This document shows positions 1 to 64,000 of a stretch of 64,000 bases of DNA, one piece after another. The notes below the pieces were generated by a model. It saw only the letters and a program-made list of their open reading frames with translations, did no database searches and had not been told where the DNA came from. Origin of the DNA: Herbinix hemicellulosilytica (GTDB lineage: Bacteria > Bacillota > Clostridia > Lachnospirales > Lachnospiraceae); assembly GCF_002904165.1 (NCBI RefSeq), contig NZ_CVTD020000008.1:372001-436000 (forward strand), in the 5' to 3' direction. Made by a program: the position numbers and the translations under genes. Position 1 is the first letter of the stretch. Every line of letters begins with the position of its first letter.

Positions 1-1
1 G

Positions 2-649
2 TATGCTATAGGAGATGAATTTAAGAAACCATATTATAAAGAATTATATAATTTTGTAGTTAACGAATACAGAAAATATATCATATATCCTAAGGCGGAC
101 GATATATTCAATGCTTTTCATTTGACCCCGCTTAGTAAAGTCAAAGTGGTCATATTAGGACAGGACCCTTATCATAATGAAAATCAGGCCCACGGCTTAT
201 GTTTTTCGGTTAAACCGCATGTAGATATACCACCATCCTTAATGAATATCTTTAAGGAACTTAGAGATGATTTGGGATGTTATATTCCCAATAACGGATG
301 CCTTGAAAAATGGGCTAAGCAGGGCGTACTCCTTTTGAATACGGTATTAACGGTCCGGGCCCATAGTCCTTTATCCCATCAGGGAAGAGGATGGGAGTAT
401 TTTACCGATGCGGTAATCAGGGCGGTAAATGATCTTGACAGGCCGGTAGTTTTTATACTGTGGGGCAAGCCTGCACAAAGCAAAAAGAAAATGCTTACTA
501 ACAGCAAGCATTTGATTTTGGAAGCGCCTCATCCCAGTCCTTTATCGGCCTCAAGAGGATTTTTCGGAAGCAGGCCTTTCAGTAAAACCAACGAATTTTT
601 AATCAAAAACAACATAGAGCCGATTGATTGGCAGATTGAAAATATATAG
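2..649 (+). CDS. ung: Uracil-DNA glycosylase, family 1 (5' end outside window)
   Basis: This enzyme excises uracil from DNA in base excision repair. The reading frame is open from the first bases of the window, and the residues before position 122 still align with the family (IYP...DIFNAF), so the true start lies left of the window and the TTG at 122 is internal. The water-activating Asp motif GQDPYH is at about 152-170. The [19 protein letters not shown] uracil/DNA-binding loop is near the C-terminus, followed by the usual 'N..L' end. About 215 residues are visible of a usual 220-225. It converges on the activase gene and shares its terminator. Confidence 0.96.
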
Positions 650-722
650 TGACGTAAAAAATAGATAATATATCAGCAATGCCAAAGTATAAGATATTTC
701 CCAATAATGTCTCTTGCAAAAA

Positions 723-770
723 AAGCGTCAGAAGACAAACATATTATGTTAGCTTCTGACGCTTATATTT
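723..770. terminator. Bidirectional intrinsic terminator
   Basis: A 12-bp perfect stem (723-734 with 753-764, arm AAGCGTCAGAAG) has A-rich sequence on the left and T-rich sequence on the right. It sits between the convergent ung and activase genes and can serve both. Confidence 0.85.
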
Positions 771-792
771 TAGTGCTTTTCGCCTAAGAGGG

Positions 793-3700
793 CTATTGAG
801 CCTTATTCATGTTCTGTACTGCCGTTGACAGCATAAGTTTCAGGCGGTTTAACTGGTTAACTTCGCTGGCGCCGGGGTCATAATCGATTGCTACTATATT
901 TGCCTCGGGATGACGACGCCTTATTTCTTTTATTACGCCCTTGCCCACAATATGATTAGGCAGGCAGGCAAAGGGCTGGGTGCATACTATATTGTAAACT
1001 CCGGAATGGATAAGTTCCATCATTTCTCCCGTTAAAAACCAGCCTTCCCCGGTCTGGTTACCGACAGAGACGATGTCCTCGGCGTACTTTGCCAGCTTCT
1101 TTATGTGTACGGGAGGATCAAAGCGTTTGCTCTTTTTAAATGCTTTTACGGCTTCTTTGCGCATTTGCTCCAGCGCCCATATGACTATATTTGAAATATG
1201 GGCGGAAACTTTTCTTTTTCCGAGATATCTGGCTTTAAAATTATTGTTGTATGCGCAATATAACAAGAAGTCCATTAAGTCGGGGACAACCGCTTCGGCT
1301 CCGTCCGCTTCCAAAAGCTCTACCAGATAGTTGTTGGCGGCGGGAGAAAATTTTACAAGAATTTCACCTACAACACCCACTTTGGGTTTCTTCATATCTT
1401 CGTAAATAGGAAGGTTATCAAAATCGCGTATAATGCCTCTTACGTTCTTCTTAAATTCTCTCCATTTGCCTTTCTTAAGGCTTTCTATACAGATATCCCG
1501 CCATTTTGCATGCAGGGCATTGGCTGACCCGGGAACTTTTTCATAAGGCCTGGTTTTATATAGTACCCTCATGAAAATGTCACCGTATACCAAAGCCTGC
1601 ATAGCTGTAATAAGCAGTTTAGGGGTTATTTTTAATCCCGGATTCTTTTCAAGGCCTGCGGCACTTAATGATATAACAGGTATATGGGACATTCCGGCCT
1701 TATTTAAGGCACGGCGGATAAATCCGATATAGTTGGTTGCACGGCACCCGCCGCCGGTCTGGGTGATAATTATGGCAACCTTGTTTAAATCATATTTGCC
1801 TGAAAGCAATGCATCCATAATCTGGCCTACAACAATAAGAGACGGATAACAAGCATCATTGTTGACATACTGAAGGCCGACATTTACAGCACGGCGGTTG
1901 TCGTTGGGAAGGACCACTATATTGTAGCCGCCGCTTCTTAAGGCAGGTTCAAGCAGTTCAAAATGAATAGGAGACATCTGCGGTGCCAATATAGTGTAAC
2001 TGTCTTTCATATCTTCGGTAAATATTACCCGGTGATAAGCGGAAGAAGCAACTTCCGATTTATAACCCATTCTTTCTCTTTCTTTGACCGCCGCAAGTAA
2101 AGACCTAATACGGATTCTTGCCGCTCCCAGATTGCTTACTTCGTCTATTTTTAGTACCGTATATATTTTACCTGCTGAAGCCAGGATATCATGTACCTGA
2201 TCGGTTGTTATGGCATCAAGACCGCAGCCGAAGGAATTAAGCTGAACCAGTTCAAGATTAGGCTGGGTGCGGACAAAGGAAGCCGCAGCATACAATCTTG
2301 AATGATACATCCATTGGTCGACCACAAGGGTAGGGCGGTCTACCTTGGCAAGATGAGATACGGAATCTTCGGTTAGAACGGCTATTCCGAATGAGTTTAT
2401 CATTTCGGGGATTCCGTGATTGATTTCAGGGTCTATATGATAAGGCCTTCCTGCCAGTACTATGCCTTTTTTCCCTGAGGCCAGAAGATAAGCCAGGGTT
2501 TCTTCTCCTTTTTTTCTTATATCGTCTCTTGCTTTGCCTAATTCTTCCCAGGCTGCATTACATGCATCTTTAATTTCAGACTTGGATATACCTTTTTTAG
2601 TAAAAATTTCAATCAGTCTGTCTGTAAGTATTTTTTTACTTTCAAATGATAGAAAATGATTGGCAAATTCAATGGAAGGGTCTCTCAATTCTTCAACGTT
2701 ATTCTTTATATTTTCCGGGTAAGAAGTTACAATCGGACAGTTATAATGGTTGTTGGCTTCCGGAAATTCAATTCTTTCATATGGAATACTCGGGTAGAAG
2801 ATAAATTTTATACCCTGATCAATCAGCCATTTTACATGGCCATGAGCCAGTTTTGCCGGATAGCATTCGGATTCGCTGGGTATTGATTCTATTCCAAGTT
2901 CATATATCTTTCTGGTTGAAGGAGGGGATAAAACAACATGATATCCCAACTTCGTAAAGAATGTATGCCAGAAAGGATAATTCTCATAAATGTTTAAAAC
3001 TCTGGGTATACCGACCGTACCCCGTACCGCCTGCTCTTTCGGAAGCGGTTCATATCCGAAGTAACGTTTCAATTTATAGTCAAATAAGTTGGGTACGTTT
3101 TCAGAGCTTTTTTCCTTACCGAGGCCTTTTTCACACCTGTTGCCGGTTATAAAACGTCTGCCACCGGTGAATTTATTGATGGTAAGCATACAGTTGTTGG
3201 TGCATCTGCCGCAGCGGGCAAGGGTGGTTTCAAACTTCAGCTCATTGATTTGGTCGATAGTGAGCATGGTGCTTTCGCCGCCGTCATAATTCTTTCTTGC
3301 AATTAATGCTGCACCGAAAGCGCCCATGATACCGGCAATATCCGGCCTTACGGCTTCACAGCCTGAGATAATCTCAAAGCTTCTAAGCACTGCGTCATTA
3401 TAAAACGTTCCGCCCTGGACTACTATTTTATTACCCAGGTCTTTGGGGCTTGTAACCTTAATAACTTTATACAAGGCATTTTTTATTACGGAATATGCAA
3501 GCCCCGCTGATATATCAGCTACACTTGCACCTTCTTTTTGTGCCTGTTTTACTTTAGAGTTCATAAATACCGTACATCTGGTCCCCAGATCTATAGGATT
3601 TTTGGCAAAGAGAGCCACTTTTGCAAAATCAGCTACTTCATAATTCAAGGATTTTGCAAAAGTCTCTATAAAGGAGCCACATCCTGACGAACAGGCTTCG

Positions 3701-5025
3701 TTAAGAAGAACGTTATCAACAGTGTTATTTTTTATTTTTATGCATTTCATATCCTGACCGCCTATGTCAAGGATGCAGTCTACATCAGGCTCAAAAAAGG
3801 CGGCGGCATAATAATGGGCAACGGTTTCAACCTCACCGTCATCAAGCATAAGGGCGGCTTTGATCAAGGCTTCCCCGTACCCAGTAGAACAGGCACGGAC
3901 TATTTTTGCATCCGGCGGAAGTATCTCATAAATTTCCTTTATGGCTTTTATAGTGGTTTTTAAAGGACTTCCGTTGTTATTGCTGTAGAAAGAGTAGAGT
4001 AAGGTACCGTCTTCGCCGACTACAGCCACTTTTGTGGTAGTGGAACCGGCATCTATACCAAGGAAGCAGTTTCCTTTATACTCGCTTAAGTTCCCTTTCT
4101 TTATTGTATGTACTGCGTGTCTTTTTCGGAATTCCTCGTATTCGGCTTCGTCCTTGAACAAAGGTTCAAGCCGCTGTACTTCAAATTCCATCTTTATTCC
4201 TTCGGACAGTTTAGTATAAAGATCAGAAAGCTTGGTTGTTTTTTCTTCCTTGCTGTTCATGGCTGCACCGATGGCTGCAAACAGGTGGGAATTTTCGGGC
4301 GATATAATCTGCTCATCGGTCAGTTTAAGGGTACGGATAAATGCATTTCTAAGTTCCGAAAGGAAATGTAAAGGGCCTCCAAGAAATGCTATATTTCCAC
4401 GGATTGGTTTACCGCAGGCAAGGCCGCTGATTGTCTGATTTACCACCGCCTGGAATATGGATGCGGCTAGATCAGGTTTTGTTGCGCCTTCGTTTATAAG
4501 AGGTTGTACGTCAGATTTTGCAAAAACTCCGCATCTGGCTGCAATCTGATATATGGCCTTATAGTCTTTGGCATATTCATTAAGGCCGGCTGCATCGGTT
4601 TTAAGTAAGCTTGCCATCTGATCGATAAAGGCTCCCGTTCCTCCGGCACAGATACCGTTCATTCTCTGCTCAACACCGTTTGTAAAATACAAGATTTTGG
4701 CATCCTCACCGCCAAGCTCAATGGCAACGTCCGTATGAGGGGCATAATACTGAAGGGATGTCGCTACAGCTACAACTTCCTGGACAAAGGGAACGTCCAG
4801 ATGTTTAGAAATAGCCAGACCTCCGGAACCTGTTATGACAGGTTGTATAGTAAAATCCCCCAGAGTATCCTGAGCCTTTTTTATAAGGGCAGCGAGGGTT
4901 TCCTGTATATTGGCAAAATGGCGCTCATAAGCGGAAAAAAGGATTTCATTTTCTTTATTTAAAATCACAATTTTCACTGTGGTTGAGCCTATATCAATAC
5001 CCAAAGAATACTTAATACTGATCAT
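793..5025 (-). CDS. Giant acyl-CoA dehydratase activase-related protein (double BcrA/BadF ATPase + DUF2229 + dehydratase-like region)
   Basis: The protein has 1410 residues. Two ASKHA-fold ATPase domains of the BadF/BcrA/HgdC family are visible: about residues 5-270 ([10 protein letters not shown] phosphate loop) and 320-580 ([10 protein letters not shown]). Each carries the Gly-Cys segment ([16 protein letters not shown]) that in archerases ligates the bridging [4Fe-4S] cluster. A Cys-rich stretch near 610-640 (RCGRCTNNC) follows, then a DUF2229-like region and a C-terminal part resembling 2-hydroxyacyl-CoA dehydratase subunits ([23 protein letters not shown]). Related activases use ATP to inject an electron into a dehydratase. 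No separate dehydratase genes are adjacent, so the substrate is unknown. The ATG start has AAGGAG 6 nt upstream. Confidence 0.85.
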
Positions 5026-5367
5026 GACGTACTCCTTATCAATAACTAAAATTTAGCAGATAAAATTAACTTTATTAATTATACGACACATAATTTTTAA
5101 GTTCAACATCATAAATATTATAAAAAAATAAGAACCGCTTAAGGAATTCTAAATCTTTTTTTAAATTTTACGGTCATAAACTTTTATAAATATGATATGC
5201 AAATGTCGTAATTTTGCTAATATTTAATGTATTTGCGATTAATTTATCCTGTAAAATAAAATACTTTTGTAACAAATTATATGGTAAACGTAACCATTTA
5301 TGTTAACAAATGAATATAATAGAAGTAATCAAAACAGTAAGTTGCTTAAAGTGGGGATGAGGCTGAA
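5026..5367. other. Intergenic region between divergent genes
   Basis: This is a 342-bp AT-rich region between the activase (minus) and the LysM gene (plus), so it must hold both promoters. A TATAAT (5316-5321, within GAATATAATAG) could be the -10 for the LysM gene, but I see no convincing -35. Short GTAAC/GTTAAC repeats lie at about 5270-5310. I see no RNA gene or ORF. Confidence 0.4.
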
Positions 5368-5700
5368 TTGTTCTGCATATATTATGAAATAAAAAAAGGA
5401 GATACTTTATACTCAATTAGCCGAAGATACAACGTGGATCTGAATGCTATTATTATGGCAAATCCCTTCGTTAATGTATATAACCTTAAAATAGGGGATA
5501 TAATCTGTTTGCCTTGCGTTCCGCACAATAGATATACTAATTATACCACGTATATAGTGGAAGAGGGGGATACCTTAGGAAGCATAGTTGAAAAAAATGG
5601 GATAAATCTGGCTGACTTAATGGAAGCAAACGATATAAATTCCATCGTTTTGATGCCCGGAACAACCATTAATGTGCCTGTTTGGGAAGATAGTGAATAA
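5368..5700 (+). CDS. Double LysM-domain protein
   Basis: This 110-residue protein is almost entirely two LysM motifs. The first is at about residues 6-50 (Y.IKKGDTLYSISRRYN...LKIGDIICLP) and the second at about 62-105 (YIVEEGDTLGSIVEKNG...LMPGTTINVPV). LysM motifs bind N-acetylglucosamine-containing glycans such as peptidoglycan. No signal peptide is visible, so it may act in the mother cell or spore coat, or be exported another way; this is inference. The start is TTG, because an in-frame stop at 5347 excludes anything much earlier and GGGGATGAGG lies just upstream. A terminator follows directly. Confidence 0.85.
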   Translation: MFCIYYEIKKGDTLYSISRRYNVDLNAIIMANPFVNVYNLKIGDIICLPCVPHNRYTNYTTYIVEEGDTLGSIVEKNGINLADLMEANDINSIVLMPGTTINVPVWEDSE

Positions 5701-5742
5701 TTAATAGACTTATATTAAAATATATTCATAATCCTTATATAC

Positions 5743-5775
5743 AGAGGTGCCAATTCAGAGCACCTCTTTTATAAT
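5743..5775 (+). terminator. Intrinsic terminator after LysM gene
   Basis: An 8-bp stem AGAGGTGC (5743-5750) pairs with GCACCTCT (5760-5767) across a 9-nt loop, and TTTTAT follows. Confidence 0.85.
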
Positions 5776-5919
5776 CCCTTTTTTGTTTGACAAAGGATAT
5801 AGAAAAACATATAATAAAAATTGATATTCTAAATCGGAAGATACGTATTTTTATTAAGTTTATATTAGATTTTAGTATATAAAAGTTCTTGTAATTAATT
5901 GAAAGGCACAGGTGTTAAT

Positions 5920-6798
5920 ATGAGATTTTTACAGCGGCTTGAAAGAAAATTTGGAAGATACGCAGTTCCGAATCTTATGAAATATGTCATTTTACTATAT
6001 GCAGTCGGAATTTTGATATTCTCAGCAAGCCCATATGCATATTTATTTCTGGGGCTGGAAGTGGATCAGGTATTAAAAGGACAAGTCTGGAGACTGGTAA
6101 CATTTTTAATACCCTACAATAGGTTCGGAGATATTTTCTTTGTATTTTTAAAGGCTTATGTCTTCTATATGATAGGTAATGCCTTGGAAAATGCATGGGG
6201 AACATTTAAATTAAACTTATATTTCTTTAGTGCGGTTATTTTTAATATATTGGCAGCTTTTATAGTTTACGGAATATTCAGGTTAAACATTCTTGGGAAT
6301 TTTTTGATGGTTGTTTATTCACCCCTTGATATTATATACAGCTCCATGTTTTTCGCTTTTGCCGCTACTTATCCGAATATGCAGTTTTTACTGTATTTTA
6401 TCATACCGATAAAGGCAAAGTATCTGGCATGGTTTAACGGAGCATTTTATATTTATGAAATATACAAGTTAATAAGGGTCGGATTCTACCTGGGGATAAT
6501 TCCGATTGTTGTATCCCTGTTAAACTTTATTATTTTCTTTTTAGGAACCAGAAATTACAGAAGAATATCGCCTCGGGAGCTGGAGCGTAAAGCTAATTTC
6601 CGCAGACAGGTTAAAGAAGGACTACGATATAATTCTACAGGCCGTCAGACTGTAATAACCAGGCATAAATGTGCTGTTTGCGGAAGGACTGAACTTGATG
6701 ACGATGATCTGGAATTCAGATTTTGCTCAAAGTGTGACGGTAATTATGAATATTGCATGGAGCATTTGTTTACTCATGAGCATGTGAAAAAACAATAG
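5920..6798 (+). CDS. Rhomboid-fold membrane protein with C-terminal zinc ribbon (probable pseudoprotease)
   Basis: The protein has about 292 residues. After a short basic N-terminus there are about six membrane segments (roughly residues 22-210) with the layout of rhomboid-like proteins, including YPNMQFLLYFIIPIKAKYLAWF. I do not see the GxSG serine motif or the catalytic His of active rhomboids, so it is probably not a protease. The cytoplasmic tail has a CxxC...CxxC zinc-ribbon-like end (CAVCG, FCSKCDGNYEYC) with extra His residues. The in-frame TTG at 5899 adds seven residues; the ATG at 5920 is preferred. The role is unknown. Confidence 0.7.
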   Translation: MRFLQRLERKFGRYAVPNLMKYVILLYAVGILIFSASPYAYLFLGLEVDQVLKGQVWRLVTFLIPYNRFGDIFFVFLKAYVFYMIGNALENAWGTFKLNLYFFSAVIFNILAAFIVYGIFRLNILGNFLMVVYSPLDIIYSSMFFAFAATYPNMQFLLYFIIPIKAKYLAWFNGAFYIYEIYKLIRVGFYLGIIPIVVSLLNFIIFFLGTRNYRRISPRELERKANFRRQVKEGLRYNSTGRQTVITRHKCAVCGRTELDDDDLEFRFCSKCDGNYEYCMEHLFTHEHVKKQ

Positions 6799-6861
6799 TA
6801 TAATTTTGATTTATAAAGGCTTTAGCAAATCAGACTAAAATCTTATGTCAGGAAGGTATAT

Positions 6862-8283
6862 ATGAATAAAAGACTTAAAAGCATGTATAAAGAGATAATT
6901 AACAATAAAAATTTAAAGGAAAATATTCCGGTATTTTTAGATTTAACAGCAGATAAGTATTATACGTCGGCATTATTCAGGCTGGCTTTGCATTATTTTA
7001 CCTTCTATGAAATGTATTGTGATGATAGCCGGTTATGGGACAGTCAGCTTAAAGAGTATTTTGAGAAAGTTAACAGGATTATTTCACAGCTTGTAAATGA
7101 CAGTCAAAGAAGTGAAAATAAAGACTTTATACAGGAGACTGATGAAATCAGGAGCGGTATTATAGCCAGGATGAACTGCCTAACCTATTACACAGACTTG
7201 TTTGAGATATATGAATATGCTTTAAACCGGGTAGAATACAGATTCAAGGATGTAAAAGAACTGGAAGATGACGAAGAATTGGCAAGAAAGATTTTACGAT
7301 TTATTTTCGAATCTAATGATAGTGTTATGGTCAATGAATTGATAAAAGAAGTAATAGGTCAGCTTCCGGTTCGTATCACAAAGCAAAAATACTTTGAATA
7401 TCTGAAAGACGGCTTTAAGGAACTTATCGGTGCTTCACAGGACAGTTTTGAAATATATCTTTATATGATAAGAAGTTCAGCTTTACTTGATAGTGTAAAG
7501 GATATTGAAAATATTTATCCGGATTTGTGGGAAAAGAAAGAAAATTTAGAAAAGATTGATTTTAAAAACATTACAAAAGAGGAATATGAAAGAGCTATTA
7601 ATCTTATATCTGAAGCGGTAAAATTCCTTGAAACAGCAACTACGGCATACTATAGTTTAACAGAATTGGTAAACGACCTGTATGCCCTTTTGGTCTGCGA
7701 TCCTTTTAAAGGGGATACCTCTGAGGAAAAGGAGCTTAAAGAGGCAGCATTTTATATAATAAGGGAAATCAACACGGAATATTATAAAAATACTCAGGAC
7801 GAGATATCACAGGAAGTTGTAGACAAATTTAAAATTTTGGAAGGTTTTCAGGAAGAAACCGAATTTGATTTATTAAGTCTGGAAGACGCCCTCTTTCATT
7901 TAAGTGAACATCACAAAAAACGGGTGGAAGATACAGCGGATTATGAACTTTTTAATTCCCTGCTTCTAAGCAAAGACCTGCTTTCAGACAGCCTGTTTAT
8001 AGATCTTCACAAGAGCAAAAGTACTGATAAAATCGGAAAAGAAAGATGTCAAAAGGAAGTCGACAGGCTGATAGAAGATTTGTCAGGTAAATTTCAGACC
8101 TGTGACCGAATGATTATGAGAGCCATAATGGCAAACACAATAAACAAACTTCCGGTATTTTTCAATAACCATACCGAAGTTATGAATTATGTTATTTATT
8201 CGTTAAGTAAGTGTACCGATATGGCAGAAAAGTATGCCTGTATCGAAATATTAAATGAGATTATGGATTATCAGCTGATTTAA
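6862..8283 (+). CDS. Conserved-looking helical protein of unknown function
   Basis: I do not recognise this 473-residue protein. It is acidic, rich in Glu, Lys, Leu and Ile, apparently all-helical, and has no signal peptide, membrane segment or obvious catalytic motif. ATG is preceded by AGGAAGG. It follows the rhomboid-like gene by 63 bp and precedes a small unknown gene by 60 bp, so the three may be cotranscribed. A scaffold or repeat-helix role would fit the composition, but that is only inference. Confidence 0.75.
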   Translation: MNKRLKSMYKEIINNKNLKENIPVFLDLTADKYYTSALFRLALHYFTFYEMYCDDSRLWDSQLKEYFEKVNRIISQLVNDSQRSENKDFIQETDEIRSGIIARMNCLTYYTDLFEIYEYALNRVEYRFKDVKELEDDEELARKILRFIFESNDSVMVNELIKEVIGQLPVRITKQKYFEYLKDGFKELIGASQDSFEIYLYMIRSSALLDSVKDIENIYPDLWEKKENLEKIDFKNITKEEYERAINLISEAVKFLETATTAYYSLTELVNDLYALLVCDPFKGDTSEEKELKEAAFYIIREINTEYYKNTQDEISQEVVDKFKILEGFQEETEFDLLSLEDALFHLSEHHKKRVEDTADYELFNSLLLSKDLLSDSLFIDLHKSKSTDKIGKERCQKEVDRLIEDLSGKFQTCDRMIMRAIMANTINKLPVFFNNHTEVMNYVIYSLSKCTDMAEKYACIEILNEIMDYQLI

Positions 8284-8343
8284 AGCCTAAATTGTTTACC
8301 GGTGGTAATTTGTGGAATAATATATAGCTGGAGGGTTATCCCA

Positions 8344-8652
8344 ATGGTACAATGGGCATCAAAATTATATATCGGCGATAGACTTTTGAAAAAAAAGGAC
8401 AAAACTATTGCTTCTATAAATAATAGAAGGATAACTTACGATGTCTTTTGCATAGCTTTGGCATCACACCCCGGTAATCTTTTTGATATCATGAATGCCA
8501 ATGAGCTTTTATTTCCTCATTATCAGAAAACTGAAATTAAAATTGTAGGTTTAGCCAAAGGCAGGGATGAGGCAATAAGCCTTGTGCAGGACATGATTAT
8601 GGAAATATATAACAATACCGGTTCTTTTAACGTAAGAGATTATTTTGTCTAA
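8344..8652 (+). CDS. Small protein of unknown function (102 aa)
   Basis: The protein has 102 residues with a mixed alpha/beta pattern, a basic N-terminal half (GDRLLKKKDKTIASINNRR) and no membrane segment. The open frame extends upstream to a GTG at 8302, but GGAGGG at 8330-8335 is correctly spaced from the ATG at 8344, which fixes the start. I do not recognise a family. Confidence 0.7.
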   Translation: MVQWASKLYIGDRLLKKKDKTIASINNRRITYDVFCIALASHPGNLFDIMNANELLFPHYQKTEIKIVGLAKGRDEAISLVQDMIMEIYNNTGSFNVRDYFV

Positions 8653-8767
8653 ATGTTTATTTGCTTGGTAATTGGCTTTATTAACCAAGCCTTTTACATA
8701 AGAAGTATTCCTAATGTATAATGAGAATGCAAATGCAGTTATAAGATAGGCGGTTGATGGATAAACT

Positions 8768-9871
8768 ATGATATCCGTTCTTTTATTTATACTCAAATTA
8801 ATCGGGTTTGTTATTTTAGCGGTAATAGGTATACTTCTTATTGTTTTTTTGGCTGTACTTTTTGTTCCTGTCAGGTATAAGATTAATGCAAACCACGGTG
8901 AAAGCGTGGAATTAAATGCGGTTATAAGCTGGTTTTTTCATATAATCCATGCAAGAATAAAGCACACGGAAAATAATTGGAGGATACTTGTAAAGATATT
9001 CGGAATATTGGTATTTGACAGTCATAAATCTTTAGGATTTAAGAAAGATAATATAATAAAAAATGATGAAACAGAACATCATAAGGATGCTGACATGAAT
9101 GACGACTCTTATAAAGAATTTTATAAGACCGGGCATATAAGTTCACCAAAAGAAAATACAGCAGAGAATAAAGTACCGTTCAAAGACAATGATATGCCGT
9201 ATAAAAATGAGCACTCAGCTAACAAGGATACGGGCGATACAGACAGGGATTCGAATGATGTATGTAACTTCCGGGATAGAGATGAAGCATCTCTGATAAA
9301 AATTGAATCTGATTATAAAGATGGTTCCTATGAAAAATATGAATCAGAAACTAAAGCTGATACGAAAAATAAATATAGAAAAATTTCCATAGAGAAGTTT
9401 AAAAGGCTGTTTATAAAGATTAAATCCCGGATTGTTGAAATTTATGAGCGTATTATCGACAGGATAAAGACTTTAATAGAAAAGCTAAGAAGCATAAAAC
9501 ATAAAATCAGCCTGATATATGATTTTCTCACTGATGAAGTGAACAAAGAAGGTTTTCGTTTTACTTATGACTGTATCAAAAAATTATTAAGGCACATAAA
9601 ACCGACAAAACTGAAATCAAGGCTGGTATTTGGTACGGGTGACCCCTGCAGTACAGGGCAAATTTTAGGTTTGTTCGGTATTTTATACGGTTTTTATGGA
9701 AATGATTTAAATATCACACCTGATTTTGAAAACAAGGTTTTTGAAGGAACTCATTATGCAAAAGGAAGAATTAGGCTGGGGACGGTTGCGTTTATAGTCA
9801 TTAAATTCTTGTTAGACAAGAGATTCAAGGAATTAAAGAGGAACTATCAACTATTAAAGGAGGCGTTATAA
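8768..9871 (+). CDS. DUF2953 membrane-anchored protein (YtfI-like)
   Basis: An N-terminal hydrophobic anchor (residues 5-35) is followed by the FVPVRYKI segment typical of DUF2953. A long, charged, low-complexity insert (about residues 100-205, rich in Asp, Lys and Glu) leads to a C-terminal domain with FGTGDPCSTGQILGLFGI and a hydrophobic helix. The stop overlaps the ATG of the YtfJ gene by one base. The same pairing occurs as ytfI-ytfJ in Bacillus, so a role in sporulation or the spore envelope is likely. The molecular function is unknown. Confidence 0.85.
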   Translation: MISVLLFILKLIGFVILAVIGILLIVFLAVLFVPVRYKINANHGESVELNAVISWFFHIIHARIKHTENNWRILVKIFGILVFDSHKSLGFKKDNIIKNDETEHHKDADMNDDSYKEFYKTGHISSPKENTAENKVPFKDNDMPYKNEHSANKDTGDTDRDSNDVCNFRDRDEASLIKIESDYKDGSYEKYESETKADTKNKYRKISIEKFKRLFIKIKSRIVEIYERIIDRIKTLIEKLRSIKHKISLIYDFLTDEVNKEGFRFTYDCIKKLLRHIKPTKLKSRLVFGTGDPCSTGQILGLFGILYGFYGNDLNITPDFENKVFEGTHYAKGRIRLGTVAFIVIKFLLDKRFKELKRNYQLLKEAL

Positions 9872-10281
9872 TGGCTGATAACAATTTCAATGCAACGGTA
9901 GAATCATTATTTAAAGGTATGGACAGCTTTTTAACCACAAAAACAGTAGTAGGGGATGCGGTCAGATTTGATGACGGAACAATTATCTTGCCTCTGATCG
10001 AAGTGACTTTTGGTGTGGGTGCAGGAGCATTTGCCGGGGACAAGAAAAACAACGCGGGCGGAGGTTTAGGAGGTAAAATAACGCCCAGCGCCGTCCTTGT
10101 AATACAAAACGGATCATCCAAAGTGGTTAATGTTAGAGAAAAGGACAGTGTAAGCAAGCTGCTTGATATGGTTCCGGATGTTATTAATAAATTTGTCGGT
10201 CCAAAGAAAAAGAATGACAATATGGATGAGAAAATAAAAGAAGCCGTAAGTAATTGTACCGAAGAGACCGAAAATGAATAA
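9871..10281 (+). CDS. ytfJ: Sporulation protein YtfJ / GerW
   Basis: This 136-residue protein has the family pattern: an N-terminal helix (VESLFKGMDSFLTTKTVVGD), the IILPLIEVTFG strand, a Gly-rich segment (GGGLGGKITPSAVLVI) and a helical end (LDMVPDVINKF). GerW/YtfJ proteins are made in the forespore and are needed for efficient spore germination in Bacillus. It has a strong AAAGGAGG site and overlaps DUF2953 upstream by one base and DUF523 downstream by 8 bp, so the three genes are translationally linked. Confidence 0.93.
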   Translation: MADNNFNATVESLFKGMDSFLTTKTVVGDAVRFDDGTIILPLIEVTFGVGAGAFAGDKKNNAGGGLGGKITPSAVLVIQNGSSKVVNVREKDSVSKLLDMVPDVINKFVGPKKKNDNMDEKIKEAVSNCTEETENE

Positions 10282-10723
10282 AAAAGAAAATGTATTAATC
10301 AGTGCCTGCTTTATGGGGGCAGGCTGCAGATATGACGGTAAAAGCATTCACCTGGACCGTTTGGACGAGCTGAAGGAAAAATATAATTTAATCCCAATAT
10401 GCCCGGAATTACTCGGAGGACTGGGTACGCCAAGAAGCCCTGCAGAAAAAGTGGGAGATAAGGTTATAAATAAAGAAGGACAGGATGTTACCGCATATTT
10501 TCAAAGAGGGGCAGAAAAAGCCTTAAAGATAGCCAAAATGTATGATTGCAAATATGCAATATTAAAGGAGAAAAGCCCTTCCTGTGGCATTGGTAAGATT
10601 TATGACGGAACTTTTTCGGGGACTTTGGTTGAAGGCAACGGTATAACGGCAGAATTGCTTATGAAAAACGGTATAAGTGTTATAGGGGAATCTCAAATAG
10701 GAAAACTTTTGAATTGCAAGTAA
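10274..10723 (+). CDS. DUF523 family protein
   Basis: This 149-residue protein has the family's cysteine positions and motifs: ISACFMGAGCRYDG at the N-terminus, CPELLGGLGTPR at about residues 44-56, and KEKSPSCGIGKIYDG at about 98-113. Related proteins are proposed to have enzymatic roles, but no activity is assigned with certainty. It overlaps ytfJ by 8 bp, suggesting coupled translation. Confidence 0.85.
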   Translation: MNKKENVLISACFMGAGCRYDGKSIHLDRLDELKEKYNLIPICPELLGGLGTPRSPAEKVGDKVINKEGQDVTAYFQRGAEKALKIAKMYDCKYAILKEKSPSCGIGKIYDGTFSGTLVEGNGITAELLMKNGISVIGESQIGKLLNCK

Positions 10724-10771
10724 AATTATGGTGATAAATGGCGGATGAAAATTTATACAAGAAAAATTTAC

Positions 10772-10800
10772 TTGCAATATAAGGTATATTCTGATAGAAT
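10772..10800 (+). promoter_or_regulatory. Promoter of rpmB
   Basis: TTGCAA (10772-10777) is separated by 17 bp from TAGAAT (10795-10800), which is a good sigma-A-type match 57 bp before rpmB. Confidence 0.65.
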
Positions 10801-10856
10801 AAATGTGTTTGTAAGTCCATAACGGTTCTAAATTTACCTTAAGGAGGTGCTTTCAT

Positions 10857-11042
10857 ATGGCAAAATGTGCGATTTGCGATAAAGGTGCTCACTTTGGAAT
10901 CGCTGTGAGTCATTCTCATAGAAGAACTAATAGGATGTGGAAAGCCAACATTAGATCTGTTAGGGTTAAAGTTAACGGGGCAGTAAGAAAAATGTATGTT
11001 TGTACTTCCTGTCTTAAATCCGGAAAAGTTGAGCGCGCATAA
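10857..11042 (+). CDS. rpmB: 50S ribosomal protein L28
   Basis: This 61-residue L28 is of the zinc-binding (C+) type: MAKCAIC at the N-terminus and CTSCLKSGKV near the end give the CxxC...CxxC set. The conserved HSHRRTNRMWKANIR core is present. It has an AAGGAGGTG ribosome binding site and its own promoter and terminator. The order rpmB-Asp23-DAK2 is conserved in Firmicutes. Confidence 0.98.
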   Translation: MAKCAICDKGAHFGIAVSHSHRRTNRMWKANIRSVRVKVNGAVRKMYVCTSCLKSGKVERA

Positions 11043-11051
11043 ATAAAGAAT

Positions 11052-11083
11052 GGGTGTCAGGGGGTCTTGGCACCCGCTTTTTA
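11052..11083 (+). terminator. Intrinsic terminator after rpmB
   Basis: GGGTGTCA (11052-11059) pairs with TGGCACCC (11068-11075) with one G-T pair, and GCTTTTT follows. Confidence 0.85.
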
Positions 11084-11097
11084 GTTTGAAGAATTTG

Positions 11098-11235
11098 TTA
11101 ATTACAAAACAAATTATACCCAAGCAGCAAGCAAAGTATTATAATACATATAGCCAATATACCGTTGGTAATAAAAAGCATGATTGTCATACCGATGGCA
11201 ATCCAAAATAGGATAAATCCTATCATTCTCTTCAT
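11098..11235 (-). CDS. Small hydrophobic membrane protein (45 aa)
   Basis: This short frame on the minus strand starts MKRMIGFILFWIAIG. It has a basic start followed by two membrane-spanning stretches (about residues 5-22 and 25-43) and ends in NLFCN. GGAAG lies about 9 nt upstream of the ATG. It fills the rpmB-Asp23 gap, opposite to its neighbours. The clean two-helix pattern with positive start is unlike random sequence, but no homologue could be searched, so it remains a candidate. Confidence 0.5.
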   Translation of the reverse strand: MKRMIGFILFWIAIGMTIMLFITNGILAICIIILCLLLGYNLFCN

Positions 11236-11421
11236 ATTATGCACTTCCGAATTGTTTTATAGTAATATATAATATGCAGAGAACCGTTAGGATATCTCAT
11301 TTTTAAATATATGAAATGTACAGTTTTGTCATGATTGAATAAAATTTGGCTATACTATCGATAAATGGAGATAATTGATAAAATAAACATAGAAAAACGC
11401 AGCGCAGAAAAGGAGGTTAAT

Positions 11422-11778
11422 ATGAAAGGACATTTGAATACCGGAATCGGGGAAATTACGATTGATAATGAAGTGTTGGCGAAATATGCCGGGGCTGCAG
11501 CCATAGAATGCTTTGGCGTTGTCGGAATGGCTTCAATTAACATGAAGGACGGCATAGTAAAGTTACTGAAAAAGGATAATTTGAGTCATGGAGTGAATGT
11601 AACAGTCGAAGATAACAAAATCACGATTGACCTGCATATTATCGTCTCCTATGGTGTTAGTATTTCTGCGGTTGCCGATAATTTGATCAGTAATGTCAAG
11701 TATAATGTAGAAGAATTCTCGGGGCTTGAGGTCAAGAAGATCAACATTTTTGTCGAAGGAGTCAGAGTAATTGACTGA
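11422..11778 (+). CDS. Asp23/Gls24 family envelope stress protein (YloU-like)
   Basis: The 118-residue Asp23 domain starts GEITIDNEVLAKYAG, contains GVVGMASINMKDG, and ends with the VEEFSGLEVKKINIFVEGVR strand typical of the family. Such proteins are linked to cell-envelope stress and, next to DAK2 proteins, to lipid metabolism. An in-frame ATG at 11365 exists, but AAAGGAGG just before the ATG at 11422 decides the start. It lies 35 bp before the DAK2 gene. Confidence 0.93.
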   Translation: MKGHLNTGIGEITIDNEVLAKYAGAAAIECFGVVGMASINMKDGIVKLLKKDNLSHGVNVTVEDNKITIDLHIIVSYGVSISAVADNLISNVKYNVEEFSGLEVKKINIFVEGVRVID

Positions 11779-11813
11779 CGCTGGGAATTACGGTGATTAA
11801 GGAGGAAAAATCT

Positions 11814-13487
11814 GTGATTGTTAAAACTATAGATGCAAAAACATTTAAGAAAATGTTTCTTGCCGGAGCTGCGAGTATAGAAGCCAAAAAAGAATTTATT
11901 AATGAGCTTAACGTGTTCCCGGTACCTGACGGAGATACCGGTACAAATATGACCCTGACTATCATGTCCGCAGTGAAGGAAGTAAACAGTCTTAATGATC
12001 CCTCAATCGAAGAACTGGCAAAGGCCATCTCAAGCGGTTCTCTTCGCGGTGCCAGAGGAAATTCCGGCGTAATTCTGTCTCAATTATTCCGAGGATTTAC
12101 CAAAGAGATTAAAGACTATAATGAACTTAATGTCACCATAATGGCCAACGCCTTTAATAAAGCGGTAGAAACAGCATACAGGGCAGTTATGAAACCCAAA
12201 GAAGGAACTATATTGACGGTTGCCAGATGTGCGGCTGAAAAAGCAGCCCAATTAGCTCTTGAAACGGATGATTTGGTTTATTTCGGTAAAGAAATAATTT
12301 CCCATATGGAGGAAGTTTTGGCACAGACTCCGGAGATGCTTCCTGTGCTAAAAGAAGCCGGTGTAGTAGATTCCGGTGGACAGGGACTTGTTGAAATTGT
12401 AAAGGGAGCTTATGATGCTTTACTTGGAAAAGAAATATCACCGGTGTCTGTAAAACAGGATGGAGCTTCTCTTTCTTCCGCAAAGATGGAAGGAATATCA
12501 ACCGAAGATATAAAATTCGGATATTGTACCGAATTTATTGTAAAGCTTGAAAAGGAATACTCATTAAGTACTGAAATAGAATTCAAAAATTATCTTGAAT
12601 CTATCGGGGATTCTATTGTTGTCGTGTCTGATGATGACATCATTAAGGTACACGTACATACGAACGACCCCGGGTTGGCTATACAGAAGGGTCTGACGTA
12701 TGGATCGCTGACAAATATTAAGATTGATAATATGCGTGAGCAGCATAATGAGATAGTTATAAAAGATGCCCAAAATATAGCGGCATCCGGTGATAAACCC
12801 AAGAAACCTGCAAATAATCAGCCCAGAAAGGAAGCTGGCTTTATTGCAGTTTCTATGGGTGAAGGACTGGGTGAAATCTTTACCGGACTTGGGGTAGATT
12901 ACATCATAGAAGGCGGTCAGACCATGAACCCCAGCACCGAAGATATGCTCAATGCCATTGATGAAGTGAATGCGGATACTATTTTTATATTACCTAATAA
13001 CAGCAACATAATTCTTGCTGCGGAACAGGCTAAGCAATTGACGGAAGATAAAAATATTATTGTAATTCCTTCCAAGACTGTACCTCAAGGAATTACTGCG
13101 ATAATTAATTATGTATATGACAAATCTCCTGAAGAAAATGCCGAAAGAATGATTGCGGAAATGAATAAAGTAAAATCAGGCCAGGTTACTTATGCAATCA
13201 GAGATACGGTTATTGACGGCAAGGAAATTAAGCAGGGCAACATTATGGGACTTGGTGACAAGACCATACTGGCCGTTAGCGATGACATAAAGACAACTAC
13301 CATTGAACTGGTAAAAAATCTCGTAGATGAAGACTCGGAGCTTATCAGCCTCTATTATGGTGAAGAAGTTTCCGAGGAGGATGCCAACAGTGTCGGTGAC
13401 GAGTTGATGAACCTATATCCTGATTTGGATGTGGAAGTTCATTATGGCGGACAACCGATTTACTATTACATCCTTTCGGTAGAGTAA
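11814..13487 (+). CDS. DAK2/DegV-type fatty acid kinase-like protein (FakA/YloV)
   Basis: The protein has about 557 residues. The N-terminal DAK2 (DhaL) kinase domain (about 1-200) carries PVPDGDTGTNMTLT, where the Asp residues hold Mg-ATP, and the SLRGARGNSGVILSQ loop. The C-terminal part (about 330-557, GFIAVSMGEGLGEIF...) matches FakA-type proteins. FakA works with a lipid-binding FakB (DegV) to phosphorylate exogenous fatty acids for phospholipid synthesis. No FakB is in the window. AAGGAGG at 11799-11805 points to the GTG at 11814 rather than the GTG at 11793. Confidence 0.92.
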   Translation: MIVKTIDAKTFKKMFLAGAASIEAKKEFINELNVFPVPDGDTGTNMTLTIMSAVKEVNSLNDPSIEELAKAISSGSLRGARGNSGVILSQLFRGFTKEIKDYNELNVTIMANAFNKAVETAYRAVMKPKEGTILTVARCAAEKAAQLALETDDLVYFGKEIISHMEEVLAQTPEMLPVLKEAGVVDSGGQGLVEIVKGAYDALLGKEISPVSVKQDGASLSSAKMEGISTEDIKFGYCTEFIVKLEKEYSLSTEIEFKNYLESIGDSIVVVSDDDIIKVHVHTNDPGLAIQKGLTYGSLTNIKIDNMREQHNEIVIKDAQNIAASGDKPKKPANNQPRKEAGFIAVSMGEGLGEIFTGLGVDYIIEGGQTMNPSTEDMLNAIDEVNADTIFILPNNSNIILAAEQAKQLTEDKNIIVIPSKTVPQGITAIINYVYDKSPEENAERMIAEMNKVKSGQVTYAIRDTVIDGKEIKQGNIMGLGDKTILAVSDDIKTTTIELVKNLVDEDSELISLYYGEEVSEEDANSVGDELMNLYPDLDVEVHYGGQPIYYYILSVE

Positions 13488-13552
13488 TAATTTAAATAAA
13501 ATCACTAAATTTTTAAGGATTCCGACGAAAAATATACAGATGAGAAAGCTTA

Positions 13553-13582
13553 AAAAGTGGTCGCATAAGGACCACTTTTATA
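13553..13582 (+). terminator. Intrinsic terminator after DAK2 gene
   Basis: A 10-bp perfect stem AAAAGTGGTC (13553-13562) pairs with GACCACTTTT (13570-13579) across a 7-nt loop. Confidence 0.88.
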
Positions 13583-13636
13583 TCTATCTGTGTATTTTTT
13601 ATATGATTTGAGATTAAAGGCAAAAGGAGGGGCAGG

Positions 13637-14197
13637 ATGAGCAAATTACCAGGACCGGGAGAGATTTTTTATCTGACAAAGGACAAGCCTTATCAGGTTA
13701 TAACAATCGGAATACATAAAGAGACATGTGAAAGTATGGTGATTTATCAGGCTTTATTTGGCGATTTTAAAACTTATGTACTTCCGGTTTCGAAATTTTT
13801 AAGTGAATTTCAGCAGGAGTCTAAAGAAAAAAGTACCGGTATAAAAGAGCCTGAAAAAGTATCTTTATGCAACGTAGACGATGAAGATCCGTTAAAAACC
13901 GGTAAGAATGAAAATGCTTTGGAAATAAATAATGAAAAAATTAATGAAACGGAAACCATTGAATATACTGATGAAAAAATGAATGAAGTTTTACTGAGTT
14001 TTCTTGATGCCAAGTCATATTCTAAGAAGCTGGAGATTGTAACTACCCACATAAAAGCTATGGATGACAGGCTTATAAATAATATGGCAGCATCTTTGGA
14101 TTGCACAGTTAATGAAGGGCCTCTGGAGCAAAGGTTACAGGAACTGATTTATTGCCTTAAGCAATTGAGCCGTTTTGAAGACAGAAGATTAAGATAG
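13637..14197 (+). CDS. DUF1653-like protein with C-terminal extension
   Basis: Of 186 residues, about 5-60 resemble DUF1653 (PGPGEIFYLTKDKPYQVI, ESMVIYQALFGD, YVLPVSKFL), a small beta-barrel-like domain of unknown function. A charged linker (about 60-115) leads to a helical C-terminal domain (about 118-186) that I do not recognise. ATG with AAAGGAGGGG upstream. It is flanked by terminators on both sides, so it is probably monocistronic. Confidence 0.7.
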   Translation: MSKLPGPGEIFYLTKDKPYQVITIGIHKETCESMVIYQALFGDFKTYVLPVSKFLSEFQQESKEKSTGIKEPEKVSLCNVDDEDPLKTGKNENALEINNEKINETETIEYTDEKMNEVLLSFLDAKSYSKKLEIVTTHIKAMDDRLINNMAASLDCTVNEGPLEQRLQELIYCLKQLSRFEDRRLR

Positions 14198-14230
14198 GAA
14201 ATAATAAAGTAATCTATAATTATATAATCT

Positions 14231-14290
14231 AAAAAACTGCTGCATCGCATCCGACCTAAGGCCGTATATATGCAAGGCAGCAGATTTTTT
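14231..14290. terminator. Bidirectional terminator between DUF1653 gene and ABC operon
   Basis: AAAAAACTGCTGC (14231-14243) faces GCAGCAGATTTTTT (14277-14290). The A-run and T-run make it usable from both directions between the convergent genes. Confidence 0.8.
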
Positions 14291-14295
14291 ATAAG

Positions 14296-15081
14296 CTATT
14301 CAAGATTAAGTTTTTTGCTGAATATATAATTGGTTATAATATAATAAAATATGCTGTAAACTGCTCCTAAAACAATTATTATAAGGCATATTGCATGGGG
14401 CAGATTTTCAAATTCTTCAATAGGTATCCTTGAAAAATAAGATAGGCTAAACACAACAAACAGTGAAATAGTTTGAATAACTGTATTAATGACAATATAG
14501 GATGCAAAAGCTCCCATTACTTTATGTCCGGTGAATAAGTGGCCTATTGCAACAGATACATATATAAGCAGAATTTGTTGTATCAGGCTTATTATCGTTG
14601 CCAATATGATTTCAATAATCAGTAAAATGTATTTTCCGCCAAAAAATGATTTCAAGCTTGTGATAATACCAATCCACGTATCTTTTAACATAAGGGCCCG
14701 CTCGGCATTAAGCAAAAGAATTAACAAAGAAGCTATTACAACTATTACGCTTACAATCATCCATAAAACTGATGATATTAACTTTGAGTTTATCAGCTGA
14801 TATGGCTTTACAGGCAAGGTAAACATCAGATAACCTTCGTCAGACATAAGGTTCTTATAAAACCGCAAAATTATAAGTACAAAGGTTACAAAAAAGGTTG
14901 CTGTTATGGCAAAAATATAAGAAATCCTCATTATAGTGCCTATTATTCTAAAGGCAGTATTATCCCAGTTGACATTAATTAACAAACGGTTTACAAAGGA
15001 GAGGATAATAGTAATTCCATATATGGGCAATAAAACTCTTCCTGTTGCGACTAATTCATGTTTGATTAATTTTTTTAGCAT
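14296..15081 (-). CDS. ABC-2-type transporter permease
   Basis: This 261-residue membrane protein has six predicted membrane spans and the layout of YtrC/ABC-2 permeases. The GYLMFTLPVKPYQLINSKLISS segment is typical of bacitracin/antibiotic-type ABC permeases. It overlaps the ATPase gene by 7 bp and belongs to the GntR-ATPase-permease operon. The substrate is unknown; by analogy with ytr-type systems a cell-envelope antibiotic response is possible. Confidence 0.87.
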   Translation of the reverse strand: MLKKLIKHELVATGRVLLPIYGITIILSFVNRLLINVNWDNTAFRIIGTIMRISYIFAITATFFVTFVLIILRFYKNLMSDEGYLMFTLPVKPYQLINSKLISSVLWMIVSVIVVIASLLILLLNAERALMLKDTWIGIITSLKSFFGGKYILLIIEIILATIISLIQQILLIYVSVAIGHLFTGHKVMGAFASYIVINTVIQTISLFVVFSLSYFSRIPIEEFENLPHAICLIIIVLGAVYSIFYYIITNYIFSKKLNLE

Positions 15082-15773
15082 CTAAATACCTCCCTGAACA
15101 GTGCATCTATGGATTTGCCTTCTTTTTCCCTGATTTCATCAACAGACGAATGCAGGTGCAAATTACCTTCCTTGATAAATATTGCTTCATCAAGAACATT
15201 CTCTATATCCGATATCAAATGAGTGGATATAATAACCGTGGCATTTTCGTTATAATTGGTAATAATGGTATTTAAAATATAATCTCTGGCAGCAGGGTCC
15301 ACACCGCCTATCGGTTCGTCAAGACAATATAAATCGGCATTTCGGCTCATTACCAGAATGAGCTGTATTTTTTCTTTTGTTCCTTTGGATAAGGATTTTA
15401 ATGTCTTACTCGGGTCAAGGTTAAGTCTTTTTAACATATCGTAAGCCTTATTCACATCAAAATCCTCATAAAAATCTTTGAAAAAATCGATTGCCTGAGA
15501 AACTTTTAACCAATCCGGCAAATATGTTCTTTCAGGAAGGTAAGATACGATTTTTTTGCTTTCCACTCCGGGGGCTTTACCTGCTATCCTGATGGTTCCT
15601 GATGTAGGGACCAAAAGTCCGTTAATCAGCTTAATCAAAGTAGTTTTGCCGCTGCCGTTGGGGCCCAGTAAACCGATGATTTTGCCCCGTTCCAGATTGA
15701 GATTAATATTATTCAAGGCAGTGACAGAACCGAATTTTTTTGTTAAAGAATTGCATTCCAATATAACGCTCAT
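15075..15773 (-). CDS. ABC transporter ATP-binding protein
   Basis: This 232-residue ATPase has Walker A GPNGSGKTTL (about residues 37-46), signature LSKGTKEKIQL (about 131), Walker B LYCLDEPIGGVD, and the H-loop in STHLISD. It resembles the ATPases of YtrB-type systems. AAAGGAG precedes the ATG. It is the middle gene of a GntR-ATPase-permease operon. Confidence 0.95.
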   Translation of the reverse strand: MSVILECNSLTKKFGSVTALNNINLNLERGKIIGLLGPNGSGKTTLIKLINGLLVPTSGTIRIAGKAPGVESKKIVSYLPERTYLPDWLKVSQAIDFFKDFYEDFDVNKAYDMLKRLNLDPSKTLKSLSKGTKEKIQLILVMSRNADLYCLDEPIGGVDPAARDYILNTIITNYNENATVIISTHLISDIENVLDEAIFIKEGNLHLHSSVDEIREKEGKSIDALFREVFRC

Positions 15774-15790
15774 GTCTTACTCCTTTCCCG

Positions 15791-16168
15791 TTATACGCCT
15801 TTATTTTTATTCTTTGCTATTTCATTAATCAACGAAATTATTTCGTCAGTGTCCAAACCCAGTTGGCCGGTTTTTTCCAAAAAATCATTTATAATTTGTG
15901 TAATATAACGTTTTTTTAATTGCCTTATTAGTTCTTCATCTGAGGTTATGAACCTGCCGGCAGTACGGTTAGCATAAACAAGTCCTTCCCGTTCCAGTTC
16001 CGACATGGCTCTTTGCATGGTATTGGGATTAACCATAGCCTGGGCTGCCATTTCTCTGACCGAGGGAAGCTTATCTCCGGGTCGGTATTTGCCGGATATG
16101 ATTCCTGCCTGGATTTGTTCCACCAATTGGAGATAAACAGGTTTATCACTGTTTAAGTCCCATTGCAT
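15791..16168 (-). CDS. GntR-family (YtrA subfamily) transcriptional repressor
   Basis: This 125-residue regulator has the winged-helix domain of GntR proteins (DKPVYLQLVEQI, GDKLPSVREMA, VNPNTMQRAMSELEREGL) and only a short C-terminal dimerisation tail, as in the YtrA subfamily. An upstream ATG at 16186 is in frame, but AAAGGAG lies inside that extension and is well placed for the ATG at 16168. It probably represses its own operon through the palindrome at 16232-16265. Confidence 0.93.
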   Translation of the reverse strand: MQWDLNSDKPVYLQLVEQIQAGIISGKYRPGDKLPSVREMAAQAMVNPNTMQRAMSELEREGLVYANRTAGRFITSDEELIRQLKKRYITQIINDFLEKTGQLGLDTDEIISLINEIAKNKNKGV

Positions 16169-16231
16169 CCTTACAGCTCCTTTCATAACTGACCGACTGT
16201 TATCGGGTATGTTTTGTACTATTGTATTAGT

Positions 16232-16265
16232 GTATTATTGTATTAATATCTTAATACAATAATAC
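16232..16265. promoter_or_regulatory. Perfect palindromic operator for the GntR regulator
   Basis: GTATTATTGTATTAA (16232-16246), a 4-bp spacer, and TTAATACAATAATAC (16251-16265) form a 15-bp perfect inverted repeat. A further half-site ATTGTATTA lies at 16221-16229. The promoter -10 falls inside the right arm. Confidence 0.8.
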
Positions 16266-16287
16266 GCAATCATTATAAAATTGTCAA
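16259..16287 (-). promoter_or_regulatory. Promoter of the GntR-ABC operon
   Basis: On the minus strand a consensus TTGACA (16282-16287) is followed by 17 bp and TATTAT (16259-16264). The -10 overlaps the operator, so a bound repressor would block RNA polymerase. Confidence 0.78.
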
Positions 16288-16503
16288 TACTTATTTGATA
16301 TAATTTTAATTTTTATTATAGGAGATATAGTCTTAACAAAGCATATTTGTGTTTGGAATGCCTACTTATGAGGATATTTTGCATAATTTAATAATTATCA
16401 TAAATCAATAGAGTAGGATTATCAGCCGCTGTTGTAATCCCTTTTATAAATCGTCATAATGGATTATAATAAATAAAAGTAAATTAATTTTCGGAGTGAA
16501 AAA

Positions 16504-18543
16504 ATGAGGTACAACGACAGTATAGATGTTTTAAAAGGAATAGGAGAAAAAACCAAAAAGGCTTTCCAAAGAATCGGTATCGAAACCATACAGGACCTAC
16601 TTGAGCATTATCCCAGAGGGTATGAAGAATTTGGAATGCCTGTTTGTATATCTCAAATTACGGAAGGAGATACGGTTACGATAGAGGCATCATTGGTAAA
16701 AAGCCCAAGCAGTAAAAAGGTACGTAACCTGCAGATATTGAATGCCGAAGTTAGGGATCATACAGGGACCTTGTCTGTGACTTGGTTTAATATGCCTTAT
16801 TTGATGAATAAACTTCGTATGGGAAGCCGTTATTTGTTTCGGGGGAAGGTAAAAGTAAAATACGGCAGACTGGTAATGGAACAGCCTAAGATATATTTTA
16901 ATAAGGATGAGTATTATAGGCTTTTAAAAGTGCTTCAGCCAATTTACCCGTTAACCGAAGGCATCACAAACAATCTTATTATAAAGGCTGTCCGCCAGAT
17001 ACATAATGAGCTTCAGTTTGCCAAAGATTATATTCCGAAGAAAATAGCCAGAGAATATTCATTAATGGATAGGACAAAAGCTTTGAAAGAGATACATTTT
17101 CCAAAGGACAGGGCTAGCATGATAAAAGCCAGAGAACGCTTGGTTTTTGACGAATTTTTCTTATATTCGCTGGCTTTACGGAGATTAAAAAGCAGTAAAG
17201 ATTTTTCCAAAACCGAATATCCTATGCGTATAAAGCCCGAATGTGATGATTTGATAAAGAATTTACCCTATAGTTTGACTTCGGCTCAGTTATCTGCGTG
17301 GGAGGATGTAAAAAAAGACTTGACTTCAGACCGTATTATGAACCGCCTTATACAGGGAGATGTGGGTTCAGGAAAGACCATACTTGCTGTTTTGGCCCTG
17401 CTTATGGCGGCTAAAAACGGCTATCAGGCCTGTTTAATGGTTCCTACGGAAGTGCTGGCAAAACAGCATTATAAATCTCTTTGTGGACTTCTGACAAACT
17501 ATGGGGTTTCGATTTGCCTGCTTACCGGTTCTATGACCGCCAAAGAAAAACGGGATGCTTATGATCTTATAAAAAATCATATGGTTGATGTGGTTGTCGG
17601 TACCCATGCTCTTATTCAGGAGAAGGTGGTTTATGACAATCTGGCTCTGGTTATAACCGACGAACAGCACCGTTTTGGGGTAAGGCAAAGGGAAGAGTTA
17701 ATGACTAAGGGAGGCAAACCCCATGTACTGGTTATGAGTGCGACTCCTATTCCCAGAACTTTGGCCCTAATTTTATACGGTGACCTGGATATTTCCGTCA
17801 TAGATGAACTTCCGGCACAAAGGCTTCCGATAAAAAACTGTGTTGTCGGTACCGATTATAGGCCTGCGGCTTACCGCTTTATAGAAAAGCAGGTAGCCAT
17901 GGGCAGACAGGCTTATGTAATATGCCCCATGGTAGAGGAAAATGAGCTTATAGAAGCGGAAAATGTAATTGACTATACCCAACAGCTTAAAGAAGCTCTT
18001 CCTGCCCATATAAAGGTTGAGTATCTCCATGGCAAGATGAAAGCAAAAGAAAAGAATGATATTATGGAAAGATTTGCGCAAGGAGATATACAGGTTTTAG
18101 TATCTACTACGGTAGTAGAAGTTGGGGTAAATGTACCCAATGCCACTGTTATGATGGTGGAAAATGCCGAACGGTTTGGTCTTGCCCAGCTTCATCAGCT
18201 GCGGGGAAGAGTAGGCCGCGGCGAACATCAGTCTTATTGCATATTCGTGTGCGGTACCCAAAGCCGGGAAGCGAAAGAACGGTTGGAAATACTTAATAAA
18301 TCCAATGACGGTTTTTATATAGCCGAAGAAGATTTAAAACTTAGAGGGCCCGGGGACCTGTTCGGTATACGCCAAAGCGGAGATCTGGAATTTAAGCTGG
18401 GAAATATATATACGGATGCCGCTATTTTAAAGATTGCGGCTGAGGCAGCAAGAAAAATAACTGATGAGGAAGCACAGGAAATATTCGAGGAAAATCCCTT
18501 TTTAGAAGACAAGATACTGTATCAGAGAAGTTCGACATTGTAA
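16504..18543 (+). CDS. recG: ATP-dependent DNA helicase RecG
   Basis: This 679-residue helicase reverses stalled replication forks and branch-migrates Holliday junctions. An N-terminal wedge/OB domain (about 50-150) is followed by helicase motifs: GDVGSGKT (motif I), TDEQHRFG (motif II, DEQH form), SATPIPRT (motif III), VVEVGVNVPNATVM (motif V) and QLHQLRGRVGRG (motif VI). The C-terminal RecG signature DLKLRGPGDLFGIRQSG is present. Length is normal. GGAGTG precedes the ATG. In many Firmicutes recG lies in the same neighbourhood as the Asp23/DAK2 genes. Confidence 0.98.
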   Translation: MRYNDSIDVLKGIGEKTKKAFQRIGIETIQDLLEHYPRGYEEFGMPVCISQITEGDTVTIEASLVKSPSSKKVRNLQILNAEVRDHTGTLSVTWFNMPYLMNKLRMGSRYLFRGKVKVKYGRLVMEQPKIYFNKDEYYRLLKVLQPIYPLTEGITNNLIIKAVRQIHNELQFAKDYIPKKIAREYSLMDRTKALKEIHFPKDRASMIKARERLVFDEFFLYSLALRRLKSSKDFSKTEYPMRIKPECDDLIKNLPYSLTSAQLSAWEDVKKDLTSDRIMNRLIQGDVGSGKTILAVLALLMAAKNGYQACLMVPTEVLAKQHYKSLCGLLTNYGVSICLLTGSMTAKEKRDAYDLIKNHMVDVVVGTHALIQEKVVYDNLALVITDEQHRFGVRQREELMTKGGKPHVLVMSATPIPRTLALILYGDLDISVIDELPAQRLPIKNCVVGTDYRPAAYRFIEKQVAMGRQAYVICPMVEENELIEAENVIDYTQQLKEALPAHIKVEYLHGKMKAKEKNDIMERFAQGDIQVLVSTTVVEVGVNVPNATVMMVENAERFGLAQLHQLRGRVGRGEHQSYCIFVCGTQSREAKERLEILNKSNDGFYIAEEDLKLRGPGDLFGIRQSGDLEFKLGNIYTDAAILKIAAEAARKITDEEAQEIFEENPFLEDKILYQRSSTL

Positions 18544-18723
18544 TCAAAGTTGCTACCTTTATATTCCATAAATTTTATGGTATACTTATTATTATAAATA
18601 TTATTCGGTTCATGTCACATCATATGCCTGCTACAATAAAAATCTAATGCAGTGTGGCATTTTTAAAATTTTGGTTTGAAATATATCTGTTGTTTTAGTG
18701 TTGAAAATGAAAAGAGGTATCCG

Positions 18724-19701
18724 ATGGTTACAGTAGATAAACCGGCCGTCCTGACAAGAAGCAAAAAGGCATTGCTGTCGGTTGTTATTCCCGTTTATCA
18801 GGAAGGAAACCATATAAAAAGCTCTGTCAAAGTTATTGAACAAGTCCTGCTTGAACATGGGATATTTTATGAGTTTATTTTGGTTGATGACGGCTCAAAG
18901 GACAATACCTGGTCTGAACTGAAAAGTCTGGCAGGCAGTAGTGACTGTATGACCGCCATACGTCTTAGCAGAAATTTCGGTAAGGAATCGGCCATTTGTG
19001 CCGGCTTGGAATATGCCGGTGGTGATATGGTTTTGGTCATGGATGCTGATTTACAGCATCCGCCGGAACTTATACCAAAGATGGTCGATGCCTGGGCGGA
19101 AGGTTACGATGTGGTTGAAGGAATTAAACATTCCAGGGGAAAAGAAAACTTTGTTTATAAATTATGTGCCAGGTTTTTTTACTATATCATTTATAAATCG
19201 TCGGATATACATTTGGGACAGGCGTCCGACTTTAAACTTTTAGACAGAAAAGTAGTTGAAGCGTGGAAGAAACTGCCTGAGCGGGCTATTTTCTTTCGGG
19301 GTATGTCCGCCTGGCTTGGATTTGAAAGAAAAGAAATAGAATTTGATGTGGCTGAGAGAGTAAACGGTACCACAAAGTGGTCTTTACTTAGGCTTTTAAG
19401 ACTGGCTCTTAATGCCATAACTTCATATACTTCGGTACCCCTTCATTGTATAACTTTGCTTGGAATTATTATGTTTATTGGTTCCGTTATCCTGGGGATT
19501 CAAACATTAATAGTGAAATTTACAGGAAAGGCAAGCGAAGGCTTTACCACCGTTATACTGCTTCAACTTATAATAGGCAGTGCCATTATGACCAGCCTGG
19601 GGATAATAGGCATATATATATCCAAAATATACAAGGAGGTTAAAGCAAGGCCCAGATATCTTATATCGGAGTTTTATAAGGGCGGTGACGATAAATGTTA
19701 G
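18724..19701 (+). CDS. GT2 glycosyltransferase, DPM1/GtrB-like, with C-terminal membrane anchor
   Basis: The protein has about 325 residues. The GT-A domain shows VVIPVYQEGNHI, LVDDGSKD and MDADLQHPPE (the DxD-type metal site), and the ending KWSLLRLLRLALNAITSYTSVPL is typical of polyprenyl-phosphate glycosyltransferases. Two C-terminal membrane helices follow. Such enzymes transfer a sugar from a nucleotide donor to undecaprenyl phosphate, which GT-C enzymes then use outside. AGAGG before the ATG at 18724 fixes the start. The next gene overlaps by 7 bp. Confidence 0.92.
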   Translation: MVTVDKPAVLTRSKKALLSVVIPVYQEGNHIKSSVKVIEQVLLEHGIFYEFILVDDGSKDNTWSELKSLAGSSDCMTAIRLSRNFGKESAICAGLEYAGGDMVLVMDADLQHPPELIPKMVDAWAEGYDVVEGIKHSRGKENFVYKLCARFFYYIIYKSSDIHLGQASDFKLLDRKVVEAWKKLPERAIFFRGMSAWLGFERKEIEFDVAERVNGTTKWSLLRLLRLALNAITSYTSVPLHCITLLGIIMFIGSVILGIQTLIVKFTGKASEGFTTVILLQLIIGSAIMTSLGIIGIYISKIYKEVKARPRYLISEFYKGGDDKC

Positions 19702-21728
19702 GCTTGTTATATCTTATTCTTTGCTTAGGCGTAGGCTGGGGCATCTGTTCATATGCCTTTCCCGATTTGGCTTCTTATGCCGAAAGTACGTATGACAATA
19801 AAAACTTAAGCTTAAGCCCTTATATACTTCTTCTTCCGGCCTGGTTTATAACAGGAGTGTTGGCAACAACCTGGTCCGTTTATATTGTTGCCTCATTTGC
19901 CTCCAAAGCAGAATCACCCATTACTGTGGCTAATGCCATAATTTTGCCGGCAGCTTTATGTTTTTTTTCGTTAGCTTATTACGATAAGAAAATAAGAAAG
20001 CAAGAAGAGAAAAAAGGCAGTTTTTTGTGCAAAAATTTTAAAATACAAATTGGTGAATTTGTTCTTTTTGGTTTTGTTTTTATTTTGGCCTTTATTTTAA
20101 TGTGGTCCACTTTTTATGCAAAAGGCGGAAAGCTTAATATAGGGGTGACAGTGTTCAGTGATTTTTCACCCCATATAGGGATGATAAGATCCTTCTCCTA
20201 TGGAAATAATTTTCCAACCTCTTATTCTCATTATGCCGGAGAAGATATAAAGTACCATTTTATGTTTCAGTTTTTGGCGGGCAATCTGGAGTTTTTGGGA
20301 ATGAGGATAGATTATGCCTTTAACATTCCCAGTATGATAAGTTTTATATGTGCTTTTATGCTTTTATATGTGCTTGCCCTTAAGATTACTGGAAGAATAT
20401 CGGCGGGTGTTCTTGCTTGTTTGTTTTTTGCTTTCAGAAGCTCCAAAGCCTTGTTTATTTTTCTTTCAAAAATCCCTGAGGATAAGAGTATTTTAAAAGC
20501 CTTGTGGGAAAATACGGAGTTTATAGGAGATACAACCCATGAGGACTGGGGTTTGTGGAATCTGAATGTATACTGTAATCAGCGGCATTTAGCATTTGGC
20601 CTTAGTGCCATGTTTTTTGTACTGATATTGTTTCTTCCCCGTCTGTATGATATGTATAATGACGGTAACAGGCTAACGATTAAAAGAATTTTTCTATCAA
20701 AAGAGGCATGGGAGATTAAAGACGCAAGATATCCTGCTGCTTTGGGAATTTTGCTCGGCAGCCTGTCTTTTTTCCATGGCTCTGTGGTTATAGGATGCCT
20801 ATTGGTCCTGTTTGTGACTGCAATATTCTCAAAAAGACGACTGGAATTTTTAATAACGGCTGTGATTACCGTATTGCTTTCGGTACTGCAGACAAAATAT
20901 TTTATTTCCGGCCCGGCTGTGGCTCCAAAACTGTTATTTGGCTTTATTTCTGAAAAAAGGACCTTGTTTGGAGTCTTATCCTATATTGACAGGCTTTTGG
21001 GCGTTCTGCCTTTTGTAATATTTGCCGCATTTTTATTTGCCAAATGGGTGGAAAGGTATATAATACTTGCTTTTTTAGCACCCTTTGTCTTTGCTTTTAC
21101 CGTATCACTTACGGTTGACGTAACAGTTAACCATAAATATATAATGATGAGCTGCATTTTGGTTGGCATTTTTGCCGCTCATATTATTGTAAAAATGTTT
21201 GACAAAAAGGAAAATACATGGCGCATAGCTGCAGGATTGCTGATTTTTTTACTGACAATAACGGGCATCTATGATTTTATTACGGTTATACGAAAAAATT
21301 CGAATATGGATAAAATCATTCTGAATATGGATGATCCCCTAACAGAGTTTGTAAGGAGAAGCAGCAATTCCAAGGATATTTTTCTTACGGACCCCTATAC
21401 CATAAACCAGCTGGTATTCGGGGGAGCAATGCTTTTTCAAGGGCATCAGTACTATGCCTGGTCTGCCGGATATGACACGGATTACCGTGATATCATGGTT
21501 AAGAGGATGTATGAAGCAAAGACTCCGGCAGAGCTTGATATGCTAGTTGAAGAAAATAATATTCGTTTTATAGTTGTGGAATATGCCAACAGGATTAGTG
21601 AAAAATACGATTTAAACGAAGATAATATCAGGAGAACTTACGAATGTGTATATGAAGCCGGTGACGGTGAATGGAAGTATTCTGTTTTTGACACAGAAAA
21701 AAAGATATTTGATAAAGCCGTTAATTGA
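19695..21728 (+). CDS. Large polytopic membrane protein, probable GT-C glycosyltransferase
   Basis: This 677-residue protein has about 12 membrane spans and a C-terminal extracytoplasmic domain (about 540-677). An external loop after the fourth or fifth span (FSDFSPHIGMIRSFSYGNNFPTS, then KYHFMFQFLAGNLEFLG) resembles the first loop of GT-C enzymes and parallels the DUF2298 protein downstream. It overlaps the GT2 gene by 7 bp, which suggests it uses the polyprenyl-linked sugar that enzyme makes. I cannot assign the acceptor. Confidence 0.7.
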   Translation: MLGLLYLILCLGVGWGICSYAFPDLASYAESTYDNKNLSLSPYILLLPAWFITGVLATTWSVYIVASFASKAESPITVANAIILPAALCFFSLAYYDKKIRKQEEKKGSFLCKNFKIQIGEFVLFGFVFILAFILMWSTFYAKGGKLNIGVTVFSDFSPHIGMIRSFSYGNNFPTSYSHYAGEDIKYHFMFQFLAGNLEFLGMRIDYAFNIPSMISFICAFMLLYVLALKITGRISAGVLACLFFAFRSSKALFIFLSKIPEDKSILKALWENTEFIGDTTHEDWGLWNLNVYCNQRHLAFGLSAMFFVLILFLPRLYDMYNDGNRLTIKRIFLSKEAWEIKDARYPAALGILLGSLSFFHGSVVIGCLLVLFVTAIFSKRRLEFLITAVITVLLSVLQTKYFISGPAVAPKLLFGFISEKRTLFGVLSYIDRLLGVLPFVIFAAFLFAKWVERYIILAFLAPFVFAFTVSLTVDVTVNHKYIMMSCILVGIFAAHIIVKMFDKKENTWRIAAGLLIFLLTITGIYDFITVIRKNSNMDKIILNMDDPLTEFVRRSSNSKDIFLTDPYTINQLVFGGAMLFQGHQYYAWSAGYDTDYRDIMVKRMYEAKTPAELDMLVEENNIRFIVVEYANRISEKYDLNEDNIRRTYECVYEAGDGEWKYSVFDTEKKIFDKAVN

Positions 21729-22011
21729 TATAAAACAAGTTTGCTTTTATAATATAAATTTGTGAATAAAAAAAGCAAACATGATCAAAAAATATAAAAC
21801 CGGGTATATTTTAAGAAACCAAAACCGGAATCAAAACTTATCAAGGATAATAAAATCCTAAAACTCTTATAAATATCCGAAAGGATAATAGTTAAAAAGG
21901 TTTGCACAGATAATATTAAACAAAGAAAATAAGTTTTAAGGTCCAATAAATTTAAAGGATAAAAAACAGCGATTAGGCTAATAAAAAATATAAAGAAAAG
22001 AGGATGAATAG

Positions 22012-23100
22012 ATGAAATTTAAGTATGTTATCGTAGGAGCGGGCCTGGCAGGGCTTACACTGGCTGAAAGAATTGCAAATGTACTTGGGGAAAAAGTACT
22101 TGTAATTGAAAAAAGAAACCATATTGGCGGGAATGTATATGACTCATACAACAAAGACGGAATCCTGATTCATAATTACGGGCCTCATATTTTCCATACC
22201 AATGACAGGGAAGTTTATATGTATTTGTCCCAGTTTACCGAATGGAATGATTTCTGGCACCGTGTACTTACCTATGTGGACGGAAACCTGATCCCCATGC
22301 CTATTTCGGTTGAAACCATCAATAAGCTGTATAACCTGAATTTAAATTGCTTCCAGGTGGAAGAGTTTTTAAAAGAACAAGCGGAAGATATAAAGGAAGT
22401 TAAAACCAGCAGGGATGTGGCTTTAAGTAAGGTAGGCCGGGACATTTATGAAAAGATATTTGAAAATTATACAAAGAAACAATGGGGTGTCGATCCGGCA
22501 GAACTGGATACGTCGGTAATTTCAAGAATACCGATTCGTCTGAACCGTGATACCAGATATTTTGCGGACAAGTATCAGGGAATGCCCAAACACGGTTATA
22601 CCAAAATGTGTGAGAATATGGCGGCAAGCAAAAATATAAAAATTCTTTTGAATACCGATTACAAAGAGATTATAGACCAGATTGAGTACGAAACCCTTAT
22701 TTATACCGGGGCTACGGATGAATTTTATAATTACAAATACGGTAAATTGGCTTACCGCAGTATCCGCTTCCAGTTTGAAACCTATGATATGGAGGAATTC
22801 CAGGAAGCTCCGGTCGTAAATTACCCCAACGATTATGATTATACCAGAATAACCGAATTTAAGAAGCTCACCTGGCAGAAGCACCATAAGACCACCATAT
22901 GCAAGGAATTCCCCTGCTCGGAAGGAGAACCTTATTATCCTTTCCCTACAAAGGAAAACAAGGAGCAGTTTGCTCTTTATCAGGAAGAAATGAAGAAAGA
23001 AACCAATGTAATATTCCTCGGAAGGCTTGCTGAATATCGTTATTACAATATGGACGGAGTGGTAAGAAGGGCTTTGGACGTATTTAATCAGTTAAAATAA
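22012..23100 (+). CDS. glf: UDP-galactopyranose mutase
   Basis: This 362-residue flavoenzyme interconverts UDP-galactopyranose and UDP-galactofuranose. The FAD-binding start is VIVGAGLAGLTLAERIA, followed by KRNHIGGNVYD and YGPHIFHT. The Arg residues of the active site lie in IPIRLNRDTRYF and GRLAEYRYYNMDG. The end (VVRRALDVFNQL) is complete. It implies that galactofuranose is incorporated into the surface glycan made by this cluster. The 283-bp gap upstream contains A-rich sequence and a weak hairpin but no gene. Confidence 0.97.
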   Translation: MKFKYVIVGAGLAGLTLAERIANVLGEKVLVIEKRNHIGGNVYDSYNKDGILIHNYGPHIFHTNDREVYMYLSQFTEWNDFWHRVLTYVDGNLIPMPISVETINKLYNLNLNCFQVEEFLKEQAEDIKEVKTSRDVALSKVGRDIYEKIFENYTKKQWGVDPAELDTSVISRIPIRLNRDTRYFADKYQGMPKHGYTKMCENMAASKNIKILLNTDYKEIIDQIEYETLIYTGATDEFYNYKYGKLAYRSIRFQFETYDMEEFQEAPVVNYPNDYDYTRITEFKKLTWQKHHKTTICKEFPCSEGEPYYPFPTKENKEQFALYQEEMKKETNVIFLGRLAEYRYYNMDGVVRRALDVFNQLK

Positions 23101-23128
23101 TAAGGGGTTATTTTTAATTGGTTTGTCC

Positions 23129-23151
23129 GGTTATCCCTTTAAGGGATAACC
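23129..23151. repeat. Perfect palindrome before GT2 gene
   Basis: GGTTATCCCTT, a central T, and AAGGGATAACC lie between glf and the next ribosome binding site. No T-run follows, so it may be a weak hairpin or protein site rather than a terminator. Confidence 0.45.
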
Positions 23152-23172
23152 TGTTACATAAGGAGGAGAAGG

Positions 23173-23892
23173 ATGGGGAAGTTATATATAGTTATACCTG
23201 CCTACAATGAAGAAGAGAATATAGAGGCGGTAATAAAAGACTGGTATCCTATAGTCGAAAAAATAGGAAACGGCAGCAGGCTGGTTATTGTGGATGACGG
23301 AAGCAAGGATGCTACATATACACTAATTAAGCAGGCTGCGGAAAAACTGGAGGCCTTGGTACCGCTTACTAAACCGAACGGGGGACATGGATCAACGATA
23401 TTATATGGATATAAATATGCATTGGAACAAGGGGCAGATTTTATATTTCAGACCGATTCCGACGGTCAGACATTATCTTCGGAATTCTGGCCTTTTTGGG
23501 ATAAAAGAGAAATGGCCGATATGGTAATCGGTCACAGAAAAAACAGGCAGGACGGTATCTCAAGGATTTTTGTAACCAAAGTCCTTAAATTTATCTTGTT
23601 TGTATGTTTTGGTGTATGGATAAAGGATGCCAATACCCCTTTCAGGTTAATGAAAGCCCAGGCATTAAGCAGGTATATAAATCTTATACCAGACGGATAT
23701 AACCTTACCAATGTCATAATTTCCGTAATATTTGCAAGAAAAAAACTGAAAGTTGAGTATATGCCCATAACCTTCAGGCCCAGACAGGGAGGAACCAACT
23801 CAATCAATATGAAAAAGATATTCCGGATAGGAAGACAGGCTATCCGTGATTTCAGGGAAATAAACCGGTTGCTTAAGGATGAAAATATCTGA
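23173..23892 (+). CDS. GT2 glycosyltransferase (DPM1-like, no membrane anchor)
   Basis: This 239-residue enzyme has VIPAYNEEENIEAVIKDW, IVDDGSKDAT, and QTDSDGQTLSSEFW as the metal-site region. ANTPFRLMKA and FRPRQGGTNSINMKKI are typical of small polyprenyl-type GT2 proteins. A moderately hydrophobic stretch at about 130-150 may associate with the membrane. AAGGAGGAG precedes the ATG. Its position next to glf and DUF2298 indicates a role in the same glycan pathway. Confidence 0.9.
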   Translation: MGKLYIVIPAYNEEENIEAVIKDWYPIVEKIGNGSRLVIVDDGSKDATYTLIKQAAEKLEALVPLTKPNGGHGSTILYGYKYALEQGADFIFQTDSDGQTLSSEFWPFWDKREMADMVIGHRKNRQDGISRIFVTKVLKFILFVCFGVWIKDANTPFRLMKAQALSRYINLIPDGYNLTNVIISVIFARKKLKVEYMPITFRPRQGGTNSINMKKIFRIGRQAIRDFREINRLLKDENI

Positions 23893-24115
23893 AATAAAAG
23901 CCTGTATAAAAAAATAGTTATGAAACAATATGACAAATATTAGGGCGGATAAAAACACTATAAATTAATTGCATAATAAAATTGATTATGATAACTAATC
24001 GGAATAATAATTAACAGTAGATAATAAACGGATGATTTTTGACAGTTTTTTATAGTCCGGAAACAAAGATAGTTATGGATATGACGCAATAATTCTGAAA
24101 ACCGGAGGTGTCAGT

Positions 24116-26410
24116 ATGGGCAATTTATCTGAAATATTTCCGCTGGGAGAGGATATGTTGCCATTTTTGCAATGGTGGTTTACCGTGTTTTGCCTCGGTA
24201 TAATTTATATACCCCTTTCCGGTTTGCTGTTTTCCCGCCTTAACGACAAAGGATATCTGTTTTCCAAGACAATCGGAATAGCATTTTCGGGTTATCTTAT
24301 GTGGATGTTGTCGGCATTAAAAATAATGAAGTTTACGACGGCTTCCTGCATTGTAACTGCGGGTATAGGCCTGATTATAAACATTATTATATTTGTGTAT
24401 GCCAGGGTAAAATCAAAGCAGGAAGAGAAATTCTTAAATGATTATCTTAAGAAAGAAAAGCTGGTAACCTTTCTTTTGGAGGAACTGCTGTTTTTATCGG
24501 TTTTTATGTTTTTTACCTACATACGGGGTTTTAAACCGGAGGCATACGGGACTGAAAAATTTATGGATTACGGTTTTATGACCACAATGATGCGAAGTGA
24601 GTATATGCCTCCTCAGGATTTTTGGTTTAGCGGTACTACTTTAAATTATTATTATGTCGGTCAGTTTATGGCAACCTATCTGACAAGGCTGTCGTTTGTT
24701 GAAGTATCGCACGGATACAATCTTATGTTAATGATGACCGGAGCTTTTTGCTTTGTCTTACCTTTCTCTCTGGCGTACAATCTTATGATAAAATACGGTT
24801 ATTTGATAAATAAGAAATCTCAGATATCAGCGGTTATTTCCGGTTTACTGGCGGCTCTTGCGGTATGTGTTGCGGGCAATATGCATTATCCCATATACCG
24901 TTTCATAATACCGGCGATTAAGAAGATTTCAGGACAAAGTAATGTAAGTAACTTTTACTGGTTTCCTGATGCAACAAGATATATCGGATATAATCCCGAA
25001 ACAAACGACAAGACAATACATGAATTTCCTTCTTATTCATTTGTGCTTGGAGATCTTCATGCCCATGTTATAAATATTATATTTGTGCTGACGGTACTTG
25101 CCTTGTTGTTATCCTGGCTTTTCGGTCAGACCAGACGAAGCAATGATAATAAAATAGCTGCAAAGGAAATTTTTAATCCGACTATTATAGCATTGGGCTT
25201 TTTTATAGGCTTATTTCATACCACAAACTTTTGGGATTACCCCATATATTACGTTGTTTCGGGTGCCATAATCCTGTTTTCCAACATGGTTATATGCAAT
25301 TTTAAGAAAAAAGCCTATTTTCTTACAGGCTTTCAGGGGATAGCCGTAATAGTACTTGCCAAAATTTTTTCATTACCTTTCTCGCTGCAGTTTGATAAAA
25401 TTTCCGCCTCAGTCCTGCCTTCGGAAAATCATACCCCGTTTTATCAGTTTATGGTTTTATGGGGGCTTCCGATTATAACCGTATCGGTTTTCTTTATAAT
25501 AACCATACTGGATTATACTGAGGATAAGAAATTTTATAAAAAGGGAAAAAAGAAAGAAAAAACAAAGTTTGAAAGTATAGGAAATTTGCTTTCGACCTAT
25601 ATGGATTATCTTACAGCTACGGATCTGTATATCATAACCATAGGTCTATGTGCCATAGGACTTACTATTCTTCCCGAAGTTGTATATGTCAAAGATATAT
25701 ACTCCGGTGATTATAAAAGAGCCAATACCATGTTTAAGCTGACTTATCAGGCGTTTATTATGTTTGGTATTTGCTTCGGCTATATTTTTGTAAGGCTTAT
25801 AAGGTACGGAAAGAAAACTGGCCAAAGAATTATAGCCACCGTATCCTTAATCGTATTTAGCCTTACCCTGCCGTATTGCGTAAATGCTGTAAAAGCCTGG
25901 TACGGAAATATATTTGACAGAAGCGGATATAAAGGAATTGACGCAACTATATTTATGAAAGACGCTTTTAAGGATGATTATCTTGCCACAAAGTGGCTGA
26001 ATGAAAATGTAACCGGAACACCGGTTGTCCTTGAAGCTAACGGATACAGTTATACGGATTATCAAAGAGTTTCTGTGATAACAGGCCTTCCTACGGTTTT
26101 CGGCTGGTATACTCATGAGCAGCTTTGGAAATCCAGCCCCGACCGTACGAATGATTTTGTTGTAGAGCAGCTAAACAGCCGGGCGGCAGATATTGAAACG
26201 ATTTATACTTCACAGGACGAAAGACTTGTAAAAGAGCTTATTCAAAAATACAATATCTCTTATATTTACGTTGGTCCGCTGGAAGAAGAAAAATATGGCT
26301 ATATTAATCATGATTTAATAAAGAGCATGGGAGATATTGTTTTTGAAAATCCCGATTCGTATGAATATAATTACAAAACATATATTGTCAAGATAAATCT
26401 CAACCGTTAA
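24116..26410 (+). CDS. DUF2298 (YYY family) membrane protein, probable glycosyltransferase
   Basis: This 764-residue polytopic protein has about 14 membrane spans. The family hallmark YYYVGQFMATYL and the FPSYSFVLGDLHAHV segment are present. The C-terminal extracytoplasmic part (about 620-764) has EANGYSYTDYQRVSVITGLPTVFGWYTHEQ, resembling the C-terminal region of the 677-residue protein upstream. Members are thought to be GT-C-like enzymes; activity is not proven. GGAGGTG precedes an ATG. The last gene of the glycan cluster. Confidence 0.88.
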   Translation: MGNLSEIFPLGEDMLPFLQWWFTVFCLGIIYIPLSGLLFSRLNDKGYLFSKTIGIAFSGYLMWMLSALKIMKFTTASCIVTAGIGLIINIIIFVYARVKSKQEEKFLNDYLKKEKLVTFLLEELLFLSVFMFFTYIRGFKPEAYGTEKFMDYGFMTTMMRSEYMPPQDFWFSGTTLNYYYVGQFMATYLTRLSFVEVSHGYNLMLMMTGAFCFVLPFSLAYNLMIKYGYLINKKSQISAVISGLLAALAVCVAGNMHYPIYRFIIPAIKKISGQSNVSNFYWFPDATRYIGYNPETNDKTIHEFPSYSFVLGDLHAHVINIIFVLTVLALLLSWLFGQTRRSNDNKIAAKEIFNPTIIALGFFIGLFHTTNFWDYPIYYVVSGAIILFSNMVICNFKKKAYFLTGFQGIAVIVLAKIFSLPFSLQFDKISASVLPSENHTPFYQFMVLWGLPIITVSVFFIITILDYTEDKKFYKKGKKKEKTKFESIGNLLSTYMDYLTATDLYIITIGLCAIGLTILPEVVYVKDIYSGDYKRANTMFKLTYQAFIMFGICFGYIFVRLIRYGKKTGQRIIATVSLIVFSLTLPYCVNAVKAWYGNIFDRSGYKGIDATIFMKDAFKDDYLATKWLNENVTGTPVVLEANGYSYTDYQRVSVITGLPTVFGWYTHEQLWKSSPDRTNDFVVEQLNSRAADIETIYTSQDERLVKELIQKYNISYIYVGPLEEEKYGYINHDLIKSMGDIVFENPDSYEYNYKTYIVKINLNR

Positions 26411-26424
26411 TTCATTATTATTTA

Positions 26425-26453
26425 TTGACAATAGATTTATAAAAGTTTATTAT
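26425..26453 (+). promoter_or_regulatory. Strong promoter upstream of terminator and gltA
   Basis: TTGACA (26425-26430), 17 bp, TATTAT (26448-26453). A transcript would start near 26460, run through the hairpin at 26495-26544, and reach gltA only by readthrough. Confidence 0.65.
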
Positions 26454-26494
26454 ATTAATGTAATAGAGTGATAGTAAATTACATAGGTAAAACA

Positions 26495-26544
26495 GTAAAA
26501 TAAACGGGCAGCTGCCTAAACGACACCTGCCTGTTTTATTTTAC
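26495..26544 (+). terminator. Intrinsic terminator or attenuator before gltA
   Basis: GTAAAATAAACGGGCAG (26495-26511) pairs almost fully with CTGCCTGTTTTATTTTAC (26527-26544), and the T-rich tract lies in the 3' arm. It ends the DUF2298 transcript and could also attenuate a transcript from the promoter at 26425-26453. Confidence 0.8.
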
Positions 26545-26643
26545 ATAAGCAGATAATTTACAACAAGGATAAGATTATGTGATAATTCTGTATACCTTTT
26601 ATCTGCATTGCCCTATTATAATTTTTAGAAAGGAGAATAACGT

Positions 26644-28035
26644 ATGAGCAGATACACTGAAATAACACCGGAACTTTATGAACTGGCAGAAAAGGTTAAG
26701 CGAAATTGCGTTATTGATCCGGAATTGTACCAGAAATATGATGTAAAAAGAGGATTGCGTGACATCAGCGGTAAAGGCGTTTTGGCCGGACTTACGGATA
26801 TATGTGAGGTACATTCCTATACCATCGTGGACAGTGAATATGTACCCTGTGAAGGAAAGCTATATTACCGGGGTATTGACGTTGAAGAAATAATAGCCGG
26901 ATTTACCGAAGATGATCGATACGGATTTGAAGAAGTTACATATCTGTTATTGTTTGGTGAGCTGCCAACCGAAAAGCAGCTGCAAGAATTTATACAACAA
27001 TTGGAGCATTACCGCAGCCTTCCGCCGAGCTTTGTCAGAGACGTTATAATGAAGGCTCCGAGTAAAGATATGATGAATACTCTCGCAAGAAGTGTCCTTA
27101 CCCTGTATTCCTATGATGAAAAAGCCGATGACATATCTATTGAAAATGTACTAAGACAAGGTCTTCAGCTTATAGCTCTGTTTCCCCTTTTAGCTGTTTA
27201 CGGTTACAAGGCATATCGCCACTTCCATTTCGGCAAAAGTCTGGTTATACATCCTCCGAAAGCAGGACTTTCTACCGCGGAAAATCTTTTGTATATGCTT
27301 CGCTCTAACAAGCAATATTCCAAGCTGGAAGCTAAGATCCTTGATATTGCTTTAGTGCTCCATGCGGAACATGGCGGCGGTAACAACTCCACATTCACTA
27401 CTCATGTGGTTACATCTTCAGGTACGGATACTTATTCAACCATAGCAGCTTCATTGGGTTCGTTAAAAGGTCCCAGACATGGCGGTGCAAATATTAAGGT
27501 TATGCAGATGTTTGACGATTTGAAAGAAAATATAAAAGATTGGACTGATGAGGAAGAGGTTGCTAGATACCTTTCGGACGTATTAAACAAGAAGGCATTT
27601 GACAAATCTGGATTAATATACGGTATGGGACACGCCGTATATTCCATATCGGACCCGAGAGCAAATGTTTTAAAGCAATATGTTAAGAGTTTGTCCGAAG
27701 AAAAGAATATGCAGGAAGAATTTGCCCTTTATGAAATGGTTGAGAGGCTTGCTCCAGAAATTATTGCAAGAGAAAGAAAGATCTACAAGGGTGTCAGTGC
27801 CAATGTGGATTTCTACAGCGGTTTTGTATACAGAATGCTTGGTCTTCCTGTTGAATTATATACGCCTATATTTGCCGTTGCCAGAATATCCGGCTGGATA
27901 GCTCACAGGCTGGAGGAACTTAACAACGGTGGCAAGATTATCCGTCCTGCATATAAGAGTATCTCAAAGCATAAACCTTATATAAAACTTAAAGACAGAG
28001 AGCAAAATGTGGAATTAAAGATTGCAGAAAGATAA
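26644..28035 (+). CDS. gltA: Citrate synthase
   Basis: This 463-residue enzyme condenses oxaloacetate and acetyl-CoA to citrate. The catalytic residues are visible in HAEHGGGNNSTFT (first His), GPRHGGANIKVM and GMGHAVYSISDPRA (second His), and NVDFYSGFVY (Asp). It is longer than the common 370-430-residue form because of an N-terminal extension of about 60 residues, a variant common in clostridia. AAAGGAG precedes the ATG. No other citric acid cycle gene is near, so a biosynthetic role toward glutamate is likely. Confidence 0.95.
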   Translation: MSRYTEITPELYELAEKVKRNCVIDPELYQKYDVKRGLRDISGKGVLAGLTDICEVHSYTIVDSEYVPCEGKLYYRGIDVEEIIAGFTEDDRYGFEEVTYLLLFGELPTEKQLQEFIQQLEHYRSLPPSFVRDVIMKAPSKDMMNTLARSVLTLYSYDEKADDISIENVLRQGLQLIALFPLLAVYGYKAYRHFHFGKSLVIHPPKAGLSTAENLLYMLRSNKQYSKLEAKILDIALVLHAEHGGGNNSTFTTHVVTSSGTDTYSTIAASLGSLKGPRHGGANIKVMQMFDDLKENIKDWTDEEEVARYLSDVLNKKAFDKSGLIYGMGHAVYSISDPRANVLKQYVKSLSEEKNMQEEFALYEMVERLAPEIIARERKIYKGVSANVDFYSGFVYRMLGLPVELYTPIFAVARISGWIAHRLEELNNGGKIIRPAYKSISKHKPYIKLKDREQNVELKIAER

Positions 28036-28159
28036 TTTATATAATATAAGCTCCTCCAAATTCTATATTGAACAGTTTAAATAAATATCAAAAAAATCAA
28101 TAAAATAAATAATAATTTAATTTATAAACAAAAAATCCATTTTTCGTCATTTATCCAAA

Positions 28160-28262
28160 AAGTTCTAGTGTATTATTGCTTATTATGCATATACTAAGAA
28201 CGTAACATCGTATGAAATAATTCGGCGAAATATAAAATTTCAAAGATTATTTCAGATGTTAC
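28160..28262 (+). other. Two stem-loops upstream of the SASP gene
   Basis: A hairpin with GTAACATC + TGAAATAAT (28202-28221, 3-nt bulge) pairs with ATTATTTCAGATGTTAC (28246-28262). Just before it, GTTCTAGTGTAT and ATATACTAAGAAC can form a weaker stem. They lie in the 280-bp gltA-SASP gap and may be a leader structure. I could not identify a sigma-G promoter with certainty. Confidence 0.5.
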
Positions 28263-28315
28263 AGGTTCATGTAAACAACACATTATCCTATCAGGATAAG
28301 ATTGGAGGAGTTTAT

Positions 28316-28519
28316 ATGGCAAGAAGAAACAGAGTTGAGATTCCTGAGGCACGTGAAGCACTGGAACGCTTTAAGTTTGAGGTCGCCAATGAAATAGGTG
28401 TTCCTTTGAAGAAGGGTTACAACGGCGACTTAACCTCTTATCAGAACGGTTCTGTAGGAGGTTACATGGTTAAGAAAATGATCCAAGACGCTGAAAAGAG
28501 GATGGCAGGACAACAGTAA
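28316..28519 (+). CDS. Alpha/beta-type small acid-soluble spore protein
   Basis: This 67-residue SASP coats and protects DNA in the dormant spore and supplies amino acids at germination. The diagnostic segments NEIGVPLKKGYNGDLTS and GSVGGYMVKKMI are present; the first includes the Glu-Ile site cut by the germination protease. GGAGGAG precedes the ATG at 28316, which is preferred over an upstream in-frame start at 28256. It is probably made in the forespore under sigma-G. Confidence 0.97.
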   Translation: MARRNRVEIPEAREALERFKFEVANEIGVPLKKGYNGDLTSYQNGSVGGYMVKKMIQDAEKRMAGQQ

Positions 28520-28550
28520 CATCTTGCCGGTTAGCAGATAATATTTAGAT

Positions 28551-28583
28551 AAAGCGGCTGTAAATCAGCCGCTTTATCTTTTT
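28551..28583 (+). terminator. Intrinsic terminator after SASP gene
   Basis: AAAGCGGCTG (28551-28560) and CAGCCGCTTT (28566-28575) form a 10-bp perfect stem with a 5-nt loop, followed by ATCTTTTT. Confidence 0.92.
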
Positions 28584-28705
28584 CTGAAGAATTTTGAAAA
28601 CCATTATAGTATAAGCTAAACTAAGCTTAAAAGAAGTTGACAAAAATATATAATATTATAAAATATTTATTATAACCGTTGTTTTTCAACTAATGGGGTA
28701 AGTTT

Positions 28706-29263
28706 ATGAGAGTTATAGCAGGTAAAGCAAAAAAAGCAATACTAAAAGCACCGGAAGGCTATGAAACAAGGCCTACTACGGACAAAATAAAAGAGACTCT
28801 TTTTAATATTTTAAACCCATATTTGGCAGATGTAGATTTTCTTGATCTTTTTTCCGGAAGCGGTGCTATCGGCATTGAAGCTTTATCGAGAGGAGCCAAA
28901 TATGCCGCATTTGTTGAAAACAACAGGGCAGCATTGGAATGTATAAAATTAAATCTTAAAAATACAAAATTGGAAACTCAAGCCGAAATATTCCCTATGG
29001 ATGCTCTGGAAGCAATCAGGGCTTTGGAAATTAAGGGTAAGGTATTTGATATAGTATTTATGGATCCGCCTTATAACAATAACTTTGAGCGGGATATAAT
29101 ATTTGCCCTGCAAAATTCAAATATTATTTATTGTGATACCATTATTGTTGTAGAAGCTTCCAGGCAAACCGATTTTGAATTTTTAAAAGATACAAAATTT
29201 CAAATATTTAAGAAAAAAGAGTATAAAACCAATATGCATGTATTTTTGGAACAGATAAAATAA
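28706..29263 (+). CDS. rsmD: 16S rRNA (guanine(966)-N(2))-methyltransferase RsmD
   Basis: This 185-residue methyltransferase modifies G966 of 16S rRNA using S-adenosylmethionine. The N-terminal [17 protein letters not shown]...[16 protein letters not shown] segment, SAM-binding [20 protein letters not shown] and catalytic FMDPPYNN are all present. The order rsmD-coaD-(coil protein)-ylbJ matches the ylbH-ylbI-ylbJ order of Bacillus. Confidence 0.96.
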
Positions 29264-29283
29264 TTTTACGAATGGAGCAGACT

Positions 29284-29784
29284 ATGAAAATCGGAATATA
29301 TCCAGGCAGCTTTGACCCGATAACTTTAGGGCATCTGGATATTATTATGAGGGCTTCAAAGCTGGTCGATGAATTAGTGATTGGGGTGCTTAGAAACATA
29401 TCCAAAAAAACGGTATTTACCGTTGAAGAACGGGTCGAGTTTGTTGAAAAAGTAATTAAAGAATATAAGTTGGAATCTAACGTAAAAGTTAAAGCATTTA
29501 ACGGCTTATTGGTAGATTTCGCAAAAGAGTGCAATGCATCATTTATTGTCAGAGGCCTTCGGGCTGTAACCGACTTTGATTACGAACTGCAGCTGGCACA
29601 GACAAATCATAAATTATATGAAGATATAGATACTGTTTTCTTTACAACCAGACTGGAGTATTCATACTTAAGTTCCAGTACTGTCAGAGAGATAGCAAGT
29701 TTTGGCGGAGATATTAAACAGTTTGTACCGGAATGTATCGTACAGCCTGTATATGATAAATATAAAGCGATAAGGAGTGTTTGA
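29284..29784 (+). CDS. coaD: Phosphopantetheine adenylyltransferase
   Basis: This 166-residue enzyme makes dephospho-CoA from 4'-phosphopantetheine and [19 protein letters not shown] (TxGH nucleotidyltransferase motif), [16 protein letters not shown] and [19 protein letters not shown] are conserved. GGAG lies 6 nt before the ATG at 29284; the ATG at 29272 lies within that leader and is less likely. The stop overlaps the upstream region of the next gene. Confidence 0.97.
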
Positions 29785-29786
29785 AT

Positions 29787-30431
29787 ATGGGAGCAAGCAA
29801 GATTGAACAATTAATTGAGGATATATATGAGTTTGTTGAAAGTTGTAGGATGCAGCCGCTTTCAAGCACTAAGGTTATCGTACCTAAAGATGAATTGTAT
29901 GACCTTTTGGACGAGCTGAGACTCAGAACTCCGGATGAAATAAAGCGTTATCAAAAAATCATTGCAAACAGAGATGCGATTATAGCCGATGCCGAAAAGA
30001 AAGCGGAAAAAATTCTTGCAGATACCAGGGAAAAAGCAAAAGAGCTTCTTAATGAGCATGAAATAATGCAGCAGGCTTATTATGAGGCCAATGAGATGAT
30101 TATGCAAGCTTCCCAGGAAGCCGAAAGACTTCGCAGGGAAGCCAAAGAAGAAGCGGAACAGATTAGGACAGGAGTACTTATGTATTCCAACGAGGTATTA
30201 AGTAAGGTTGAAAGAGTATTGGCCGAAGCATATGAGGCAGCTGTATCCAGATATGAAGGTTTTATAAATGCCTTAGAAAACAACCTCAATATTATAAAGC
30301 AAAACAGGCAGGAATTAATGGAACAATTGTATCCTGAAAACAACACTCCTCAAGATGTAGAAGTTTCAAACGATCAGAATGATGACTATAACTTTGATGA
30401 GAACACTTTTCTAAATGATATAGAGCCTTAA
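29787..30431 (+). CDS. DivIVA-like/ATPase-like coiled-coil protein
   Basis: This 214-residue protein has a short N-terminal domain (IEQLIEDIYEFVESCRMQPLSSTKVIVPKDELYDLL is split by a loop at about residue 28), then a long Ala/Glu/Lys-rich coiled coil from about residue 60 to 175. The tail is acidic and Asn-rich. It looks like the DivIVA-type scaffold proteins found between coaD and ylbJ in Lachnospiraceae-like genomes; function unknown. AAGGAG precedes the ATG at 29787. It converges on ylbJ with a 4-bp overlap of stop codons. Confidence 0.7.
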   Translation: MGASKIEQLIEDIYEFVESCRMQPLSSTKVIVPKDELYDLLDELRLRTPDEIKRYQKIIANRDAIIADAEKKAEKILADTREKAKELLNEHEIMQQAYYEANEMIMQASQEAERLRREAKEEAEQIRTGVLMYSNEVLSKVERVLAEAYEAAVSRYEGFINALENNLNIIKQNRQELMEQLYPENNTPQDVEVSNDQNDDYNFDENTFLNDIEP

Positions 30432-31411
30432 AAATTCTTTATAAAAAATACATATAGCACCGACAAGACCATAGCAACAAGGGCACTTAAAAGTTTTACG
30501 CAAATATATGTTTTTATAGATAGTCTTGATTTGCCAAGTACGCTTTTGGTTTGTGCCAGGCCGGATAATCCGCCAAAAGAGGTGAGTACTGAAACCAAGA
30601 CTATTTTTATATTAATGTCTATTGGAAGTTTGCATATTTGATCGATTCCGGTTGTTATTTCTAAAATTCCCATAACAATAGCTTTATATAAACCAAAACC
30701 GGAACCGATTTCATTTATAATTTGGGCGAGTATGGAAAAAAGTATAATGTAGCCTCCTATTTTGGTTATTACTTCAAAACCGTTCATTATTGATTTATCC
30801 AAAATATCGAAGGAAAATCGTACTGATACATATTCGCTGTTTATACCTTCATTTTTTTTGCTTAGCTCACTTATTCTTACTATTTTTTTATGTAAATTTC
30901 TATAAGTCCGATAAAGTAGAGCGCTGATAACCGACGAACCATAGATAATGAAAAAAAGTCTGGCACGCAGGTCGGGCATTTTCAGCTGATTTGCAGCAAT
31001 ATAATTCATGATAAATACAGGACTGGCATTGTTGCACATACTAAGCAGGAAGGTGCCTTCATCAGTATCGATTCTTTCGGCTTCTAATAAATCGGCAGTT
31101 GATTTTGCTCCCATCGGAAGACCGGATAAAAAACCTATCAGGATAGGGTAGCAACCGTTTGGACTTACCCGAAACAGCCTGCCAAGAAGCGGATATAGTA
31201 TGCGGCTGATTTTGCCGGCAATATTTAACATAATCATCATGTTCGATACAATGATGAAAGGTAGCAATGTAGGAAGGACATTCAGAAACCATAACATAAG
31301 GCCTGAACTGGCTCCTTTATAGGATGCATGAGGATATGAAAACATAAGTATAAATAAAAGCAAGATAAATCCTTTAGACAGGATGTTTTTACATTTTATA
31401 AAAGAATTCAT
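30428..31411 (-). CDS. ylbJ: Sporulation integral membrane protein YlbJ
   Basis: This 327-residue membrane protein has about eight spans and the nucleoside-recognition (GATE) pattern: GLMLWFLNVLPTLLPFIIVSNM, GFLSGLPMGAKSTADLLE and FLLSMCNNASPVFIMNYIA. YlbJ is required for spore maturation in Bacillus, made under a mother-cell sigma factor. The substrate is unknown. Synteny with rsmD and coaD supports the name. Confidence 0.92.
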   Translation of the reverse strand: MNSFIKCKNILSKGFILLLFILMFSYPHASYKGASSGLMLWFLNVLPTLLPFIIVSNMMIMLNIAGKISRILYPLLGRLFRVSPNGCYPILIGFLSGLPMGAKSTADLLEAERIDTDEGTFLLSMCNNASPVFIMNYIAANQLKMPDLRARLFFIIYGSSVISALLYRTYRNLHKKIVRISELSKKNEGINSEYVSVRFSFDILDKSIMNGFEVITKIGGYIILFSILAQIINEIGSGFGLYKAIVMGILEITTGIDQICKLPIDINIKIVLVSVLTSFGGLSGLAQTKSVLGKSRLSIKTYICVKLLSALVAMVLSVLYVFFIKNF

Positions 31412-31511
31412 TTTGAATCTCCGATAAACTAAGGATGTTTAGTATAATCTATTGATGTGATATTTAGATTATTCAATGATTTAAAATTTATTTATTGGAA
31501 GGAGATCTTAT

Positions 31512-33320
31512 ATGGCACAAAGCAATACTTTACCCAAAAGAAGTGAGGTAGAAAAGCAGTATACCTGGGCAATTGAAGATTTATTTGCTACAGATGAATT
31601 GTGGGAAGAAGAATACAATCAGATTAAAGAGTTGTTGCCCAAAGCCGAAAGTTACAAGGGAAAACTTGCAGAATCGGCAAAAAATTTGCTGGAGTTTTTA
31701 AAGCTGTCCGAAGAACTTGGGATTTTAATGGATAGAGTATATGTATATGCAAATCAGAAATATCATGAAGATACAGCAAACTCCGTATACCAGGATTTGG
31801 CCGATAAGGCAGGATTACTTCTGGTTCAGTATGAATCGGCTTTATCCTTTGCAACACCGGAAATCTTAACGATATCCGAGGAAACACTGCAAAAGTATAT
31901 GCAGGAAGAAGAAGGTTTAAGATTATATGACTTTTATCTGAAAAATATCCTTCGTCGTAAACCCCATATACTTAGTGCAGAAATGGAAGCTCTTCTTGCA
32001 GATGCAGGGGATATGGCATCCGGTCCTGATAATATTTATTCAAAATTTAATAATGCAGACTTAAAATTCCCTGAAATAAAGGATGAAGACGGAAACTTAG
32101 TCAGGATTACCCACGGCAGGTATATAAGATTAATGGAAAGTAACGACAGAAGGGTAAGACAGGATGCCTTTAAAGCAGTATATGAAACCTATGGTAATTT
32201 TAAAAACACTTTGGCCGCAACCTTTAGCTCAAATATAAAACAGGAGTTGTTCTTTACTAAGGCAAGAAAATACGGCTCCAATTTGGAGAAAGCTTTGGAT
32301 GAAACCAATGTTCCCGTAAGTGTTTATACCAATCTGATAGAAGCAGTTCATGACAATTTAGACCTTATGCACAGGTATATTTCATTGCGAAAGAAGATCT
32401 TAGGCCTTGATGAACTCCATATGTACGATATTTATGCTCCGCTTATTAAGGAAATTCATATGGATATACCCTTTGAAGAGGCCAAAAAGATAGTTGCTGA
32501 AGGGCTTAAGCCGCTCGGTGAGGATTATCAGAAAGTGCTTCAGGAAGGATTTAACAACCGTTGGATTGACGTTTATGAAAATGAGAATAAGAGAAGCGGG
32601 GCTTATTCATGGGGAGCATACGGAACTCATCCTTATGTACTTTTAAATTACAATGGCAGTCTTGACAACGTATTTACTTTGGCTCATGAGATGGGTCATG
32701 CCATACACAGCTATTATTCAGATAAGACCCAGCCTTTTATTTATGCCGGATATAAGATTTTCGTAGCGGAGGTTGCTTCCACATGTAACGAAGCTCTATT
32801 GATTAATCATATGCTTAAGACGACAGACGATAAAATGATGAAGGCATATTTGATTAATCACTTCCTGGATACGTTCAGGGGTACTCTTTACAGACAAACC
32901 ATGTTTGCCGAATTTGAGATGATTACCCATAAGATGGTTCAGGAAGGTCAGAGCTTAACAGCGGAGACCTTGTGTAAGATTTATCATGAACTTAACGAAA
33001 AATATTACGGTAAAGATATTGTGATAGATCCGGAAATTGACATGGAGTGGGCAAGAATTCCTCATTTCTATGAAGCCTTTTATGTATATCAGTATGCAAC
33101 CGGTTTTTCTGCGGCTATTGCCATATCAAGACGGATTCTTCAGGAAGGCAAACCTGCCGTAGATGATTATATCCGTTTCTTAAGCAGCGGCGGGTCCAAT
33201 TATCCTATAGAATTGCTAAAGATTGCCGGTGTTGATATGAGTACAAAAGACCCGGTTAATCAGGCATTAAAACTGTTTGGAGAACTTCTGGACCAGCTGG
33301 AAGAACTGATGCTAAATTAA
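31512..33320 (+). CDS. pepF: Oligoendopeptidase F (M3B metallopeptidase)
   Basis: This 602-residue cytoplasmic zinc peptidase cleaves short peptides. The HExxH zinc motif is in LAHEMGHAIHSYYS (about residues 390-403), followed by the third ligand Glu in FVAEVASTCNEALL. The N-terminal helical domain (RSEVEKQYTWAIEDLFATDELWEEEY) is typical. GGAAGGAG precedes the ATG. Confidence 0.97.
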   Translation: MAQSNTLPKRSEVEKQYTWAIEDLFATDELWEEEYNQIKELLPKAESYKGKLAESAKNLLEFLKLSEELGILMDRVYVYANQKYHEDTANSVYQDLADKAGLLLVQYESALSFATPEILTISEETLQKYMQEEEGLRLYDFYLKNILRRKPHILSAEMEALLADAGDMASGPDNIYSKFNNADLKFPEIKDEDGNLVRITHGRYIRLMESNDRRVRQDAFKAVYETYGNFKNTLAATFSSNIKQELFFTKARKYGSNLEKALDETNVPVSVYTNLIEAVHDNLDLMHRYISLRKKILGLDELHMYDIYAPLIKEIHMDIPFEEAKKIVAEGLKPLGEDYQKVLQEGFNNRWIDVYENENKRSGAYSWGAYGTHPYVLLNYNGSLDNVFTLAHEMGHAIHSYYSDKTQPFIYAGYKIFVAEVASTCNEALLINHMLKTTDDKMMKAYLINHFLDTFRGTLYRQTMFAEFEMITHKMVQEGQSLTAETLCKIYHELNEKYYGKDIVIDPEIDMEWARIPHFYEAFYVYQYATGFSAAIAISRRILQEGKPAVDDYIRFLSSGGSNYPIELLKIAGVDMSTKDPVNQALKLFGELLDQLEELMLN

Positions 33321-33420
33321 GTATAAAATATCATATTATTCGGAATTTCATGTAAAATATGAACTTTTTGGTATCATTCTATTAAGTAAACAGTTATAAT
33401 TAATATAATGATTTCAATAA

Positions 33421-33473
33421 AACCGCACCTAAAATGTTACTAAGATAACATTTTAAGGTGCGGTTTTTTAGAA
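33421..33473 (+). terminator. Intrinsic terminator after pepF
   Basis: AACCGCACCT and AAAATGTTA (33421-33439) pair with TAACATTTT and AAGGTGCGGTT (33446-33466), followed by TTTTT. Very long, strong stem. Confidence 0.92.
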
Positions 33474-33634
33474 TCGAAATAAGGATTTTACAAAGTTAAA
33501 AGAATATGCAATTGATTTTGACGAATGTATTGATTTACCAGGCAAAATATGGTACATTTAGGCAAAAATATCTTAATTAAGTAAATGAGTACCTTAAAGA
33601 AAAATTGTAAATCTTGATATGGAGGATAATCAGC

Positions 33635-34358
33635 ATGGCTTTTATCAGGATTGAAAATGTAAAAAAGAGTTTCCGAATGGGGAAAGTAAACGTTGATGCG
33701 CTAAAAGGAATTAATTTAGAAATTAATCGGGGAGAGTTTTTAGCGATTGCAGGAGCATCAGGAAGCGGCAAATCGACACTGCTAAATCTGTGCTGATGAC
33801 AGTGTATTATTGGCAGAAGATTTTGAAGAAGCGTCAGTTTTTTATACTAGCATTTCCCGGAATCTTAAGTTTTTCTTTCAATTATTTACTGTTTTTCTGC
33901 TCATTATGATTGGAATCGGTATGCAGTCGACTTTGAGACTTAATCTTTTTCAGAGGATGAAAGAATTTGGGACCTTAAGGGCAATCGGATATAGCAGATT
34001 TAAGTGTTTTCAGATTGTTTTTTTGGAAGTTGCAATACTGTCTTTCGTTTTTTGGCTTATTGCTTTTGGTGTGGCTTCGGTCATTGTCGCATGTATTAAT
34101 ATTAACGGTATTTATGTGGGCTCCGGTGCAATTAGCTATACACTTGGCGGTGAATATGTTTTTGCTGAAATACATCTCTTAGATGTTATAAAATCATTTG
34201 CTGTTATTATTGGTTTTTCACTATTATCAACATTGGCACCGGCAATAAGGATCAGCTGCCAGAGAATAACCGATACCCTATTGAACAGAAAATCAAAAAA
34301 ATTATTAAGATACATTATATCCAAAAGCTTTTTAGCAAGAATTACAAGAAAAATATAA
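33635..34358 (+). pseudogene. Deletion remnant of a MacB-type ABC transporter (ATPase start joined to FtsX-type permease end)
   Basis: An ATPase with a proper GGAGG site and start ([16 protein letters not shown]) reads through Walker A ([13 protein letters not shown]) and stops at 33794-33796 after about 53 residues. In another frame, open from about 33790, comes the C-terminal half of an FtsX-type permease (MKEFGTLRAIGYSRFKCFQIV; three membrane helices to 34358). The end of the ATPase and the start of the permease are missing. The simplest reading is one internal deletion of roughly 2 kb joining the two genes out of frame near 33788-33797. The product cannot transport. Confidence 0.85.
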
Positions 34359-34552
34359 AAATGGGGTTTTAACATAATTCTATCGGGGATACAGATATAA
34401 CTTCACGCACCGGTAAAAGAACGCCTATTTATTTTTGTGCGTCATTGTCGGACTTAAAAGTCAGCCTATAAGAACAAAACACGTTAGCTGTTCTTTTAAC
34501 CGTGCATTGCAGTTTTATCAATATCCTCATAATTTTAATATGCGCCATCCCT

Positions 34553-35848
34553 TTATAGTATACAGATACCATGCTTATATTCATTGAGGATGACTGTTTT
34601 AAATTTGTCATAAACAGCCTGATTATATAGGTGGGAAGCAAATATATCCCTGTTAAGCATGCTCATTCCTTCAGAATCAAGTTGTCTGTATGCGTTTGCA
34701 ACTTTTGTAATAACCGGTATATCTCCATGTTTTTTTATCATTCGGACAAGGTGGGAGGCCTCTTTTCTTAATCCTAATATTCTTGCATAATATATAATAT
34801 CATTGGCAATGTACTCCTTAATAGTTTCTGTTTTTATATTTAATAGAACATGTATTAGAGCCCTGTAAATTCTGGTCAGGGTTACATTTTTTGATTTAAT
34901 ATCCATAGATAATTTTGAGATATTACTTTGTGTCAAATCGGTATTTTTTATACGGTCCGCCAGGTCCGAAGATAAATCAAGATATGTTTCCAATTCCTCT
35001 TTGCTTTCTGATAAAAGTTTATATTTTATTACGCTTGAAAAGTCTTCGATTGTAACAGGATATGTGATGTTATAATTTTTTGTAAGATAATCATATACCC
35101 ATTCGGGTACACTGCTTTTTATAATCGGCAGTTCTTTTATCATTTCGGGATTTTCCAGTACATTTCTTATTGCGGTGGCAGAACTTATGCTTGGTTTACT
35201 TTCGCCATCAGATGTTTCTGCGGTATCGGTGTAAATAGTTGTATCATGGTAGCCGGCCTTATATCTTTTAATAGTTAAAGGTTTTATGTCTGACTTTATC
35301 AGTCGCAGAGCCCTGATATATTCTATACCTAAAATGTTGTTAGGTTCAGAAATTATTTTAAGAAGGTCTGCATTTTTTTCTTTTTCATCCGGAGAAAGAA
35401 TATATTCGGCTGCTTTAGCTCTGGCAACAGGATAAGAATAGCCTTCTTTTATAAATGTGTATATTAAGTTCTGTAAGTTATCAGGGGAATTAATAAAAAA
35501 GTCGGCCGCTTTCATAAGAATATCAATATCACCGCATTCACTTCCGAAGCATATATAATCAACTATTCCCAAATGATTTAACAGTGAAACGGCCCCTAAG
35601 GCAAAATATTGGGCGCTGCTTGTTGAATAGCAGACAGGAAGTTCAAATACCAAATCCACTCCGTTATTCAAAGCCATCATGGTTCGGGCATATTTATCGG
35701 TAATAGCCGGAGTTCCTCTTTGCACAAAATTTCCGCTCATTACGGCTATCACATAATCAGCACCGGTTAATTCTTTTGCTTTTTCTATATGATATTTGTG
35801 GCCGTTATGAAACGGATTGTATTCTGTAATAAGACCGACAATCTTCAT
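34553..35848 (-). CDS. tmcAL: tRNA(Met) cytidine acetate ligase
   Basis: This 431-residue enzyme activates acetate with ATP to acetylate C34 of elongator tRNA-Met. The nucleotidyltransferase motif is GLITEYNPFHNGHKYHI, followed by VMSGNFVQRGTPAITDKYAR and GVDLVFELP, and the SSATAIRN segment. The end (ARILGLRKEASHLVRMIKKHG) is family-typical. It is divergent from pta-ackA, genes that interconvert acetyl-CoA and acetate, an arrangement that fits its acetate use. Confidence 0.95.
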   Translation of the reverse strand: MKIVGLITEYNPFHNGHKYHIEKAKELTGADYVIAVMSGNFVQRGTPAITDKYARTMMALNNGVDLVFELPVCYSTSSAQYFALGAVSLLNHLGIVDYICFGSECGDIDILMKAADFFINSPDNLQNLIYTFIKEGYSYPVARAKAAEYILSPDEKEKNADLLKIISEPNNILGIEYIRALRLIKSDIKPLTIKRYKAGYHDTTIYTDTAETSDGESKPSISSATAIRNVLENPEMIKELPIIKSSVPEWVYDYLTKNYNITYPVTIEDFSSVIKYKLLSESKEELETYLDLSSDLADRIKNTDLTQSNISKLSMDIKSKNVTLTRIYRALIHVLLNIKTETIKEYIANDIIYYARILGLRKEASHLVRMIKKHGDIPVITKVANAYRQLDSEGMSMLNRDIFASHLYNQAVYDKFKTVILNEYKHGICIL

Positions 35849-37185
<1,337 letters not shown>

Positions 37186-37203
37186 AATGTGGAGGATAGA
37201 GAA

Positions 37204-38403
37204 ATGAAAGTATTGGTAATTAACTGCGGCAGCTCATCATTAAAATATCAGCTCATTGATTCTGATACAAAGCAGGCTATAGCTGTCGGTATCTGTGAAA
37301 GAATAGGTATGGAGATGGGCTGCTTAAAGCATACACCGGCAGGCCGCGACAAAATTGTTATTGACGCAAAGATGGAAAACCATGATGTAGCCGTATCTAT
37401 GGTTCTTAATGCATTGACAGACAAGGAATACGGTGTTATAAACGACTTATCCGAGATACAGGCAGTCGGACACAGAGTCGTTCATGGGGGAGAAAAATTT
37501 GCCCAATCAACATTGATAACTGACGAAGTTATAAAAGCAATAGAAGAATGCAATGATCTGGCACCTCTTCATAATCCCGCCAACCTGATCGGAATTAAGG
37601 CATGTAAGAACTTGATGAAAGATATCCCTATGGTAGCTGTATTCGATACGGCATTTCATCAGACTATGCCTGAAAAGGCTTATTTGTATGCCCTTCCATT
37701 AGATTATTATAATAAATATAAAATAAGAAAATACGGTTTCCACGGGACAAGCCACAGTTATGTATCAGCCAGACTGGCAGAATTCTGCGGCCTTGACATA
37801 AATAATTCCAAGTTAATAGTATGTCATTTAGGTAACGGTGCAAGCATTTCTGCGGTAGTAAACGGTAAATCTGTGGATACCAGTATGGGATTTACACCTC
37901 TTGCAGGACTTGTAATGGGCACCAGAAGCGGGGACATCGATCCTTCAATCGTGGAATTTATTGCAAAGAAAGAGAATATGAGCATTGACGAAATCATGCA
38001 TTTACTTAATAAGGAATCCGGTGTACAGGGCATGTCCAAGGTTTCCAGTGATTTCAGAGATATAAATGCAGCCATGAATGCAGGTAATGAAAATGCCAGA
38101 ATAGCATTTGATGTATTTGTATACAGAGTGGTACATTATATAGGTGCATATGTGGCATGTATGAACGGTGTTGATGCAATAGCATTTACGGCAGGCGTAG
38201 GAGAAAATGATCCTAAGGTACGCTATGATGTATGCCAATATCTGGGGTACTTAGGAATTAATATAGATGAGGAAGCAAATAAGCTCAGGGGAGAAGAGGT
38301 TATGATATCAACTCCCGATTCTAAGGTAAAAGTTGCAGTAATTCCTACCAATGAAGAGCTTGCTATAGCAAAAGAAACGGTGGCACTTATTAGCAAAAAA
38401 TAA
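37204..38403 (+). CDS. ackA: Acetate kinase
   Basis: This 399-residue enzyme makes ATP and acetate from acetyl phosphate. The ASKHA start MKVLVINCGSSSLKYQL, the catalytic region GHRVVHGGEKF, AVFDTAFHQTMP, YGFHGTSHSYV and GVGENDPKVR are all present. GGAGG lies before the ATG at 37204; an upstream in-frame GTG at 37189 would include the ribosome binding site. Confidence 0.98.
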   Translation: MKVLVINCGSSSLKYQLIDSDTKQAIAVGICERIGMEMGCLKHTPAGRDKIVIDAKMENHDVAVSMVLNALTDKEYGVINDLSEIQAVGHRVVHGGEKFAQSTLITDEVIKAIEECNDLAPLHNPANLIGIKACKNLMKDIPMVAVFDTAFHQTMPEKAYLYALPLDYYNKYKIRKYGFHGTSHSYVSARLAEFCGLDINNSKLIVCHLGNGASISAVVNGKSVDTSMGFTPLAGLVMGTRSGDIDPSIVEFIAKKENMSIDEIMHLLNKESGVQGMSKVSSDFRDINAAMNAGNENARIAFDVFVYRVVHYIGAYVACMNGVDAIAFTAGVGENDPKVRYDVCQYLGYLGINIDEEANKLRGEEVMISTPDSKVKVAVIPTNEELAIAKETVALISKK

Positions 38404-38410
38404 ATATTCG

Positions 38411-38439
38411 TTGACAAATAAAAACACAGTAGTTATAAT
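38411..38439 (+). promoter_or_regulatory. Consensus promoter for the DUF177-rpmF operon
   Basis: Perfect TTGACA (38411-38416), 17 bp, perfect TATAAT (38434-38439). Confidence 0.9.
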
Positions 38440-38497
38440 ACAGTATAGTGTGTAAATCCTAAGATATGACATAAAAATATTTAATCGGAGAGAGAAA

Positions 38498-39025
38498 ATG
38501 CTTATATCTTTAACAGAAATAATTTATTCTGGGGGTAAATCGGAGCAATATACGGTACCGATAGAGATGGAGAAATTCATCTATGACGGTAATTCATATG
38601 ATTTTGCCCGAAAAGATCCTGTAAACCTTACTGTTTCTAATTTGGGAGACAAGAGGGTTTTAATTGAAGGATCAACAAAGATAGCCCTGAAAGTAAACTG
38701 CAGCAGGTGTGTAAAAGAGCTGCAATATCCGATGGATATTTCTTTTACTAAAGATATAGACTTTAATCTTTCTGATGATGATCGTACAAAAAATTTGGAT
38801 GAAACAAACTATATTATAGGAAATAATCTGGATGTAGACATATTAATAAGGAATGAAATCATAATCGGTTTTCCGATGAAGCTGTTATGCAGTGAGGATT
38901 GCAAAGGCATATGCATGCATTGCGGTGCCAATTTAAATGAAAAATCCTGCGACTGTGATAACACGGTTTTGGATCCTCGTATGTCTAAAATCCTAGATAT
39001 CTTTAACAATTTTAAGGAGGTGTGA
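38498..39025 (+). CDS. DUF177 (YceD) family protein
   Basis: This 175-residue protein has the family layout: a beta-rich N-terminal half, a CSRC pair at about 67-70, and the C-terminal CKGICMHCGANLNEKSCDCD cysteine cluster followed by DPRMSKILDIF. It almost always precedes rpmF and is linked to 23S rRNA or L32 function. The stop overlaps the L32 ribosome binding site. Confidence 0.93.
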   Translation: MLISLTEIIYSGGKSEQYTVPIEMEKFIYDGNSYDFARKDPVNLTVSNLGDKRVLIEGSTKIALKVNCSRCVKELQYPMDISFTKDIDFNLSDDDRTKNLDETNYIIGNNLDVDILIRNEIIIGFPMKLLCSEDCKGICMHCGANLNEKSCDCDNTVLDPRMSKILDIFNNFKEV

Positions 39026-39027
39026 CT

Positions 39028-39207
39028 ATGTCTATATGTCCTAAGCAAAAGTCCTCAAAAGCAAGAAGAGATAAACGCAGGGCAAATTGGAAGATGAGTG
39101 TTCCCAATCTTGTTAAATGCAGCAAATGTGGTGAACTGATGATCCCTCACAGAGTATGTAAGGCTTGTGGCTCTTATAATAAGAAAGAAATTATTGTTAC
39201 AGAATAA
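39028..39207 (+). CDS. rpmF: 50S ribosomal protein L32
   Basis: This 59-residue protein has the zinc-binding form CSKCGE...CKACGSY and the N-terminal PKQKSSKARRDKRRANWKM. AAGGAGGTG fixes the ATG at 39028. Confidence 0.98.
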   Translation: MSICPKQKSSKARRDKRRANWKMSVPNLVKCSKCGELMIPHRVCKACGSYNKKEIIVTE

Positions 39208-39226
39208 TATATTGTTGATAGAATTT

Positions 39227-39256
39227 AAGGGTTTGGTGTTTGCCAAACCCTTAATT
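39227..39256 (+). terminator. Intrinsic terminator after rpmF
   Basis: AAGGGTTTGG (39227-39236) pairs with CCAAACCCTT (39243-39252). Confidence 0.85.
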
Positions 39257-39548
39257 TATATGATTATTGATTTTTAATTACGCCAAAATCATTTAAGGAT
39301 AAAAGAAAAAGTTTATTTTGAATATTTTTAATTTTTTGCTTAAAAGAAGATGTGTTTAAGATTTAGCTTGTTCTGTTTGTAGTAAAAGTGCAGCTCAACT
39401 ATAGGTTGATTTTCTTAAAAACTGTCAGTTGATAAAATCAATTTTATTTTAACATAAAGTTGATTGCAGCTTTTTATAAATTCATATAGAATAGAGTTAA
39501 TTTAAATATACCAAGCAAAAGAAAAAACGGTGCATAGAGAGGGAATTT
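39253..39548 (+). other. Repeat-rich leader region before the ABC exporter
   Basis: No gene is seen. GTTGAT occurs at 39405, 39428 and 39459, with complementary CAACT and ATCAA segments between them that can pair (TCAAC-TATAG-GTTGA; TTGAT-AAA-ATCAA). A stem from TGC..CAACT (about 39389-39400) to AGTTG..GCA (about 39458-39469), followed by GCTTTTT, could act as an attenuator. It is imperfect, so regulation is only possible, not shown. Confidence 0.35.
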
Positions 39549-41198
39549 ATGAAGGAGTTACTGCTTTCACGAAAATCAAAATTTATTCTATACCTAATTG
39601 CGACTTTTATGTTTATTATTGACCATTTCGCCCAAATGGGAGTTAATGCTTTAATTATGGGTGCCATAGAAAAGAGAGATTTGGCATATTATAAGATGGT
39701 AGTGCTTATAACAGCAGTTTATATTATATACGCACCCTTAAATTTCCTTATTTCAAGACTGCTTAGAATTAGGTATATGAGGGATACCATACTGGATGTA
39801 CGCAAGCAGGCATTTAAAAAGATTATAAATATGCCTTTCAAGCAGTATTCTCAAAAATCCAAGGATGTTTATATATCCAATTTGATAAATGATGTTAACA
39901 ATTTTGAGAATAAATTTTTTATAAGCTTTTTAAACTTTCTGATAAACGTAGGCATGTTCATTATTTCTCTTGTGATTCTCATAGTTCTTGATTTGAAACT
40001 TTCAATTGCTATGTTAATGTTTTCGGTTTTACTGTATTTCCTAGCAAGCCTTTTTACCAAAAAGACTACTTCACTGGAGCAGGAAATATCGACTTCAGGA
40101 GAAGCATTTACAACGGAAATGTCAAATACGTTTAACGGTCTTGAAATTTTGAAACTGAATAATATTGAAGATAAATTTTTACATAAAAGCGTTGCTGCAA
40201 TAAACCGTCTGGAAAAGAGAAAATATATGGCCAATGTTTTTAATCATCTGCAGCGGGACGTTATTTATGTTCTGTCATTTGCGGTTTCGGTTGCTGTGGT
40301 GATTTATTTGGGTTTTCAGTTACAGAACGGTATGGCCTTGTCAGAGGCAACATTATTATTTCTTCTTTCAACTTCCGTAAGCAACTACCTGATTAATGCG
40401 TTTCCCATGTGGAATCAAGTCAAGGCTTCAACCGCAATTTATAAAAAGATAGCAAAACCTGAGGAAAGCACTGTAAAAGCCGGAAGGGGAACCAAAGATT
40501 TTAAATTTGAAGATAAAATAGAAGTTTCCCATGTGAATTTTTCCTTTGGCAACAAGCAAATTTTAAAGGATGCCTCATTTACGATAGAAAAAGGCAAAAA
40601 GTATCTTATTAAAGGAGTCAGCGGTGCGGGAAAAAGTACCTTAATAAATCTGCTTGCCATGGTGTATGACGACTACGAAGGAAATATCAAAGTGGACCAG
40701 GTGGATTACAGGGATATATCCGAAAAATCTTTTCATGAGAAGGTGGCATTTATATATCAGGATGTTTTCCTCTTTGAGGATACGATAAAAAATAATATTG
40801 CCTTATATCAGGATATTCCGGAGGAACGGATAAATTATGCTATAAAAGTAGCGGGACTTGAAGAGTTTATAAAGGAAAGAAAAGAAGGGATAAATGAAAG
40901 GCTGGCCGAAAACGGCAAGAACTTATCGGGTGGCCAAAGGCAAAGAATTTCTATAGCAAGAGCTATTGCAAAAAATGCGGAAATCCTGTTTATAGACGAA
41001 GGAACATCAAGCTTAAACGAAGAATTGGGAAGGGAAATAGAAAAGACTTTTTTACAGTTAAACAGCACAGTTATTGCTATAAGCCACAGGTACTATGAAG
41101 GGGTTACCGAAAATTACGATTATGTAATTGAAATTAAAAACGGCAAAGTACATTGCTTCCCGGCCAAAGATTATTTTGAGGAGGTGATCACATGGTAA
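39549..41198 (+). CDS. ABC exporter half-transporter (first subunit)
   Basis: This 549-residue protein has six membrane spans (about 10-300) and an ATPase domain: Walker A GVSGAGKSTL, signature LSGGQRQRISIARA, Walker B ILFIDEGTSSLN with the catalytic Glu, and H-loop ISHR. It overlaps the next half-transporter by 7 bp; the two probably form a heterodimer. The substrate is unknown, and no peptide or regulator gene is adjacent. Confidence 0.95.
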   Translation: MKELLLSRKSKFILYLIATFMFIIDHFAQMGVNALIMGAIEKRDLAYYKMVVLITAVYIIYAPLNFLISRLLRIRYMRDTILDVRKQAFKKIINMPFKQYSQKSKDVYISNLINDVNNFENKFFISFLNFLINVGMFIISLVILIVLDLKLSIAMLMFSVLLYFLASLFTKKTTSLEQEISTSGEAFTTEMSNTFNGLEILKLNNIEDKFLHKSVAAINRLEKRKYMANVFNHLQRDVIYVLSFAVSVAVVIYLGFQLQNGMALSEATLLFLLSTSVSNYLINAFPMWNQVKASTAIYKKIAKPEESTVKAGRGTKDFKFEDKIEVSHVNFSFGNKQILKDASFTIEKGKKYLIKGVSGAGKSTLINLLAMVYDDYEGNIKVDQVDYRDISEKSFHEKVAFIYQDVFLFEDTIKNNIALYQDIPEERINYAIKVAGLEEFIKERKEGINERLAENGKNLSGGQRQRISIARAIAKNAEILFIDEGTSSLNEELGREIEKTFLQLNSTVIAISHRYYEGVTENYDYVIEIKNGKVHCFPAKDYFEEVITW

Positions 41199-42808
41199 AA
41201 AAACTGCTTAAATTAGTGCCATATTTGATTTTGGCTTTGGTAATTACAGGGTTTAATTCTTTTTTGGACGGGCTTACCAATATACGAATGACCAGGCTTC
41301 TTGATTTAGCCATTAACGGCCAAACCAGGGAATTAAAAAGCCAAATACCCGGTATGCTTGTGATCGCCTTTGCCCTTGTCCCGATGGGAATTCTGGTCGG
41401 CATTGTAAGTAATTTTTATAAAAGAAAGGCAAACAGTACTTTAAAGCAATATTATTTAACAAAGGTTTTTAACAAAAACATAGCCGAGTTTCAAAAAGAA
41501 AACAACGCAAAATATCTGTCTGCCATGACCAACGATTTTAATACTTTGGAAACTAACCTTATTACAGGTATCTATTCGGTATTTGAATCGGTAATGACCT
41601 TTATCGTGGGCATATGGATGTTGTCAACCGTGGATACCAGAATGATTATACTGGCTGTTATTCTTATATTAATAAACCTGGTTATATCTATGATAGCATC
41701 AAAACCGTCAAAAAAAGCTCATAAAGAACGAAGCGATATGTTTGATGCTTATACTTCTTATATCAAGGAAATCCTTTCGGCATTTCATATTGTAAAAAAC
41801 TATAATCTTCAGCAGAAAGTAAATGAAGACTACAACAAAAAAAGCGAAGAAATCCAGCAAAAAGGATTTATTATTGAGAGAATGCTGTCATTTGTCATGA
41901 GCCTTGAAAACTTCCTTATGAACGGTGCAATATTCGGAATGTATATATTGATAGGATATTTTTCGGTTAAAGGAAGTGTTTCAGTTGGCGAAGTACTGCT
42001 GGTTATAAACGGAGTTCAGAAGATGGCCTGGCCCTTATTCAATATCAGCGAAAACCTTCCGAAGATCTTTACGTCAGGGGATTTAATAAAAAAGATAGAA
42101 AAGACTCTTAAAAACACCGATACTTATGTGGAATCCGTATCTTTGCCGGATTTTAATGAAGAAATAGAATTTAAAAATGTGGAATTCGGTTACGATGATT
42201 CCGAAGAGCCCGTTCTTACCGATATAAATTTTAAGATAAAAAAGAACGGAAAATACCTGGTGGTTGGGCCTAGCGGCGGGGGAAAATCAACTTTGCTTAA
42301 ATTATTCAGAAAATATTTTAACCCGACAAAAGGCATGATTCTGATTGACGGCAATAACCTGAAGGATGTAATAAGGGAAGATTATTATAAATTAATAGGA
42401 AATATAGAACAGCAGGTATTTATTTTTGAAGATACGGTTAGAAATAACCTGACTCTTTATAAGGATTACTCTGAGGAAGAAATTGAAGCAGCCATAGAAG
42501 CGGCAGGGCTTACGGAATTCGTAAAACAGCTTCCCAATGGGCTTGATACTGTAATTTATGACAACGGGCGAAATATTTCAGGGGGAGAAAGAAGCAGGAT
42601 TGTAATAGCGAGGGCACTTTTGAACAAGGCAAAAATCCTTTTGATGGATGAGGCTTTTGCTTCTCTTGACATGGAAAGAGCAAGAGAAATTGAGAAAACT
42701 ATTTTGAATTTGAAAGATATTACAGTAATTAATGTCAGCCATGTGATTTTTAAAGACACAAAAAAGCTGTATGACAAAGTATTTACTGTCAAAAAAACTG
42801 TATATTAA
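41192..42808 (+). CDS. ABC exporter half-transporter (second subunit)
   Basis: This 538-residue protein has six membrane spans and an ATPase domain with Walker A GPSGGGKSTL, signature ISGGERSRIVIARA, Walker B ILLMDEAFASLD and H-loop NVSH. The catalytic Glu and His are kept in both subunits, so both ATP sites may be active. GGAGGTG precedes the ATG. Confidence 0.95.
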   Translation: MVKKLLKLVPYLILALVITGFNSFLDGLTNIRMTRLLDLAINGQTRELKSQIPGMLVIAFALVPMGILVGIVSNFYKRKANSTLKQYYLTKVFNKNIAEFQKENNAKYLSAMTNDFNTLETNLITGIYSVFESVMTFIVGIWMLSTVDTRMIILAVILILINLVISMIASKPSKKAHKERSDMFDAYTSYIKEILSAFHIVKNYNLQQKVNEDYNKKSEEIQQKGFIIERMLSFVMSLENFLMNGAIFGMYILIGYFSVKGSVSVGEVLLVINGVQKMAWPLFNISENLPKIFTSGDLIKKIEKTLKNTDTYVESVSLPDFNEEIEFKNVEFGYDDSEEPVLTDINFKIKKNGKYLVVGPSGGGKSTLLKLFRKYFNPTKGMILIDGNNLKDVIREDYYKLIGNIEQQVFIFEDTVRNNLTLYKDYSEEEIEAAIEAAGLTEFVKQLPNGLDTVIYDNGRNISGGERSRIVIARALLNKAKILLMDEAFASLDMERAREIEKTILNLKDITVINVSHVIFKDTKKLYDKVFTVKKTVY

Positions 42809-42923
42809 AATAGGAGCCCTAACCAAACCGTGTCTATATCAAAAGGCTATAATAGAAATTTTATCGGGCCTGGAAAGCTATTATCGGTAATCCTAACCTG
42901 GTATATTAAGAGCAGAATTGGGT

Positions 42924-44060
42924 TTAAATATGGTTAATAATATAATTTAAGATATGATTAATATACCGGGTTAAATTCTCTTCCTGAAGCAGGAAGTCTG
43001 TATGCACTTCAACAAAAGTTACTTTATCGTCATATTTAAATTTAAAATAAGGATTTAAAACAGGGTGGTATTGAGGTACAAAAACTCCCTGTTTTTTAGT
43101 GTAACAGGTGGCAGGGGTTGCTTTTTTTCGGTATTCCTTGTCTACAAATATAGCCAGGCTTTTATGTACTGCCCGGTCTTCTTCGGGAAGATAATAATAA
43201 TCCCTGTAATTATCATAAAAATGTTTCATTTCTCCTTCATAAGCCTTTATATAAATAATGGCTGAACTTTGATATGCATTGATAAAAATGCATTCGTTTC
43301 CGAAGCTTATGCGGGAAGGAAGCTTAAAATCATATTCCAGATGAACTATAAACTGCCCGTTATTTACAGAGGCCTGCACTATTTGAAATTCCCTGTCAAA
43401 CAAGTCAATGTAATAAAGGATGGGGCAAATACGTACAAGGCCTTTTAGATCGTCTTCGTTATGCAAAAGCAGAAAATGCAACAGGTTTTCACTTTCCCGT
43501 ATTAATACATCTTCAGTACTTTGAAGGTTTCTTGACTTTTTTAGGTTTTCGATTCTTTTTTTACCAAGATAACTTTGGTATACCCCAATAAGGTCGCCGC
43601 CGTTTAAAGTATCCTCCCGCTTAACATTTAGAAACTCTTCTATTGATTTTTGCTTATGGTTTTTTAAGCCGAATATTTTCTTAATGGGAGATATTATCTT
43701 ATATAAGTCAAGGTTTTGAATATTGTCAAAGGAATACTTAAGTTGAAACATTTCACATTTTTTCGTAATATAAGGGATATCAAAACCGGAACCGTTGTAA
43801 TGGACTAAAATGTCATAATCTTTTATAAAATCAAAAAAGTTCCTTATAAGGTCGGCTTCTTCCCTTATATCCTCGGCAAACCACTGAATTAAATGCATGG
43901 ATGAGCCTTCGGTATATATACATCCTATCAGGTAAAGATAAGTGTTATTGGCAGTAAAACCTGTGGTTTCTATATCAAAAAAAGCAATTTTATCCGCATT
44001 ATATTTTTTAGCCAGAGGATAACCTAGTGTTATATCAACAGGGAAGTGCCTGATTATCAT
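42924..44060 (-). CDS. Ribonuclease H-like (YprB-type) exonuclease
   Basis: This 378-residue protein carries a DEDD exonuclease domain: FFDIETTGF (first Asp-Glu), VHYNGSGFDIPYI (second Asp), and HNEDDLKGL near residue 205 as the C-terminal acidic motif. A C-terminal domain (about 230-378) of unknown fold follows. AAAGGAG before the ATG at 44060 decides the start over an ATG 63 bp upstream. YprB proteins act on nucleic acids, but the substrate is not established. Confidence 0.87.
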   Translation of the reverse strand: MIIRHFPVDITLGYPLAKKYNADKIAFFDIETTGFTANNTYLYLIGCIYTEGSSMHLIQWFAEDIREEADLIRNFFDFIKDYDILVHYNGSGFDIPYITKKCEMFQLKYSFDNIQNLDLYKIISPIKKIFGLKNHKQKSIEEFLNVKREDTLNGGDLIGVYQSYLGKKRIENLKKSRNLQSTEDVLIRESENLLHFLLLHNEDDLKGLVRICPILYYIDLFDREFQIVQASVNNGQFIVHLEYDFKLPSRISFGNECIFINAYQSSAIIYIKAYEGEMKHFYDNYRDYYYLPEEDRAVHKSLAIFVDKEYRKKATPATCYTKKQGVFVPQYHPVLNPYFKFKYDDKVTFVEVHTDFLLQEENLTRYINHILNYIINHI

Positions 44061-44184
44061 ATAATATCTCCTTTCGTATGTTAAAGTTATTTTAGCATAG
44101 GGATTTATGGAAAGACAATGCATATTTTGAATTATTGTGTTAGAATATTAAAAGAATCACGTATCTGATCAGGGAGTGGCTGAT

Positions 44185-46581
44185 ATGTGGAATATTTCCG
44201 TTTTGGGATATGATTTCTTTTACATTTTCTATATGTTTTTTATATACAGCTTTATCGGTTGGATTTATGAGAGCACTTATGTATCGATAAAAAAGAAGGC
44301 ATTTATAAACCGTGGTTTTTTAAACGGCCCGGTAATTCCTATATACGGTACGGGAGCACTTCTTTTTTACTTAGCCCTCTGGCAGTCTAAGGACAATATA
44401 CTTCATACGTTTGTAATGGGAGCATTGCTTGCTACGGTATTGGAATATATAACATCCCTTATAATGGAGGCTTTGTTTCATACAAAATGGTGGGATTACA
44501 GCAGATACCGCTTTAATATAAAGGGAAGAGTATGTTTGGTGGCTTCCGTACTGTGGGGATTTTTTTCAATACTTATGTTAAGAGTAATTCATCCGAAAAT
44601 AGATCTGATAATTTATAAAATTCCGAGAAACATGGGTGAAATCCTGGGATATATTATTGCAGCCATATTTTTGGCAGATTTTATCGTAACTGTTATCAGT
44701 ACGGTTAAATTTGACAGGCTTCTTGACAGGGTACATAAATTAAGACAGGAGCTAATGGACTATATTAGGACATCCAGGCTACTTGAATATAAGGATGAAA
44801 AGTTGGAGAAGCTTTCAATGCTTCGTTTGTCCAATATAATTAAGGAGCTGTCTGCGGCTAAGGAAAGCAAATTAAAAGCAACCAGGATATATCAAACTCT
44901 TGTTATAAAAAAGAATCATATCAGAATACTTAAGGCTTTTCCGACCATGGTAGCCGGCAAAAGGAATATGGCTTTGCTGGACTTAAGAGAAAAAGTCTTT
45001 AAGAAGAAAGGAGTACTGGCATTGAGCAAAGATATTAAGGAAGAAGTAAAAGGCAATATTAAAATGTATGTAAGCGGTATTTTACGAGCCATATTTGCCG
45101 GTATTCTGGTATTGATGCAGGCTGGGGTAATAATCTATCTGTCGCTTAAGCTAAGGGGCAATACGGTATATATTTATAGTTTCCTGCAGGTAATAAGTGT
45201 TTTGATAATACTGGGGCTTGTAAACGATGACAGGAATGTTTCATACAAAATAGGGTGGATTTGCATTATTGCAGCTTTTCCTGTTACCGGACACATTATG
45301 TTTTTGCTTTGGGGAAACAGAAGGGGCAAAAAGATAGACAAAATTGTGTTAAGCAAATTAGCCAAGGGATATGATTATTTAAAACAGGACCCAGATGTGG
45401 TAAAAGATTTTGAAAAGCAGTATCCGGATATGCTAAGAATGACCACATATCTGCAAAATAATCATTTTCCTCTGTATAAGAATAACCAGGTGGAATATTA
45501 TCCTATGGCTGAAGAAGCTTTCGAGGCCATATTTGAAGAAATAAAAAAGGCTAAAAAGTTTATTTTGGTAAACTTCTTTATAATAGGTGAAGGGGCCCTT
45601 TGGAGCAGGATGCATGATGCCCTGCTTTCAAAGATTAAAGAGGGGGTCAGGGTACTCTTTTTGTATGACGATTTTGGTGCTATCTTAAGAACTCCAAGAT
45701 CTTTTAAGAGGGATCTGGAAAAAGAGGGTTTTGAAGTAAGGGTGTTTAACCCTATCCATAAATATACCGATAAATTATATATGAATTACCGAACTCATCA
45801 AAAAATAGTTGTAGTTGACGGAAAAGTCGGATTTACCGGCGGCATGAATCTGGCTGACGAATATGTCAATCTTGTTCCCAGATTTGGTGTATGGAAAGAC
45901 AATGCGGTTAAAATTACCGGAGATGCGGTATGGGGGCTTACGGTTACGTTTTTACAGATGTGGGAAGCATCAGACAGTTCAAGACCGGTAAATTATGAGG
46001 AGTTTATGCCGACAGAAAGCTTTCCCGACAGCGATGTTTTTTGTCAGGTTATTTCGGACGGGCCTGCCAATAACCCCAGAAATCCCATAGAAGATTTCTA
46101 TAAGCAGATGATTTACCGGGCAAAGAGGGTATTGTACATTACCACACCCTATCTTATAATTGAAGATGACATGAGAGATGCCCTTATTACGGCTGCAGCA
46201 GGTGGAGTTGACGTAAGGATTATTACTCCTTATATCCCCGACAAGAAGAACGTAAAGATACTTACCTATTACAACTACGGCAGCCTTCTTAAAGGAGGGG
46301 TAAGAATCTTTGAATACAAGCCGGGCTTTATTCATGCAAAAACCATGCTTAATGAGGATTCGGCTGTAGTCGGAACTATAAATATGGATTACAGGAGTTT
46401 TCATCTGCAGTACGAATGCGGCGTATGGATCTGCAATAAGGGTGTAGTTGAAACAATAAAAGACGATCTTTTAAAGACTATGGAAGAGTGCCATGAGATT
46501 ACATTGGAAGAATGGAAAAAACGGCCACTTCTTATAAAAATATATGAGAAAATATTAAACGTTTTTTCAACGTTAATGTAA
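44185..46581 (+). CDS. Fusion of PF06541 membrane protein and cardiolipin synthase
   Basis: This 798-residue protein joins two complete proteins. Residues about 1-300 match the 'putative ABC transporter permease' family PF06541 (FYIFYMFFIYSFIGWIYEST, RGFLNGPVIPIYG, KWWDYSRYRFNIKGRVCL), usually a stand-alone protein. From about 290 a cardiolipin synthase begins: two or three membrane helices, then two phospholipase D motifs, HQKIVVVDGKVGFTGGMN and HAKTMLNEDSAVVGTINMD. The second has Glu in the place of the usual motif Asp. It should condense phosphatidylglycerol molecules to cardiolipin at the membrane. Confidence 0.85.
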   Translation: MWNISVLGYDFFYIFYMFFIYSFIGWIYESTYVSIKKKAFINRGFLNGPVIPIYGTGALLFYLALWQSKDNILHTFVMGALLATVLEYITSLIMEALFHTKWWDYSRYRFNIKGRVCLVASVLWGFFSILMLRVIHPKIDLIIYKIPRNMGEILGYIIAAIFLADFIVTVISTVKFDRLLDRVHKLRQELMDYIRTSRLLEYKDEKLEKLSMLRLSNIIKELSAAKESKLKATRIYQTLVIKKNHIRILKAFPTMVAGKRNMALLDLREKVFKKKGVLALSKDIKEEVKGNIKMYVSGILRAIFAGILVLMQAGVIIYLSLKLRGNTVYIYSFLQVISVLIILGLVNDDRNVSYKIGWICIIAAFPVTGHIMFLLWGNRRGKKIDKIVLSKLAKGYDYLKQDPDVVKDFEKQYPDMLRMTTYLQNNHFPLYKNNQVEYYPMAEEAFEAIFEEIKKAKKFILVNFFIIGEGALWSRMHDALLSKIKEGVRVLFLYDDFGAILRTPRSFKRDLEKEGFEVRVFNPIHKYTDKLYMNYRTHQKIVVVDGKVGFTGGMNLADEYVNLVPRFGVWKDNAVKITGDAVWGLTVTFLQMWEASDSSRPVNYEEFMPTESFPDSDVFCQVISDGPANNPRNPIEDFYKQMIYRAKRVLYITTPYLIIEDDMRDALITAAAGGVDVRIITPYIPDKKNVKILTYYNYGSLLKGGVRIFEYKPGFIHAKTMLNEDSAVVGTINMDYRSFHLQYECGVWICNKGVVETIKDDLLKTMEECHEITLEEWKKRPLLIKIYEKILNVFSTLM

Positions 46582-46797
46582 GTTGTAAGTATAAATACAT
46601 GAAAAGTCCGCATTTGCACGGGTAAGGTTAAAAATAATGCTAAGGTAAAAATAATGTCCGATGAAAATACCGGAAGGCGGTTTAATATACGAAAGTCTGG
46701 TTTTTAAAATTTAATATAAATGTAAATATAAATGAAATGTTATAAGGATTATGATTAGAAGTAAGATATCAAAAATAAGAAAGTATGAGGCGATAGG

Positions 46798-47403
46798 ATG
46801 ATAGGCTATATAAAGGGTGAGTTGGCAGAGATAAAAGAAAACTATATTATAATTGAAGCGGGTAATATCGGTTATGAAGTCTTTCTGCCGGTATCATCCA
46901 TATCGGAGCTGCCTGCAAGAAACAGTACCGTAAAGGTTTATACATATATGCACGTCAGGGAAGATGCCCTATGCTTATACGGATTTTTAACCAAAGACGA
47001 CTTAGAAATGTTTAAACTGCTTATAACGGTAAACGGGATAGGCCCGAAAGTGGCTTTGGGTATACTTTCCGCCGTTACGGCAGACGATTTGAGGTTTTCA
47101 ATCCTTGCGCAGGATTCCAGGACTTTGGCCAAAGCTCCGGGAGTAGGAAAAAAAACCGCCGATAAAATAATATTTGAACTTAAAGACAAAATCAAAGCGG
47201 AAGATGTATTGGCACAAAGTTTTGAGATGCAAAGCAAAAAAACTGACAAGGGAAGTGTATTCGGCAAAAGAGATGAGGCCATTGAAGCACTTATGGCCTT
47301 GGGATATACGTCATCGGATGCTTATAAAATTATCAGCCAGATTGATATAACCGAAGATATGACTACGGAGGATATATTAAAGCTCTGTTTAAAGAGATTA
47401 TAA
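46798..47403 (+). CDS. ruvA: Holliday junction branch migration protein RuvA
   Basis: This 201-residue DNA-binding subunit has the N-terminal OB-fold ([12 protein letters not shown]...), the tandem HhH motifs ([36 protein letters not shown]), and the C-terminal RuvB-contact domain ([16 protein letters not shown]). It is followed by ruvB at 10 bp. Confidence 0.98.
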
Positions 47404-47413
47404 GGAGATGCAC

Positions 47414-48415
47414 ATGGCTATGCGAATTATTTCAACCGAATTGATGGAGGAAGATAAAAAACTTGAAAGCACCCTGCGGCCAAAAATGCTGGCAGATTAT
47501 ATAGGGCAGTCAAAAGTAAAGGAAAACTTAAAGGTATATATCGAAGCGGCAAAGCAAAGAGGCGAACCTTTAGACCATGTCCTGCTTTTTGGACCTCCCG
47601 GGCTTGGAAAGACAACCCTGGCACAGATTATTGCAAATGAGATGGGGGTTAATATCAAGATTACTTCCGGGCCGGTCATAGAAAAACCTGGCGAGATGGC
47701 AGCCATACTTAACAATCTTCAGGAAAATGATGTACTTTTTGTTGATGAAATCCACCGTCTTAACCGTCAGGTGGAAGAATTATTATATCCTGCCATGGAG
47801 GATTTTGTAATTGATATTGTTATAGGGAAAGGTGCGGCTGCAAAATCAATCCGCCTGGAACTGCCGAAATTTACCTTAATAGGGGCAACAACAAGAGCGG
47901 GAATGCTTACACCGCCTTTAAGAGACCGTTTCGGAGTGGTAAATCGTTTGGATTTTTACTCTGTGGAAGAACTAAAACAGATTGTACTTAGATCTGCCGA
48001 AGTCCTTGGAGTTGATATAGATGACGAAGGAGCAAAAGAGCTTGCCCGCCGTTCCAGGGGAACGCCCAGGCTTGCCAACCGACTGTTAAAGAGGGTACGG
48101 GATTTTGCCCAGGTCAAATATGACGGAAAAATAACCGGGGAAGTGGCCAGGTTCGCCCTGGATCTTCTGGAAGTAGACAAGCTGGGCTTAGATAATATCG
48201 ACAGGGAAATTCTATATACAATGATAGAAAAATTTAAAGGAAGGCCTGTGGGAATAGAAGCCATAGCTGCCACAATAGGTGAAGACGTATCTACCATTGA
48301 AGAAGTGTATGAACCTTATCTTGTCCAGAACGGCCTGATACTCAGAACTCCCAGAGGCCGGATGGTTTCGGATCTGGCTTATAAACATTTAGGGCTTGAA
48401 AAACTTGCGGAGTAA
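47414..48415 (+). CDS. ruvB: Holliday junction helicase RuvB
   Basis: This AAA+ motor has about 333 residues. [12 protein letters not shown], Walker [14 protein letters not shown], Walker [11 protein letters not shown], sensor 1 [11 protein letters not shown], arginine finger region PLRDRFG, and the C-terminal winged helix ([16 protein letters not shown]) are present. AAGGAG at 47402-47407 suits the ATG at 47414. Confidence 0.98.
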
Positions 48416-48422
48416 ATCCGGC

Positions 48423-48451
48423 TTGTATAAAATATAATAATAGGATATAAT
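48423..48451 (+). promoter_or_regulatory. Promoter of zapA
   Basis: TTGTAT (48423-48428), 17 bp, TATAAT (48446-48451). Confidence 0.7.
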
Positions 48452-48527
48452 GAACACAAATAAGCGAAAATTAATTTGATCGGTCAAATGCATATCCCTG
48501 ATTTCTAAAATACAGGAGGCAAATATT

Positions 48528-48941
48528 ATGAAGAAAATTAACGATATTGAGGTTATAATAAATAACAAAAGATATACGTTAAGCGGTTATGAAAGCGAGG
48601 AGTATCTCCAAAAAGTCGCTTCCTATATAAACAGCAAATATAATGAGTTTAGGAACAGGGATGCCTATAAATTTTCAGATTCCGAATTAAAGCATATAAT
48701 GATACAGATTAATATAGCCGACGATTATTTTAAAGAGAAGGAAAAACTTAAAGAACTGGAAGAAGAAAATAACGAAAAAAGCAATGAAATATTTGATCTT
48801 AAGCATGAATTGATAGCTGTCCAGACAAAACTTCATTCTGCCGAGAAAGAGGTAGAATCTTTAAAAAATGAATTATATGAAGCCCAAAAGAAAATAGTCA
48901 GGCTTGAAACGGAACTGCAGGAAGCAGGAAAGAAGCAATAA
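48528..48941 (+). CDS. zapA: Cell division protein ZapA
   Basis: This 137-residue protein has the ZapA domain (VIINNKRYTLSGYESEEYLQKVASYINSKYNE is spread over residues 7-40) and a long C-terminal coiled coil from about 75 to 135. ZapA bundles FtsZ filaments at the division site. ACAGGAGG precedes the ATG. Confidence 0.9.
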   Translation: MKKINDIEVIINNKRYTLSGYESEEYLQKVASYINSKYNEFRNRDAYKFSDSELKHIMIQINIADDYFKEKEKLKELEEENNEKSNEIFDLKHELIAVQTKLHSAEKEVESLKNELYEAQKKIVRLETELQEAGKKQ

Positions 48942-48954
48942 TTTGAGAATGTAT

Positions 48955-49036
48955 AGGCTGTCGTCAGTGGTACATACCCGGCCCTAAGGATGCTTTAAAG
49001 GGCGGTGATGTCACTCGGACAGCTTGTTTATTTTAT
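48955..49036 (+). ncRNA. Candidate structured RNA or complex terminator after zapA
   Basis: GGCTGTC (48956-48962) pairs with GACAGC (49018-49023). Inside, AGTG/CACT, ACAT/ATGT and GCCCT/AGGGC pair in nested order, giving one long interrupted hairpin with a GC-rich tip, followed by TTGTTTATTTT. It stands out from the AT-rich surroundings. It could be the zapA terminator or a small RNA. The length (about 80 nt) is too short for a classical 6S RNA; no known riboswitch consensus was recognised. Confidence 0.45.
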
Positions 49037-49191
49037 AAAATTGTATTGCAGCGGTCATTTAAACACCGTACATATAAAATTTTAATAATATTTTCAGAAA
49101 GTAGGCAAGGGATACAAAGCTATTATTGGCATGTATAATTTATTATATTTGAATTTTAAATGCCGGTATGATTATAAGAAAGAGGGAAATT

Positions 49192-51681
49192 ATGAAAAGA
49201 CAAATAGAGATCCTGGCACCGGCCGGCTCTTATGAAAGTATGAAGGCAGCCATGAATGCCGGTTGTGATGCCGTATATATAGGAGGAAGCAAATTTGGAG
49301 CCAGGGCCTATGCCGATAATCCTGATGAGGACACTCTTCTTAAGGCTATAGACGAAGCCCATTTAAGAAAGAAAAAAATATATCTGACGGTCAATACCCT
49401 GATAAAGGAAAAGGAGATGCAAAACAGCCTCTATGATTTCCTTGAAAAATATTACTTGGCCGGACTTGATGCAGTAATTGTGCAGGATGTAGGTGTCATG
49501 CACTTTATTCATAGAAATTTTCCCGATCTGCCTATCCATGCCAGTACCCAGACAACCCTTACAATGGCAGAAGGAGCCGAACTGTTAAAAAGCGTTGGAG
49601 TTACCAGGCTGGTAACCGCGAGAGAGCTGTCATTTAAAGAAATAAAGAATATCAGGGAGCATACGGATTTGGAGATTGAAACCTTTGTCCACGGGGCTTT
49701 GTGTTACTGCTATTCAGGCCAGTGCCTTATGAGTAGCCTTATAGGCCAAAGAAGCGGAAACAGAGGAAGATGTGCCCAACCCTGCAGGATGGCTTATAGG
49801 TTTTACTCTGACGGAAGACTTGTTTCAACCGAAAAGGAACAGTATCTTCTAAGCCTTAAGGATATAAATACCGTGGCTTTGATACCGGATTTAATAGAAG
49901 CAGGAGTGGATTCGTTTAAAATAGAGGGAAGAATGAAAAGGCCTGAATATGCGGCCGGAGTTTCTTATGTATACAGAAAATATGTGGATTTATATTTGAA
50001 CGAGGGCAGAGAAAGATTTTATGATTTTTTAGAAAGCAGAGAATACGAAAAAGATATGCTTGATCTTTTGGATTTGTATAACCGCGGGGGATTTTCTAAA
50101 GGATACGGCAATAATCATAACGGGAAAGCCATGATGTCTATGGCAAGACCCAATCACAGCGGTGTTCTGGTAGGAAGGGTTAAAGGCTTTGAGAAAGGGT
50201 ATGTAAAAATATCCTTAAGTGAAGATGTTAATGCCCAGGATGTGCTAGAAATAAGAAATAGTGAAAGTGAGCCGGTATTTGAGTTTACGGTAAAGGATAG
50301 CTTATCTGCAAAAAATACTCTTACGGTTAAAGCCGGGCCTATGGCACATAAAGATCAGGGGATTAAAAAGAAGCTTGCTTTAGAAAACGGATATCCTGTC
50401 TATCGTACAAAAAACAATATGCTTCTAAATTCTATCCGGGAAAGGTTTATCGATAAGGATGCAAGACAGGGGATTTCCGGACTTTTGACTGCAAAAAAAG
50501 GAGAAAGGCTAAAACTGGTACTTAAGTTTGATAATCTTTCTGTTACGGCTTATCATAATATAGTGGAAGAGGCTAAAAGTCAACCCATGACTGCAGAGCG
50601 GCTTAAGGCATCCGTAGACAAACTGGGAAATACCTTGTTTTATTTTGAGAAGCTCACTGTCGATGCCGACGACAATATATTTGTTCCTGTAGCCTGGCTT
50701 AACGAAATAAGAAGGCAGGCCATAGACCTTCTTATACAGGCAATAACAGATGCTTACCGCAGGAAAAAGACCGTTGGGGATTTACAGGTTTGTATGGAAG
50801 GCGGTCATGAGCCAAATGATGAAAGTTATGGAAGAGAGCAATCTTTATATATTAATGTCGGAGTACAGAAAAAAGAGCAGTTTAATACAGCTTTGTCTTA
50901 CGGTGAAATCAATGCCATATATGCGGATTATGAAACATTTTCTTTGGAGGAAATTGCCTTAATGGCAGAATCTGCATCTAAGGCAGGTAAGAAAATTTAT
51001 GTTTTATTGCCTCATATTTGCAGGATGACGGTATATGAGAAACTAAAGAAGAATCTTGTATATTTGGCGGGGAATGAAAAAGTTGAAGGATTTATAGCAA
51101 AGAATTTTGAAGAGGTGTATTTAATCCAAAATGTATTAAAAGATTTGGGCCTGCAAAAAAAGATAAAATTAAACCATAACATGTACATTTTTAACAAGGA
51201 AGCAAAACAGTTTTGGAAAGAAAACGGTATATGTGATTTTACCGCACCTTTGGAACTGAATGAGAAAGAACTTAAGGATTTGGGGTTATCCGACTGTGAA
51301 CTTATGGTTTACGGTTACCTGCCGGTCATGGTATCAGCCCAGTGCCTTTATGAAAATGCGGAAGGGTGCAAAAAATGCGGCGGTACAAAGGCAAATGCGG
51401 ATTATCTATCGGACAGGCTGGGCATGAAATTTTTCGTAATGTCACATTGCGGCAGTTGTTACAATATAATATATAATGGTCAGCGCCTTTCTCTGTTAGG
51501 ACAGGCTGAAAGGATATTGGATTTAAAGCCATACGGGATAAGGCTTGATTTTACTTTTGAAAATGCAAAAGAAACTGATAAAGTTTTAGCAGCATATATT
51601 GATGTCTTTTCTTACGGGAAGATGAATATACCTAATTTTGACAATATTACGACCGGACATTTTAAAAGGGGAGTAGAGTAA
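49192..51681 (+). CDS. U32 family peptidase / RlhA-like RNA hydroxylase protein
   Basis: The protein has about 829 residues. The N-terminal U32 domain (about 1-330) has ILAPAGSYESMKAAMNAGCDAVYIG, ETFVHGALCYCYSGQCLMSS, and RGRCAQPCRM with the family's cysteines. A middle region (DUF3656-like) and a further C-terminal part with CKKCGG and HCGSCYN cysteines follow. Long members such as RlhA take part in 23S rRNA hydroxylation; some relatives have been called collagenases. GAGGG precedes the ATG at 49192. Confidence 0.9.
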   Translation: MKRQIEILAPAGSYESMKAAMNAGCDAVYIGGSKFGARAYADNPDEDTLLKAIDEAHLRKKKIYLTVNTLIKEKEMQNSLYDFLEKYYLAGLDAVIVQDVGVMHFIHRNFPDLPIHASTQTTLTMAEGAELLKSVGVTRLVTARELSFKEIKNIREHTDLEIETFVHGALCYCYSGQCLMSSLIGQRSGNRGRCAQPCRMAYRFYSDGRLVSTEKEQYLLSLKDINTVALIPDLIEAGVDSFKIEGRMKRPEYAAGVSYVYRKYVDLYLNEGRERFYDFLESREYEKDMLDLLDLYNRGGFSKGYGNNHNGKAMMSMARPNHSGVLVGRVKGFEKGYVKISLSEDVNAQDVLEIRNSESEPVFEFTVKDSLSAKNTLTVKAGPMAHKDQGIKKKLALENGYPVYRTKNNMLLNSIRERFIDKDARQGISGLLTAKKGERLKLVLKFDNLSVTAYHNIVEEAKSQPMTAERLKASVDKLGNTLFYFEKLTVDADDNIFVPVAWLNEIRRQAIDLLIQAITDAYRRKKTVGDLQVCMEGGHEPNDESYGREQSLYINVGVQKKEQFNTALSYGEINAIYADYETFSLEEIALMAESASKAGKKIYVLLPHICRMTVYEKLKKNLVYLAGNEKVEGFIAKNFEEVYLIQNVLKDLGLQKKIKLNHNMYIFNKEAKQFWKENGICDFTAPLELNEKELKDLGLSDCELMVYGYLPVMVSAQCLYENAEGCKKCGGTKANADYLSDRLGMKFFVMSHCGSCYNIIYNGQRLSLLGQAERILDLKPYGIRLDFTFENAKETDKVLAAYIDVFSYGKMNIPNFDNITTGHFKRGVE

Positions 51682-51783
51682 AACTAAAAGATACTTAAAG
51701 AATATGAATATCGGAAATTTCTTAATTGCGGATTATAACGGTTCAAGTTGTGCTTGGGATAATGGCATAAAGCAGGTGTAAGC

Positions 51784-53112
51784 ATGAATATAGCTATCGA
51801 ATTAACCAAATATCTGATGCTAATTCTTACGGGAGCATATACTTATCATGCTTTCCGCGCAGCAGTAAAAAAGAATAAAAACAGCCAGGATAAATCTTAT
51901 AAATGGATGACCTGTTGTATATTTATGTTCCATTTTACCGGATATTTTACTCTGTTTATCCAGGCAACAAATAATAAGCTTCTTCTTTTATACGGCCTGG
52001 AAGTTTTGGTTTTGATTTTAGCCCTTAAGTTTTATAAAATATTATATCCCGGAATATCGGGACTTCTTTTAAGAAATATGCTGATGCTGCTTTCCGTAGG
52101 GTATATTATACTTACCAGATTGTCTTTTGATAAAGCAATCCGTCAGTTTTTTATAAGCGCCGCAGCTTTGGGGTTGGGTTTAATTGTCCCGGCTGTTGTA
52201 AATGAGTATGAAAAGATAAAAAAGTATGGCTGGATTTACGGTATAGCAGGAATCGGGTTATTACTTTTGGTAATATTTATAGGAACCGAGAATTACGGTG
52301 CCACCAGCTGGTTGTCCATATTTGGAATTGTTACCGTACAGCCTACCGAACTGGTAAAACTGCTGTTTGTCTTTTTTATTGCATCCTTGTTCAGTGAAAA
52401 TATTTCTTTTAAGAGAATATGCATTGTTACGGCATTAGCCGGGGTTACCGTTCTGGCTTTGGTATTTCAAAGAGACCTGGGCGGAGCTTTGATATTTTTT
52501 GTTACCTATGTTTTTATGCTTTATTGTGCGACCGAAAAACCTTTATATCTTCTTTTGGGATTGGGGGCCGGAAGCCTGGCTTCCTGGATAGCTTACTTTT
52601 TGTTTGACCATGTAAAGGTCAGGGTTTTGGCCTGGAAAAACCCTTTCGGGTATATTGATAAAGAGGGATATCAGATATCCCAGTCTTTATTTGCCATAGG
52701 AACCGGAGGCTGGTTTGGGATGGGCTTAAACCAGGGGCTTCCCACCAGTATCCCTGTTGTGGACAGTGATTTTATATTTGCAGCCATATCGGAAGAGTTA
52801 GGCGGTTTATTTGCTCTGTTTCTTATTTTGTTATATATAAATTGTTTTATCGTACTGATTAACATTGCCATAAAATCGGAGAATAATTTCTTCAGGCTCT
52901 TGGCTCTGGGCTTTTCGGTAATGTTTGGCTTTCAGATATTTTTATCAGTAGGCGGGGTCATTAAGTTTATACCTTCTACGGGAGTTACTTTGCCGCTTGT
53001 AAGTTATGGCGGAAGTTCCGTTGTTTCCACTATAGTGATGCTTATGGTTATTCAGGGGATATTTAATACTGGAAGTAAACCGTCCAAATCTAAGGCAAAA
53101 GAAAGACCTTAA
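51784..53112 (+). CDS. FtsW/RodA/SpoVE family peptidoglycan glycosyltransferase
   Basis: This 442-residue SEDS protein has about 11-12 membrane spans. An N-terminal extension of about three spans (1-110) precedes the SEDS core, which contains VQPTELVKLLFVFFIA, FQRDLGGALIFF, and FIPSTGVTLPLVSYGGSS. SEDS proteins polymerise lipid II glycan strands. The class B PBP gene follows after one base and is its probable partner. Confidence 0.94.
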   Translation: MNIAIELTKYLMLILTGAYTYHAFRAAVKKNKNSQDKSYKWMTCCIFMFHFTGYFTLFIQATNNKLLLLYGLEVLVLILALKFYKILYPGISGLLLRNMLMLLSVGYIILTRLSFDKAIRQFFISAAALGLGLIVPAVVNEYEKIKKYGWIYGIAGIGLLLLVIFIGTENYGATSWLSIFGIVTVQPTELVKLLFVFFIASLFSENISFKRICIVTALAGVTVLALVFQRDLGGALIFFVTYVFMLYCATEKPLYLLLGLGAGSLASWIAYFLFDHVKVRVLAWKNPFGYIDKEGYQISQSLFAIGTGGWFGMGLNQGLPTSIPVVDSDFIFAAISEELGGLFALFLILLYINCFIVLINIAIKSENNFFRLLALGFSVMFGFQIFLSVGGVIKFIPSTGVTLPLVSYGGSSVVSTIVMLMVIQGIFNTGSKPSKSKAKERP

Positions 53113-53122
53113 GGTGGTTTTA

Positions 53123-54607
53123 ATGAGAAAGAGTATTTTAAAAAAAGATATAACCAGAAAAAAATCTGAAAAAAACAACATAAAAAATAAAATGCCGAGG
53201 GATAAAGCCTCAGGAAGAAAAACCATATTATCGGTTGTTTATATATTTACAGGGCTTTTTATTCTGATGATGGGTTATTTTGCGCATTTTCTGATTTTTA
53301 AAAGCCGGGATGTCATTAACAGCACATATAATCAACGACATGACGTGCTTGCAAAAAGGGTAATAAGGGGAAAGATAATATCGGCCGATGGGGTTGTACT
53401 GGCAGAAACCGTTACAGATGATGGTGAAAATGAGGTACGAAACTATCCTTTTGATGATATGTATGCCCATGTTGTAGGAAGAGTCCTTAGGGGAAGAACG
53501 GGAATAGAGGCAGCGGAAAATATAACTCTTCTTACATCATACAGTAATTCGGCCGGGGCTTTATATAACGATCTCATCGGAGTAAAAAATCCCGGAAACA
53601 ATGTAATAACTACTTTAAACCACAAACTTACAAAGGCAGCCTATGATGCCCTGGGAAATAAAACAGGTTCCGTAGTGGCCATAGAACCTTCAACGGGCAA
53701 AATACTGGCTATGGTTTCAAAACCGGCTTATAATCCCAATGAAATAGATGAAAATTGGGACCGGCTTTCTGAGGATCAGGATAATGAGTCACCCCTGTTA
53801 AACCGGGCATCCCAGGGACTTTACCCTCCGGGCTCAACTTTTAAAATTCTTACTGCTCTTGCTTATATGAGGGAGAATCCGGATTATTTGGACTATTCCT
53901 ATAACTGCAAAGGAAAAATCGAATATGACGGTATGGTAATTCACTGCAGCAACAATAGATCTCACGGGAAGGTTGATTTAAAAAAAGCCTTTGCCAAATC
54001 CTGCAATACGTCATTTTCATCAATAGGAAAAGAACTTTCTATGGACGGCTTCAGAGAACTTTGCGAAAGTTTCTTTTTTAATAAGGATTTACCTGCCAAA
54101 ATAAGCAATAACAAAAGCAGATTTGAATTAAAAACGGGAAGCTCAGGCGTTAAGGAAGCAATGCAGACGGCTATAGGGCAGGGAAAAACCTTAATAACCC
54201 CTCTTCATAACGCCATGATAGCGGCAGCAGTAGCAAACGGCGGCATCATGATGAAGCCGTATACTGTTGACAGGATAGAAAGTGCGGGGGGCCGGGTACT
54301 TAAAGGATATATTCCCGAAGAAGCAGCGGTTGTAATGTCTTTTGAAGAAGCGGATTATCTTAAAAGCCTGATGAGAGCCGTTGTGACTGACGGAACTGCA
54401 AGCAGGCTGAATAAGTTGGATGTAAAAGTTGCCGGAAAAACCGGTACGGCACAACAGGACGGAAAAGATTCCCATGCCTGGTTTATAGGATTTGCTCCTA
54501 TTAACGAACCTAAGATTGCTATAAGTGTTCTTGTGGAAAATATAGGTTCAGGCAGCGACTATGCGGTGCCTATCGCAGAAAAGGTATTTGAAGAATATTT
54601 TAAATAA
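53123..54607 (+). CDS. Class B penicillin-binding protein (transpeptidase)
   Basis: This 494-residue D,D-transpeptidase crosslinks peptidoglycan. A basic cytoplasmic tail and one membrane anchor (about 34-56) lead to a short pedestal domain and the penicillin-binding domain with active-site SxxK in PPGSTFKIL, SCN in KSCNTSF, and KTG in AGKTGTAQQ. AAGGTGG precedes the ATG at 53123. It resembles the PbpA partner of FtsW/RodA-like proteins. Confidence 0.95.
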   Translation: MRKSILKKDITRKKSEKNNIKNKMPRDKASGRKTILSVVYIFTGLFILMMGYFAHFLIFKSRDVINSTYNQRHDVLAKRVIRGKIISADGVVLAETVTDDGENEVRNYPFDDMYAHVVGRVLRGRTGIEAAENITLLTSYSNSAGALYNDLIGVKNPGNNVITTLNHKLTKAAYDALGNKTGSVVAIEPSTGKILAMVSKPAYNPNEIDENWDRLSEDQDNESPLLNRASQGLYPPGSTFKILTALAYMRENPDYLDYSYNCKGKIEYDGMVIHCSNNRSHGKVDLKKAFAKSCNTSFSSIGKELSMDGFRELCESFFFNKDLPAKISNNKSRFELKTGSSGVKEAMQTAIGQGKTLITPLHNAMIAAAVANGGIMMKPYTVDRIESAGGRVLKGYIPEEAAVVMSFEEADYLKSLMRAVVTDGTASRLNKLDVKVAGKTGTAQQDGKDSHAWFIGFAPINEPKIAISVLVENIGSGSDYAVPIAEKVFEEYFK

Positions 54608-54736
54608 TGAGAATATATAAAGAAAATTTGGGTGTAATGCAAGATTATCATTTGCCATAAACTGATATAATCAGTTCAAATCCTGCATCATTAGCTACCT
54701 GTTCCTTATTTTTGTAAGATTTTCATAAAAAACAAG

Positions 54737-54765
54737 TTGATATATTAGTCATATTAATGTATACT
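54737..54765 (+). promoter_or_regulatory. Promoter of Nudix gene
   Basis: TTGATA (54737-54742), 17 bp, TATACT (54760-54765). Confidence 0.65.
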
Positions 54766-54810
54766 TTAGGGTAGTTAATGAGGACACACCAAAAAGCAGG
54801 AGGAATTGCG

Positions 54811-55263
54811 ATGATAGAAGCAACGAGCTGTGGTGGTGTAGTTATATTCAGAGGAAAGATTTTATTACTGTATAAGAACTATAAGAACAAATATGAGGGG
54901 TGGGTGCTGCCGAAAGGTACTGTTGAAGAAGGAGAAGAGTTTAAAGATACGGCAATCCGTGAAGTAAGAGAGGAAGCGGGAACCAATGCTTCCATAATAA
55001 AATATATCGGAAAAAGCCAATATTCCTTCAGCACCCCGCATCATACAGTATTAAAGGATGTTCATTGGTATTTAATGATGTCTGATAGTTATTACAGCAA
55101 ACCACAACGTGAAGAATATTTTATGGACTCAGGGTATTATAAATTTCATGAAGCTTATCATCTTCTGAAATTTACCAACGAAAAGCAGATCCTGGAGAAG
55201 GCATATAATGAATATATGGAACTGAAAAGAAATAATCTCTGGGGAAGTAAAAAATATTTCTAA
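54811..55263 (+). CDS. Nudix hydrolase
   Basis: This 150-residue hydrolase has the full Nudix box GTVEEGEEFKDTAIREVREEAG (given here as positions about 37-59; Gx5Ex7REVREEAG). It should cleave a nucleoside diphosphate derivative; the substrate is not predictable. CAGGAGG before the ATG at 54811 excludes the upstream in-frame start at 54778. Confidence 0.92.
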   Translation: MIEATSCGGVVIFRGKILLLYKNYKNKYEGWVLPKGTVEEGEEFKDTAIREVREEAGTNASIIKYIGKSQYSFSTPHHTVLKDVHWYLMMSDSYYSKPQREEYFMDSGYYKFHEAYHLLKFTNEKQILEKAYNEYMELKRNNLWGSKKYF

Positions 55264-55271
55264 AAATAAGG

Positions 55272-55303
55272 CAGGGACATTCCGTTAGGAATGTCCCTGT
55301 TTT
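55272..55303. terminator. Bidirectional terminator
   Basis: A 12-bp perfect stem CAGGGACATTCC (55272-55283) pairs with GGAATGTCCCTG (55288-55299) across a GTTA loop. It separates the Nudix gene from the convergent peptide cluster and marks the cluster's left boundary. Confidence 0.9.
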
Positions 55304-55326
55304 GATTATCGAATCATATTTCCGGA

Positions 55327-55974
55327 CTAAATATTACCAAGATAATAAGAAATCAGAGAAAATGCATTAACAAACATGTGTAATATTACACAATACAAAA
55401 TATTATTTGTTTTAATATAAATAAGTGAGAATATTATGCTTATCATTATATAGAATAATGAATTAATGCTGTCAAAGTGCATAATTGTAAAAAATATACC
55501 GGTAATAGCAATAGACCAGGCAACGGATAACTTTTCTCTTAAGATTTCATAGAGAGCTCCTCTGACCAGGAATTCTTCTAACAAGGGAGCAGAAATACAT
55601 GCCTGGATAAAGAAGGCAACCGGATATTGTAATAAAGCCTGAATGCTGGAACCCCTGCTTTGGGATGCGGCATCAGGTGTGAAAACTTTATCTATAAATA
55701 CATCAACTGTTGTTTCATAGATAAAGATAAGGGCAAATAATACGATTGTATATAAAATTAACTTAAGAGGGTTAATTTTGTATGATATTTTGATTTTAAT
55801 TATGCTTGCGACATATGAAACATATGCTATATTCAGTATCAGCTGAAAGATTCGCCTGATAGCGTATGTAACCTGGTCATATTCATTATTAAATAATATG
55901 TCTAAAAACAAACCTGCAAGAGAATATACTAAAAGATATATTATAAAGCTGGTTACAAACTTACCGAGTTTCAA
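55327..55974 (-). CDS. CPBP family intramembrane metalloprotease
   Basis: The protein has about 215 residues with six or more membrane spans. The three CPBP motifs are visible: EEFLVRGALYEIL (EExxxR), FTIMHFDS (FxxxH), and HMFVNAF (HxxxN). CPBP (Abi) proteins cleave membrane-bound substrates and are common in bacteriocin clusters as processing or immunity proteins. The frame opens at a TTG at 56004, but AAAGGGA points to the TTG at 55974. It is the last gene of the peptide cluster, 80 bp after the radical SAM gene. Confidence 0.85.
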   Translation of the reverse strand: MKLGKFVTSFIIYLLVYSLAGLFLDILFNNEYDQVTYAIRRIFQLILNIAYVSYVASIIKIKISYKINPLKLILYTIVLFALIFIYETTVDVFIDKVFTPDAASQSRGSSIQALLQYPVAFFIQACISAPLLEEFLVRGALYEILREKLSVAWSIAITGIFFTIMHFDSINSLFYIMISIIFSLIYIKTNNILYCVILHMFVNAFSLISYYLGNI

Positions 55975-56053
55975 TATAAATTCCCTTTCTTTATATTTTT
56001 GCAATATGTGACTTTTATTTTAGAAGAAAAAGTCGGATATTAGTTATAAAATA

Positions 56054-57880
56054 TCAGACATAGATAGGTACACAATCTATTCTGACTTTTGTTTGGGTCT
56101 CTTTTGTGAGAATGAACTTATAAAATCCTTTTGGAGAAATAAGTTCTCCATGTTTTCTTAATTCCATTAAATTATTGTTATAAACCTTTTCAATCTGCTC
56201 ATTTTCTTTGCCTAAAACTCTCAGGAAAACAATGTTTTTATCTAAATCAAACAGTTCTCTAATTAATAAAGTTTCAGAATTAGTATCTTTTTGTGCTAAG
56301 TAATTAACGTATTTTTCCAAAAGAGAATTTCTTTTAATTAATAATGTTTTGTTATTACCACAGGCAATATTAAAGTTTTCTACAAATATATTTTTAAATT
56401 CTTCTTCCAGATTTTCTATAAATGTTTCATAAAATTTTAAAACATCATTTTCATGATATGTTACTATGGAATTTATGGATGTTTTATATCCCAAAGATAT
56501 CATACTTACAAGTATCCACATAAATTTATCTAAGTATTTATATTTTTGCCGTGTCGCATTACTGAAATCATAAAAATGCGGGAACATTTCAGGGTAAGTC
56601 TTGAACATTTCAAAAAAATATTCGAATTCTTCACTATTGAAAAAGTATAAATTGTCAATATCTTTTTCTATGTAAAGCTGATTTTTCAGTTCATCATAAA
56701 GTTCGGTACCATTTTCAACGTTTAAAATACCTATTTCGGGAAACCAAAAGTTATTAGCCGCACCGATTAGCATCATATTCAGTGTTATATTTACATCATC
56801 CTTTGTCTCGCCAGGAAAACCGTATATAAAGCCGGCTTCAACTTTTATTCCGTGTTTGCGAATTATTTTTACTTTATCCCAGATGGTTTCTATTTTAATA
56901 TGCTTTTTGATCAGTTTTTGAATTTTATCGGATCCGGACTCTATACCTAAAAATATTTTACTGCATCCGGCTTGCTTCATAATTGAAACTAATTCTTCAG
57001 AAATAGTGTCAACTCTTGCACTGCATATCCAGCGAATTTTAATTCCTTTTTTTATAATTTCATTACAGAAATCTATAACAATTTTCTTATTAAATGTAAA
57101 CAGATCATGCAAAAAATGAAAATCGGTTGCACCATATTTTTGCATTATATATTCTATCTCTTCTATTAATCTTGAAGTACTCTTCATTCTAAACTTTTGC
57201 TTCCAGAATGTTTTTGTGCAACAGAATGTGCAAGAAAACGGACAACTGCGGCCGACTTCTATCGGAAATGTAATTTTATTACTTTTATCCAGATCAATAT
57301 CCAGATTTATTAAATCATAATCCAATAGTGGTATTTCATCTAAATTTTCAAGTATTTCAGTTTCCTGAGTTTTTATAACATTGTCAGCATAGCGATATGC
57401 TATACCTTTTATATCAAATAGCTTTCCAGAATTATTTTCTATAAGTGCTTTAATAATTGGGACAATATTTAATTCACATTCACCTATAACAATAAGATCA
57501 ATCCAAGAGAAAGCTTTTAAAGTTTCTATAGCAGTCAGGCTTGCCTGATGACCTCCTAATATAATTTTCACATTTGAATCTTTACTTTTAATAATTCTTG
57601 ACAATTCAATAGCAATATGATGACATGTGCTGTTTGTACTAAAACCAATTACCTTGGCATTTAGATTGTCAAGATATTCAGCCATATCATTTATAAGGTT
57701 ATTTATTTTTTTATCTTTATTCAATATCCTTTTTTCCCATAAGTAATTGAAGTCAACTATGGCAACTTCAAAACCGGCTTTTTTCAATATAGTTCCCACA
57801 GTCAGCGGACCAAGAGCAATAGTTGAATAAGAATCCCGTATTTTTATCGGATTAACTAATACTACATCGTATTTTTTCAT
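56054..57880 (-). CDS. B12-binding-domain radical SAM protein of the peptide cluster
   Basis: This 608-residue enzyme has a cobalamin-binding-like N-terminal domain (about 1-165, with LGPLTVGTILKKAGFEVAIVD and ILGGHQASLTAIETL), but I do not see the DxHxxG motif, so B12 may bind base-off without His or not at all. The radical SAM core has CPFSCTFCC (Cys 213, 217, 220, CxxxCxxC) and FLGIESGSD. The C-terminal region (about 400-608) is not recognised. Such enzymes methylate, epimerise or crosslink. Its place in the operon makes it the likely modifier of the precursor peptides. Confidence 0.85.
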   Translation of the reverse strand: MKKYDVVLVNPIKIRDSYSTIALGPLTVGTILKKAGFEVAIVDFNYLWEKRILNKDKKINNLINDMAEYLDNLNAKVIGFSTNSTCHHIAIELSRIIKSKDSNVKIILGGHQASLTAIETLKAFSWIDLIVIGECELNIVPIIKALIENNSGKLFDIKGIAYRYADNVIKTQETEILENLDEIPLLDYDLINLDIDLDKSNKITFPIEVGRSCPFSCTFCCTKTFWKQKFRMKSTSRLIEEIEYIMQKYGATDFHFLHDLFTFNKKIVIDFCNEIIKKGIKIRWICSARVDTISEELVSIMKQAGCSKIFLGIESGSDKIQKLIKKHIKIETIWDKVKIIRKHGIKVEAGFIYGFPGETKDDVNITLNMMLIGAANNFWFPEIGILNVENGTELYDELKNQLYIEKDIDNLYFFNSEEFEYFFEMFKTYPEMFPHFYDFSNATRQKYKYLDKFMWILVSMISLGYKTSINSIVTYHENDVLKFYETFIENLEEEFKNIFVENFNIACGNNKTLLIKRNSLLEKYVNYLAQKDTNSETLLIRELFDLDKNIVFLRVLGKENEQIEKVYNNNLMELRKHGELISPKGFYKFILTKETQTKVRIDCVPIYV

Positions 57881-57891
57881 AATTAATTCAC

Positions 57892-58215
57892 CTATGCAAT
57901 TTTATTGTAAAATATAATAATAAAAATTGAAAATATTAAACGTATAAAATGATGTAACCAATTAGGTCTTTTATGAAGCATAAGACCATTTAATACGGCT
58001 AAGATCTGCAAAAGAAGAAGGCCGATGCACAAAGTCCACATAAAAAATACGTTATATGATATTAAGCCAATATTAGAAATTAATATTAAAATGCAACTGA
58101 CAATACATAATACAAGTCTGAGAGCAGATTTTCTTAACTCTTTATTTGTCATGAATGCAATTAAAAATAATATTGAATATAAGCTAATAACAAAACTTAA
58201 AATACTTTTTAAAAT
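57892..58215 (-). CDS. Small membrane protein with apparent non-AUG start
   Basis: The ATG at 58152 gives 86 residues with three membrane spans but has no ribosome binding site. The same frame is open back to an ATT at 58213-58215, which adds a further hydrophobic helix (SILSFVISLYSILFLIAF). GGAAGG lies 9 nt before that ATT and only 14 bp separate it from the upstream gene's stop, as expected in this tight operon. I prefer the longer 107-residue form with four spans, start codon uncertain. Possibly an immunity or transport accessory; no family recognised. Confidence 0.55.
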   Translation of the reverse strand: MLKSILSFVISLYSILFLIAFMTNKELRKSALRLVLCIVSCILILISNIGLISYNVFFMWTLCIGLLLLQILAVLNGLMLHKRPNWLHHFIRLIFSIFIIIFYNKIA

Positions 58216-58229
58216 AAAATCACACCTTC

Positions 58230-59276
58230 CTATATTCTCAATCTAATTCCATGGGTCACTGCATACTGAAGGAAGATTAAAGTAGCTATAAAACACGCTC
58301 CCCACAGCAAATATACCCAAAGTTTATTTTTTTCAATATAATCTATTTTTTCTCTTTTAAATAAGCTTATTATAATTTTAATAAAATAGTGTCTTAAACG
58401 AAACGAATTGGTAATAAGGCAAAAAATATTGTATCCGTCGCTTTTAAAGAGAAAAGGATAAAAATTCAAGCCCATATATGAATAACCTATTATAGAAAAA
58501 CAACAAAAAGTAAAGGCCAAATTTTTTAATCCTAACATCATAAAAATGTATCCAATTAGAGAAAAGCTGCCACATAAACCCGCAGTTATAAGATCAACAT
58601 GCAAAATAGTCTTAATTATTTTTTTTCTTTCCAAACTTAAGAGAAATTCCCAATTAACAACAACGCTTATAAAAACACCTAAGAGGAAACGTAATTTAAA
58701 TTTCAAATTTTCTTTCCCGCCATAAACACTTATAAATCGAGCCAACCATAATTCGTGGTATAAAGCGATGAATAATCCGATTAAAAAAAAGCTCCATACC
58801 CTTGGTACATCATTCCATGAAAAACCTGTGTAATTAATGAGTACTATATTGGTGTATATTGATGTAATAACAAAAAGTAATGAAAGTATAGTTACAAGGT
58901 AAATATTTAATTTACATAATATATTATTTACTATGAAAATAAAGGGTGCTGATGGTATCTTAAATTTTGTTATCTTTCTGAAATAATAACCAAATGTCTT
59001 TCTTTTAATAAACGGGGTTCTTGGTTCAATAATTAATTTTTCAAATGCAAACTTATTAATCAAATTTTGCATTTTAGCGTTATCAATATGCTGATATTTG
59101 CTAATAACTTCAGCAACAGTTTTTTCGGAACGGAATTCCTGCAATATTTCATATTGAAGAGAAGTTAAAATTACCAGTCCACGGGGAGTTTTTATGTAGT
59201 ATTTGTCATTATAATTGCTTACTTCCAATCCGGTTTGAATAATAAAACTGGATGTATCTTTAGGTTCTAATACCAA
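58230..59276 (-). CDS. PqqD-like domain fused to degenerate M50-like membrane protein
   Basis: The protein has about 348 residues. Residues 15-90 look like a PqqD/RRE-type winged helix (RGLVILTSLQYEILQEFRSEKTVAEVISKY), which in RiPP systems binds leader peptides. After that come about six membrane spans. HELWLARF (174-181) and PFLFKSDGYNIF (274-285) sit where M50 peptidases have HExxH and the DG motif, as in YydH-like proteins. The second zinc His is replaced, so activity is doubtful. The start is uncertain: TTG at 59276, or a rarer codon nearer the GGAGG at about 59291-59296. It overlaps the M16 gene. Confidence 0.65.
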   Translation of the reverse strand: MVLEPKDTSSFIIQTGLEVSNYNDKYYIKTPRGLVILTSLQYEILQEFRSEKTVAEVISKYQHIDNAKMQNLINKFAFEKLIIEPRTPFIKRKTFGYYFRKITKFKIPSAPFIFIVNNILCKLNIYLVTILSLLFVITSIYTNIVLINYTGFSWNDVPRVWSFFLIGLFIALYHELWLARFISVYGGKENLKFKLRFLLGVFISVVVNWEFLLSLERKKIIKTILHVDLITAGLCGSFSLIGYIFMMLGLKNLAFTFCCFSIIGYSYMGLNFYPFLFKSDGYNIFCLITNSFRLRHYFIKIIISLFKREKIDYIEKNKLWVYLLWGACFIATLIFLQYAVTHGIRLRI

Positions 59277-60372
59277 TGACTCTCTGATATGGATCCTCCT
59301 CTCTAGACTCTAAATATTTAATAAATTCTTCAAAGTTACAGACATCCGGATCTTCACCTGTTAAGATTGTATTTCTGTATCCTAAGGATAACATTTCACT
59401 TGTGGCATTGTCAGATTGAATCATATTTTTTGTTCTAAGTTGTTGTCTATGTTTTTCCATTTCCTGCAGGTTTATTTTCTGGCTAAATATCTTTTTAATA
59501 ATATCTTGAGAAATACCTAAATCTTGTTTACGTATTTTAAATATCCAAAATGTTATAAGTCCACTATGCAAATTCATGTTTGCCGTATTAATCCTATATG
59601 TAAGACCATATTCTTCCCTGAGTTTGTTAAACAATTGATCTTTAATATATTCTGAATAAACAAGTCCTTCATTTCTGTGGACTTTATGAAAAAATTGGCT
59701 CAGTCCATAGTAGTAATATTCGCAATCATAATTATCAATCAGGTATTTATTCTTTCCGATAACATCTATATCTTTAAATACATTTGTGTTTATTTCAGAT
59801 TTGTAATATGCATTATTGCTAAGCGATATTTTATTTATGTCACCGACGATAGTAATAAATTTATCACCGGTAAAAAAAGAATCATAAATATCAATTAAAT
59901 CATATTGCGTTATATTTTCAACAGATTCAATATTTCCCATTATATTAAAATTAGGACAGCTATTTTCGAACATTTGAAGCAATAATTGCTTTTTAATTTC
60001 TTCAACATAATTGTAATGATATTCTATTTCTCTCTTAATAATCAGTTTCTCATTTTCAAAAGATACATCTTTAGAAAGATCAAATTTTTCATTTAGCAAA
60101 TTATAAATAAAATTGTATGCTTCAGAAAAATTATCTTTTATACACAATACATAAAAGCACATTAATTCTTGAGAAGTAAAGGCGTTGATTACCAGCCCCG
60201 ATTCCTTAAATTTAAGCGTTTGTTCTTTTACATAAGGAATATTGAAAATGATATGTTCAAGAAAATGATGTTCGCCTTCTTTACCAACACGGTCAAAAAA
60301 GGAGCCTTTTGTGAACCATCCGCCAATTGCTATGGAGTTTATCTTTTTTTCATTATTTATAATGTGATGCAT
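59260..60372 (-). CDS. M16 family zinc peptidase
   Basis: The protein has about 370 residues. The inverted zinc motif HxxEH is in HHFLEHIIF (about residues 35-43) and the distal Glu is in SFENEKLIIKREIEYH. The second half (LREEYGLTYRINTANMNLHSGLITFWI) matches the usual non-catalytic M16 half, so it is a compact but complete two-domain member. Single M16 peptidases in RiPP clusters remove leader peptides. GGGAGG before the ATG at 60372 decides the start, inside the end of the upstream kinase-like gene. Confidence 0.85.
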   Translation of the reverse strand: MHHIINNEKKINSIAIGGWFTKGSFFDRVGKEGEHHFLEHIIFNIPYVKEQTLKFKESGLVINAFTSQELMCFYVLCIKDNFSEAYNFIYNLLNEKFDLSKDVSFENEKLIIKREIEYHYNYVEEIKKQLLLQMFENSCPNFNIMGNIESVENITQYDLIDIYDSFFTGDKFITIVGDINKISLSNNAYYKSEINTNVFKDIDVIGKNKYLIDNYDCEYYYYGLSQFFHKVHRNEGLVYSEYIKDQLFNKLREEYGLTYRINTANMNLHSGLITFWIFKIRKQDLGISQDIIKKIFSQKINLQEMEKHRQQLRTKNMIQSDNATSEMLSLGYRNTILTGEDPDVCNFEEFIKYLESREEDPYQRVIGIRT

Positions 60373-61406
60373 TGATCCTCCCATAATTTGGTTATTTCCT
60401 TGTTATCTGATTGGAATTTTAAATTGATCTGATAAAAAGGAATTTTCTCCAATAAACACATAACTTGATAACCTAATATAAAATTGTATTCGGAATAAAC
60501 AAACCATTTATTTGGATATTCGCTTAGCAACGGGATACTGATCTTGCCAATATCCTTTTCGCTCAACCTGAAACATTCTGATTTATTAATAAACATGATT
60601 TGGGGCAAAATAATACACTTTATCTTATAGGGTTTATATAAGTTTGAAATTTTATAAATTTCTCTGTATATAGTTAAATTGTCATATGTTATTTGCTCGT
60701 TAAAAATGCCTGTTTTATTGTTATTTATAATTTTTATATATTGCCCGTATGGGTATGCTAAACCGGTACTGTCAATAAATGCTATATCATCGCTTAACAT
60801 TTTATATTTGCCTGTATTGCAAAATAAACGAGCTGTGGTAGTTTTGCCTGATTGACTGTTTCCCATAATCAAAATACATTCATCATCTTCACATCCGATA
60901 AGAGAGGAATGTATTGGGAAAAAACCTAATTTAAGATGATTTTCAATAATTAATCCTTCAATAATTTTTATTAAATAAGGGAAAAAATTTTTTAAGTCAA
61001 AGATTTCTTTATACTTTATTTCAGCAAAATGAAAACCTTTATTTATTTTATTAACAATACCGTCTGATATATACAAATAATCATCATAGTAAATTGCTTT
61101 TAAAATATTGTCTCTCTCTTCAATATGATAAATATATTTTGCTATATCATCAGTCGAAATAAAATTTTTAGAAATTTGAATAAATATAATTGGCCCTTTA
61201 AAACCTAGCAAAGGGATTTTTTCAAAATAATTCTCTAACTCCGATACAGCGACAGAATCATCTGCTGTAACAAAAAGCCCGACCTTATTAACAATTGATG
61301 AAAAATGATAATTAAGTATATAATTTTTTAGAGATAAATCTACTCCTAACTCCTTATCAAACATATTTACTTTTTTACCATCGCTGATAATTGTATACTT
61401 ACCCAT
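60357..61406 (-). CDS. HPr-kinase-like ATPase 2
   Basis: This 349-residue protein has an N-terminal domain (1-165) of unknown fold and then an HprK-like ATPase: PIHSSLIG, P-loop GNSQSGKT (182-189), and LSDDIAFI (about 204-211) as Walker B. It is unlike true HPr kinase because the HPr-recognition region and signature sequence are absent. Homologues in lasso-peptide clusters phosphorylate the last Ser of the precursor. AAGG precedes the ATG, 9 bp after the nucleotidyltransferase stop. Confidence 0.8.
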   Translation of the reverse strand: MGKYTIISDGKKVNMFDKELGVDLSLKNYILNYHFSSIVNKVGLFVTADDSVAVSELENYFEKIPLLGFKGPIIFIQISKNFISTDDIAKYIYHIEERDNILKAIYYDDYLYISDGIVNKINKGFHFAEIKYKEIFDLKNFFPYLIKIIEGLIIENHLKLGFFPIHSSLIGCEDDECILIMGNSQSGKTTTARLFCNTGKYKMLSDDIAFIDSTGLAYPYGQYIKIINNNKTGIFNEQITYDNLTIYREIYKISNLYKPYKIKCIILPQIMFINKSECFRLSEKDIGKISIPLLSEYPNKWFVYSEYNFILGYQVMCLLEKIPFYQINLKFQSDNKEITKLWEDQCITL

Positions 61407-61415
61407 AATCTAACC

Positions 61416-62086
61416 TTATAAATACTCCTTGATTAGTTTTTTTGCTTTTGCTAAAAATTGATCTTCCGATAAATTTTGTGGCCATCTTATGGACAGATAG
61501 TCCTTGTAATCATCGCATGATAAAATTTGTTGCAAAAACATATGCTGCCATTTTATATGCAACCAAAACATATCGTTTTTAATTAAAATAGCAGTTCCTA
61601 TATTAACGGCTGCCATCTGAAAAGAATGATTTTTCAACAGCCAATCGTCTGTTTTTGAATCATTGAAAAAGTTTGTTGCTGTATATATAAAACGCTTTAT
61701 CAGGGCGTCTTTATTTTTGAATCGCTTATATGATTCTATAAGATTTTTACATTCCCTGTCTGATTCTAATATTTGAGATGTCAATATTCTGCCAGCCATT
61801 ATATTAAGATCCAAAATTTGTTTAAACAACATATTTTCATAGTTATCCAAAGCAATTTTGAGATCATTAATGTCCATAAAATCTATTTGAATTCTTTTTC
61901 CGTCGTCTGTTATAAAAGCATCTATTTTTTTTTTATTTTTATAATCAGTAACAACCAAGATATCAAAATCCGAGTACTTATTAGCAAATCCGACCGCATA
62001 TGAACCATGTAACAAAATCGCTCTTATATTATACAGATTTTTTTTTTACAGTATTCTTTTACTAAATTTAAAATTCTTTCATTCAT
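61416..62086 (-). pseudogene. Nucleotidyltransferase (GSx10DxD), frame broken at an A10 tract
   Basis: The C-terminal open part starts near 62015 and holds HGSYAVG...SDFDI, an exact GSx10DxD nucleotidyltransferase motif. The natural start is the ATG at 62084-62086, with CAGGAGG upstream and an ATGA overlap with the preceding stop, but that frame ends after 20 codons. The two frames join perfectly if the ten A residues (62038-62047, T on the plus strand) were eleven, giving about 223 residues. It may be a real frameshift, slippage-controlled expression, or a sequencing error. Related enzymes glycosylate the phosphorylated Ser in lasso clusters. Confidence 0.75.
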
Positions 62087-62985
62087 ATAGTAGCCTCCTG
62101 TATTTCATTGGCAAATTCTTTAATATTCATCATTTTGCTGTTATATCGTAAATTTTGGATTATTTCATACTGTTCATTGGAAATATTTGCGCCTAAAATA
62201 ATATTTTTATAAAAAATATTATTTATGAAATCATGCCGCATTATATTATTTTTATAGTCTGTTAAGATATAAATCTTTTTTATATTCTCAATCGATAAAT
62301 CCTTACATTTTTTTAAATTTATATCTATAACTTTTTTGTATTCACCTGTAAGATAGCCTTTTATAATATAATGCAGTTTTAAATTACAGTCTGCAAAGAA
62401 AGCGGCTTCTACATCCGGATTTATTGCTGGAAATCGTTCCAATACTTCAATGCTTTTTTTGTCTATGAGAACGAATTCATCTGTATATACATCCCATCCG
62501 TTTATATATGCATACAAAACAGAAGATGTTTTTCCTGAACCTTTAGCCCCTATTATTAAATATAATGATTTATCACGACCAATTAAAGCTGCATGAAAAC
62601 CAAAGGGATAAAGTTTTAGCTTACATTCCCTTATTATTTCGCAGATTTTGCTTCTTAAATATGAATAGATATTTTGAATGTCTCTAATAAAGAGAGTATA
62701 TGAAAATTCTTCCTTAATCAGTATTTCATCAGAATCTATTTCAATGGTTCTTGTACTATACTGATCTTTCCATATTTCCCTACGGTTTAGAGGATGATAT
62801 CCAACTCGAATGCAATTTTTTAGTGTATCACGGCTGTATTCTTGATACGGCAAAATAGTTATACTATATTTAGGACAATATTTTAGTACTTGATTGCCTC
62901 CTAATTCCTTACTCAACAATATAACTTGATCTTTTATATCAAAAGATGAGTATATGTTTATGTTATAAAAAGAGAAATAAATCAT
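62083..62985 (-). CDS. HPr-kinase-like ATPase 1
   Basis: This 300-residue protein has an N-terminal region (1-125) and an HprK-like ATPase: GFHAALIG, P-loop GAKGSGKT (146-153), and TDEFVLID (168-175) as Walker B. It differs from the second copy mainly in the N-terminal region and P-loop, so they are not recent duplicates. AAAAGGAG precedes the ATG. It is the first modification gene after the precursors and is coupled to the nucleotidyltransferase by ATGA. Confidence 0.82.
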   Translation of the reverse strand: MIYFSFYNINIYSSFDIKDQVILLSKELGGNQVLKYCPKYSITILPYQEYSRDTLKNCIRVGYHPLNRREIWKDQYSTRTIEIDSDEILIKEEFSYTLFIRDIQNIYSYLRSKICEIIRECKLKLYPFGFHAALIGRDKSLYLIIGAKGSGKTSSVLYAYINGWDVYTDEFVLIDKKSIEVLERFPAINPDVEAAFFADCNLKLHYIIKGYLTGEYKKVIDINLKKCKDLSIENIKKIYILTDYKNNIMRHDFINNIFYKNIILGANISNEQYEIIQNLRYNSKMMNIKEFANEIQEATI

Positions 62986-63008
62986 TATATGTAAGCTCCT
63001 TTTCGCAA

Positions 63009-63047
63009 ATATCGTATGGAAATAGAAGAGCTATTTCCATACGATAT
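63009..63047 (-). terminator. 17-bp perfect hairpin between precursors and modification genes
   Basis: ATATCGTATGGAAATAG (63009-63025) pairs perfectly with CTATTTCCATACGATAT (63031-63047) across a 5-nt loop. No T-run follows on the minus strand, so it is probably an RNA-stabilising or partial termination element that keeps precursor mRNA more abundant than the modification mRNA. Confidence 0.7.
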
Positions 63048-63107
63048 AATATGTAATAAATTAATTAATGCTTTGAGTGGTTTATGTTTTAGATTACAAG
63101 TTGATTT

Positions 63108-63248
63108 TTATGAAAGTAACCAAGTAATGAGTTTTTCATTCTTAGCCAAGAATCCACTTTCGCAGTCATCAAACATTGTAATCATGTCGATGTCGTTGTC
63201 TCTGGTCTCAACAGATGCTTCAAATTCGAGATATTTTTTATCTTCCAT
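63108..63248 (-). CDS. Putative RiPP precursor peptide 2 (46 aa)
   Basis: The frame starts MEDKKYLEFEA and ends ITWLLS. Residues 20-46 are identical to precursor 1 at 26 of 27 positions, including MITMFDDCESGFLAKNEK, one Cys, one Trp and a C-terminal Ser. The N-terminal half (about 1-19) is acidic and more variable, as in a leader. AAAGGAGG lies 9 nt before the ATG. It has no homology I recognise. The role as a precursor is inferred from duplication, size, ribosome binding site and the modification genes directly downstream. Confidence 0.85.
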   Translation of the reverse strand: MEDKKYLEFEASVETRDNDIDMITMFDDCESGFLAKNEKLITWLLS

Positions 63249-63300
63249 TATAATACCTCCTTTACAATATTCGGATATTATGTAATAATGTTATATTGGA

Positions 63301-63438
63301 TTATGACAGTAACCATGTAAGAAGCTTTTCATTCTTTGCCAAAAAACCGCTTTCACAGTCATCGAACATAGTTATCATGTCGATATTCTCATTTGATTCA
63401 TTTGTAGCTTCGGGCTCAAGATATTTTCTTTCTTCCAT
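63301..63438 (-). CDS. Putative RiPP precursor peptide 1 (45 aa)
   Basis: The frame starts MEERKYLEPEA and ends LTWLLS, with the same C-terminal 27 residues as precursor 2 except Leu for Ile at position 40. Conserved between both N-termini are Met-Glu, Lys-Tyr-Leu-Glu and Glu-Ala. AAAGGAGG lies 8 nt before the ATG. It is the first gene of the cluster, 52 bp before precursor 2. There is no double-Gly motif and no signal peptide. Confidence 0.85.
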   Translation of the reverse strand: MEERKYLEPEATNESNENIDMITMFDDCESGFLAKNEKLLTWLLS

Positions 63439-63481
63439 TGAATTTACCTCCTTTTATTTATTTTATTAATCACATAAACCA

Positions 63482-63517
63482 CTCTTTGTATATTTGATAA
63501 ATCAAATACACAAAGAG
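63482..63517 (-). repeat. Long inverted repeat in the precursor 5' leader
   Basis: CTCTTTGTATATTTGA (63482-63497) pairs with TCAAATACACAAAGAG (63502-63517) with one mismatch and a 4-nt loop. It lies between the precursor promoter and its first gene, and may be a leader hairpin or a regulator site. Confidence 0.65.
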
Positions 63518-63532
63518 GGATTTATATTTATG

Positions 63533-63566
63533 CACTATAAATACCATTTTCTGTTTATTAATGCAA
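63533..63566 (-). promoter_or_regulatory. Probable promoter of the precursor operon
   Basis: On the minus strand, TTGCAT (63561-63566), 17 bp, TATTTA (63538-63543). Moderate match; the leader is about 95 nt. Confidence 0.5.
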
Positions 63567-63596
63567 TAAATTTACAGGCAAAAGTAGTAAAAATAC

Positions 63597-63624
63597 TGGA
63601 CAAACGTATAAAATATGTTATAAT
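63597..63624 (+). promoter_or_regulatory. Promoter of response regulator
   Basis: TGGACA (63597-63602), 16 bp, TATAAT (63619-63624). Confidence 0.6.
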
Positions 63625-63668
63625 CTTACATATCTTGACTGCTATGACATAAGGGGGGTGCTAGTGTT

Positions 63669-64000
63669 ATGGACAATAAAATAAAAATTGCAGTATGTGA
63701 TGATGATAAATTTATTTTAAAAATAATAGAAAATAAGATAAAGGAAGTTCTACGCGAGATAAATTTTAATGACTATGATATATATTTGTTTCATAAAGGA
63801 TTAGATCTGTTAAAATCTAAATTGAATTACAATCTGGTTTTATTAGATATAGAGATGGCAGACATTGATGGCTTATCCATGGCTGTAAGATTAAATGCTT
63901 TAGAAAGTAAACCATTAATAATATTTATTTCGGCTCATAGAGATCTAATTGAATTAGGGTACCATGTAAAAGCATACAGATTTCTGACAAAGCCTATTAA
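63669..64000 (+). CDS. Response regulator receiver domain (3' end outside window)
   Basis: About 110 residues are visible. VCDDDKFI has the acidic pocket, LLDIEMADIDG the phosphoacceptor Asp, FISAH the conserved Ser, and FLTKPI the Lys. The spacing and sequence suit the LytTR (AgrA/VirR) family, but the DNA-binding domain is outside the window. AAGGGGGGTG precedes the ATG. Divergent from the peptide operon, so it may control the cluster, as AgrA-like regulators do for many peptide systems. Confidence 0.85.
   Translation, partial: MDNKIKIAVCDDDKFILKIIENKIKEVLREINFNDYDIYLFHKGLDLLKSKLNYNLVLLDIEMADIDGLSMAVRLNALESKPLIIFISAHRDLIELGYHVKAYRFLTKPI

Follow-up and report, generated by a model that had tools for sequence, protein, structure and literature searches.

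A candidate RiPP gene cluster of Herbinix hemicellulosilytica with a lasso-type kinase and a B12-binding radical SAM enzyme

A compact cluster of ten minus-strand genes (55327–63438) was delimited by open reading frame (ORF) listing and profile searches in the window, a 64,000-nucleotide stretch of the Herbinix hemicellulosilytica genome (NZ_CVTD020000008.1), and is best read as a rare, probably new RiPP family. We hold it an even call that this is an acquired RiPP cluster combining lasso-type C-terminal phosphorylation with B12-radical-SAM modification on a non-lasso peptide. From the peptide end, the genes encode two peptides, kinase 1, a nucleotidyltransferase (NTase), kinase 2, an M16 peptidase and an RRE-like membrane protein, followed by a small membrane protein, a B12-radical SAM enzyme and a CPBP protease (Table 1). 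The tight spacing reported in a preliminary description was borne out by the ORF coordinates; its count of nine genes is corrected to ten, and its placing of two kinases before the NTase to kinase 1, NTase, kinase 2, M16. In Anaerocolumna sp. AGMB13025 (locus L004), the eight non-peptide genes were found in identical order behind one homologous peptide, with seven aligned enzyme pairs 31–56% identical and the last 21 peptide residues near-identical. Gene set, conserved order, precursor selection, kinase homology and residues, protease and radical SAM motifs, the failure to detect a lasso leader peptidase and the island were all computed. Recurrence of the whole gene order in Anaerocolumna, selection on the peptide and ribosome-binding sites before both window peptides set the observation above chance.

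Table 1. Features of the cluster and its flanks, in window positions.
Feature	Position	Strand	Description and basis
Precursor peptide 1	63301..63438	-	45 aa, C-terminal Ser; ORF, ribosome-binding site, alignment
Precursor peptide 2	63108..63248	-	46 aa; 80% identity with peptide 1
HprK-like kinase 1	62083..62985	-	300 aa; P-loop GAKGSGKT; hhalign and motif columns
Nucleotidyltransferase (NTase)	61416..62015	-	PF01909; GS...G...SDFD motif
A10 run (minus strand)	62038..62047	-	Separates likely NTase N-terminal codons from remaining frame
HprK-like kinase 2	60357..61406	-	349 aa; P-loop GNSQSGKT; hhalign and motif columns
M16 metallopeptidase	59260..60384	-	PF00675, PDB 3hdi match, alignment
Membrane protein, RRE-like N-terminal domain	58230..59276	-	Predicted fold, Foldseek, alignment
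Small membrane protein	57892..58152	-	86 aa; called a membrane protein from its sequence
B12-binding radical SAM enzyme	56054..57880	-	NF050148, PF04055, PF02310; CPFSCTFC cluster motif
CPBP intramembrane protease	55327..56004	-	PF02517; alignment
AT-rich palindrome	63482..63517	-	16 pairs (one G-T), loop 4; operator/attenuator candidate
Divergent LytTR response regulator	63669..64000	+	Runs beyond window to about 64373
Low-GC accessory island	55264..64000	.	From the NUDIX gene as far as tRNA-Leu; ends at about 64725, beyond the window

We infer the chemical steps, the pairing of enzymes with substrates, export and function as follows. Through its predicted RRE-like domain, the larger membrane protein would keep the leader close to the membrane. 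Kinase 2 would transfer phosphate to the C-terminal Ser, in the manner of paeninodin-type kinases acting on lasso precursors, with its paralogue kinase 1 acting as a second kinase or as a partner; and the NTase, if functional, would attach a nucleotidyl or sugar group to the Ser phosphate. The B12-radical SAM enzyme would modify a carbon of the core, with C-methylation as the simplest case, and the M16 peptidase would cleave off the leader. The membrane proteins and the CPBP protease may serve export, final processing or self-protection, and the LytTR regulator would govern expression. A kinase together with an NTase has been reported from lasso-peptide clusters as the pair that tailors the tail, a point absent from the preliminary description, and it makes the gene set interpretable. 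In the literature consulted, paeninodin-type kinases and NTase partners are treated as lasso-peptide decorations; here a homologous kinase and an NTase go with another peptide scaffold and with a B12-radical SAM enzyme. If this is true, C-terminal Ser phosphorylation would be a portable RiPP module, the near-invariant 21-residue core would be a ready, testable substrate, and a membrane-anchored RRE-like domain would be an unusual means of assembling a maturation complex.

The two tiny peptides, already described as paralogous, were 80% identical on alignment, and both are preceded by a AAAGGAGGT ribosome-binding site. Over the last 27 codons they differ by 13 nucleotides and one amino acid, the changes being mostly synonymous (dN 0.015 vs. 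dS 0.82); against the Anaerocolumna peptide, dN was 0.137 vs. dS 0.73–0.84. The precursor is under purifying selection. Across the three copies, the N-terminal region is variable and acidic, the C-terminal segment (FDDCESGFLAKxxKLxTWLLS) is nearly invariant, with 1–3 differences in any pair over the last 21 residues, and the final residue is Ser in all three. A short precursor gene is co-conserved with modifying enzymes, as expected of a RiPP cluster and as judged from the genes. The lack of an exporter in the cluster counts against the RiPP reading; none had been noted earlier, and none was present among the ORFs examined past the window end, which after tRNA-Leu resemble housekeeping genes (e.g., PolA and CoaE, named by eye).

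Judged by profile alignment, kinase 2 is a homologue of the paeninodin-type lasso-peptide kinases. The kinase 2 pair aligned with 11 lasso-cluster kinases (hhalign 98.6%, E = 7.7e-16, 95 columns), whereas three column shuffles gave E = 0.36–0.75. The homology is clear for kinase 2 and weaker for kinase 1, which scored 94.5% (E = 7.8e-8) against the lasso-cluster kinases and 94.9% (E = 4.3e-8) against kinase 2. In the columns that hold the catalytic residues of lasso kinases, both species have a complete His-Lys-Asp-Asp (HKDD) in kinase 2 and His-Lys-Asp-Glu (HKDE), without the last Asp, in kinase 1. The Pfam HprK model left kinase 2 below its cut-off (11.4 vs. 33.3 bits) and kinase 1 unlisted; the earlier assignment as HprK-like ATPases failed by that model and stood by the hhalign grouping with lasso-cluster kinases. 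A tblastn search of plasmids with Anaerocolumna kinase 2 returned two weak records (E = 0.001 and 0.008, covering 34% and 19% of the query), both inside lasso clusters: the Priestia aryabhattai relative is flanked by a paeninodin-family precursor on one side and a lasso PqqD chaperone on the other, and the Paenibacillus cellulosilyticus relative was placed in a lasso cluster by tblastn with the Priestia proteins. Kinase relatives are also present outside lasso clusters (loci L065 and L069), which counts against the lasso-type kinase reading. A PDB sequence search gave no credible match for kinase 1, kinase 2 or the Anaerocolumna NTase; kinase 1 was predicted with low confidence (mean pLDDT 50.8; below 50 across residues 122–300), and a fold search with it returned nothing usable.

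According to the available text of PMC9266682, PadeK acts on the C-terminal Ser of its precursor, and PsmK phosphorylates and PsmN then hexosylates a C-terminal Ser. By analogy, kinase 2 would phosphorylate the C-terminal Ser of the cluster peptide. Among 11 lasso-like precursors picked by eye from seven lasso loci with kinases, the C-terminus was Ser in 6, Lys in 4 and Asn in 1; Ser is therefore not universal at such loci, which counts against Ser phosphorylation here.

The NTase assignment passed the PF01909 cut-off (26.7 vs. 21 bits; Anaerocolumna homologue 30 bits), and this NTP_transf_2 domain protein adjoins a kinase, as does PsmN, with its frame split in the window copy. The frame is broken near its start by the A10 run, and the NTase may therefore be dead in the H. 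hemicellulosilytica genome. The leading alternative, which we consider possible at well under even chances, is that the NTase, and perhaps kinase 1 too, is inactive here and that the product is just phosphorylated and C-methylated. The split itself favors it, as do the location of the only two A/T runs of at least 9 in the window, both within the NTase gene, and the HKDE residues of kinase 1. Beyond the A10 run, however, an intact 199-codon frame with a TTG start includes the catalytic motif; A10 runs can permit transcriptional slippage, and an assembly error is possible. The HKDE set is common to the Anaerocolumna kinase 1, so it is not recent decay. Should the NTase work, a bolder version of the pathway, to which we give a minor share of our confidence, would begin with phosphorylation of the C-terminal Ser of a C-methylated non-lasso peptide, after which the NTase would link a nucleotide or sugar to it, a new RiPP class with a microcin C-like peptide-phosphate conjugate; the lasso tail-tailoring cassette would then be class-defining chemistry and not an add-on.

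The radical SAM enzyme was confirmed and found to be B12-binding (PF04055, 88.7 vs. 29.5; PF02310, 44.8 vs. 32.1; both over curated cut-offs). Its nearest NCBIfam model is ApyD (NF050148, E = 6e-77), at 259.5 of the 750 bits required for equivalog status. This is the likeness to aminopyruvatide; unlike that system, no MNIO, P450 or methyltransferase was seen in the cluster, and the precursor is another. ApyD is described in the available text of PMC10635010 as a RiPP enzyme producing beta-methyltyrosine. Both protease calls of the preliminary description held. For the M16 peptidase (PF00675, 42.3 vs. 22.3 bits; PDB 3hdi, E = 4.1e-22), the HFLEH zinc site and Glu119 are conserved in the alignment, and the CPBP protease (PF02517, 68.6 vs. 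22.4) carries EExxxR, His176 and His209/Asn213. An M16 peptidase as likely leader protease recalls those class III lanthipeptide pathways that use the M16 peptidases PttP1/PttP2 (PMC10885120), but no lanthionine synthetase was seen and the M16 is single, not paired.

The model of the larger membrane protein is reliable only over about residues 10–90, and the predicted RRE-like domain spans about residues 10–92; an RRE fold is a winged helix with a three-stranded sheet. With Foldseek, 10 of the domain's 11 best matches were RiPP proteins or complexes that include a part for precursor recognition (among them TigE, TbiB1, the PbtF RRE, McbBCD, PqqD and ThcOx), the remaining one being MadB, a class I dehydratase; the probability reached 1.00, with a best E of 0.0014 and none under 0.001. 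TigE, McbBCD and ThcOx carry RREs. By sequence, the domain was not separated from chance against six lasso B1 proteins (hhalign E = 0.25, inside the five-shuffle range of 0.17–0.68), and the protein had no Pfam match even at E ≤ 10. Its helical part holds HELWL/HELWM without the second zinc His, and NxxP....DG, as partial M50-like motifs; a Pfam M50 match and HExxH were both absent. Of the earlier label PqqD-like/M50-like, the PqqD/RRE half rests on predicted fold and not on sequence, and the M50 half is reduced to motif remnants. The small membrane protein has a 31% identical counterpart at the equal position in Anaerocolumna.

The cluster has low GC (0.281 over 55327–63438 vs. 0.37), adjoins tRNA-Leu, and its site is empty in 2 of 4 relatives examined; it appears to be a laterally acquired low-GC accessory island. 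One palindrome was found 43 bases upstream of peptide 1, against 0.2 expected in shuffles; Rfam returned the tRNA; its six other matches, all to RNA families of eukaryotes, stayed below threshold, and three of these overlie the palindrome. The divergent response regulator was corroborated (PF04397, 72.3 vs. 22.6). Upstream of the Anaerocolumna peptide, the LytTR-type direct repeat CCATTCGG occurs twice with a 21-base period (2 overlapping registers at ≤1 mismatch, 0.2 expected); the window had 0, with 0.4 expected. That the product is a peptide signal feeding the LytTR regulator and not an antimicrobial is an unlikely reading. A LytTR regulator adjoins the window cluster and a homologous one adjoins the Anaerocolumna cluster, where an agr-type locus lies just downstream (AgrB, PF04647, 122.9 bits), but identity between the two is just 27%, their placement differs, the ORFs around the window cluster included no recognized histidine kinase, and an AgrD-like ORF in Anaerocolumna would account for that locus's own signal. 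Agr was rejected as the cluster core, no AgrB-like ORF being recognized by eye among the ORFs listed around the window cluster.

Paeninodin and pseudomycoidin lasso clusters share with this one a homologous kinase with the four catalytic residues (kinase 2), an NTase adjoining a kinase, a Ser-ended precursor and a predicted RRE-like domain. Unlike them, the present cluster lacks a lasso cyclase and an ABC exporter, no B2 protease was found, M16, CPBP and B12-radical SAM proteins are present, the predicted RRE-like domain is fused to a membrane protein, and there are two kinases. A lasso-like macrolactam, with Gly31 joined to Glu37 (Asp in Anaerocolumna) by an unlinked or unrecognized cyclase, is given little credence, despite the lasso-type kinase. 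With the leader-core boundary assumed at Gly31, an acid (E, E, D) stands at position 7 in all three peptides, but position -2 is Glu, not Thr, and the lasso leader/core pattern (Thr at -2, Gly1, acid at 7–9) is incomplete. No asparagine-synthetase-like cyclase was found among the ten cluster proteins (NCBIfam, Pfam), and the B2 leader peptidase model PF13471 (Transglut_core3) was silent in both cluster-bearing genomes (G000, H. hemicellulosilytica; G715, Anaerocolumna) and rang in the lasso-bearing G066 and G096; a B2 protein query, run without a positive control, was silent in the same two genomes.

Epipeptide and pearlin clusters carry membrane M50 proteases. The epipeptide (EpeX/YydF) and pearlin systems are approached through the polytopic membrane protein with HE and NxxP....DG remnants and, for epipeptide, a radical SAM enzyme; here, in contrast, the second zinc His and a Pfam M50 match are missing, the N-terminus is predicted to be RRE-like, there is no ABC transporter, and the radical SAM enzyme is B12-binding. 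SynChlorMet/HprK-related cassettes likewise pair an HprK-like protein with radical SAM and PqqD-type parts, but matches to ScmC and HprK_rel_A were at trace level (14.6 of 125 and 17.4 of 200 bits) and precursor and enzymes differ. No published cluster with this gene set was recognized among the papers listed by full-text literature searches, in support of the earlier view that the combination looks new for a RiPP cluster.

That this is not a peptide pathway, with incidental short ORFs and enzymes acting on another substrate, is very improbable: the peptides matched no NCBIfam or Pfam family, but their position, sequence and selection are conserved across species, and peptide matches in four genomes searched fell only in the two cluster-bearing ones, at the cluster. 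Nor did a homologous cluster without a peptide gene emerge, the sole full syntenic homologue carrying one.

The full gene set is rare, known from just two genomes. Genome contigs of 84,980 species were searched with exact short peptide patterns only; radical SAM patterns matched 35 stretches, 2 of which encode a relative, Anaerocolumna (55% identical in this search, 56% by alignment) and L005, 24% identical and not counted as a member. Among 299 family genomes (E ≤ 1e-60), the radical SAM enzyme found its own genome and G127, whose 36% identical relative lies in a different RiPP-like cluster; among 179 phylum genomes (E ≤ 1e-80), it found its own genome only, as did the membrane protein in overlapping draws of 397 family, 392 order and 391 class genomes. 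The M16 peptidase matched 12 of 15 genomes of the Anaerocolumna strain's genus at E ≤ 1e-10, that strain's at 1.2e-225; matches in the remaining eleven ranged from 5e-24 to 4e-19 and were taken as generic M16 proteins. Plasmids gave no match to the membrane protein, the peptide or the NTase (the last searched by tblastn with the Anaerocolumna protein), and viral contigs no relatives of the M16 or membrane proteins. Radical SAM relatives were found at 39 viral loci (21–34% identity) and in four rhizobial plasmid records (30–33%).

Open reading frames were read beyond the window end, the window (G000:C8:372001-436000) lying within a 514-kb contig. Two gene pairs overlap (membrane protein/M16 and M16/kinase 2), the remaining gaps from kinase 1 to the CPBP protease are 9-77 bases, and 122 bases separate peptide 2 from the kinase 1 start. 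A 16-pair AT-rich palindrome (window 63482-63517) lies between the peptide genes and the divergent regulator.

Features of the cluster, in window coordinates
Feature	Position	Strand	Basis or remark
Peptide 1	63301-63438	minus	ORF, nearest regulator
Peptide 2	63108-63248	minus	ORF
Kinase 1	62083-62985	minus	ORF
NTase	61416-62015 (as open frame)	minus	ORF
Kinase 2	60357-61406	minus	ORF
M16 peptidase	59260-60384	minus	ORF
RRE-like membrane protein	58230-59276	minus	ORF
Small membrane protein	57892-58152	minus	ORF
B12-radical SAM enzyme	56054-57880	minus	ORF
CPBP protease	55327-56004	minus	ORF
LytTR response regulator	63669 to about 64373	divergent from cluster	ORF and domain search

The cluster is a real conserved unit. 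The Anaerocolumna sp. AGMB13025 locus (L004, NZ_CP121445.1) carries one homologous peptide and, after it, all eight non-peptide genes in unchanged order on a single strand. Identities between window and L004 were 56% for the radical SAM enzyme, 51% for the membrane protein, 40% for M16, 35% for CPBP, 34% for kinase 1, 33% for kinase 2 and 31% for the small membrane protein; the NTases were matched by position and by PF01909 in both. By alignment, peptide 2 is 80% and the L004 peptide 60% identical to peptide 1, and within the last 21 residues any pair of the three copies differs at 1-3 positions. Over the last 27 codons of peptides 1 and 2, 12 of the 13 differing codons are synonymous (dN 0.015, dS 0.82). 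When four genomes were searched for the peptide, both cluster-bearing genomes matched, at the cluster, and G127 and G254 did not. Directly downstream of the L004 cluster (L004:13374-16605) is an agr-type locus, with AgrB assigned by Pfam and an HTH protein, a LytTR-like regulator, a histidine kinase and a 48-aa AgrD-like ORF identified by eye and blastp.

The likely ATG of the NTase, directly after kinase 1, is cut off from the remaining frame at an A10 run (62038-62047). This run and a second at 61925-61934, both on the minus strand and both in the NTase gene, are the sole A/T homopolymers of at least 9 in the window; the L004 gene has an open frame. Slippage, an assembly error or true inactivation could possibly account for the interruption.

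A lasso cluster was considered and rejected. The B2 leader peptidase (PF13471) was found in neither the window's genome nor that of L004, in a search that matched two lasso-bearing genomes; a B2 protein query, run without its own positive control, likewise matched neither. No lasso cyclase was present among the cluster proteins searched, and the residue at -2 relative to Gly31 is Glu where a lasso precursor would have Thr. An acid at position 7 counted from Gly31 is conserved in the peptides, so a macrolactam is compatible with the peptide taken alone.

Pfam and NCBIfam barely recognise either kinase. A tblastn search of 72,556 plasmid records with L004 kinase 2 returned two weak matches (E 0.001 and 0.008). 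One, from Priestia aryabhattai, lies in an annotated lasso cluster, flanked by a paeninodin-family precursor and a lasso PqqD chaperone. The other is from Paenibacillus cellulosilyticus, where tblastn with the Priestia proteins likewise identified a lasso cluster. The Priestia plasmid record labels the probable lasso-peptide kinase (L072:3677-4612) an aldolase. The kinase 2 pair matched ten of 299 family genomes, own included. Five of the nine non-own loci (L062, L063, L066, L067, L068) carry a lasso cyclase match with B1, B2 or both; L064 has a cyclase match alone, some 7 kb off, and L065, L069 and L070 have no cyclase, B1 or B2 match. At L069:5993-8546 (genome G126), a PqqD-like protein, a radical SAM-like protein, a peptide-like ORF and an HprK-like protein lie together, judged by eye; with this kinase-bearing non-lasso cluster, such kinases extend beyond lasso peptides.

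Profile comparison of kinase 2 with 11 lasso-cluster kinases (L064 included; L065_7288, L069_7986 and L066_4821 omitted) gave 98.6% (E 7.7e-16, over 95 columns surrounding the P-loop), that of kinase 1 with the same profile 94.5%, and that of kinase 1 with kinase 2 94.9%; column-shuffle controls (three each) reached at most 0.3%. A review (PMC9266682) describes His-Lys-Asp-Asp residues as essential for lasso kinases; kinase 2 has the full set in both species, as do 12 of 14 comparison kinases, the exceptions being L065 and L069. Kinase 1 has Glu at the final position in both species.

Ser is the last residue of all three peptides, and the adjoining block is kinase-NTase-kinase. PadeK phosphorylates the C-terminal Ser of a linear precursor; pseudomycoidin acquires phosphate(s) and then hexose through the kinase PsmK and the NTase-like PsmN (PMC9266682). 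In a survey of rumen bacteria, HPr kinase occurred in ~58% and NTase in ~30% of genomes analysed for lasso clusters (PMC7533575). Eleven lasso-like precursors, picked by eye from seven kinase-bearing lasso loci, end in Ser (6), Lys (4) or Asn (1), and the five without Ser caution against over-reading the Ser-kinase link.

In the CPBP protein, the protease motif (EExxxR and two His sites) is conserved in the alignment. M16 is probably active, since HFLEH and Glu119 are conserved in the alignment; such peptidases are known to remove the leader in some class III lanthipeptide pathways (PMC10885120). The radical SAM enzyme retains CxxxCxxC, and its nearest model is ApyD, which methylates a Tyr beta-carbon (PMC10635010); in the peptide, conserved Trp42, Phe32 and Cys28 are candidate modification sites. 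An ApyD-like B12-radical SAM enzyme, 36% identical, occurs in a different RiPP-like cluster of G127 (L008:2056-15848, by eye), alongside ABC transporters that include a peptidase-like part, two more radical SAM-like proteins, and peptide-like short ORFs (at 8781 and 9960). In the membrane protein, residues 11-90 were modelled with block pLDDT values of 72-89, and 10 of its 11 leading Foldseek matches were RiPP proteins that include a recognition part (lowest E 0.0014); sequence comparison gave no support for this RRE-like domain. Its helical part keeps HE (174-175) and NxxP....DG (271-281), and protease activity is doubtful because the second zinc His is missing.

The preliminary description had proposed a new combination of enzymes. 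The gene set was not recognisably described in any paper listed by a full-text literature search; with papers judged mostly from titles and abstract openings and most subscription journals outside its coverage, this is weak evidence of absence. The locus looks like a RiPP cluster for whose gene combination no match was found, and may prove to be a new RiPP class when its chemistry is established.

The cluster is rare and is an acquired island. Its GC is 0.281, against 0.37 in the window's first 55 kb, and its boundaries lie at about 55 kb and 64.5 kb. On the right it is bounded by a tRNA-Leu(CAA) gene (64726-64808, window numbering), whose 3' end points towards the island. A 1,001-base right-flank query was run against the own genome and ten others of the genus. 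In each of these ten, the best match began at query base 334-347 (tRNA end, 347); eight extended beyond the tRNA gene and two comprised it alone. Among four relatives whose stretches were examined, a NUDIX gene lies ~250 bases from the tRNA in two (L100, L101) and 1.8 kb in L102, and had no match in the L103 stretch; none of the eight enzyme/membrane proteins or the regulator was found in these stretches at E<=1e-8. No integrase was seen by eye among the island ORFs, and no 11-mer was common to both island ends. Two adjacent ABC half-transporters (window 39549-42808) lie outside the island, ~12.5 kb from the cluster. Between the regulator and tRNA-Leu, past the window end, L002:9423-9488 (about window 64423-64488) has an 84% inverse self-match and is a candidate imperfect palindrome or terminator.
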